In this document: positions 1 to 32,779 of the stretch, piece after piece
Layout: every line of letters starts with the position of its first letter
Position numbering within the stretch: the stretch's first letter is position 1
DNA from: Chlamydiota bacterium
GTDB lineage: Bacteria; Actinomycetota; Thermoleophilia; Solirubrobacterales; Solirubrobacteraceae
Direction of reading: 5' to 3'
DNA length: 32,779 nt
Assembly: GCA_903970125.1 (NCBI GenBank)
Contig: CAJCHW010000214.1
Span: 1-32,779, forward strand
Notes under the pieces: generated by a model
What the model was told of the DNA's origin: nothing
Databases searched by the model: none
The model's input: only the letters and a program-made list of their open reading frames with translations
Program-made: the position numbers and the translations under genes

Positions 1-22
1 CCCACCGGCGGGAGCGCGCCAA

Positions 23-625
23 TCAGCTGCCGGCCGCGAACGTGAAGTGCGTATGCGGCGGGACGTAGGGGCCGACCTCGGCGACGATCTCATCATGCGC
101 GCCGATGGGCACGCTCCCCGGCCTTCCGAGCCAGCGCGTGCCATCCACGAACACGGTCACGTGCTTGCCCGGCGATGCGCCAAACGACACCAGGCGCGAT
201 CGCGAAAGCGGCTGGCCCCAGGCAGCGAAGAGGGTCGCGAGCACCACACGGGCGCCGCGGCGCGCGAGCACGACGCCGGTGGGTTCAAGCGTTACGAGCG
301 GGCCGTAGCAACGGGCGTGGGTGATCCGTCCCGTGGAGTCCATCTGGGGTCCCTTGATCCCGATCCCCGCTGCGACGATGACCGCGCGGTTGGCTGCGAA
401 CACCTCGATGTGCGCGGCAACCCGTGGGCCGAGCGCCGGCGTGCAGGGCCTGCCCACAGGGCCTGAGGCGGGGGGAGAGAAACGTGGACCGCGGCCGATC
501 GGTCGCGCCTGGGCAAGCAACTGCTTGGGAATGGGGGATGCGGCGCCCTGGCGGCCGGACATGCCGCAGCCCGCCAACAGGGCCGGGAGAGCCAGCAGCG
601 CGGCCGCAGCCAGACGTGCGCGCAT
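23..625 (-). CDS. Lipoprotein of unknown function
   Basis: A 200-residue protein starting at the ATG at 625, preceded by a purine-rich GGCGGAAAG stretch. An in-frame start at 733 would run into the divergent gene and put a non-signal segment before the signal peptide. Residues 1-20 form a lipoprotein signal with lipobox LLAGC (lipidated Cys20), so it should sit on the outer face of the membrane. The C-terminal half holds WGQPLS, a VFVDGTRW motif and an IVAEVGP ending followed by PPHTHF. I recall this arrangement (WGxxLS, VDG, EIVLEVGP) from uncharacterised actinobacterial secreted proteins, but I cannot name a family. Reading downstream from its stop the window ends after 22 bases, so the partner gene on that side is unknown. 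Confidence 0.7.
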   Translation of the reverse strand: MRARLAAAALLALPALLAGCGMSGRQGAASPIPKQLLAQARPIGRGPRFSPPASGPVGRPCTPALGPRVAAHIEVFAANRAVIVAAGIGIKGPQMDSTGRITHARCYGPLVTLEPTGVVLARRGARVVLATLFAAWGQPLSRSRLVSFGASPGKHVTVFVDGTRWLGRPGSVPIGAHDEIVAEVGPYVPPHTHFTFAAGS

Positions 626-687
626 AGACTTTCCGCCGGGCACCTGGGCCGCTGTGGCTCGGAGCTGCATGGGCTTGGGGATCATCA

Positions 688-1419
688 ATGCTCGCGGACT
701 CTGCGCACATTCCAACACCGCGCTCGTGGGCATCCGTGTCCCTGCGGCTGCAGCTGCGGCTGCGGCTGGCGCTGTTGACGCTGATCGTAGTGCTCGTCGC
801 CGGCTGGGCTCCCGCCCGCGCGCGCGCCGACGGCGACCCGGCCAGCGACGTGCTGGTCACACAGCCACTTTTTTTGCCCTTCGATGCGGCGGTCCCGTCG
901 CGCCGGCAGGCGCAACTCGCAGCGCTGCTCCAGGAGGCCGCAAAAAGCGGCTATCAGCTGCGGCTGGCACTGATCGTCTCGCCGGCCGATCTTGGTTCGG
1001 TGAGCGAACTGTGGGGCAAGCCGCAGGCCTATGCGGAATTCCTCGGCGACGAGCTCTCGCTGGTCTACCGCGGAACGCTGCTGGTGGTGATGCCGGCCGG
1101 CGTTGGCATCTACCGCGACGGCGGATCGCTTGGCGCCGAGCGCGTGGCGCTCCAGCGCGTGCCGACGCCCGGGGACGGAGATCGAGTCGCAGTGGCGGCA
1201 CTGACGGCGATCGAGCGCGTTGCGGCGGCGGCGGGACACCCCTTGGCGCTGCCAAGTGCCACGCTTGTGCCCGTCACTGCGCACGGCCGACCGGAAACGG
1301 CCGCGTGGGTCGTGTTCGTGCTCTCGGGCGTGCTTGTCGCCGCAGCCTGGACGGTCAGCCTGAGGGCGACAGCGCTGCGCGTGCGCGGCAGGCTTGCGAC
1401 GATCAGGTGGCGGCCTTAG
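688..1419 (+). CDS. TPM-domain-like membrane protein
   Basis: A 243-residue protein with an N-terminal hydrophobic segment (about residues 24-45, signal or anchor), a soluble domain (about 54-185) and a C-terminal transmembrane helix (about 204-226). The soluble domain runs strand-helix-strand with LRLALIVSP, a YAEFLGDEL helix and GTLLVVMP followed by a glycine-rich turn. This pattern matches TPM (TLP18.3/Psb32/MOLO-1) domains, which in bacteria are usually membrane-tethered extracytoplasmic modules of poorly defined function. The ATG at 688 is used; a GTG at 736 is an equally possible start, since neither has a clear Shine-Dalgarno site. The gene is divergent from the lipoprotein at 625, and its 3' end overlaps the convergent gene ending at 1403 by 17 nt. 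Confidence 0.65.
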   Translation: MLADSAHIPTPRSWASVSLRLQLRLRLALLTLIVVLVAGWAPARARADGDPASDVLVTQPLFLPFDAAVPSRRQAQLAALLQEAAKSGYQLRLALIVSPADLGSVSELWGKPQAYAEFLGDELSLVYRGTLLVVMPAGVGIYRDGGSLGAERVALQRVPTPGDGDRVAVAALTAIERVAAAAGHPLALPSATLVPVTAHGRPETAAWVVFVLSGVLVAAAWTVSLRATALRVRGRLATIRWRP

Positions 1420-1999
1420 GCCGCGCGCCGACGCTCTTGCAGGCGGCGCTTTCGCTTGTGGCCTTGTCAAGTTCTGGGCTGGTCACTCCGCCCAGCGTGG
1501 CAAAGCTCAGCGGGATCGCCTCGACCGCGGTTGTCACGTGCTTGCTCGCAGCCGCAGCAGCAGCCTGATCGGTTGCGTTGTCAGCATCCGGGATCGCCGT
1601 TACCTGCGGCTGCAGTGCCTTCAGCGTTGAATCGGCGGTTTCGAAAGCGGAAACGAGCGCCATCGCAACGGTTGAGCCGTTCTTGACCTCTGGCACGCCT
1701 GCGCCATGCAGTGCGCTGATCACGCCTTCAGTCTCGGTGATCGTGACGGCGAGGAAGCTTTCGAGCGCTTTCTTGCTGCTTGCCGGCGTTGCCGTGGAGC
1801 CCGTTTCACCTTCGAGCTTGGCGCGGTGAACGGAAAGCTCGCGATACCACTGTACGACCGAGGTGCAGAGCTGGCCCACATAGCTTGCGGCGGTCACGGT
1901 GCCGGTGGGTGTGCTGCTGCGGCCGCAGCCGGTCACGAGCACCACGGAAAGTGCGACAGCGGCCACCATCGCGAGTGGCCTGCGGGGGTGTCTGGGCAT
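1403..1999 (-). CDS. Lipoprotein, tandem paralogue A
   Basis: A 198-residue lipoprotein with signal peptide and lipobox LVTGC (Cys25). The mature part is predicted mostly helical, with one Cys near its start (GQLCTS) and one near its end (AACKSVGA), which could form a disulfide. It aligns along its whole length with the gene at 2099-2677: shared features include a Y-x-G-x-[LI]-C motif, a GST/TPA segment and G[VT]PEV[KA]NG. The ATG at 1999 is preferred to a TTG at 2023 because it lies right before the basic n-region; a -10-like TATTCT (2020 to 2015 on this strand) is just upstream. Function unknown. An extracytoplasmic helical binding or structural role is only a guess. Confidence 0.72.
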   Translation of the reverse strand: MPRHPRRPLAMVAAVALSVVLVTGCGRSSTPTGTVTAASYVGQLCTSVVQWYRELSVHRAKLEGETGSTATPASSKKALESFLAVTITETEGVISALHGAGVPEVKNGSTVAMALVSAFETADSTLKALQPQVTAIPDADNATDQAAAAAASKHVTTAVEAIPLSFATLGGVTSPELDKATSESAACKSVGARPKAAT

Positions 2000-2098
2000 G
2001 GGTACCACGCGGCGAGAATACAAGACCGCGCGCCAATCTTCGCCGACCCCGACCCGAGCGCAGGCTGACAGCGTGACTAAGGCAGCGCCGTCAGGGGC

Positions 2099-2677
2099 CT
2101 AACCGGCCCCGATGGCCGAGCACGCGGGGGCCGTCGCGGCGGCCTTCTGCAGCGCGGGGCTGCGCAGCGGGGCGAGGCCGCCGGAAATGCCCGACAGCGA
2201 GGCCCGCACGTCCGCGCTCACGGACTTGGTGGCAGTCAGGAAAGCCCCGCGGTCGCCCGTTGGTAAACGCGTGACGCTTTCCCGCACGCGCGCAAGCGCA
2301 GTGGTCGCGTGCTCGAAGGCCTTCAACAGCGAGGTTGCAATCCGATTGCCGTTGGCCACTTCCGGCGTGCCGGCCGCGTGCAGCTCCTTCACTATCGCTT
2401 CAGAGGCCGACACGGAGCTGGCAAGCAGCGCTTGCAGCGCCTGCTTTGCGCGCGCGGGCGTGCTTCCGGGTGCGAGCTGCTTGGCGATGCCATTGGAGCT
2501 GTGTTGAAGCGTGTCCAGCCAGCTGCCGACGGCGGCGCAGATGTGACCGGCGTAGACGCTCGGGCTGGTGTTGGCGCCCGTGGATGCGGTGGGGGCGGCC
2601 GAGCTACCGCACCCGGCCAGCGCAAGGGCGGCGACGAGCGCGCATACGCGCAAAGCGTTAGTCGTGCGACCACCCAC
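2099..2677 (-). CDS. Lipoprotein, tandem paralogue B
   Basis: A 192-residue lipoprotein starting at GTG 2677, with lipobox LAGC (Cys23). It is the upstream neighbour and clear paralogue of the gene at 1403-1999. Both share the Y-A/V-G-x-[LI]-C motif after a Ser/Thr-rich linker, a central helix ending in the G[VT]PEV[KA]NG motif and a Cys near the C-terminus (PACSAIGAG here). The two genes are separated by 99 nt, so they may be transcribed together or paralogue A may have its own promoter. No enzymatic motif is visible. It is divergent from the PurM-like gene, with 82 nt between the start codons. Confidence 0.72.
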   Translation of the reverse strand: MGGRTTNALRVCALVAALALAGCGSSAAPTASTGANTSPSVYAGHICAAVGSWLDTLQHSSNGIAKQLAPGSTPARAKQALQALLASSVSASEAIVKELHAAGTPEVANGNRIATSLLKAFEHATTALARVRESVTRLPTGDRGAFLTATKSVSADVRASLSGISGGLAPLRSPALQKAAATAPACSAIGAG

Positions 2678-2743
2678 GGCGCGAGCTTAGCTCAGGAGCC
2701 GGGCGGCAGCGATGGCTGGGCGGGGCAGGCGCAGCGGTGCGGA

Positions 2744-2749
2744 TACGAT
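2744..2749 (+). promoter_or_regulatory. -10 element of the PurM-like gene (leaderless start)
   Basis: TACGAT lies 10 nt before the ATG at 2760, and there is no Shine-Dalgarno sequence close to that ATG. Transcription would begin at or a few bases before the start codon. No good -35 box is visible. Confidence 0.4.
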
Positions 2750-2759
2750 CGCGGTCGCG

Positions 2760-3890
2760 ATGAGCGATGCGACGCCAAAGGTGGGCCGCGACGCCTATAA
2801 GCAGGCGGGAGTGGACTACGAGACGCTGGATGCGGGCAAGCGCGATGCGGTGGCGGCGGCGCTGGCGACCTCGGACCTGCTGCTGGCGCGCGGGGGCAGG
2901 GCGCTTGACGGCTCGCGTGGATCGCCGGCGTTCGTGTTGGAGTTGGCGGGCAGACGGCTCGCCTTTGTCCTCGAGTGCCTGGGCACGAAGTCGATTGTCG
3001 CCAGGCAGGTCTACGAGCAGCTCGGGGTAAACCGCTTTGCCGATGTCGCCTACGACACGGTGGCCGCGATCGTGGGCGATCTGTGCTGCGTGGGTGCCGC
3101 GCCGGCGGTCGTAAACGCGTACTTCGCCACGGGCTCGTCGCAGTGGTACGCACAGCACGAGCTCGCGCAGGCCCTGATTGAAGGCTGGAGCCGCGCGTGC
3201 GTTGACGCGGGGTGTGTCTGGGGCGGCGGCGAGTCGCCGTCTTTGACCGGGCTGGTGGCCGAGCGCGAGATCGAGCTGGCGGGCAGCGCGGTGGGGGTGA
3301 TCCCGGACGGGATCGAGCCCATCCTGGGCGAGCATTTGGGGGCGGGCGACGAGATCGTGCTTGTGGCTTCGACGGGCTTGCACGCCAACGGGGTCTCGGT
3401 GGCGCGAATGGTGGCTGGACGGCTGCCGGACGGTTACGCGACGGCGATCGCTTCAGGCAGGCAGCTGGGCGATGCGGTGCTCGATCCGTCGGCGCTCTAC
3501 TCGCCCCTGGTCGAGGCGCTGCTGGCCGATGCCTTGGTGCCGACGTACATCAGCCACATCACGGGACACGGGCTGCTGAAGCTGATGCGCTCGCCCAAGG
3601 AGTTGACATACCGCATCGCACAGCTGCCACCGGTTCCGGAGGTGCTGCAGTTCCTCGTTGACGAGGCGAAGATGGATGCGCCGACGGCGTATTCGACGTT
3701 CAACATGGGCGTGGGCCTGGCGCTGTGCGCCAGGCCTGGCACTGGCACGGCCGTGCAGGCGGTTGCGCAGGCGGCGGGATTTGAGGCGACGCTCGCGGGA
3801 ACGGTCGAGGCGGGTGAGCGCCAGGTCATCCTTGAGCCCGTGGGCGTGCACTTCGCCGGCTCTCAGCTTGACCTGGGCGGGCGTGCCTGA
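2760..3890 (+). CDS. AIR synthase (PurM)-like protein, divergent
   Basis: A 376-residue member of the PurM/AIR synthase superfamily, which in its classic role closes formylglycinamidine ribonucleotide to AIR using ATP in purine synthesis. Family features seen are an N-terminal AGVDYETL segment, GTKS, a D-x-V-A-x-x-V-G-D-L helix followed by GAAP and YFATG, a glycine-rich WGGGES loop, ASTGLHANG, HITGHGLL and TFNMGVGLAL. Several signature positions differ from canonical PurM: the DGVGTK loop is ECLGTK, GGETAEMPG is GGGESPSLTG, and ITGGGL is ITGHGL. It could be a diverged PurM or a relative with another substrate. The ATG at 2760 is preferred; an ATG at 2712 with AGGAG 13 nt upstream is the alternative. 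Confidence 0.75.
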   Translation: MSDATPKVGRDAYKQAGVDYETLDAGKRDAVAAALATSDLLLARGGRALDGSRGSPAFVLELAGRRLAFVLECLGTKSIVARQVYEQLGVNRFADVAYDTVAAIVGDLCCVGAAPAVVNAYFATGSSQWYAQHELAQALIEGWSRACVDAGCVWGGGESPSLTGLVAEREIELAGSAVGVIPDGIEPILGEHLGAGDEIVLVASTGLHANGVSVARMVAGRLPDGYATAIASGRQLGDAVLDPSALYSPLVEALLADALVPTYISHITGHGLLKLMRSPKELTYRIAQLPPVPEVLQFLVDEAKMDAPTAYSTFNMGVGLALCARPGTGTAVQAVAQAAGFEATLAGTVEAGERQVILEPVGVHFAGSQLDLGGRA

Positions 3891-3923
3891 CGGTGGGCCA
3901 CATCCGGCCCGGCGCGGCGGCGT

Positions 3924-3984
3924 TGTAGTACTAGGCTCTGGCTATGATCGACGCTGCGCCAGGCACTACTACAGCAGCTGGCGC
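3924..3984 (+). promoter_or_regulatory. Promoter and hairpin leader of the secreted-protein gene
   Basis: TATGAT at 3943-3948 is a good -10 element and predicts a transcript start near 3955. Starting there, GCGCCAG (3956-3962) and CTGGCGC (3978-3984) form a perfect 7-bp stem at the very 5' end of the mRNA. A second inverted pair, TGTAGTA (3924-3930) and TACTACA (3967-3973), brackets the promoter and could be an operator. No convincing -35 is seen at normal spacing. The leader to the ATG at 4131 would be about 175 nt; I see no recognised riboswitch in it. Confidence 0.4.
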
Positions 3985-4130
3985 GTGTTCTAACTCATAC
4001 CGGGGGTCCTTCCTTGAGCTTGTTGCTCGACTTGGTCTCGCCGGTTTGGTCGCAGTGCGCCGGGGGTAGCCGGTAGCCAGCGGCCGACCTGTCCTGTCCA
4101 TGTGAAGTGAAAAGTAGAACTGAGGAGAGA

Positions 4131-4973
4131 ATGCCGATTACCGAAGCCTCCACCGATTCAACCCTCGTCGCTGTTGCCCCGCGGCGCCGCGGGCGCTCGC
4201 GCGTCCTGGGCCTGGGTGCCCTGATCGCCGCGGGCACGCTGGCCGTTGCGGCTGTGGCGCCGGCGCTTGCCTCGGCAGCGCCGACGGTCACTGCGCACGC
4301 CAAGATCCTGCCGATCCCGGGTTTCGCCCACACGGGCAACATTCTCGGCGCCGGCGCCGACCTGGAAACCATCTTCGAAATCACGGGCAACGAATACGAT
4401 GGTGGCCCACCGCCGTTGACCGAAGTCAAGGTCTACTTCCCGAAGGGGACCAAGATCCACACCTCCGGTTTTCCCACGTGCACTGGGGCGACGCTTGAAC
4501 ATGGCGGTGGCGGCGCTTGTCCGGCCAAGTCCAAGGCGGGCCCGGCTGGCTCGACCAAGGGCTTTGTGAGCCTCGGCAGCGAACGCGTGGAAGAGACCGT
4601 CAAGGTGGAACCGTTCTTCGTCGCCGGGGGTCTTGACTTCTGGATCGAAGGCGACACGCCGGTCAAGATCGAAAAGCTGGCCACGGGCTCCTGGGCGTTC
4701 CCGGCCTCCGGCCCTGTGCTGACGGTGCACGTGCCGCTGATCGAAACGGTCTCAGAAGCCCCCGACGCCTCGGCTGTGAACATCGTCAACGTCGCGGGCG
4801 GGGCGATCAAGAAGGGCGGCAAGGCCCTCTACTACGGGACGATCCCCAAGAAGTGTCCCAAGGGCGGTTTCCCGGCCAAGGCCGAACTGACCTTTGGCAG
4901 CATCACAAATCCCAGCATCGCGGGATCGACGGTCACGGCGAGCACGAAGGTGCCCTGCCCGACCAAGAAGTAG
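4131..4973 (+). CDS. Secreted protein of unknown function
   Basis: A 280-residue secreted protein. The start at ATG 4131 is fixed by AGGAG at 4123-4127; an in-frame GTG at 4107 would place that site inside the gene. Residues 1-50 form a long signal sequence with a basic PRRRGRSR region, a hydrophobic core and an ALASAAP cleavage region, and no lipobox. The mature part looks beta-rich, with VKVYFPKGT, LDFWIEGDTPV and a C-terminal AELTFGSI segment, and holds four cysteines (about 117, 130, 242, 276) that could form two disulfides. It has its own promoter, strong ribosome site and downstream terminator, as expected for a well-expressed envelope protein. No family recognised. It lies upstream of the MCE operon but is separated from it by about 400 nt. 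Confidence 0.78.
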   Translation: MPITEASTDSTLVAVAPRRRGRSRVLGLGALIAAGTLAVAAVAPALASAAPTVTAHAKILPIPGFAHTGNILGAGADLETIFEITGNEYDGGPPPLTEVKVYFPKGTKIHTSGFPTCTGATLEHGGGGACPAKSKAGPAGSTKGFVSLGSERVEETVKVEPFFVAGGLDFWIEGDTPVKIEKLATGSWAFPASGPVLTVHVPLIETVSEAPDASAVNIVNVAGGAIKKGGKALYYGTIPKKCPKGGFPAKAELTFGSITNPSIAGSTVTASTKVPCPTKK

Positions 4974-5018
4974 GCCTCAGCGCTGCGCTTGCGGCGCGCA
5001 ACTTTGATGGGTCCGGGT

Positions 5019-5052
5019 GCGGGCGGGATGGCAGCGATGCCACCCCGCCCGC
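5019..5052 (+). terminator. Stem-loop terminator after the secreted-protein gene
   Basis: A 9-bp GC stem (5019-5027 with 5044-5052), one A/C mismatch, then a 5-bp stem (5029-5033 with 5038-5042) closed by a GCGA loop of the GNRA type. It starts 45 nt after the stop codon and is followed by GTGCGTTGTTGG, only weakly T-rich. Termination or 3'-end protection is likely. Confidence 0.6.
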
Positions 5053-5303
5053 GTGCGTTGTTGGCGGCCGCCGCGCACAGGCGCGAGGGCTGGCGGCTGG
5101 GCGAGGCTTGCCTGTGGCGATCCGGGTAGCATTCGGGGGTGCTGGCAGGGAGTTTTGGCCGTTTTGGCGGCCTTGGGATGTCGCCACGGCTGGCTGGTGG
5201 CGCCGTGGGCTTCAAGCACACGAAACCGGGGGTCGCAGGGAGGCAGGGGATCGGTGCGTGCGAGTTGAAGATGCCAGTGATCTGGGCACTCGCCACAGAT
5301 CTT
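5053..5303. other. Non-coding gap before the MCE operon
   Basis: About 250 bases without a supportable gene. Short open frames here lack ribosome sites and have no recognisable protein features. TTTTGGCCGTTTTGGCGGCC near 5154-5173 contains a short GGCCG/CGGCC repeat that may fold. Nothing else stands out. Confidence 0.4.
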
Positions 5304-5332
5304 TTGACGGAAGCGCACAGAGGGTCTGACAT
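5304..5332 (+). promoter_or_regulatory. Candidate promoter of the MCE operon
   Basis: TTGACG (5304-5309, 5 of 6 to the -35 consensus) is followed after 17 nt by TGACAT (5327-5332, a weak -10). It would start transcription about 33 nt before the first MCE start codon at 5372. Confidence 0.45.
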
Positions 5333-5371
5333 AGGCGAAGGATCGGCTTTTGAGCAAGGGTTCCCGTTGAG

Positions 5372-6814
5372 GTGACGGCGCTGCTTGGAAACAGCGGCCG
5401 CCGGGCAGTGGTCGCCGCTTGCGCGGCGCTGGCGCTGCTTGCGCTCGTGCTCGTGCTCGTGAGCGGCTCCTCTCACCCCTACCAGGTGCGCGCCATCTTC
5501 GACGACGCCGCCAACCTGACGCCGGGTGAGCAGGTCAAGATCGCCGGCGTGCCGGTTGGCAGCGTGACCTCGGTCACGCCGACGCCGCAGGCCAAGGCGG
5601 CGGTGGTCATAAACATCACGGCGCCGGGCTTTCAGGACTTTCGCACCGACGCCTACTGCATAATCAGGCCGCAGTCGCTTCTGGGCGAGAAGTACGTCGA
5701 CTGCCGCCCCACCGAAGCACACGCCGAAGGCGCTGCGCTGCCACCGAAGCTGGCGGTGGTCCCGTCGGGCCAGGAAGGCGCAGGTCAGCGCCTGCTGCCC
5801 GTGACCAACACCTCAAGCCCGGTCGATCCGGACCTGCTCCAGGACATCGCGCAGCTGCCGGAGGCTCAGCGGCTGCGGATCATCCTCAACGAACTCGGGG
5901 TTGGGCTCACTGGGCGCGGTGAAGACCTCCACGAAGTGATCTTGCGTGCCAGCCCGGCACTGCGGGAAACCAACCGCGTGTTGGCCATTCTGGCCAACGA
6001 GAACCACGTTCTGTCGAGGCTGGCGGTCGACTCCGACAAGGCGTTGACTCCGCTTGCGGCGGTGCGCCGGCGTGTGGCCGACTTCCTCGTGGCAAGCAAC
6101 ACCGTGGGCACAGCCAGCGCGCGTCACGAGCAGCAGCTCGCGCAGACGCTCGCAGACTTTCCTGCGTTCTTGGAACAGATCCGGCCGGCGATGGCTCGGA
6201 TCGCAACCTTCGCCGACGAAACGACCCCGGTGTTCTCGGACCTGGGCAAGGCGGCGCCGTCGATCGATCAGATCTTCACGGGACTGCCCGCGTTTGCGCA
6301 AAGTTCGAGCACGTATTTCGCCAGCCTGGGCAAGCTCGGCCCCAGCGCCGGCGGCGCGCTCCAGGCCAGCGAACCGCTGCTCCAGCGCTTGCAAGCGCTC
6401 GGGATCGCGGCCAAGCCCTTCGCGGGCAACTTCTCAGGGCTTTTGGAAAGCCTGCGCACGACGGGTGGCATCGAGCGTCTGATGGACACGCTCTTCCTGG
6501 CGTCCGGCGCGACCAACGGCTACGACGCGCTCGGGCACTTCCTCCGGACCGCGCTGATCTCCGGCAACTGTTTCCAGGCCCGCGCCACGCCGAAAAGTGG
6601 CGGTGGGGGCAGCGGTGAATGTGAAGGGAACTTCTCCAGGCAGACGACCCCGGCGCAGACGAGCTCTGCGCACAGTTCGGCCTCCGCAGCCGGCCAAAGC
6701 GCCTCGCAGGCAACGCTCGCGCGCACGCTGGGGCTGCTGGAACGCTCAAAACACGCCTCCGGCTCGGGCTCCGGTGCCTCGCGTCTGTTGCTCAACTACC
6801 TGCTCGGCGAATGA
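5372..6814 (+). CDS. MCE family protein, subunit 1 of 6
   Basis: A 480-residue single-pass envelope protein and the first gene of the MCE operon. An N-terminal transmembrane helix (about 12-31) is followed by the MCE/MlaD domain (about 37-113), with the hallmark core GEQVKIAGVPVGSVTSV and LLGEKYVDC. A long helical region follows (about 150-390), then a low-complexity Gly/Ser tail with two cysteines (GNCFQA, GECEGNF). In the family six such subunits form a ring and a helical tunnel that carries lipids between the outer layer and the inner-membrane permease. The start is GTG 5372, with AAGGG 11 nt upstream. Its stop overlaps the next start as ATGA, so translation is coupled. The substrate cannot be read from the sequence. 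Confidence 0.88.
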   Translation: MTALLGNSGRRAVVAACAALALLALVLVLVSGSSHPYQVRAIFDDAANLTPGEQVKIAGVPVGSVTSVTPTPQAKAAVVINITAPGFQDFRTDAYCIIRPQSLLGEKYVDCRPTEAHAEGAALPPKLAVVPSGQEGAGQRLLPVTNTSSPVDPDLLQDIAQLPEAQRLRIILNELGVGLTGRGEDLHEVILRASPALRETNRVLAILANENHVLSRLAVDSDKALTPLAAVRRRVADFLVASNTVGTASARHEQQLAQTLADFPAFLEQIRPAMARIATFADETTPVFSDLGKAAPSIDQIFTGLPAFAQSSSTYFASLGKLGPSAGGALQASEPLLQRLQALGIAAKPFAGNFSGLLESLRTTGGIERLMDTLFLASGATNGYDALGHFLRTALISGNCFQARATPKSGGGGSGECEGNFSRQTTPAQTSSAHSSASAAGQSASQATLARTLGLLERSKHASGSGSGASRLLLNYLLGE

Positions 6815-8226
6815 GGTCCCTGATGGCGATCGCTAGCCCACCCAGGTCCTCGGCGCCCGTGCCGCCGCCGCGCAGTGGCCCGACCGCTCCATCTAGGCGC
6901 GCTTCGCTTCAAGGCCGCCTTCGCGGCGCACTCGCGGGCCTGCTCGTGTTCGTGCTCGTGGTGATCGCCTACGTGGCGCTGACGGCCTCATCGGGCGCGC
7001 AGTACAAGCTCGTGTTCTCAAGCGATGAGTTGCTGGTCCTGGGTGATCCCGTGGAGGTCGGCGGAGTGCCCGTTGGCTCGGTCAAAGAAATCACGCTCAG
7101 CCACGACGACAAAGCCGTGGTCACGGTTTCGGTCAGCTCGTCGCTGACGCCCCTGCATCAGGGCACGAGTGCCGAAATCCGGGTTCCATCGCTTTCGGGC
7201 GTGGCGGACCGCTATGTCGCGCTGACGCCGGGGCCCAACAACTATCCGGCGTTGCCGGCGGGCGCGACGATCACGAAGACTTCTAACCCGGTTGACCTCG
7301 ATGAACTGTTCAACTCGCTGAACGTGAACACCCGCAGAGGCCTGCAGCAGGTGATCGAAGGCTTCGCCGAGCAGTACTCGGGCGTTGAAGGAGACGTCAA
7401 CTCCGCCGTCGGCTACTTCCCCGCAACGCTTCAGTCCTTGGACCACGTCTTCGCCGAACTTGGCCACGACGAACGTACCTTCACCGACTTTTTGATCAAT
7501 GTGGCGCAGGCCACGAGCGTGATCGGTTCCCGTAGTGCTTCGCTGCAGAGTCTGATCGGCAACGCCGACGCGACCTTTGCCGCAATCGGCTCCCAACAGG
7601 AAAACCTCGAGAGCGGCTTGAAGCAGCTGCCGGAAACGCTCACGCAGGGCACGGCCACCTTCAAGGCGCTGCCGTCAACGCTGAGCGCGCTCACGCGCCT
7701 GGTCAACCTTTCAAAGACCGACACCAGGACCCTGCCGTCGCTGTTTGAACGGCTGGCGCCGCTGCTGGTCGAGGCCACGCCGGTCGTGCACGACCTCAGC
7801 GTGGCGATCGACAAGCCGGGACCGGACAACGACCTCACCGATGCCGCCCTGGCGCTGCCGAATCTCGCCAAGACCCTGCAGACGGCGTCGCCGAACACGG
7901 TCAAGGCGCTACGCGAAGGGCTGCCGGACTCGGCGCTGTTTGCGCCGTACTCCCCCGATCTTGAGGGTTTCGTGCGCGGCTTCGGCGAGGCGACGGCCTA
8001 CTACGACGCCGACGGCCACTACGCACACGTGTTGCCCCAGTTCGACACGTTCAAGCTGGAAACGGAAAACACGCTCAAGCCGGTCACGCCCCAGGAAGGC
8101 CTGCAAGGACTGAAGACCGGTCAGCTGACCCGCTGCCCGGGCGCCGCCACGGCGCCGGCCGGCGACGGCTCCTCGCCGTTTGCCGACAGCCCCCTCTTGG
8201 GTTGTGACCCCGCGGAGGTGCCGTGA
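6811..8226 (+). CDS. MCE family protein, subunit 2 of 6
   Basis: 471 residues. A Pro/Ser/Arg-rich cytoplasmic leader (about 8-30) precedes the transmembrane helix (about 39-58) and the MCE domain (about 65-142, core GDPVEVGGVPVGSVKEI and GVADRYVAL). Right after the domain comes NPVDLDELFNSLNVNTRRGL, a motif seen in similar form in the other subunits of this operon. Residues about 160-420 are helical and would build the tunnel, and the tail ends with a Cys (LLGCDPAEVP). The ATG at 6811 overlaps the previous stop by 4 nt; a second ATG at 6823 is possible. It should work only as part of the hetero-oligomer with its five neighbours. Confidence 0.88.
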   Translation: MRSLMAIASPPRSSAPVPPPRSGPTAPSRRASLQGRLRGALAGLLVFVLVVIAYVALTASSGAQYKLVFSSDELLVLGDPVEVGGVPVGSVKEITLSHDDKAVVTVSVSSSLTPLHQGTSAEIRVPSLSGVADRYVALTPGPNNYPALPAGATITKTSNPVDLDELFNSLNVNTRRGLQQVIEGFAEQYSGVEGDVNSAVGYFPATLQSLDHVFAELGHDERTFTDFLINVAQATSVIGSRSASLQSLIGNADATFAAIGSQQENLESGLKQLPETLTQGTATFKALPSTLSALTRLVNLSKTDTRTLPSLFERLAPLLVEATPVVHDLSVAIDKPGPDNDLTDAALALPNLAKTLQTASPNTVKALREGLPDSALFAPYSPDLEGFVRGFGEATAYYDADGHYAHVLPQFDTFKLETENTLKPVTPQEGLQGLKTGQLTRCPGAATAPAGDGSSPFADSPLLGCDPAEVP

Positions 8227-9764
8227 TGGGCAATCGCCGCAAGGTCTCGATCGCGGGCAACCCGCTGCTCATCGGCGCTGTCACCACGCTCCTGGTGGTC
8301 GTGGCGGTGTACCTCTCCTACAACGCCAACAACGGCCTGCCGTTCGTGCCCACCTACAACATCCAGGCGCGCCTGCCCGACGCCGACGGACTAATTAAAG
8401 GCAACGACGTGCGCATGGGGGGCACCCGCGTGGGCTTGGTCGCCAAGCTCGTCCCCTACCAGGAACCGGGCACGGGCCGGTCGATCGCGATCGCTGAGCT
8501 CAAGCTCAACAAGAACATCGAACCGCTGCCGGCGGACACCGACACGAGCGTGCTCTCGCGCTCCTCGGTCGGCCTGAAGTACCTCGAACTGATCAAGGGC
8601 AGCTCGGCGCAGACGCTGAAGTCGGGCTCGACGATCGGCCTGTCGCACTACCGCGAACCGGTTGAGCTCGACGAATTCTTCGACATGTTCAACAAGCGCA
8701 CGCGCCAGGCCAGCCAGGAAAACCTGATCAACGGCGGCAACGGCTTCGCCGAACGCGGTCCGAGCCTCAACGAAACGCTTCACCAGCTGCGTCCGCTGAC
8801 GGCCAACCTGATCCCGGTCATGCGCAACCTCGCGGCGCCGCGCACGGGCTTCGGCGAATTCTGGCGCGCGCTGGATCGCCCGGCGCAGCAGTCGGCCGTG
8901 GTCGCGGAGACCAACGCTGCCTTCTTCAGCGATCTCGACACCTTTTTTGGAGCGTGGGCATCCGTGCCGAGCTCGATCGAAAAAGCGATCGAAGGCGGAC
9001 CGGCGGCGCTGCGGCAAGCGACCTATTCGCTGCACTACGAGCAGCCGTTCTTCAAGAAGTCGGCGCAGTTCATGCGTCTGCTGCGCCCGAGCGCCGCAGC
9101 CCTTGTCACCGCTGCAAAGCCGCTTGCCGGCGCTGTCAGCGCCGGCTCGGTCAACCTCAAGGCTGCGGTGGCGCTGAACACGCGCCTTGAAAGCTTCCTG
9201 GGCAAGCTGCGCACCTTCTCCACGAACCCTGTCGTGACGCTCGCCGTCGAAGAGCTCTCCCTGACCGCCAAATTGGGCAACACCGTGGTGGCGTCGATCG
9301 CCCCCGAGCAGGCGACGTGCAACTACATCACGCTCGCCTTCCGCAACATCGCGAGTTTGCTTGACCAGGACCTGGGGGCGGGAACTGCGGCACAGGTTGG
9401 CGTGCTGCTGGCCGCCAGCGGGTCAAACAGCGAGGGCGGACCAGCGTCGGCGCCGGCCGATTCGACCCCCGCGGGCGGCGCTGCGAGCGAAAAGCAGTAC
9501 AACGCCAACTACCTGCACGCCAACCCGTATCCGAACGTCGCGGGTCCGGGGCAGCCGGATGTCTGTGAAGCGGGCAACGAGGTCTACGAACCCGAAAAGA
9601 CGGCGATCGGTCACGCGCCTCGCGTCGGCAACGGGACCGAAAAGACCACGCGCGACGAAGATCTCTTGGGCAAGCCCTACCCGGCTTCAACCGCCAAGGC
9701 GCTCGGCATCACCACGACTTCGGCGCCTGCCACCAAGGGCGCCAAGAAGGGCGCGAAGAAGTGA
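8223..9764 (+). CDS. MCE family protein, subunit 3 of 6
   Basis: 513 residues from GTG 8223; the adjacent in-frame ATG at 8226 gives 512 and fits the TGATG junction equally well. The transmembrane helix is at about 13-33 and the MCE domain at about 44-127, with NDVRMGGTRVGLV and SVGLKYLEL. That domain is a little longer than in its neighbours. The post-domain motif is PVELDEFFDMFNKRTR. A helical region follows, then a C-terminal head with cysteines (QATCNY, DVCEAGNE) and an unusual Lys/Ala/Gly tail (GAKKGAKK) that might interact with acidic polymers or lipids. Translationally coupled to both neighbours (4-nt overlaps). Confidence 0.88.
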   Translation: MMGNRRKVSIAGNPLLIGAVTTLLVVVAVYLSYNANNGLPFVPTYNIQARLPDADGLIKGNDVRMGGTRVGLVAKLVPYQEPGTGRSIAIAELKLNKNIEPLPADTDTSVLSRSSVGLKYLELIKGSSAQTLKSGSTIGLSHYREPVELDEFFDMFNKRTRQASQENLINGGNGFAERGPSLNETLHQLRPLTANLIPVMRNLAAPRTGFGEFWRALDRPAQQSAVVAETNAAFFSDLDTFFGAWASVPSSIEKAIEGGPAALRQATYSLHYEQPFFKKSAQFMRLLRPSAAALVTAAKPLAGAVSAGSVNLKAAVALNTRLESFLGKLRTFSTNPVVTLAVEELSLTAKLGNTVVASIAPEQATCNYITLAFRNIASLLDQDLGAGTAAQVGVLLAASGSNSEGGPASAPADSTPAGGAASEKQYNANYLHANPYPNVAGPGQPDVCEAGNEVYEPEKTAIGHAPRVGNGTEKTTRDEDLLGKPYPASTAKALGITTTSAPATKGAKKGAKK

Positions 9765-11326
9765 GCGCCGCGACGGGGTCAAACGGCGGGCACTCCTCGC
9801 CACCGACGCGCACACCGGGCATCCGCGGCTGGCTGCGCCGCCGCGACGAGGTGCCTGCGGCCGAGCTCTTGCGCGCCAAGCGCCCGCTGCGCACGGGCAT
9901 CGTGCTGCTGATCGTCGTGGCGATCGCTGTCTACGCGGGCTTCAGCAAACACATCCCCTTCACCCACGGCTACCGCTTGAACGCGGTCTTCCCGACGGTC
10001 CTGGACGTCGCGCCGGGGTCGCCGGTGCGCGTCGCGGGCGTTGACGTGGGCAAGGTCACGTCGATCTCCCGCCACGGCGATGCCGGCGAGATGGGGATGG
10101 AAATCGGCTCCGGGGGCCTGCCGATTCACGAAGACGCCACCGTCACGATCCGCCCGCGCCTTTTCTTGGAAGGCAACTGGTTTGTCGAACTGCAGCCGGG
10201 CAGTCCATCGGCACCGACTGTCTCCTCTGGCTACACGATCCCGATCACGCAGGCCTCGGATCCCGTCCAGCTCGACCAGGTGCTCGACGCCTTGAACTCG
10301 GGCACTCGCTCCAACCTGCAGGAAGTCCTGGTCGAACTGGGCCGCGCCTACAGCCAGCCGCCGACTGCCGCAGAAAACGCCCACCAGGCCCCCCGCCAAC
10401 GCGGGCTGACCGGCGCGCAGGCGATCAACCGAGCCGCGCGCGTGGCGCCCAGGGCGTTGCGCGGTGCCGCGATCGTCAATCAGGCGCTTGGGGGCACCCA
10501 CGAACACGATCTCTCCACGCTCGTGGCCTCGATCAAGCGCGTGGCGGGGGCGCTGGACGAGCACTCCTCTCAGCTCGGCGAACTGATCACCAACTTCAAC
10601 ACCTTCCTCGGCGAGTTCGCTGGCCAGTCAGCGAACGTGACAAAGAGCGTGGCGGGACTGCCAGGCGCGCTGGACAATGCCACGCGCGCCTTTGTCACGC
10701 TGCACCAGGCGCTAACGCCGCTGCGCACCTTCTCGCTCAAGATCCTCCCGGGTGTGGCGCAGGTGCCGGCCACGGTCACGGCGCTGTCGCCCTGGATCGC
10801 CGAGGTACGGGCATCGCTGGGCGCCTCAGAACTCGGCGGGGTGGCCTCGTCGCTGCGCGAAAGCGCGCCGGCGATCGCGCGTCTGACCAGCGCCTCGACG
10901 CCACTGTTCCAGCAGAACAACCTGCTCAGCCAGTGCCTGACCGACGTCCTGATTCCCGCCGGCAACACGCATCTGAGCGACGGCGCAAACACCGGTGGGC
11001 AGGGCGTGTTCCGGGAATTCTGGTACTCGCTGGTGGGCTCGGGCAGCGTCGCCCAGACGTTCACCGGCAATGGGCTCAGCGGCTTTCGCAGCTTTGTCGG
11101 CGGCGGCGGCTCGGCGCTTCGCTCCTCGCCGTCCACGCTCGTGGGCAGCACGTCGGCTGCGCCCGAAGTGCTGGTCGCGCGCAGCGCGTTGGCACCCCTG
11201 GGCTCAAGTCCGCGCTTCCCAACGTCTGAGCCCGCATACCAACCTCTGCAACCGTGCTACAAGCAGGCGTTGCCGCAGTTCAACGGCCCCGACGCCTCGG
11301 GGCCGGCCGATGGGAGCAGCGGATGA
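9761..11326 (+). CDS. MCE family protein, subunit 4 of 6
   Basis: 521 residues starting at GTG 9761 (GTGA overlap with the previous stop). A basic, polar N-terminal stretch of about 42 residues precedes the transmembrane helix (about 44-62). The MCE domain spans about 71-148, with GSPVRVAGVDVGKVTSI and LFLEGNWFVEL. Its linker has a PVQLDQVLDALNSGTR motif. The helical part runs to about residue 385, and the C-terminal head ends PCYKQALPQFNG, which resembles the end of subunit 6. It probably occupies one position of a heterohexameric ring, as known for mycobacterial Mce complexes. Confidence 0.88.
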   Translation: MSAATGSNGGHSSPPTRTPGIRGWLRRRDEVPAAELLRAKRPLRTGIVLLIVVAIAVYAGFSKHIPFTHGYRLNAVFPTVLDVAPGSPVRVAGVDVGKVTSISRHGDAGEMGMEIGSGGLPIHEDATVTIRPRLFLEGNWFVELQPGSPSAPTVSSGYTIPITQASDPVQLDQVLDALNSGTRSNLQEVLVELGRAYSQPPTAAENAHQAPRQRGLTGAQAINRAARVAPRALRGAAIVNQALGGTHEHDLSTLVASIKRVAGALDEHSSQLGELITNFNTFLGEFAGQSANVTKSVAGLPGALDNATRAFVTLHQALTPLRTFSLKILPGVAQVPATVTALSPWIAEVRASLGASELGGVASSLRESAPAIARLTSASTPLFQQNNLLSQCLTDVLIPAGNTHLSDGANTGGQGVFREFWYSLVGSGSVAQTFTGNGLSGFRSFVGGGGSALRSSPSTLVGSTSAAPEVLVARSALAPLGSSPRFPTSEPAYQPLQPCYKQALPQFNGPDASGPADGSSG

Positions 11327-12768
11327 GTTCGCGGCCGGGCTCAGATCCAGAGAGCGCCCGCCGGCGACGCGCGCGGCGCGCGGCGTCGAACGCCGCGGCC
11401 GAGTCCGAGCACGGCCTTGGCATCCGCGAGCAGGTTGCCCGCTACCGGCGCTCGTTTGCGACTGTCGTGGCCATGGTCGTCGTGGCCGCCCTGGTCGGCG
11501 GCTACGTGCTTTCAAACGAGCGCTTGAGCCTCCCCTGCGGCGTGCCGCTGATCGGCAAGTGCTACTTCAAGCTCGGCGCCTACTTCCGCACCGCGCAGGC
11601 GCTTGAGCCCGGCCAGGGACAGGCGGTCACCATCGCGGGCGCCAAGATCGGCGAAATCGCCAGCGTGGAAGTGCGAAACGGCCAGGCGCTGGTGGAGATG
11701 AACCTGGAAACCAAGTACGCGCGCATCTACCGCAACGCCACTTTGGTGATGCGCCCCAAGACCCAACTGCAGGACATGACGGTCGAGATTGATCCAGGCA
11801 ACGCGTCGGCGGGCAAGCTCTCAAACGGAGCTGTGATCGGTGTCGACCAGACCGCGCCCAACATCGACTTCGACCAGTTTCTGGCCTCGTTGGACGGCGA
11901 AACGCGCGCGTATTTGCAAGAGCTGCTCGCGGGGGCCGCCGGCGGTTTGAAGGGCAACAGCGGCCGCCTGGCGGCGACCTTCAAGCGCTTCGATCCGCTC
12001 GCGCGCAACACCGCTGCGATCACCAAGGAACTGCAGAACTACCACGCGAACATTGCCGGCGCCATCGGCAACTTCACGGCGCTGTTGTCGGCGCTGGCGA
12101 ACGTGGAAAAGCAGATCGGCGAACTCGTGGTCTCGGCAAATACCAACTTCAAGGTCTTTGCGGCGCAGGACCACGCGGTGCAGAGCACGCTCTCGCTGCT
12201 GCCGAATGCGCTGGCCAAGACGCAGTCCGGCCTCGGCAAGCTCGCGACCGCGGCAGCTGTCGTGGGCCCCACGTTGAAGGCGCTTGAGCCGTTTGCGCAG
12301 GCGCTTGGGCCCGCCGAGCAGGCGGGCCAGGTCTTTGCGCGCCAGACAACGCCGATCATCGCCGACCAGATTCGGCCCTTCGCCCGGCAGGCGCAGCCTG
12401 CGCTGGCGAGGTTCCAGCCGGCGCTGGGCAACTTCTCAGAAGCGATCCCGGGTCTGACCGCCGGCTTCGCGCGGATCAACGAACTCGTCAACGAGCTTGC
12501 GTTTGACCCCTCCACCAGCGAACCCGGCTTTCTCTTCTACGCCTCCTGGCTGGCGCACGATCTCAACAGCGTCTACTCAAGCGCCGACGCCCACGGGGCG
12601 ATCGGCAACACGCTGGTCTACTTCCGCTGCACGCTGCTGCCGGCGATCGAAGGCGTGGCGGAGATCAACGAGCATGCGAGTGTCCTGACCGGGCTGTTCA
12701 ACTTCCCCACCAAGCCGCAGTGCGCCGCCGCCGAAGCAAGCGGCAAGAGTGCGGGAGCGGGGGGCTAG
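11323..12768 (+). CDS. MCE family protein, subunit 5 of 6
   Basis: 481 residues from the ATG at 11323, which overlaps the previous stop as ATGA; a start at 11254 would overlap the previous gene by 70 nt and is rejected. A highly basic Arg-rich cytoplasmic segment (about 12-45) precedes the transmembrane helix (44-64). The MCE domain is at about 86-157, with GQAVTIAGAKIGEIASV. It is the most divergent copy here: an insert with two cysteines (LPCGVPLIGKC) lies between membrane and domain. The post-domain motif is NIDFDQFLASLDGETRAYL. The helical tunnel region ends at a FRC segment and a terminal PTKPQC. It ends exactly where subunit 6 starts (TAG then ATG). Confidence 0.87.
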   Translation: MSSRPGSDPESARRRRARRAASNAAAESEHGLGIREQVARYRRSFATVVAMVVVAALVGGYVLSNERLSLPCGVPLIGKCYFKLGAYFRTAQALEPGQGQAVTIAGAKIGEIASVEVRNGQALVEMNLETKYARIYRNATLVMRPKTQLQDMTVEIDPGNASAGKLSNGAVIGVDQTAPNIDFDQFLASLDGETRAYLQELLAGAAGGLKGNSGRLAATFKRFDPLARNTAAITKELQNYHANIAGAIGNFTALLSALANVEKQIGELVVSANTNFKVFAAQDHAVQSTLSLLPNALAKTQSGLGKLATAAAVVGPTLKALEPFAQALGPAEQAGQVFARQTTPIIADQIRPFARQAQPALARFQPALGNFSEAIPGLTAGFARINELVNELAFDPSTSEPGFLFYASWLAHDLNSVYSSADAHGAIGNTLVYFRCTLLPAIEGVAEINEHASVLTGLFNFPTKPQCAAAEASGKSAGAGG

Positions 12769-14334
12769 ATGCAAAAGCGCATACCTACGCTGGCCAACCT
12801 GCTCGTGATCGCGGTCTTTATACTCGCCTGCTTCGGGCTGCTTCTGTTCCTGTGGGAGTCCTTCGGCGGGTCGGTCCCGTTGAAGCCAAACGGCTACCGC
12901 TTTCACGTTGACTTCCCCAACGGTCTGGAGTTGGCCGAACAAGCCGACGTGCGCATATCCGGCGTGCAGGTGGGCCGGGTCGTGGGCATCACCTCCAGCG
13001 TCGGCAAGGCCGATGCAACGATCGAAATTGCCTCGCGCTACGCTCCGCTTCGAGGGGATATCCATGCGCAGCTGCGCACCAAGACGATCCTTGGCGAGAC
13101 ATACGTGCAGCTCCGGCCCGAGGCAGAGGACGGACCGTACTTGGCCGACGGCGCGACACTGCCGGACAGCCAGGTCGAACCGACGGTCACGCTCGATGAA
13201 ATCCTGGCCACTTTCAACCCCCGCACGCGCCAGAACTTCCGCCTGTGGCAGGAGTCCTGGGCCAACAGCTTCCGCGGCCGCGGCGAAGACATCAACTCGT
13301 TCTTTGCATCGCTTGAACCGTTTGTGGCCGACACCAACAAGCTGGTCGGATTGCTTGCCGCCCAGGAACAGGCGGTGACCGCGGTCTTCCATGAAACCGG
13401 CGTCGTATTCAACGCGCTCGCCGGACGCGAACGCCAACTCGAAGGTTTGATCGTCAACGGCGAGCACACCTTTGACGCCGCTGCCGCCGCCAGCGATCAG
13501 TTCGCCGCCGCCTTCCGCGCGCTGCCGGCTTTCGAGAGCTCGTCCAGCACAGCCCTGCGCGAACTCGACCGCTTTGCCGCCGTCGCCAACCCGTTCTACG
13601 CCGAGTTCCGCAAGTCCGAGCTCAAGCTCGCCACCGTGGCCGGCGCGCTCAAACCGTTTTCGCCTCCATTCAAGCGTCTGCTGGAGGGGCTGGGCGCCTG
13701 GACCAAGGCCTCCCAGAAGGGCCTGCCGGCATTTGAAGAAGTGCTCTCGCAGACGACCCCGGTGCTCTCGGAACTGACCCCGGAGCTGCGCAACCTGAAC
13801 CCGTTCCTGCAGTACCTCGGCGACTACACGCCGGAGCTGCAGGCGTTCTTTGCCAACGCGACTGCGGCAACGCAGGCGACTATCGGTGTCAACAGCGTCT
13901 CCGGCCCGTCCGTCGCCAAGGAGCACTACCTCAAGGGCCTGCAGGTGATCACCCCCGAAAGCCTTGCCGTCTACTCGCAGCCGGTAGGTACCAGCCGCGC
14001 AAACGCCTATCCGCTCCCCGGCGCCTTTGCTGAGCTTGCCTCAGGACTTGAAGTCTTCAGCTCGGGTTCGTGCTCTGACTCGGCGCCCGCGCTGGCCGAC
14101 GAACCAAACGCCTACGTCTCAGAAACCGTGATCAAGGAGCTCCGCGGCGAACCCTTTGAAATCGGCTATGAAGCCGGGGGCAAGCACGAGCACAAAGCGT
14201 TTGCGCCACTGGTGCCGGTGGTCAACACCCCCGGGCAGCCAAACCAGGTGCCTGCGCCGGCGTGCAAGCAGCAGGGTCCTTTGCAGTTCAACGGCAAGAC
14301 CAGCCAGTTCCCGCAGGTGACCTCCGAACCATGA
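12769..14334 (+). CDS. MCE family protein, subunit 6 of 6
   Basis: 521 residues, starting directly after the previous stop. The N-terminal helix (about 8-29) contains ILAC followed by more hydrophobic residues, so it reads as an anchor rather than a lipobox. The MCE domain (about 43-118) shows ADVRISGVQVGRVVGI and TILGETYVQLRP. The post-domain motif is TVTLDEILATFNPRTRQNF. The helical region extends to about 375. The C-terminal head has SGSCSDSAPA and ends PACKQQGPLQFNG, close to the end of subunit 4. Its stop overlaps the start of the ATPase gene, which ties expression of transporter subunits and motor together. Confidence 0.88.
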   Translation: MQKRIPTLANLLVIAVFILACFGLLLFLWESFGGSVPLKPNGYRFHVDFPNGLELAEQADVRISGVQVGRVVGITSSVGKADATIEIASRYAPLRGDIHAQLRTKTILGETYVQLRPEAEDGPYLADGATLPDSQVEPTVTLDEILATFNPRTRQNFRLWQESWANSFRGRGEDINSFFASLEPFVADTNKLVGLLAAQEQAVTAVFHETGVVFNALAGRERQLEGLIVNGEHTFDAAAAASDQFAAAFRALPAFESSSSTALRELDRFAAVANPFYAEFRKSELKLATVAGALKPFSPPFKRLLEGLGAWTKASQKGLPAFEEVLSQTTPVLSELTPELRNLNPFLQYLGDYTPELQAFFANATAATQATIGVNSVSGPSVAKEHYLKGLQVITPESLAVYSQPVGTSRANAYPLPGAFAELASGLEVFSSGSCSDSAPALADEPNAYVSETVIKELRGEPFEIGYEAGGKHEHKAFAPLVPVVNTPGQPNQVPAPACKQQGPLQFNGKTSQFPQVTSEP

Positions 14335-15113
14335 CCGCGCTCCCCCCCGGCGACGAGAACCGCTGGTCGATCCGCTGCATCGATGTACACAAGCGCCTGG
14401 GCGGCGTTGCCATCCTCGACGGGGTCACGCTCGACATCCCCGACGACACGATCACGATCGTGCTGGGCCCTTCGGGGACCGGCAAGAGCGTGCTCATCAA
14501 GCACCTGATCGGGCTGATGTTCCCCGACTCCGGCGACATCGTGGTGCACGGAAACTCGGTCCCGCAGCTGCCCTTGCCTCAGCTGCTGGCGCTGCGGCGG
14601 AGCATCGGCGTGCTCTTTCAGGACGGTGCTCTCTTCGGCTCGATGTCGGTCTTTGACAACGTCGCCTTTCCGCTGCGTCAGCACACCGAACGCTCCGAGG
14701 CCGAGATCGCAACCGTGGTCAAGCAGCGCTTGGCCGATGTAGGTTTGGGCGCCTTTGAACACCTGCACCCGTCCGAGCTTTCCGGGGGCATGCGCAAGCG
14801 TGCCGGCTTCGCCCGCGCACTTGCGATCGAGCCCGACATCGTCATCTTCGATGAGCCCGACTCCGGCCTTGACCCTGTGCGCACCGCGCTGTTGTGCGAA
14901 CTGATCCAGGAGATGCACGCGACCTACGGCGGCACCTACATCGTCGTCACCCACGACATCGCCGCCGCGCGCCGCATCGGTGAGTACATCGCGGTCCTGT
15001 GGAAGGGGCGGATCGTGGAGTCCGGAGACGCCGCCGAGATGTTTGCCTCCGAGAACCCGTTCGTGCGGCAGTTTCTGAGCGGATCCGCGAGCGGTCCACT
15101 CGGCATGGACTGA
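14331..15113 (+). CDS. MCE-associated ABC transporter ATPase (MlaF/MceG type)
   Basis: 260 residues, complete for an ABC nucleotide-binding subunit. It has Walker A GPSGTGKS, Q-loop LFQDGALF, signature LSGGMRKRAGFARAL, Walker B IVIFDEPDSGLDP and the H-loop VVTHD. LSGGMRKR and the Q-loop sequence are typical of MlaF/MceG, the ATPases that power MCE transport by acting on YrbE/MlaE permeases. The Walker B tail has Asp where this family usually has Thr (DEPTSGLDP). The ATG at 14331 overlaps the last MCE stop; a longer frame from 14262 would overlap the MCE gene and is rejected. In mycobacteria the MceG gene is not linked to mce operons, so linkage here is informative. The permease must come from elsewhere. 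Confidence 0.92.
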   Translation: MTALPPGDENRWSIRCIDVHKRLGGVAILDGVTLDIPDDTITIVLGPSGTGKSVLIKHLIGLMFPDSGDIVVHGNSVPQLPLPQLLALRRSIGVLFQDGALFGSMSVFDNVAFPLRQHTERSEAEIATVVKQRLADVGLGAFEHLHPSELSGGMRKRAGFARALAIEPDIVIFDEPDSGLDPVRTALLCELIQEMHATYGGTYIVVTHDIAAARRIGEYIAVLWKGRIVESGDAAEMFASENPFVRQFLSGSASGPLGMD

Positions 15114-15137
15114 GGGCACCCCCGGGCGCCGGTGCGC

Positions 15138-15806
15138 CTAGCTCGCCAGCTTGGCTGCAAACGCACCGAGCTTGGCCGGATTGCGCAGCGGGCCGCCGTG
15201 ACCGACGCACACGAGTGCCGGCTCAAGCGCCGCGATCTTGCGGATTGAGGCGCGGTTGGTCGCGGGGTCGGTGGTGAAGATCGCCGGGGGCTCGTGCAAG
15301 CCGGGCAGACCAGTAAAGACGTTGATCGTGTTGATCACGTCGCCGGCGATCAGTACGCGGTCTGACTGTCGCCAGAACGCGATGTGGCCGGCGGTGTGGC
15401 CAGGGGTCTCCAGGACCGTGAAGCCGGCAACCTCGTCGCCCTCTCGCAGCGCTCGCGCGACCGGGTGCGGTGGCCCCACCCAGAAGCGTTCCTGAAAGCG
15501 GCGCACTGCCGCGGGTGCCTTGGGGGGCGTCACGGATCCCGCGACCTCCATCGCGGCGACGTCGTGCTCGCCACACCACAGCGGGATGTCGCGGTCGGTG
15601 CAGATGCGGTGGCTTGCGCCCTGGTGGTCTGGGTGCACGTGGGTCAGTGCGTGGGCGCTGAGGTCTGAGTCTGAGAGCTGGCGCTCAATCCGGCCCTGCG
15701 CCTGTCGCGTGGCAGCATCGATCAGCACGTCGCCCACGAGGTAGACGTTGATGGCGCTGGGAGGGAACCCTCCGAGCAGGTAGACGTCGTCTGCGAGCTT
15801 GCGCAC
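15138..15806 (-). CDS. Metallo-beta-lactamase-fold hydrolase
   Basis: 222 residues with the zinc-binding motif THVHPDH (His56, His58, Asp60, His61), then ETPGHTAGH and IAGDVINTIN (further metal ligands) and a final VGHGGPL. This is the glyoxalase-II-like branch of the MBL fold, which hydrolyses thioesters, lactones or similar bonds. Start is GTG 15806, 11 nt after the upstream stop, with no clear ribosome site, so translation is probably coupled. Last gene of a four-gene minus-strand operon with a crotonase and an acyl-CoA-reductase-like fusion. A thioesterase or lactonase acting on the same acyl substrates is a reasonable inference, not shown. It is convergent with the MCE ATPase gene, 24 nt apart. 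Confidence 0.82.
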   Translation of the reverse strand: MRKLADDVYLLGGFPPSAINVYLVGDVLIDAATRQAQGRIERQLSDSDLSAHALTHVHPDHQGASHRICTDRDIPLWCGEHDVAAMEVAGSVTPPKAPAAVRRFQERFWVGPPHPVARALREGDEVAGFTVLETPGHTAGHIAFWRQSDRVLIAGDVINTINVFTGLPGLHEPPAIFTTDPATNRASIRKIAALEPALVCVGHGGPLRNPAKLGAFAAKLAS

Positions 15807-15817
15807 GGTGCGGCGTG

Positions 15818-17941
15818 CTACCAGTGCACTCCGCGTGTCAGCGTCGCCATCGCGATCTGCTCAAGCGTGGCTCGTTCGTCGAGCACCTTCTCGCCGCGCG
15901 CCGCTGCGGACTCCGGGAAGACGCGGTAGCCGGTGTGCAGGATGCGGTCGACCATCTTCGGCGCCAGCGCGTAGAGCACTTCGCTGGTCGTACCCAGGCG
16001 CGTGCCGATCTGCTTGGGGTGCGTGCGCAGGGCCTCGCAGATCATGTCCGCGGCTTCTTCGGGTGAGATCGCGGGGAACGCCTTGTACATCTTCGTGGGC
16101 TCGATCATGGGTGTGCGTACAAGCGGCATGTGAATGGTCGTGAACGTGACGCCGTCGCCGATCGTCTCCGATGCGACAACACGCGTGAAGGCGTCCAATG
16201 CGGCCTTGGACGCGACATATGCCGAGAACCGCGGCGGGCTTGCCTGCACGCCGATCGTGGAGACGTTGACGATGTGGCCGCGCTTGCGCTCGCGCATGTG
16301 CGGCAGCACGCCGATGATCAGACGGACCGAGCCGAAGTAGTTCAGCTGCATCGTGCGTTCGAAGTCGTGGAAGCGTTCGTAGCTGAGCGCGATCGAGCGC
16401 CGGATCGAGCGACCCGCGTTGTTGACCAGCCCGTCGACGGTGCGGTTCTCGGCAAAGATTCGCTCAAGCAGGCGGTCGATGTCCTCCATGTCCGAGAGGT
16501 CGGCGGCGTAGACATAGGCGGCACCGCCCGCGGCCACGATGTCGGCCTGCGTGCGCTCCAGGCGCTCGACGTTGCGAGCCACCAGCAGCGGGATGCCGCC
16601 GGCCGCAGCGAGCTTCATCGCGCAGGCGCGACCGATGCCCGAGGAGGCCCCGGTGATGAGGATGTGCTTGCCGGAGACGGCGTCGCTGAGCGTGCGACCA
16701 CCGCGGGCCGTGGCGTCGAGTTCGCGCTCCCAGTAGTCCCACAGCGTGGGCAGGTACTGCTCGATTTCCGGCGGCCGCTCGATGCCGGAGCCGGCGAGTG
16801 CACGCTGGGTCTCGGTGGACTCAAATTCGGGCTCGAGCACCATGTTGGCGAGCACCTGCTCGGGGATGCCGATCTCGCGCAGCGCCAGCGTCTTGAGTTG
16901 CTGCAGTCCGGGCACACGCAGCGCGAACGCCAGCGGGCGCGTGGGCACTGCATCGACGAGGCGCTTGTTCACGCTGACCGCGAAGTGCGGACCGTGCGCC
17001 GCTGCGGCCAGCCCGTTGATCACCGCGTCCACGCGCTGGCCCTCGGGGTCGACGAGGTGGAAGGTGGCGCCATCGAGGCTCTTCTTGTGCGCGAGGTGCT
17101 CCAGCGCATCGGCGACCCAGTCCACGGGCACGATGTTGGTCTTGCCGAGGTCGAGGCCGACCAGGGGCACCCACTCGGGTACCACCCGGCCCAGCCGCTG
17201 GATGCTCTTGAAGAAGTAGTAAGGCCCGTCGATCTTGTCCATCTCGCCGGTACGCGAATCGCCGACGACGATGCCGGGACGGTAGATGCGCCAGGGCACG
17301 TGGGGCTGCTCGCGCACGATCCGCTCGGCCTCGAACTTGGTGCGGTGGTAGGGCGACGGCAGCTTCTGGCCGACGTCAAACATGCTCTCGCTGAACACAC
17401 CCCGGTAGGAGCCGGCAACGGCGATCGAGGAGACGTGGTGAAAGCGCTTGACCTCCAGGATGCGGGCCACCTCGACGGCGTGCGCGGTGCCCGCGACGTT
17501 GACGTCTGAGTTTGAGCTCTCCGACGCGGTCATGTCGTAGAGCGCGGCGACGTGAAAGAAGTGATCGATGGACCCCTGCAGTGCCTCCAGCACGTCACGG
17601 TCGATGCCGAGCAGCGGCTCGCGCAGGTCACCGGTGACCACATGGACGCGACCCGACAGCGCTCCCAGGCGCGCCACGGCGGTGCTGCCGGCCTTGGCGC
17701 GCTTGCCGTTGGCGCTGTGCGCGCGCGCGCCGGCGGCCTTGGTGGTGCCGTTGGTCGTGGTCGCCGGCGGCAGCGCACGCGGGTCCACGCGTGCCGGCCA
17801 GTAGTGCTCGGACAGCTCGGTGATGCGCCCCACGGACTCCTTGCGCACCAGCACGTGGATGTCGCCGTCGTGGCGTTCGAGCAGGCGCGCAACCAGATTG
17901 CGCCCTATGAACCCCGTTGCACCGGTGATGAAGTAGGTCAT
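15818..17941 (-). CDS. Two-domain SDR fusion, probable acyl-CoA reductase
   Basis: 707 residues with two Rossmann enzymes in tandem. Domain 1 (about 1-390) is an extended SDR of the fatty acyl-CoA reductase type, with GATGFIG (7-13), a GDLREPLLG segment and catalytic Tyr198-x3-Lys202. Domain 2 (about 420-690) is a classical SDR with TGASSGIG (430-437), NNAG (507-510) and Tyr575-x3-Lys579. The same order occurs in mycobacterial acyl-CoA reductases such as AcrA1, where acyl-CoA goes to aldehyde or alcohol in wax or lipid synthesis. Residues about 58-92 are an Ala/Thr/Lys-rich insertion within domain 1, probably a surface loop. The start ATG 17941 has GGGAG upstream. The crotonase gene lies 17 nt upstream. 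Confidence 0.85.
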   Translation of the reverse strand: MTYFITGATGFIGRNLVARLLERHDGDIHVLVRKESVGRITELSEHYWPARVDPRALPPATTTNGTTKAAGARAHSANGKRAKAGSTAVARLGALSGRVHVVTGDLREPLLGIDRDVLEALQGSIDHFFHVAALYDMTASESSNSDVNVAGTAHAVEVARILEVKRFHHVSSIAVAGSYRGVFSESMFDVGQKLPSPYHRTKFEAERIVREQPHVPWRIYRPGIVVGDSRTGEMDKIDGPYYFFKSIQRLGRVVPEWVPLVGLDLGKTNIVPVDWVADALEHLAHKKSLDGATFHLVDPEGQRVDAVINGLAAAAHGPHFAVSVNKRLVDAVPTRPLAFALRVPGLQQLKTLALREIGIPEQVLANMVLEPEFESTETQRALAGSGIERPPEIEQYLPTLWDYWERELDATARGGRTLSDAVSGKHILITGASSGIGRACAMKLAAAGGIPLLVARNVERLERTQADIVAAGGAAYVYAADLSDMEDIDRLLERIFAENRTVDGLVNNAGRSIRRSIALSYERFHDFERTMQLNYFGSVRLIIGVLPHMRERKRGHIVNVSTIGVQASPPRFSAYVASKAALDAFTRVVASETIGDGVTFTTIHMPLVRTPMIEPTKMYKAFPAISPEEAADMICEALRTHPKQIGTRLGTTSEVLYALAPKMVDRILHTGYRVFPESAAARGEKVLDERATLEQIAMATLTRGVHW

Positions 17942-17958
17942 CGTCTCGTCTCCCTACG

Positions 17959-18795
17959 CTAGCTTGCCGACGTCCCCGTGCCTGCCACTGCGGCACCGCT
18001 GCGTCCCTGTCCCGCCGTAAACCAGCCGGCGCCGCGGAGCGCCTCCGCGAACGTGTCGGGCCCGTTTGAGGCCTCGATCGCCAGGCCCTCCGAAAGCTCG
18101 TTGCCGAGGCCGGCAAAGACAGCGCTGCGGTCTGCGAGCAGCGCGCGTTGCGGGAAGCGCGCCAGCTCATCGCCGAGCTCAAGCGCCCGTTTGAGATGGT
18201 TGCCGGCGGCGACCACCTCGGTGATCAGGCCCATCGCCAGCGCTTCCGCGGCGCTGACCAGCCGGCCCGTGAGGATCAGCTCAAGCGCACGTCCCAGTCC
18301 AACGGTACGTGGCAGCCGCTGCGTGCCGCCGTCGAGCAGAGGGACGCCGAAGCGCCGCTCGGCCAATCCGAGCGTGGAGGACTCGGTGGCAATGCGCAGA
18401 TCACACCAGAGCGCGAGCTCAAGTCCCCCGGCGACGCAGTAGCCGGAGATCGCCGCGATCGTTGGCTTGCTCGACGCAAGGCGCGTGATCCCAAGCGGTC
18501 CCTCGGGCGCATCCAGGCGACCGGCAAAGCTCTCGACGGCCTTGAGATCGGCGCCGGCGCAGAACGCCTCCGTGCCGGCTCCCGTGAGCACGAGCACGCG
18601 TGCGTCGGAGTCCGACTCAAAGCGCAAAAACGCCCCGTGCAGCGCCGCCGCGGTAACGCCGTCGATCGCGTTGCGGCGGTGCGGGCGGTCGATCGTGATC
18701 AGCGCCGTGGTACCGAGGCGCTCGTAGCTGACTGCGGGCAGGTTGTCCGTGGCGGCTGTGCCTTCAGCAGGCAGCGGGTCGACCGGTCCGCTCAC
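17959..18795 (-). CDS. Enoyl-CoA hydratase/isomerase family protein
   Basis: 278 residues of crotonase fold. The oxyanion-hole regions AFCAGADL (Ala81) and YCVAGGLELAL (Gly123) are present, and both glutamates used by true hydratases are conserved: Glu126 in GGLEL and Glu146 in LAERRFGV, 20 residues apart as in rat mitochondrial hydratase (144 and 164). GGTQRLPR follows. Hydration of trans-2-enoyl-CoA or a related acyl-CoA reaction is therefore plausible. An N-terminal extension of about 20 residues and a Gly/Ser/Ala-rich tail are not typical and may be flexible. The GTG at 18795 overlaps the upstream small membrane gene by 4 nt (GTGA), so the two are cotranslated. Confidence 0.88.
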   Translation of the reverse strand: MSGPVDPLPAEGTAATDNLPAVSYERLGTTALITIDRPHRRNAIDGVTAAALHGAFLRFESDSDARVLVLTGAGTEAFCAGADLKAVESFAGRLDAPEGPLGITRLASSKPTIAAISGYCVAGGLELALWCDLRIATESSTLGLAERRFGVPLLDGGTQRLPRTVGLGRALELILTGRLVSAAEALAMGLITEVVAAGNHLKRALELGDELARFPQRALLADRSAVFAGLGNELSEGLAIEASNGPDTFAEALRGAGWFTAGQGRSGAAVAGTGTSAS

Positions 18796-19076
18796 CAGCC
18801 GCCGCGCCAGCGCCCGTCACTGAGGGTCGCCTGTGAGGCTTTGCGCGCGTCCTTGCGCTTCTCAAGGTGACCGTAGATCGCGCTCATCGTGCAGACGAAG
18901 ACGACGAAGAAACCCATGATGCAAAAGCCGGCGAGGGTCACGACCTTGTCGGTGGTGTCGCCGTAAATGCCGTGCCCGTCGGTGGCCGCTGCGACCGGTG
19001 CGCTCACACACAGAAACACAAGCGCCGTGGCCGCTGCAGCAAGTGTTTTGGTGGGCATGATTGAGGGCCGCTTCAC
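18792..19076 (-). CDS. Small membrane protein, first gene of acyl operon
   Basis: A 94-residue protein with a signal-like N-terminus (about 8-31, ending SAPVAAA), a short extracytoplasmic piece and one transmembrane helix (about 46-66, AGFCIMGFFVVFVCTM), then a basic cytoplasmic tail (HLEKRKDARK). I recognise no family. GTG 19076 is preferred because TAGCAT sits 8 nt upstream on this strand (19090 to 19085), giving a leaderless start; ATG 19058 is the alternative. It heads the operon with the crotonase, the SDR fusion and the MBL hydrolase, so it may anchor or regulate them at the membrane, but this is inference from position only. Confidence 0.65.
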   Translation of the reverse strand: MKRPSIMPTKTLAAAATALVFLCVSAPVAAATDGHGIYGDTTDKVVTLAGFCIMGFFVVFVCTMSAIYGHLEKRKDARKASQATLSDGRWRGGW

Positions 19077-19084
19077 AGGCGCTC

Positions 19085-19144
19085 ATGCTATCGGACCACA
19101 CGCGCGCGCAGCACAGCCGCGGGCCACATGGGCCGTCCTATGAT
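19085..19144. promoter_or_regulatory. Divergent leaderless promoters
   Basis: Two -10-like hexamers point outward. On the minus strand TAGCAT (19090 to 19085) lies 8 nt before GTG 19076. On the plus strand TATGAT (19139-19144) lies 6 nt before GTG 19151. Neither start codon has a Shine-Dalgarno site. Confidence 0.45.
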
Positions 19145-19150
19145 GGCCTG

Positions 19151-19513
19151 GTGTCCGTCCAGCTGAAAACCGCGATCCAGTGGGCGATCATCCTGGTCAT
19201 CGCCGCCGCGGTGTACTTCGTCCCCGGCGGCTCCAACGCCGCTCACGGCGCCGAAGCCGCGATCTCGGCGATCTTCGGCGCGGCACTGGTGTTCGCTGGG
19301 GTGCGGCTGTACCGCGAACACCACCTCCGCCTGTACGGATTGGGCGACCACAGGCGTGCGCTGCTGTACGCGGCAATCGCCGTTTTGGTCTGTGCCGTGG
19401 CCGCCCAGCCGCGCATGTTTCAAACGAGCGTCGGCGAGCTGGTCTGGTTCGTGCTGATCGGGCTCGTCGTCTACACCTTCGTTGAGCTCGTGCGCCATGC
19501 CCGGCGCTACTGA
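19151..19513 (+). CDS. Four-helix integral membrane protein, unknown
   Basis: A 120-residue protein with four predicted membrane helices: about 8-25 (AIQWAIILVIAAAVYFV), 36-54, 72-89 (LLYAAIAVLVCAVAA) and 98-116. Short polar loops between helices 2 and 3 are rich in Arg, His and Gly (YREHHLRLYGLGDHRR). No catalytic motif or named family is evident. The GTG at 19151 is preferred to an upstream frame start at 19061, since the latter would overlap the divergent gene and lengthen the protein with a non-hydrophobic stretch. The following uvrC gene begins within or just after its 3' end, so they may be cotranscribed. Confidence 0.65.
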   Translation: MSVQLKTAIQWAIILVIAAAVYFVPGGSNAAHGAEAAISAIFGAALVFAGVRLYREHHLRLYGLGDHRRALLYAAIAVLVCAVAAQPRMFQTSVGELVWFVLIGLVVYTFVELVRHARRY

Positions 19514-21464
19514 GCGCGACCAGTCCGAGCGCAGGCACCGTCTCAGCACCGCCGTCGCAAGCTCGCCCAGCGAGCCGACGCTGATGGCAGTTGCCGAGCG
19601 CGCGAGCCTGCCCGACGCCCCGGGGGTCTACCTGTTCAGAGACTCCACCGGCCGTGTCGTCTACGTGGGCAAGGCCAAGTCGATCCGCAAGCGCGTCGGG
19701 TCTCACTTTGCGGGCACGAGCGAGGGGGGTCGCAGTGGCCGCGATGTCAGCTCGGGCCATGCCGAGATGGTCGCGACGGTGGAGCGCATCGAGTGCGTGG
19801 TCGTCTCCAGCGAGACCGAAGCGCTGCTGGTTGAGCAGAGCTTCATCAAGCAGTACCGCCCGCGCTTCAACATCCGCTTGCGCGACGACAAGTCTTACCC
19901 GTTCATCGCGATCTCGCTCGACGAGGACTTCCCCCGCGTCTACTTCACGCGCGAGTCGCATCGGGCGGGCCGTGTCTACTTCGGTCCCTATTCAAACGCC
20001 AAGCGCGTGCGCGCCACGCTCGAGGCGCTGGCGAAGGCGTTCATGTTCCGCTCGTGCACGGGCACAGAGCCCGGCCGGCGCAGCGGTTCACCCTGCCTCG
20101 ACTACTACATCAAGCGGTGTCAGGCCCCGTGTGTGGATCTGGTCTCAAAGGAGGTCTACAGGCAGGGGATCGACGCCGTGATCGACCTGCTCTCCGGCCG
20201 CTACAAGGCGATCGAGCGTGAGCTTGAGGGGCGCATGCGCGTGGCGGCCGCCGCGCAGGAGTTCGAGCAGGCGACGCTTGAGCGAAACCGCTTGCGCGCG
20301 GTGCAGGGACTGATGGACCGCGGGCGGGTGGCCAACGAGTCTGTGGGAACGCTCGACGCTGTCGCCGTGGCCGTGGAGGGCAAGGACGCTAACGCCCAGG
20401 TCTTTCAGGTCCGCGACGGAGTGCTCTCCGATCGTCAGTCGTTCTACCTGGCCAACGAGGCCGAGCGAAGCGCCGGCGAGGTCGCCGAGCAGTTCCTGCT
20501 GCAGTACTACTCGGCCGCCCAAGGCGGGGTGTCGATCCCGGCACTGTTGCTCGTGGCGCGCGACGTCGGCGAGCGTTCCGCGATCGCCGAGGCGCTCTCG
20601 GCTGAGCGCGGCGGGCCCGTGCGGGTGCACACGCCACAGCGCGGCGACAAGCTCCGGATCCTGGAGCTCGCTGGGCGAAACGCGCGCCTGGCCTTGGCGT
20701 CGGAGCGTCTGCGCGCCGAGCATCGACGCCAGAGTCGCGCCGAGGCGCTCGAGGGTCTCGCGCGAGTGCTCGACCTGCCCGCGCCGCCGGTGCGCATCGA
20801 GTGCTTTGACATCTCGAACCTCGGCGGCACGCACACTGTCGCCTCGATGGTGGTCTTCGAGGGCGGCATGCCGAAGAAGTCCGACTACCGCCGCTTTGCG
20901 ATTCGCGACGTCGAGGGCTCAGACGACTACGCGTCGATGAGCGAGGTGCTCAGCCGCCGCTACGCAGCCTTTGAGCGCCAGGCCGACCTTTCGCCGCATG
21001 ACTCGGCGTATGACGCAAGCTTTGCCACGCTCCCGGGCCTTGTCGTGATCGATGGCGGCAAGGGCCAGCTCGGCGCCTCGCTGGGACCGCTGCGGGGTTT
21101 TCGCGAGCGTGGCGTGGCTGTGATCTCGCTGGCCAAGCGCCTGGAGAAGGTCTACATCCCGGGCCGCCGCACACCGCTCGTGCTCGACCATCACACCGCC
21201 GAGCTTCAGCTCTTGCAACGTGTGCGCGACGAGGCCCACCGCTTTGCGATCGAACACCACCGCGGCCGGCGCGACAAGGCGCTGCGGCGTTCGCTGCTGG
21301 ATGAGCTTTCCGGGATCGGGCCGGTGCGAAAGAAAGCGCTGCTCGCGCACTTCGGGTCCCCGGATGCGATCGTCGCGGCCTCGCGTGAGCAGTTACAGGC
21401 GGTGCCGGGGCTGCCGGCCAAGGTCGCGCGCGAGCTGCACGCGCAGCTGCACCGGGCTGGATGA
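19497..21464 (+). CDS. uvrC: UvrABC system protein C
   Basis: About 655 residues. UvrC makes both incisions in nucleotide excision repair after UvrA/UvrB load on damaged DNA. Seen in order: a GIY-YIG nuclease domain (PGVYLFRD and VVYVGKAKSIRKRV, 3' incision), a Cys-rich segment (SPCLDYYIKRCQAPC), the UVR helix pair that contacts UvrB (FEQATLERNRLRAVQ), and the RNase-H-like 5' nuclease (FDISNLGG, VVIDGGKGQL). Tandem helix-hairpin-helix motifs close the protein (LSGIGPVRKKALL, VPGLPAKVAREL). The start is uncertain: ATG 19497 overlaps the previous gene by 17 nt, while ATG 19584 gives a more typical N-terminus right before the GIY-YIG domain. rapZ follows after 81 nt. Confidence 0.93.
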   Translation: MPGATERDQSERRHRLSTAVASSPSEPTLMAVAERASLPDAPGVYLFRDSTGRVVYVGKAKSIRKRVGSHFAGTSEGGRSGRDVSSGHAEMVATVERIECVVVSSETEALLVEQSFIKQYRPRFNIRLRDDKSYPFIAISLDEDFPRVYFTRESHRAGRVYFGPYSNAKRVRATLEALAKAFMFRSCTGTEPGRRSGSPCLDYYIKRCQAPCVDLVSKEVYRQGIDAVIDLLSGRYKAIERELEGRMRVAAAAQEFEQATLERNRLRAVQGLMDRGRVANESVGTLDAVAVAVEGKDANAQVFQVRDGVLSDRQSFYLANEAERSAGEVAEQFLLQYYSAAQGGVSIPALLLVARDVGERSAIAEALSAERGGPVRVHTPQRGDKLRILELAGRNARLALASERLRAEHRRQSRAEALEGLARVLDLPAPPVRIECFDISNLGGTHTVASMVVFEGGMPKKSDYRRFAIRDVEGSDDYASMSEVLSRRYAAFERQADLSPHDSAYDASFATLPGLVVIDGGKGQLGASLGPLRGFRERGVAVISLAKRLEKVYIPGRRTPLVLDHHTAELQLLQRVRDEAHRFAIEHHRGRRDKALRRSLLDELSGIGPVRKKALLAHFGSPDAIVAASREQLQAVPGLPAKVARELHAQLHRAG

Positions 21465-21545
21465 GGCGCGGGTATGCGTCCAGCCCAGTGGGAGCGCGCC
21501 GCGGCACTGCCGGCCGTGTCCGCCACAAGCGCCAGAATGGGCACG

Positions 21546-22451
21546 ATGGCGCTTAGGGGCACGCCGCGTTCCCGGCTGCAGGATCTCGTGATCATCACGG
21601 GCTTCTCGGGGGCCGGCAAGTCGACCGTGATGAACGTCTTTGAGGACGCCGGCTACTTCTGCGTCGACAACCTGCCGCCGGCGATGATCCGCTCGCTGGT
21701 CGAGCTGTTCGTGCACAAGGGGTCAAAGGTCGAACGCGCCGCCGTGGTCTCAGACGTCCGCGGGGGCGTCTACTTCGAGGCTCTGCGTGCTGTCGTGGAC
21801 GACCTTGAGTCGCTCGGCGTCGCCCACCGCGTGCTCTTTCTGGAGGCCTCCACGGAGACGCTCGTGACGCGCTACAAGGAGACCCGGCGCCGGCACCCGA
21901 TGGCCGGCGACGGCAGCGTGGCGGCCGGTGTGGTCGCTGAGCAGGCGCTGCTTGAGCCCTTGCGCGCACGCGCCGACGTCGTGATCGACACGACGGCCCT
22001 GTCCGCTGCGGCCCTGCGCACGAGGATCACCGACGAACTGCTGCCGCATCAGCCCTCCGGCCGCCTCGCGGTCACGTTCATGAGCTTTGGCTACAAGCAC
22101 GGACCGCCGCGCGACGAGGACCTGGCGATCGATGTGCGCTTCCTGCCTAACCCCCACTACGTGCCCGAGCTGCGGCCGCTCACCGGCGAAGATCCGGCCG
22201 TGATCGCCTATATCGGCGGCGACGGCCGCCTGGCGGAGTTCTTCGAGCACCTGCACGGGTTGCTTGACTTTCTTTTGCCGGAGTACGTCAAGGAGGGCAA
22301 GGCACACCTGGTGGTGGCGATCGGATGCACCGGCGGCAGACACCGCTCAGTGGCCGTCGCCGAGCACCTCGCCGAGCGCTATGCAGCCAGCGATGACCTG
22401 ACCGTGGCGGTGGCGCACCGCGATCTCGACAAGCGCCCGCGGGACGGCTAG
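21546..22451 (+). CDS. rapZ: RapZ/YvcJ family nucleotide-binding protein
   Basis: 301 residues. Walker A GFSGAGKST (19-27), CVDNLPP (39-45), a central FMSFGYKHG, DVRFLPNPHY and the C-terminal GCTGGRHRSVAVAEHL are all hallmarks of RapZ/YvcJ. In E. coli it is an RNA-binding adaptor that controls glucosamine-6-phosphate synthase through a small RNA; in Gram-positives its role is less clear but it binds and hydrolyses nucleotides. The ATG at 21546 has CAGAAT 7 nt upstream (21533-21538), a possible leaderless promoter; an ATG at 21537 or a start at 21474 would be longer and poorly supported. Gene order uvrC-rapZ matches actinobacteria, but the usual yvcK and whiA do not follow. Confidence 0.93.
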   Translation: MALRGTPRSRLQDLVIITGFSGAGKSTVMNVFEDAGYFCVDNLPPAMIRSLVELFVHKGSKVERAAVVSDVRGGVYFEALRAVVDDLESLGVAHRVLFLEASTETLVTRYKETRRRHPMAGDGSVAAGVVAEQALLEPLRARADVVIDTTALSAAALRTRITDELLPHQPSGRLAVTFMSFGYKHGPPRDEDLAIDVRFLPNPHYVPELRPLTGEDPAVIAYIGGDGRLAEFFEHLHGLLDFLLPEYVKEGKAHLVVAIGCTGGRHRSVAVAEHLAERYAASDDLTVAVAHRDLDKRPRDG

Positions 22452-22481
22452 TTCGCGGCGCTGATACCCTTTTGGGCCCCG

Positions 22482-22519
22482 CCGAGCGCAGGAGCCAAGC
22501 TCCGCGACTCGGTGTTTTT
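22482..22519 (+). terminator. Rho-independent terminator between rapZ and gap
   Basis: CCGAG (22482-22486) pairs with CTCGG (22508-22512), CGC (22487-22489) with GCG, and GGAGC (22491-22495) with GCTCC (22499-22503). One A bulges on each side and the loop is CAA. A GTG spacer and five T residues (22515-22519) follow. It would end the uvrC-rapZ transcript. If transcription starts at the TACCCT hexamer (22465-22470) it could instead act as an attenuator in the gap leader. Confidence 0.65.
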
Positions 22520-22525
22520 CATAAT
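22520..22525 (+). promoter_or_regulatory. Candidate -10 element of the glycolytic operon
   Basis: CATAAT matches five of six consensus positions and would start transcription about 31 nt before gap. No -35 is visible, and the element immediately abuts the terminator T-tract, so the call is tentative. Confidence 0.35.
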
Positions 22526-22562
22526 GCTCGTCTCTTTGCTCCAGGGCCCCAGGCGGCTTTAG

Positions 22563-23573
<1,011 letters not shown>

Positions 23574-23592
23574 GCGATCGGAGGGACCGCGC

Positions 23593-24792
23593 GTGAGGAC
23601 TCTGGACGACCTTGACGTCAGCGGCAAGCGCGTGCTCGTGCGCGTTGACTTCAACGTTCCCTTGACAGGAGACGGGAACGTGGAGGACGACGGACGCATC
23701 CGCGCGGCGCTGCCGACGCTGACCGAGTTGCGGGAGCACGGTGGCAAGCTGGTGCTGGTCTCCCACCTGGGACGTCCCTGTGGCCGACCGGTTGCAGCGC
23801 TCTCGCTGGCCCCCGCGGCGGCGCGCCTGGCCGAGTTGCTGGGCACTCGCGTGACGATGTCGCCGGAGGTCGTCGGCGAGGCGGCCTTGAAGCTGACCGA
23901 GGAGATGGCCGACGACGAGATCGTGGTGCTTGAGAACGTGCGCTTCGAGCCCGGCGAGACCGAAAACGATCCGGCTCTCGCGGAAGCGCTGGCGGAACTG
24001 GGCGACGTCTATGTCAACGACGCCTTCGGCGTCGCCCACCGCGCGCATGCCAGCACTTGCGGGGTTGCTCAGCTGCTGCCCAGCGCGGCGGGGCGCCTGC
24101 TTGAGAGAGAGGTGCGCACGCTCACTGAACTCGTTGCCAACCCGCGCCGGCCCTTGGTGGCCGTGATCGGCGGCGCGAAGGTCGCCGACAAGATCGGCGT
24201 GCTCGATCGCTTCATCGAGATCGCCGATGTGATCCTGATCGGCGGCGCCATGTGCTTCTCGTTTCTGGCCGCCGCCGGTCACGCGGTGGGCAATTCGCTG
24301 TGCGAGGCAGAGGACGTCGAGCATGCGCGCAGGCTGCTGGAGGGTGCGGGCAAGAACAACGGCCACCGCACCGCCCGGCTGGAGCTGCCAAGCGATCTCG
24401 TGATTGCGGACCGGCTCGACGCCGACGCCGAGTACAGGGTGCTCGACGGCGTCGAGGTGCCGGAGGGCCAGATGGGGCTGGACATCGGCCCCGCGACCTC
24501 TGCGCGCTACGGCGCCGAGATCGCAAGCGCCGGCACGGTCTTCTGGAACGGTCCCATGGGCGCTTTTGAGGTGGAGCCGTTTGCCGCGGGCACGCGCGCG
24601 ATCGCCCAGGCCGTCGCCGACGCCCCGGGGATCACGGTCGTCGGCGGTGGCGACTCCGGCGCGGCCCTGCGCCACTTTGGGCTCGAGCACGAGGTCAGCT
24701 ACCTGTCGACAGGTGGCGGAGCTGCACTTGAGCTGCTTGAGGGCCGCACGCTTCCCGGGGTCCAGGCCCTGGCCTGCACGCCCGCACGATGA
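23593..24792 (+). CDS. pgk: Phosphoglycerate kinase
   Basis: 399 residues. It transfers phosphate from 1,3-bisphosphoglycerate to ADP. RVDFNVP (17-23), SHLGRP (57-62), ENVRFEPGE (114-122), YVNDAFGVAHRAHAS, GGAKVADKI, GPMGAFE and the C-terminal VVGGGDSGAALRHFG are all in place. The lysine usual in the SHLGRPKG motif is Cys here (GRPCG). The GTG at 23593 is chosen because GGAGGG lies at 23580-23585, 7 nt upstream, and because longer frames overlap gap. It ends in an ATGA overlap with tpiA. Confidence 0.95.
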   Translation: MRTLDDLDVSGKRVLVRVDFNVPLTGDGNVEDDGRIRAALPTLTELREHGGKLVLVSHLGRPCGRPVAALSLAPAAARLAELLGTRVTMSPEVVGEAALKLTEEMADDEIVVLENVRFEPGETENDPALAEALAELGDVYVNDAFGVAHRAHASTCGVAQLLPSAAGRLLEREVRTLTELVANPRRPLVAVIGGAKVADKIGVLDRFIEIADVILIGGAMCFSFLAAAGHAVGNSLCEAEDVEHARRLLEGAGKNNGHRTARLELPSDLVIADRLDADAEYRVLDGVEVPEGQMGLDIGPATSARYGAEIASAGTVFWNGPMGAFEVEPFAAGTRAIAQAVADAPGITVVGGGDSGAALRHFGLEHEVSYLSTGGGAALELLEGRTLPGVQALACTPAR

Positions 24793-25604
24793 ATTCAGAC
24801 AGCCAGAGTGAGCCGCGCACCGCGCTGGTGGCGGGCAACTGGAAGATGTACAAAACCGAGGCCGAGGTGACGCAGTTCATCGCCGAGCTTCGACCGCTGC
24901 TCGCCGCGGGAGCCGCGGGCGCAGGCCAAGCGCAGCGCGAGTCCGGCCCCCGGGGGGTCGACGTCGGCGTGTGCGTGCCGTTCACAGACCTCCGCGCAGC
25001 CGTGCAAGGCGCCACGGGTTGGTCGCTGGCGGTCTATGCACAGAACATGCACCAGGCGCCCGAGGGTGCCTTTACGGGTGAGATCTCGGCGGCGATGTTG
25101 ACCGAGACGGGAGCCGATGGCGTAGTGCTCGGCCACTCCGAGCGTCGCCGCCTGTTCGCCGAGACCGACCGCGCGCTGGCCGCCAAAGTGCCGGCGGCGC
25201 TTGCGGCGGGGCTGCAGCCGATCTTGTGCGTCGGCGAGAGCGAGGAGCAGCGCGCCGACGGCGAAACCGAGCGTACGCTGCGCCACCAGATCACCCAGGA
25301 TTTGGAAGGCGTCGACGACACGCGACTGCACGAGGTCGTGATCGCATATGAGCCGGTGTGGGCGATCGGTACAGGCAAGGTCGCCACCCCCGAGCAGGCG
25401 CAGGACGCAAGCGCGTTCATCCGCGCGCTGGTGCAGTCGCGCAGCGCCGCGGCGGCTGAGCGCGTGCGCGTGATCTACGGTGGCTCGGTCAAACCCGAGA
25501 ACGCTGCCGAGCTGATGGCGCTGCCGGACATCGACGGCGCCCTGGTCGGTGGCGCCTCGCTTGACCCAAAGGCGTTCGCGGAGATCGTGGCCGCCGCAGC
25601 ATGA
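24789..25604 (+). CDS. tpiA: Triosephosphate isomerase
   Basis: 271 residues. It interconverts dihydroxyacetone phosphate and glyceraldehyde-3-phosphate. AGNWKM with Asn17 and Lys19, GHSERR with catalytic His116, AYEPVWAIGTG with catalytic Glu188 (lid loop follows), YGGSVKP and the phosphate-binding ALVGGASL are present. It is some 15-20 residues longer than usual, due to a Gly/Ala/Arg-rich insertion near residues 40-56 and a polar N-terminus. Coupled by ATGA overlaps to pgk upstream and gpmI downstream. Actinobacteria often have secG next; here gpmI takes that place. Confidence 0.95.
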   Translation: MNSDSQSEPRTALVAGNWKMYKTEAEVTQFIAELRPLLAAGAAGAGQAQRESGPRGVDVGVCVPFTDLRAAVQGATGWSLAVYAQNMHQAPEGAFTGEISAAMLTETGADGVVLGHSERRRLFAETDRALAAKVPAALAAGLQPILCVGESEEQRADGETERTLRHQITQDLEGVDDTRLHEVVIAYEPVWAIGTGKVATPEQAQDASAFIRALVQSRSAAAAERVRVIYGGSVKPENAAELMALPDIDGALVGGASLDPKAFAEIVAAAA

Positions 25605-27181
25605 GTGTGCCGTCGGTGTGCCTGGTGGTGCTCGACGGGTGGGGTCTGGCCGAGCCCGGGCCGGGCAACGCCGTGTCGCTGGCCGCCACGCCGATATTCG
25701 ATGAGCTCTGGGCCACGCGCCCGCACACGACGCTGACGACGTGCGGCGCGGCGGTGGGGTTGCCGGACGGGCAGATGGGCAACTCCGAGGTCGGCCATCT
25801 CAACCTCGGCGCCGGCGCGATCATCCGCCAGGACCTGGTCCGCATCGATGCGGCGGTCGCTGAGCACACGCTCGCAGACAACGAGGTGATCACCCACGCG
25901 CTCACCTGCTCGCCGAGGGTGCACCTTGTCGGTCTGACGTCGGACGGCGGCGTGCACTCAAGCCTTGATCATCTGCGCGCGCTGATCGAGCTGGCCGCCG
26001 AACTCGGCTCCGGAGAGCTGTTCGTGCACTGCTTCACCGACGGTCGTGACACCTCGCCCCACGGCGGGCGCGCCTTTCTCGAGCAGGTTGACGGCTGGTG
26101 CCGTGAGGCCAACTCTGACGCCAGGTTCGCAGTCGCCAGTGTCGTGGGCCGGTACTTCGCGATGGATCGCGACCGGCGTTGGGAGCGCACGCAGAGCGCG
26201 TATGACCTGCTCGTGCACGCCACGGCGGCCCACCACGCAGCCGACGGCGCAGGCGCTGCGGCGGCGGCGTATGAGCGCGGCGAGACGGACGAGTTCATCG
26301 CGCCGACCGCGATCGACCTGCCGCCGGGATCAGACGGCCGCATTGGTGCCTCCGACAGCGTGCTCTGTTTCAACTTCCGGCCCGACCGTATGCGCGAGAT
26401 CGTGCGCGCGCTCGCGGAGCCCGGCTTCGGTGAGACGGATGAGCAGCTGCCCGGCTGGGTGGGGCGCGGCGGTGCCGCGCCGGTCGAGCACATCGCCACG
26501 CTGGCCGAGTACGAGGAAGACTGGTCCTACCCCGTGGCGTTTGCGCCCGAGCGGCCCACCGTCACGCTTGCAAGCGTGCTCGCGGGTGCCGGTGCCGCGC
26601 AGCTGCACGTGGCCGAGACCGAGAAATACGCCCACGTCACGTACTTCTTCAATGGCGGCACCGAGACGCCGTACCCCGGCGAAGACAGGCAGCTGGTTGC
26701 GTCGCCACGGGATGTGCCGACCTATGACTACAAGCCCGAGATGTCCGCGCAGGCGGCCGCGTCCGCGCTGGTGTCCGGCTGGCAGGCCCAACAGCCCCGC
26801 TTCGGGATCCTGAACTTCGCCAACCCGGACATGGTCGGCCACACGGGCGTGATCGCGGCCGCGATCACGGCGATAGAAACCGTTGACGCGTGTCTGGGCG
26901 AGGTTGTCGATGCGGTGCTAGGTGCCGGTGGCGCGTGCGTGATCACCGCCGATCACGGCAACGCCGAGCAGATGCTCACGGCCGACGGCAGCCCCGACAC
27001 CGCCCACTCGCTGAACCCCGTGCCGCTGATCGTGGCGATGCCAAGCTCGCCGGACGCCACCGGCTCGCAGATGACGTTGGGCGCCGGTGGCGTGCTCGCC
27101 GACGTGGCTCCAACGGTGCTTGCGCTGCTTGGCATCGAGCAGCCGGAGGCGATGACGGGGCACTCGCTGCTCGACCCCTGA
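25601..27181 (+). CDS. gpmI: 2,3-bisphosphoglycerate-independent phosphoglycerate mutase
   Basis: 526 residues. It converts 3-phosphoglycerate to 2-phosphoglycerate through a phosphoserine enzyme and two Mn ions. The alkaline-phosphatase-like metal motifs LDGWG (11-15) and TADHGNAEQM are present. The phosphorylated Ser62 sits in GNSEVGHLNLGAG, followed by DGRDTSPHGG, NFRPDRMREI and AHSLNPVPL. Length is typical of the family. It closes the gap-pgk-tpiA-gpmI operon, so four linked steps are expressed together. No strong terminator is visible downstream before the MarR gene. Confidence 0.95.
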   Translation: MSVPSVCLVVLDGWGLAEPGPGNAVSLAATPIFDELWATRPHTTLTTCGAAVGLPDGQMGNSEVGHLNLGAGAIIRQDLVRIDAAVAEHTLADNEVITHALTCSPRVHLVGLTSDGGVHSSLDHLRALIELAAELGSGELFVHCFTDGRDTSPHGGRAFLEQVDGWCREANSDARFAVASVVGRYFAMDRDRRWERTQSAYDLLVHATAAHHAADGAGAAAAAYERGETDEFIAPTAIDLPPGSDGRIGASDSVLCFNFRPDRMREIVRALAEPGFGETDEQLPGWVGRGGAAPVEHIATLAEYEEDWSYPVAFAPERPTVTLASVLAGAGAAQLHVAETEKYAHVTYFFNGGTETPYPGEDRQLVASPRDVPTYDYKPEMSAQAAASALVSGWQAQQPRFGILNFANPDMVGHTGVIAAAITAIETVDACLGEVVDAVLGAGGACVITADHGNAEQMLTADGSPDTAHSLNPVPLIVAMPSSPDATGSQMTLGAGGVLADVAPTVLALLGIEQPEAMTGHSLLDP

Positions 27182-27251
27182 CGCGCCGCCTGACGCGCCT
27201 GGTAGGGCTGCATCTGGGCTGCAAATCACGGGAACGGGCGAGCGCTCCTGC

Positions 27252-27257
27252 TATGTT
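27252..27257 (+). promoter_or_regulatory. Candidate -10 element of the MarR gene
   Basis: TATGTT would start transcription about 32 nt before the ATG at 27296. The leader contains the direct repeats CGGTT at 27258-27262 and 27274-27278 and a T7 tract at 27281-27287, which could bind a regulator or slow the polymerase. No -35 seen. Confidence 0.3.
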
Positions 27258-27295
27258 CGGTTGGTTGGTCTGTCGGTTCGTTTTTTTCGATTGGG

Positions 27296-27802
27296 ATGTC
27301 GATCGCGACCGAAATATCCAGTGCTCCCGGGGAGCCAAGCCTGAGCGAAGGGGAGATAAGCGCATGGCGTGGGCTGCTCCGAGCCCACTCCTCGCTTGCG
27401 AAGCGCCTTGACTTTGCGCTCGAAGACTCACACGGTCTGCCGCTGAGAGCCTTCGAGGTGTTGCATTACTTGGGCGAGGCACCGTCTGGCCGGATGCGCA
27501 TGTGCGATCTCGCGGGAGAGGCGCACCTGTCGCGCAGTGGCCTGACACGGCTCGTGGATCGCCTGGAACGCGAGGGCTTGGCGACGCGATGTTCCTGCGA
27601 ACACGACGCCCGCGGCGCCTACGCATGTTTGACAGACGCCGGCCGGGCCCGCCTCGACGGTGCCCGTGGGACCCACCTTGACGTAGTGCGCGAGCACTTT
27701 CTGTCGCGCTTCTCCCAACACGAGCTGTCGGCGCTGACGGAGATGTGGAACCGCATCGAGCCGTGCCAAAGCAGGCACGACTACGCTGCGGGCGCCCGCT
27801 GA
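27296..27802 (+). CDS. MarR family transcriptional regulator, cysteine-rich
   Basis: 168 residues. A winged-helix DNA-binding domain (about 50-115) has the MarR pattern: a DLAGEAHLSRSGLTRLVDRLE recognition-helix region, then EGLATR and a wing with Asp-Ala-Arg-Gly and CLTDAG. N- and C-terminal helices would form the dimer interface. Five cysteines are present, three in or near the wing (Cys99, Cys101, Cys111), others at 70 and 157. Such regulators usually repress a neighbouring transporter or enzyme and respond to phenolics or oxidants. Here the neighbours are gpmI and tgt, so the target is unclear and autoregulation is the minimal guess. The start ATG 27296 is preceded only by GGG. Confidence 0.85.
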   Translation: MSIATEISSAPGEPSLSEGEISAWRGLLRAHSSLAKRLDFALEDSHGLPLRAFEVLHYLGEAPSGRMRMCDLAGEAHLSRSGLTRLVDRLEREGLATRCSCEHDARGAYACLTDAGRARLDGARGTHLDVVREHFLSRFSQHELSALTEMWNRIEPCQSRHDYAAGAR

Positions 27803-27844
27803 GACCCACCACCGCCCGCTGCGCACCACCCGCCGCCGCGCCCT

Positions 27845-27850
27845 TACGAT
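27845..27850 (+). promoter_or_regulatory. -10 element of tgt (leaderless start)
   Basis: TACGAT is separated by 6 nt from the GTG start at 27857, with no Shine-Dalgarno site between them. Confidence 0.45.
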
Positions 27851-27856
27851 GCGCCC

Positions 27857-29149
27857 GTGGCAGCGTTTACGATCGAGCGCCGCGATCGCTCAAGCTCGGC
27901 GCGCGCCGGCAGCCTGAGCACAGCTCACGGGGTGCTGCATACGCCGGCGTTCGTGCCGCTGGCGACCAAGGCCACGGTCAAGGGCCTGCTGGCCGCGGAG
28001 GTGGCGGCGCTGGGCTACGAGATGGTGCTCGGCAACACCTTTCACCTGCTCGTCAATCCGGGTACCGATTTGATCGCGCGCCTCGGCGGCCTGCACCGGT
28101 TCATGGGCTGGGACGGGCCGATCATCACGGACTCCGGTGGCTTTCAGGTCTTCTCGATGGGCCACGGCAGGGTCTCTGAGGAGATAAAGGGGTCAAACCG
28201 CCGCCGCCTGCCGGCGGCGGACGACGATAATTCCCAGCCGTCCGGCGCGGTGCTTTCCATCGACGAGCAAGGCGTGCGGTTTCGCTCCTACGTCGATGGA
28301 CGTGAGTTCTTTTTGACGCCGGAGGGGTCGATGTCGGCACAGGCCGATCTGGGCTCGGATATCGCGCTGGCCTTCGACGAGTGCACGCCCTTTCACGTTG
28401 ACCGCGATTACACCGCGCGCTCGACCGAACGCACCCACAGGTGGCTGAAGCGCTGCCTGGCCTGGCACGGCGAGCACGGCCCCGCGGGCCAGCTCGTATA
28501 CGGCATCTCCCAGGGCGGGGTCCATGAGGATCTGCGCCGTCAGTCAACCGCGACTGTGGCCTGTAGCGGCGCCGACGGCATCGCGATCGGCGGCTCGCTG
28601 GGGGCCACCAAGGCCCAGATGCACGAGGTCGTGGGCATGGCGATCGCCGAGCTCGGAGGCGAGCACGAGCTGCGCCCCCGCCACCTGCTGGGCATCGGCG
28701 AGATCGATGACCTGATCGCGGGCGTCGAGCTGGGAATAGATACCTTTGACTGCGCGATGCCGACGCGCCTTGGCCGCCACGGCAGCGCGCTCGTGGCAGA
28801 CGGCGAGCAGGGCGAGGATGACAGCGGCGCGCCGCGCCGCTGGCGCATCGATTTGGGCAAGCGCCACTGGCGCACCGACGAGCGGCCACTGCAGCCGGGG
28901 TGCTGCTGCACGGCGTGCGCGACGGGGCTCTCGCGCGCGTACCTCAGCTACCTGGTGCACGCCAAGGAGCTGACGGCGGTGCGCTTGCTGAGCGCACACA
29001 ACCTCGCCTTTCTCGCGCGCCTGATGGCCGACATGCGCGCGGGGATCCTGCAAGACCGACTGCCCGAGGTGGTTGCAGGCTGGCGTGCGGGACGAGCATT
29101 CCAGGCGCCGCCGCGAGCGCATGGCGCGGCGCCCGCGACGGGCGCTTGA
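27857..29149 (+). CDS. tgt: tRNA-guanine transglycosylase
   Basis: 430 residues. The enzyme swaps guanine-34 of tRNAs with GUN anticodons for a queuosine precursor. ITDSGGFQVFS holds the general-acid/base Asp92, and GIDTFDCAMPTR the nucleophile Asp298. GIGEIDDLI and YGISQGG shape the base pocket. The zinc site reads Cys349-x-Cys351-x2-Cys354 with His381. The Cys354-His381 spacing is 27 rather than the usual 26, owing to one extra residue before SRAYL. A polar insertion near residues 112-132 (Arg-rich then Asp-rich) lengthens the protein beyond the usual 370-390. No other queuosine gene is in the window. Confidence 0.94.
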   Translation: MAAFTIERRDRSSSARAGSLSTAHGVLHTPAFVPLATKATVKGLLAAEVAALGYEMVLGNTFHLLVNPGTDLIARLGGLHRFMGWDGPIITDSGGFQVFSMGHGRVSEEIKGSNRRRLPAADDDNSQPSGAVLSIDEQGVRFRSYVDGREFFLTPEGSMSAQADLGSDIALAFDECTPFHVDRDYTARSTERTHRWLKRCLAWHGEHGPAGQLVYGISQGGVHEDLRRQSTATVACSGADGIAIGGSLGATKAQMHEVVGMAIAELGGEHELRPRHLLGIGEIDDLIAGVELGIDTFDCAMPTRLGRHGSALVADGEQGEDDSGAPRRWRIDLGKRHWRTDERPLQPGCCCTACATGLSRAYLSYLVHAKELTAVRLLSAHNLAFLARLMADMRAGILQDRLPEVVAGWRAGRAFQAPPRAHGAAPATGA

Positions 29150-29175
29150 CTGGAGTACGTGCCGTGTGATACAAA
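29146..29175 (+). promoter_or_regulatory. Sigma70-type promoter of a candidate small RNA
   Basis: TTGACT (29146-29151, 5 of 6) and TACAAA (29170-29175, 4 of 6) are spaced by 18 nt. The -35 overlaps the last codon and stop of tgt. It is the best -35/-10 pair in the window and no plus-strand gene follows, so it should drive a non-coding transcript beginning near 29182. Confidence 0.5.
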
Positions 29176-29181
29176 CTAGGT

Positions 29182-29340
29182 GGGACGGCTGTCACCATGT
29201 CGGCTGCGTGTGGAGTGCGGCCGCTGGAGCCACCAATTGGACGGCTACGGCAGGGATTGCCGTGACAGGTGACACTCTGCTTAGTCCGCAAGGACGGCTG
29301 GCTGTTCGGGGGCCCTGCTTTGGCGGGGCCCCCTACTTAT
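29182..29340 (+). ncRNA. Candidate structured small RNA, unknown class
   Basis: A stretch of about 155 nt with a promoter before it and a strong terminator at its end, and no credible open frame. By hand it folds into a four-way junction. P1 pairs 29190-29196 with 29268-29274 (7 bp, perfect). P2 pairs 29201-29207 with 29217-29223 (7 bp, one G-U). P3 pairs 29228-29231 with 29243-29246 (4 bp). P4 pairs 29247-29252 with 29258-29263 (6 bp, perfect, directly abutting P3). A fifth stem, GTCC/GGAC (29284-29295), is capped by a GCAA tetraloop. It does not match tRNA, SRP RNA, 6S or tmRNA features I know. Prediction only; no expression evidence. Confidence 0.45.
29308..29340 (+). terminator. Strong terminator at the end of the candidate RNA
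   Basis: 29308-29318 pairs perfectly (one T-G pair) with 29323-29333, an 11-bp GC stem with a TTTG loop, followed by TACTTATT. It would end the candidate small RNA and also any read-through from tgt. Confidence 0.65.
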
Positions 29341-29354
29341 TGGCGGGCCCCCAC

Positions 29355-30554
29355 CTATTTGGTGTTTTCGGCGACGAGCTGCTTGAGCGCGCTTGCGGTC
29401 TGCTGCGCGTCCGAGTACACAACCTGACGCAGCGTGACAGCCTGCTGCGGCGAGGTCACGACCACGACGGCAGCGATCACGATGGCCACTGCGGCCAACG
29501 CGAGTAGCACGCCGAGCACGCGGCGCCCGGCCCCCGAGCGCGCGGGCTGTTGCGGCCCTTGGGCGCGCACGGGGTCCCGGCGCGCATCGCCGGGCGCGGG
29601 CCGCCGGGGAGTCAGCGCGTGCGTCGGCCTCTGCGCAGCGCGCGCCCTGGCGCCGGTGCTTGGCGCAGCAGGCAACAGCGTCGTGGCGCGCGTGGCCTCC
29701 GAGGCTCCTCGCTGGGGTTTGAGCCCGGCGCCGCCATCGGAGACCGCCGTTGCCATCTCGTGCGCGTCGGCAAAGCGTTCACCGGGCTCAAGTGCCAGAG
29801 AGATCGCGACGGCATCTGCCAGGCCTGCGGGCACAGCGGCCACGAGCGCGTCCAACCGCGCGGGATCCTGTTCTTGCTGCTTGAGCGCGAGCTCGGTCAG
29901 CGACCCGGCCTCGTAGGGCAGGCGCCCAGAGATGAGCTGGTAGGCAACGACGCCGAGCGCGTACAGGTCGGCGCCGGGTCCCGCCTCCTCGCCGCGGGCC
30001 TGCTCGGGTGCCAGATAGGCGGCAGTGCCGAGCACGGAGCCGACCTGGGTGATGCTTGATTGCTCGGTCGCCTTGGCGATACCGAAGTCGGCAAGCTTGA
30101 CCTGGCCCTCCAGCGAGCGCAGAAGGTTGCCGGGCTTGACGTCGCGATGGACGACCCCGTGCCGGTGGGCGTAGTAGAGACCCTCGCAGGCCTGCTCGAT
30201 GATTGACACCGCTTCGGGCACCTCCACCCAGCCCTGGTCGCGCAGGATCTCAGCGCAGGAGGAGCCCTCGATGTACTCCATCACGATGAAGTGCTGACCG
30301 GAGCGCTCATCCAAGCCGGAGTCGAAGATCTGCACCACGTTCGGGTGAATCAGCCGTGCCGCCGCCTGGGCCTCGCGCTGGAAGCGCGAGACAAACGCGG
30401 GGTCCTCGGCCAGGTGCTCGGCGAGCAGCTTGACCGCGACCCGGCGCTCCAAGCGCAGGTCCAAAGCCAGGTGCACGGTGGACATGCCACCGTAGCCCAA
30501 CCGGCGCTCCAGGCGGTAGCGGCCCGCGATCTCGGTGGCATCGACGGCGCTCAT
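29355..30554 (-). CDS. Membrane-anchored Ser/Thr protein kinase (Hanks type)
   Basis: 399 residues. The kinase domain (about 11-270) has the glycine loop GYGGMSTV, Lys42 in VAVKLL, the catalytic loop HRDVKPGN (Asp138), DFG at 156-158 and APEQ. All catalytic residues are kept, so it should be active. A Pro/Ala/Arg-rich juxtamembrane linker (about 275-345) leads to one transmembrane helix (346-367) and a short outer tail of about 32 residues without PASTA repeats. This is the PknB-like layout with a reduced sensor. The start ATG 30554 has GGAGAG at good spacing. It lies 16 nt after the Thr-rich lipoprotein gene, in the same operon. No cognate PP2C phosphatase is in the window. Confidence 0.92.
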   Translation of the reverse strand: MSAVDATEIAGRYRLERRLGYGGMSTVHLALDLRLERRVAVKLLAEHLAEDPAFVSRFQREAQAAARLIHPNVVQIFDSGLDERSGQHFIVMEYIEGSSCAEILRDQGWVEVPEAVSIIEQACEGLYYAHRHGVVHRDVKPGNLLRSLEGQVKLADFGIAKATEQSSITQVGSVLGTAAYLAPEQARGEEAGPGADLYALGVVAYQLISGRLPYEAGSLTELALKQQEQDPARLDALVAAVPAGLADAVAISLALEPGERFADAHEMATAVSDGGAGLKPQRGASEATRATTLLPAAPSTGARARAAQRPTHALTPRRPAPGDARRDPVRAQGPQQPARSGAGRRVLGVLLALAAVAIVIAAVVVVTSPQQAVTLRQVVYSDAQQTASALKQLVAENTK

Positions 30555-30570
30555 TGGTATCTCTCCGTGC

Positions 30571-31137
30571 TCACGGCACGTTTTCCTTGTTGGCCGGCGC
30601 TCCGTTGGCTCCGACGGAGGCTTCGTTGCCGCCCGCTTCAGAGCCTCCGGGGCTGCCCGGGGGCGGAGCCTGCGTGCCGCCGCCGTTTTCCGGGGTTGTG
30701 GTCGCGACGGTTGTTGCTTCGGCCGTGGTCAACACGCTGATGTTCGACGTCGTCACCACGGTGGGTGTGATTTCGGTGGTCGTGGTGGTTGTTGTGCGGG
30801 TGGTCGTGGTCGTGGTGGTCTTCGTTTCGCACTCTTTCAGCGCCTCTTCGGCGAGGTAGGAGATGCCCTGGCTGAGCCTCGTGCGCAGCGTCCCGTTGAC
30901 GCTCGACGGCAGTTCGCGGAAGTTCTGTTCGGTGGTCTTGAGGGCCGTTTTTGTCGGTCCGCACGCGCCGTTGCCAGTGCGCGCGGTTTCCAGCACCGTT
31001 ACGAAGTCGTGTTGCAGCGGCGTGGAGTAGGCCGCTGGGATCAGGCCGGCAGTCGAGCCGCCGCAGGAGGCAAGTAGGATCGCTGTCAGGCAGCAGGCGG
31101 CGGTGCAGGCAAGGCGGGCAGGCGGGCGCATCGTCAT
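30571..31137 (-). CDS. Thr-rich lipoprotein in kinase operon
   Basis: 188 residues. The signal peptide ends in lipobox LLASC (Cys25). A small helical domain (about 35-100) with two cysteines (GACGP and KECET) is followed by a long low-complexity tail: two runs of seven Thr near residues 105-121, a Thr/Val stretch to about 148, then a Pro/Gly/Asn segment. Such tails are typical of wall-spanning or O-mannosylated stalks. The start overlaps the upstream phosphoesterase stop by 4 nt (ATGA) and the kinase start lies 16 nt downstream, so the lipoprotein may be the outer partner of the kinase. No named family. Confidence 0.75.
   Translation of the reverse strand: MTMRPPARLACTAACCLTAILLASCGGSTAGLIPAAYSTPLQHDFVTVLETARTGNGACGPTKTALKTTEQNFRELPSSVNGTLRTRLSQGISYLAEEALKECETKTTTTTTTRTTTTTTTEITPTVVTTSNISVLTTAEATTVATTTPENGGGTQAPPPGSPGGSEAGGNEASVGANGAPANKENVP
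30775..30830 (-). repeat. Low-complexity Thr-codon repeat
   Basis: Runs of ACC, ACG and ACA codons (GTGGTC-like on the plus strand) encode the poly-Thr stretch of the lipoprotein. Slippage could change its length between strains. Confidence 0.6.
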
Positions 31138-31865
31138 TGACCGTACTCCAGACGCTCAGCGAGCGAGTCCGGCAGGCCTGCCGCGCGGATCGCGGCGGCC
31201 GCTCCCGCGATGTCGTACTCGGTGCGGTGATAGGAGGCGGTGAGCTCGTCGAGGTCGAGCATCAGCCAGGCGGCGCGCGGGTCGCCATCGCGCGGCTGGC
31301 CGACGCTGCCGGGGTTCAAGAGCCACTCGTCGCCGGAGATGTCGAGCTCCGAGCCGTGCCGGCGAGACTCGCCTGTGGCCACCTTGCCGGGCTCGCGTGT
31401 GAATGAGAGCGCTACGTGGGAGTGGCCGATGAGGCAGACGCGGTGGTTCTGCGTGCTCATACACAACTCGGCCAGAAGCGCCGAGAGCACGTACTCCCAG
31501 ATCGGGTCGCGCGGACTGGCGTGGTAGAGACCGATGTCGTCCTCGGCGGCTTCCGGCCGCAGGCCCAGGAGGAAGGCGCGGTTGTCGTCCGCAAGCACCT
31601 CCTGTGTCCAGCGCGCCGCCAGCTGCGCGCCACGCGAGAACTCCTCCAGTGGGATCTCGCCGGTCACGGCCAAGTCGTGGTTGCCTGCCAGGCACACTGC
31701 CACGTGGTCGCGCGCAAGCTCCACACAACGGTCGGGCTCGGCGCCGTAGCCAACAAGATCGCCGAGGCACCAGAGCTCGTCGGCCTCGCTTGCGGCGACC
31801 TCCTCGAGCACTGCTTCAAAGGCGTGCCGGTTGCCATGGACATCAGAGATCACGGCAACCTTCAT
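31134..31865 (-). CDS. Calcineurin-like metallophosphoesterase
   Basis: 243 residues with the complete di-metal motif set: SDVHGN (Asp8, His10), GDLVGYG (Asp36), GNHD (61-64), a YHASPRDP segment and GHSH. This is the YfcE/MJ0936-like branch; members hydrolyse phosphodiesters or phosphomonoesters, but the natural substrate is often unknown. The start is ATG 31865, with no clear ribosome site. It is first in an operon with the Thr-rich lipoprotein (4-nt overlap) and the Ser/Thr kinase. A link to reversal of kinase signalling cannot be claimed, because this family is not a typical Ser/Thr phosphatase. Confidence 0.9.
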   Translation of the reverse strand: MKVAVISDVHGNRHAFEAVLEEVAASEADELWCLGDLVGYGAEPDRCVELARDHVAVCLAGNHDLAVTGEIPLEEFSRGAQLAARWTQEVLADDNRAFLLGLRPEAAEDDIGLYHASPRDPIWEYVLSALLAELCMSTQNHRVCLIGHSHVALSFTREPGKVATGESRRHGSELDISGDEWLLNPGSVGQPRDGDPRAAWLMLDLDELTASYHRTEYDIAGAAAAIRAAGLPDSLAERLEYGQ

Positions 31866-31964
31866 GGCGCCGCGCCGCTGCCCACTTGCCGTAGCCGGCC
31901 GCGCACGCGAGCAGTGCGGTCGCAGCCTGGACCGGTGACCGGCACCAGGCGCTGTGGCTGGCGC

Positions 31965-32291
31965 CTACTGGTCCTCGTCTTCCTGCGTATGTGTTTCGGT
32001 TCCACCGTACTCGGGAAGGTTCTTGATGCCCTCACGCGTGCGCCACTTGGAGTAGTTGTCCTCCAGGGCGTCGATGAGCTCTCTGGTGAAACGGGGGGAG
32101 AGGTTGACACGGGAAACAACGACGCCAGGGACCTCCTCGGCCTCCACCTCGTGGTCCACGCGCGCGAACGTGATCGTGAACTCGTAGTCGGAGTGGCTGA
32201 CGTTGGCAAAGTTGGCGTAGACGCCCCCCATGATCTCGGGGGATAAGTGGATGTTTATGTGGCGCTCGCTGGCTGCGTCCTCGTCGTTCAC
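31965..32291 (-). CDS. DUF3467 family protein
   Basis: 108 residues, acidic and soluble. The pattern YANFANVSHSDYEFTITF, then VVVSRVNLSPRFTRELIDAL and a closing DNYSKW, corresponds to DUF3467, a small widespread family of unknown function. The tail is Glu/Asp/Gln-rich. GTG 32291 is chosen over a frame start at 32495 because the conserved part begins just after it and the -10-like GATACT (32303 to 32298 on this strand) lies 6 nt upstream, giving a leaderless start. It is divergent from argS, with 84 nt between the start codons. Confidence 0.82.
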   Translation of the reverse strand: MNDEDAASERHINIHLSPEIMGGVYANFANVSHSDYEFTITFARVDHEVEAEEVPGVVVSRVNLSPRFTRELIDALEDNYSKWRTREGIKNLPEYGGTETHTQEDEDQ

Positions 32292-32297
32292 TGGCTT

Positions 32298-32303
32298 AGT
32301 ATC
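32298..32303 (-). promoter_or_regulatory. -10 element of the DUF3467 gene (leaderless start)
   Basis: GATACT on the minus strand, 6 nt before GTG 32291. No Shine-Dalgarno site present. Confidence 0.4.
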
Positions 32304-32375
32304 GCAAGTCCACCGGCTGCGCCCGGATAGATGACCCGGGGGCCACCGGCCGACCGCGTAGAGCCCACGCTGCCC

Positions 32376-32779
32376 ATGCCACTCCCAGACATCGCCCAAG
32401 AGCTGGCCACGCGCGTGGTTGGCGCGGTGGCGGCGGTCACGGGGGAGCAGATCACGGTCGAGCAGGCGGTGATCCGGGAGGCGGCACCGGAGCACGGCGC
32501 CGACTACCAGTCAAACGCGGCGATGGCGCTCGCCAAGACCCTGGGGCGCCCGCCGCGCGAGCTGGCGCGCGAGCTTGTCGCAAGCCTCGAGGTTGACGAT
32601 ATCTGTGAGCCACCGCTCGTGGCGGGCCCGGGGTTCATCAACATGCGCCTCAAGAACGAGTGGATCGAGCAGCGCCTGGCCGAGGTGGCCGGCGACATGC
32701 GCTTGGGCGTTCGTATCAGCGGTGCGCCGCAACGGGTGGTTGTCGACTACAGCTCGCCGAACGTCGCCAAGGAGATGCA
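32376..32779 (+). CDS. argS: Arginyl-tRNA synthetase, 5' part (runs off window)
   Basis: 134 codons visible from ATG 32376, open to the window edge. The N-terminal additional domain specific to ArgRS (Add1, binds the tRNA D-loop) spans about residues 1-95, with GADYQSNAAMALAKTLG and PGFINMRL. The class I catalytic core then opens with VVVDYSSPNVAKEM, the segment that leads into the HIGH-type motif (expected just past the window end). The enzyme charges tRNA-Arg. No clear ribosome site; the leader from the divergent DUF3467 gene is 84 nt. Confidence 0.92.
   Translation, partial: MPLPDIAQELATRVVGAVAAVTGEQITVEQAVIREAAPEHGADYQSNAAMALAKTLGRPPRELARELVASLEVDDICEPPLVAGPGFINMRLKNEWIEQRLAEVAGDMRLGVRISGAPQRVVVDYSSPNVAKEM

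What the first reader, a model, noticed from the sequence alone, without database searches (positions are those of the whole stretch)
29146..29340. Candidate new structured small RNA with its own promoter and terminator
Seen: a TTGACT-18-TACAAA promoter, a hand-folded four-way junction closed by a perfect 7-bp stem (29190-29196/29268-29274) with three inner hairpins, a GCAA-capped hairpin, and an 11-bp terminator stem. No plus-strand gene follows before a convergent kinase gene, so a riboswitch role is unlikely and a free RNA of about 155 nt is the simplest reading. It matches none of the RNA classes I recognise. Inference: a trans-acting or protein-binding RNA.
Basis: partly seen in the sequence, partly recalled or inferred. 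Interest (0 to 1): 0.75.

Follow-up and report, generated by a model that had tools for sequence, protein, structure and literature searches.

The report
tRNA-derived RNA locking its own anticodon
A small RNA gene in a soil bacterium turns out to be a remodelled transfer RNA whose own tail is built to pair with and hide its anticodon, an arrangement kept by matching mutations in relatives and absent from the RNA family library we searched.

Summary
The RNA lies between tgt (tRNA-guanine transglycosylase) and a convergent kinase in a Solirubrobacteraceae genome. Two relatives of the same genus carry, in the same place, a recognisable tRNA-Asp(GUC) followed by a tail that is exactly antisense to its anticodon arm (16-18 bp), a GNRA hairpin and a terminator. 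Two genomes of another family in the class carry the same design without tgt beside it. Over five sequences 13 pairs change on both sides (0/500 shuffles); 43 other tRNAs of one relative have at most 7 nt of downstream antisense, against 13-15 here. Folding strongly favours the lock over the cloverleaf (15-20 kcal/mol). In the window the tRNA 5' half has decayed (40% identity), while lock core and GNRA hairpin are 26/26 identical to a relative, so selection seems to act on the locked form. The element is rare: 3 of 24 genomes in the genus, 2 of 103 in the other family. No Rfam family covers it except plain tRNA, which matches only the relatives. Transcription is unproven and function inferred: a tRNA-derived, probably non-translating RNA, possibly a Tgt ligand in this genus.

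The parts
27857..29149 (+). tgt, tRNA guanosine(34) transglycosylase, immediately upstream
   Evidence: TIGR00430 equivalog, 395 bits against cut-off 306.75
29146..29175 (+). Promoter-like site TTGACT-18-TACAAA; the -10 lies where the relatives have the tRNA D-arm
   Evidence: Sequence; rarity; not conserved in relatives
29161..29182 (+). Decayed tRNA 5' part (acceptor 5' strand and D-arm equivalent)
   Evidence: 10 of 25 columns identical to G016, against 21 of 25 for G006 and G016; alignment A3
29190..29201 (+). Anticodon-loop/arm equivalent (TGTCACC-A-TGTC), 5' strand of the lock helix, one bulged A at 29197
29202..29222 (+). Relict T-arm hairpin; the T-loop motif TTCGAGT is lost
   Evidence: MFE; alignment
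29222..29232 (+). Acceptor 3' strand, discriminator G and CCA, conserved
   Evidence: 10 of 11 columns identical to both relatives
29228..29246 (+). Inner hairpin ii (AGCC/GGCT); a GCC/GGC pairing is kept in all three tgt-linked copies
29247..29263 (+). Inner hairpin iii
   Evidence: MFE
29264..29274 (+). Antisense strand of the lock helix (GACAGGTGACA)
   Evidence: covariation
29284..29295 (+). GNRA hairpin GTCC-GCAA-GGAC
   Evidence: 12 of 12 identical to G016; GCCC-GAAA-GGGC in G006
29308..29341 (+). Terminator, 11-bp stem plus TACTTATT
   Evidence: terminator-like hairpins at the same place in all four relatives
29355..30554 (-). Convergent PknB-like Ser/Thr kinase gene
   Evidence: NF033483, 354.8 bits, below that model's 450 cut-off

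Best explanation
The locus encodes a tRNA-derived noncoding RNA with a built-in lock. The ancestral form is a tRNA-like module with anticodon GUC followed by a tail that copies the anticodon arm in reverse complement, then a terminator. When the tail is transcribed it pairs with the anticodon arm, breaks the cloverleaf and hides anticodon and acceptor end, giving a closed junction with the T-arm inside. The product is therefore most likely a stable, non-translating tRNA-like RNA. In this genus it sits at the 3' end of tgt and presents (unlocked) or withholds (locked) a U-G-U anticodon loop, so the likeliest role is a ligand or sensor of Tgt or of another protein that reads tRNA-Asp. The window copy has lost its tRNA 5' half and T-loop and keeps only the locked form. 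Shown by computation: tRNA ancestry, conservation and covariation of the lock, predicted energies. Inferred: transcription, non-translating nature, any link to Tgt.
For: Relatives G006 and G016 have an ARAGORN/Rfam tRNA-Asp(GTC) at the syntenic site with 18- and 16-bp antisense. Further members G311 and G443 in another family. Covariation: 6 double-changed pairs in 3 sequences, 13 in 5 sequences with 0/500 shuffles. Controls: other G016 tRNAs have at most 7 nt of Watson-Crick antisense; tRNA-Asp pattern hits elsewhere extend to at most 10 bp. Lock favoured by 15-20 kcal/mol and formed as soon as the tail emerges. Window keeps 14/14 lock-core and 12/12 GNRA positions against 10/25 in the 5' half (P 0.0004 for the core). 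A canonical tRNA-Asp exists elsewhere in all three genomes, so this copy is spare.
Against: Only five members found. The folds are equilibrium predictions; a cloverleaf formed first and processed by RNase P could escape the lock, so G006/G016 may still yield a working tRNA. No expression data. The tgt link is absent in G311/G443, whose loop has C33 and so lacks U-G-U; any Tgt role would be confined to one genus. The fitted alignment A7 leans towards the structure (the unfitted A3 still shows the signal).
Confidence: 0.62

Rival explanations
1. A functional second tRNA-Asp gene whose precursor carries a folding trailer; the trailer is removed and the lock merely controls maturation. The window copy is a pseudogene.
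For: G006/G016 cloverleaves score 55.5 and 49.7 bits with encoded CCA, GUC and discriminator G. RNase P and 3' nucleases normally free tRNAs from longer precursors (general knowledge).
Against: In G016 the element scores below the ordinary tRNAs; a canonical tRNA-Asp is present; C33 and no CCA in G311/G443; the window keeps the lock, not the tRNA.
Confidence: 0.2
2. The window copy is neutral debris of such an element, with no present function.
For: tRNA signature lost; core fold without terminator z only -0.7; 21 of 24 genus genomes lack the element.
Against: 26/26 identical lock-core and GNRA positions against G016 while the other columns are about 51% identical; fourfold-degenerate tgt sites between the same genomes are only 46-59% identical.
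Confidence: 0.15
3. A bidirectional terminator and 3' UTR of tgt and the kinase, with the structure serving only mRNA 3' end formation or stability.
For: Convergent genes and a symmetrical terminator stem.
Against: Relatives with adjacent tgt and kinase have no insert; members with other neighbours elsewhere; the covarying lock is not needed for termination.
Confidence: 0.08
4. A trans-acting RNA whose antisense segment captures the canonical tRNA-Asp anticodon loop.
For: Window tail holds CGTGACAGG, complementary to CCTGTCACG of the genome's own tRNA-Asp.
Against: Only 5-9 nt in trans against 15-18 bp in cis, and stem positions follow the cis partner.
Confidence: 0.07

Closest known systems
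tRNA (Rfam RF00005)
   Same: G006, G016, G311 and G443 contain a full cloverleaf with GTC anticodon.
   Different: Tail antisense to the anticodon arm, conserved and covarying; the window copy no longer matches the tRNA model.
Pseudo-tRNA tRNA-Other of Bacillus cereus (PMC3399842)
   Same: tRNA-like RNA outside translation beside normal tRNAs.
   Different: The passages read describe no self-antisense tail; no sequence link tested.
Bacterial Y RNA YrlA (tRNA-like domain; PMC7790460)
   Same: Noncoding RNA with a tRNA-like domain; the locked form is likewise a long helix leading to a junction that bears a T-arm (structure of YrlA from general knowledge).
   Different: No YrlA match in Rfam scans; whether the genomes have Ro60/Rsr was not tested.
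T-box leader RNA
   Same: RNA pairing to a tRNA anticodon (general knowledge).
   Different: Here the tRNA is in cis, pairing covers the whole arm, and no gene lies downstream to be regulated.

Membership tests
tRNA | Cloverleaf recognised by ARAGORN or RF00005 | tested here: not met
   Window: none. Relatives: met.
tRNA | T-loop TTCRANT | tested here: not met
   Window has GTGGAGT there; relatives keep it.
tRNA | Aminoacylated and used on ribosomes | not testable with these tools
   Needs acid gel and polysome data.
Anticodon-locked tRNA-like RNA (defined here) | Antisense of the anticodon arm of 11 bp or more downstream of the T-arm | tested here: met
   Window 11 bp with one bulge; relatives 15-18 bp.
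Anticodon-locked tRNA-like RNA (defined here) | Compensatory changes in the lock helix | tested here: met
   7 of 16 lock pairs change on both sides in 5 sequences.
Anticodon-locked tRNA-like RNA (defined here) | Terminator after the tail | tested here: met
   relatives.
T-box riboswitch | Leader upstream of a regulated gene, Rfam match | tested here: not met
   No Rfam match; the next gene is convergent.
YrlA Y RNA | Rfam match and rsr/Ro60 neighbour | tested here: not met
   No match; neighbours are tgt and a kinase.

The most novel reading that the evidence does not exclude
A new class of conditional, self-locking tRNA: a tRNA whose tail cages its anticodon and which is opened or fixed by a tRNA-reading enzyme (in this genus Tgt, fed by salvaged queuine), making it an RNA sensor of tRNA modification.
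Probability: 0.13. Interest if true: 0.88.

Novelty: new variant of a known kind. Interest (0 to 1): 0.62.

Why it matters
tRNA-like RNAs outside translation are known but few, and in the literature searched here I found no described case in which a tRNA carries a conserved antisense copy of its own anticodon arm. If the lock is real it is a simple way to turn a tRNA into a regulatory RNA, and the tgt-linked copies offer a direct test of whether a modification enzyme is controlled by a tRNA mimic next to its own gene.

Tried and rejected
blastn with the window element alone gave only chance hits (the best, L002, lies in an FKBP-type coding region near an SRP RNA by inspection). Trailer as a second tRNA copy: local similarity to G016 tRNAs no better than shuffles. 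Lock as a general feature of tRNAs: no; tRNA-Val(CAC) showed 14 pairs, but only by counting three G-U, with 7 Watson-Crick in a row. Weak model hits in the family are tRNA-Asn and tRNA-Gln. Viral contigs and a phylum sample: nothing beyond 10 bp of lock. A linker pattern over the 84,980-species set found only the two known relatives plus one hit without tRNA or model match. Carriers are not a clade on the tgt tree, but that tree is poorly resolved. Queuosine biosynthesis: queA not found in any of 24 genus genomes. Literature searches found no matching description.

Full report
What is there. The finding lies in a 2.66-Mb draft genome (G000); two same-genus contigs are public as Solirubrobacterales isolate palsa_744 (G006) and Solirubrobacteraceae isolate CRAIB_MAG44 (G016). 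The element stands between tgt (27857-29149 +) and a convergent kinase gene (29355-30554 -). The window has no Rfam match; sub-threshold matches are not credible.

What it derives from. In genomes G006 and G016 the same tgt-kinase gap holds a tRNA-Asp(GTC) shortly after tgt, then a tail and a terminator-like hairpin. Aligned to these, the window keeps CTGTCAC, the acceptor 3' strand with CCA, a linker block and the GNRA hairpin, but its tRNA 5' half is only 10/25 identical and its T-loop is gone. The tail of the relatives contains the reverse complement of the anticodon arm: 18 bp in G006 and 16 bp in G016.

Is it more than chance. For 43 other tRNAs of G016 the longest downstream Watson-Crick antisense of the anticodon arm is 7 nt, against 15 and 13 for the elements. 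On the three tgt-linked copies, 6 pairs change on both sides and 92% of cells pair, against 30-43% when the partner is slid. A covariance model found a further copy in another family of the class, G311 (E 3.6e-4), and a pattern search found its relative G443: both have a GTC tRNA-like module, 15-16 bp of lock and a terminator, and their tails are also predicted to pair with the D-arm. They stand near folP, not tgt. Over all five, 13 pairs change on both sides, 0 of 500 shuffles reaching that (this alignment is fitted to the model, so it leans towards the structure).

Distribution. 3 of 24 genus genomes; no other in 146 family and 232 order genomes by model; 2 of 103 genomes in the second family by pattern; no other in samples of class and phylum. 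Related tgt-kinase junctions without it are short. The pattern is patchy, so the element is either old and mostly lost or has moved; the tgt tree cannot decide.

Mechanism. For the four full copies the locked fold is 15-20 kcal/mol below the cloverleaf and is predicted as soon as the tail appears; whether a cloverleaf formed earlier is rescued by processing is open. All three tgt-linked genomes have a canonical tRNA-Asp elsewhere, and the element's tRNA scores below G016's ordinary tRNAs; its body is nearest tRNA-Gln(CTG), not tRNA-Asp. In the window, lock core (14/14) and GNRA hairpin (12/12) are identical to G016 while other columns are 51% identical; the promoter-like site falls where the D-arm was and would start the RNA near the lock (inference). 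The simplest reading is a tRNA-derived RNA kept for its locked form. The tgt link suggests a Tgt ligand: for the mammalian enzyme the minimal motif is UGU in a seven-base anticodon loop (PMC8136771), present here and buried by the lock. queA is not found in the genus, so Tgt there would depend on salvaged queuine or another route (inference). G311/G443 have C33 and no tgt neighbour, which argues against Tgt as the general partner.

Verdict. The structure is real and conserved, 'matches no class' should read 'tRNA-derived and locked', the promoter is plausible only for the window copy, and function and expression are untested.

Noticed in passing
L170 1501-1650, L178 1482-1340 (-): In the second family the tail is also predicted to pair with the D-arm (about 30 bp in all), and the anticodon loop has C33 (TCGTCAC).
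   Followed up: partly
L163 (G016:C20:57300-57700): A second, aberrant tRNA-Phe(GAA)-like gene with an odd D-arm, 28.5 bits, below the tRNA cut-off.
   Followed up: no
L162 (G016:C20:10300-10600): A 59-nt tRNA-like match of 30 bits, seen only.
   Followed up: no
genus of the window: tgt was found in about 10 of 24 genomes of the genus and queA in none, suggesting a patchy, salvage-type queuine pathway.
   Followed up: partly
window 29262-29270: The tail holds CGTGACAGG, a 9-nt complement of the canonical tRNA-Asp anticodon loop of the same genome (L094).
   Followed up: partly
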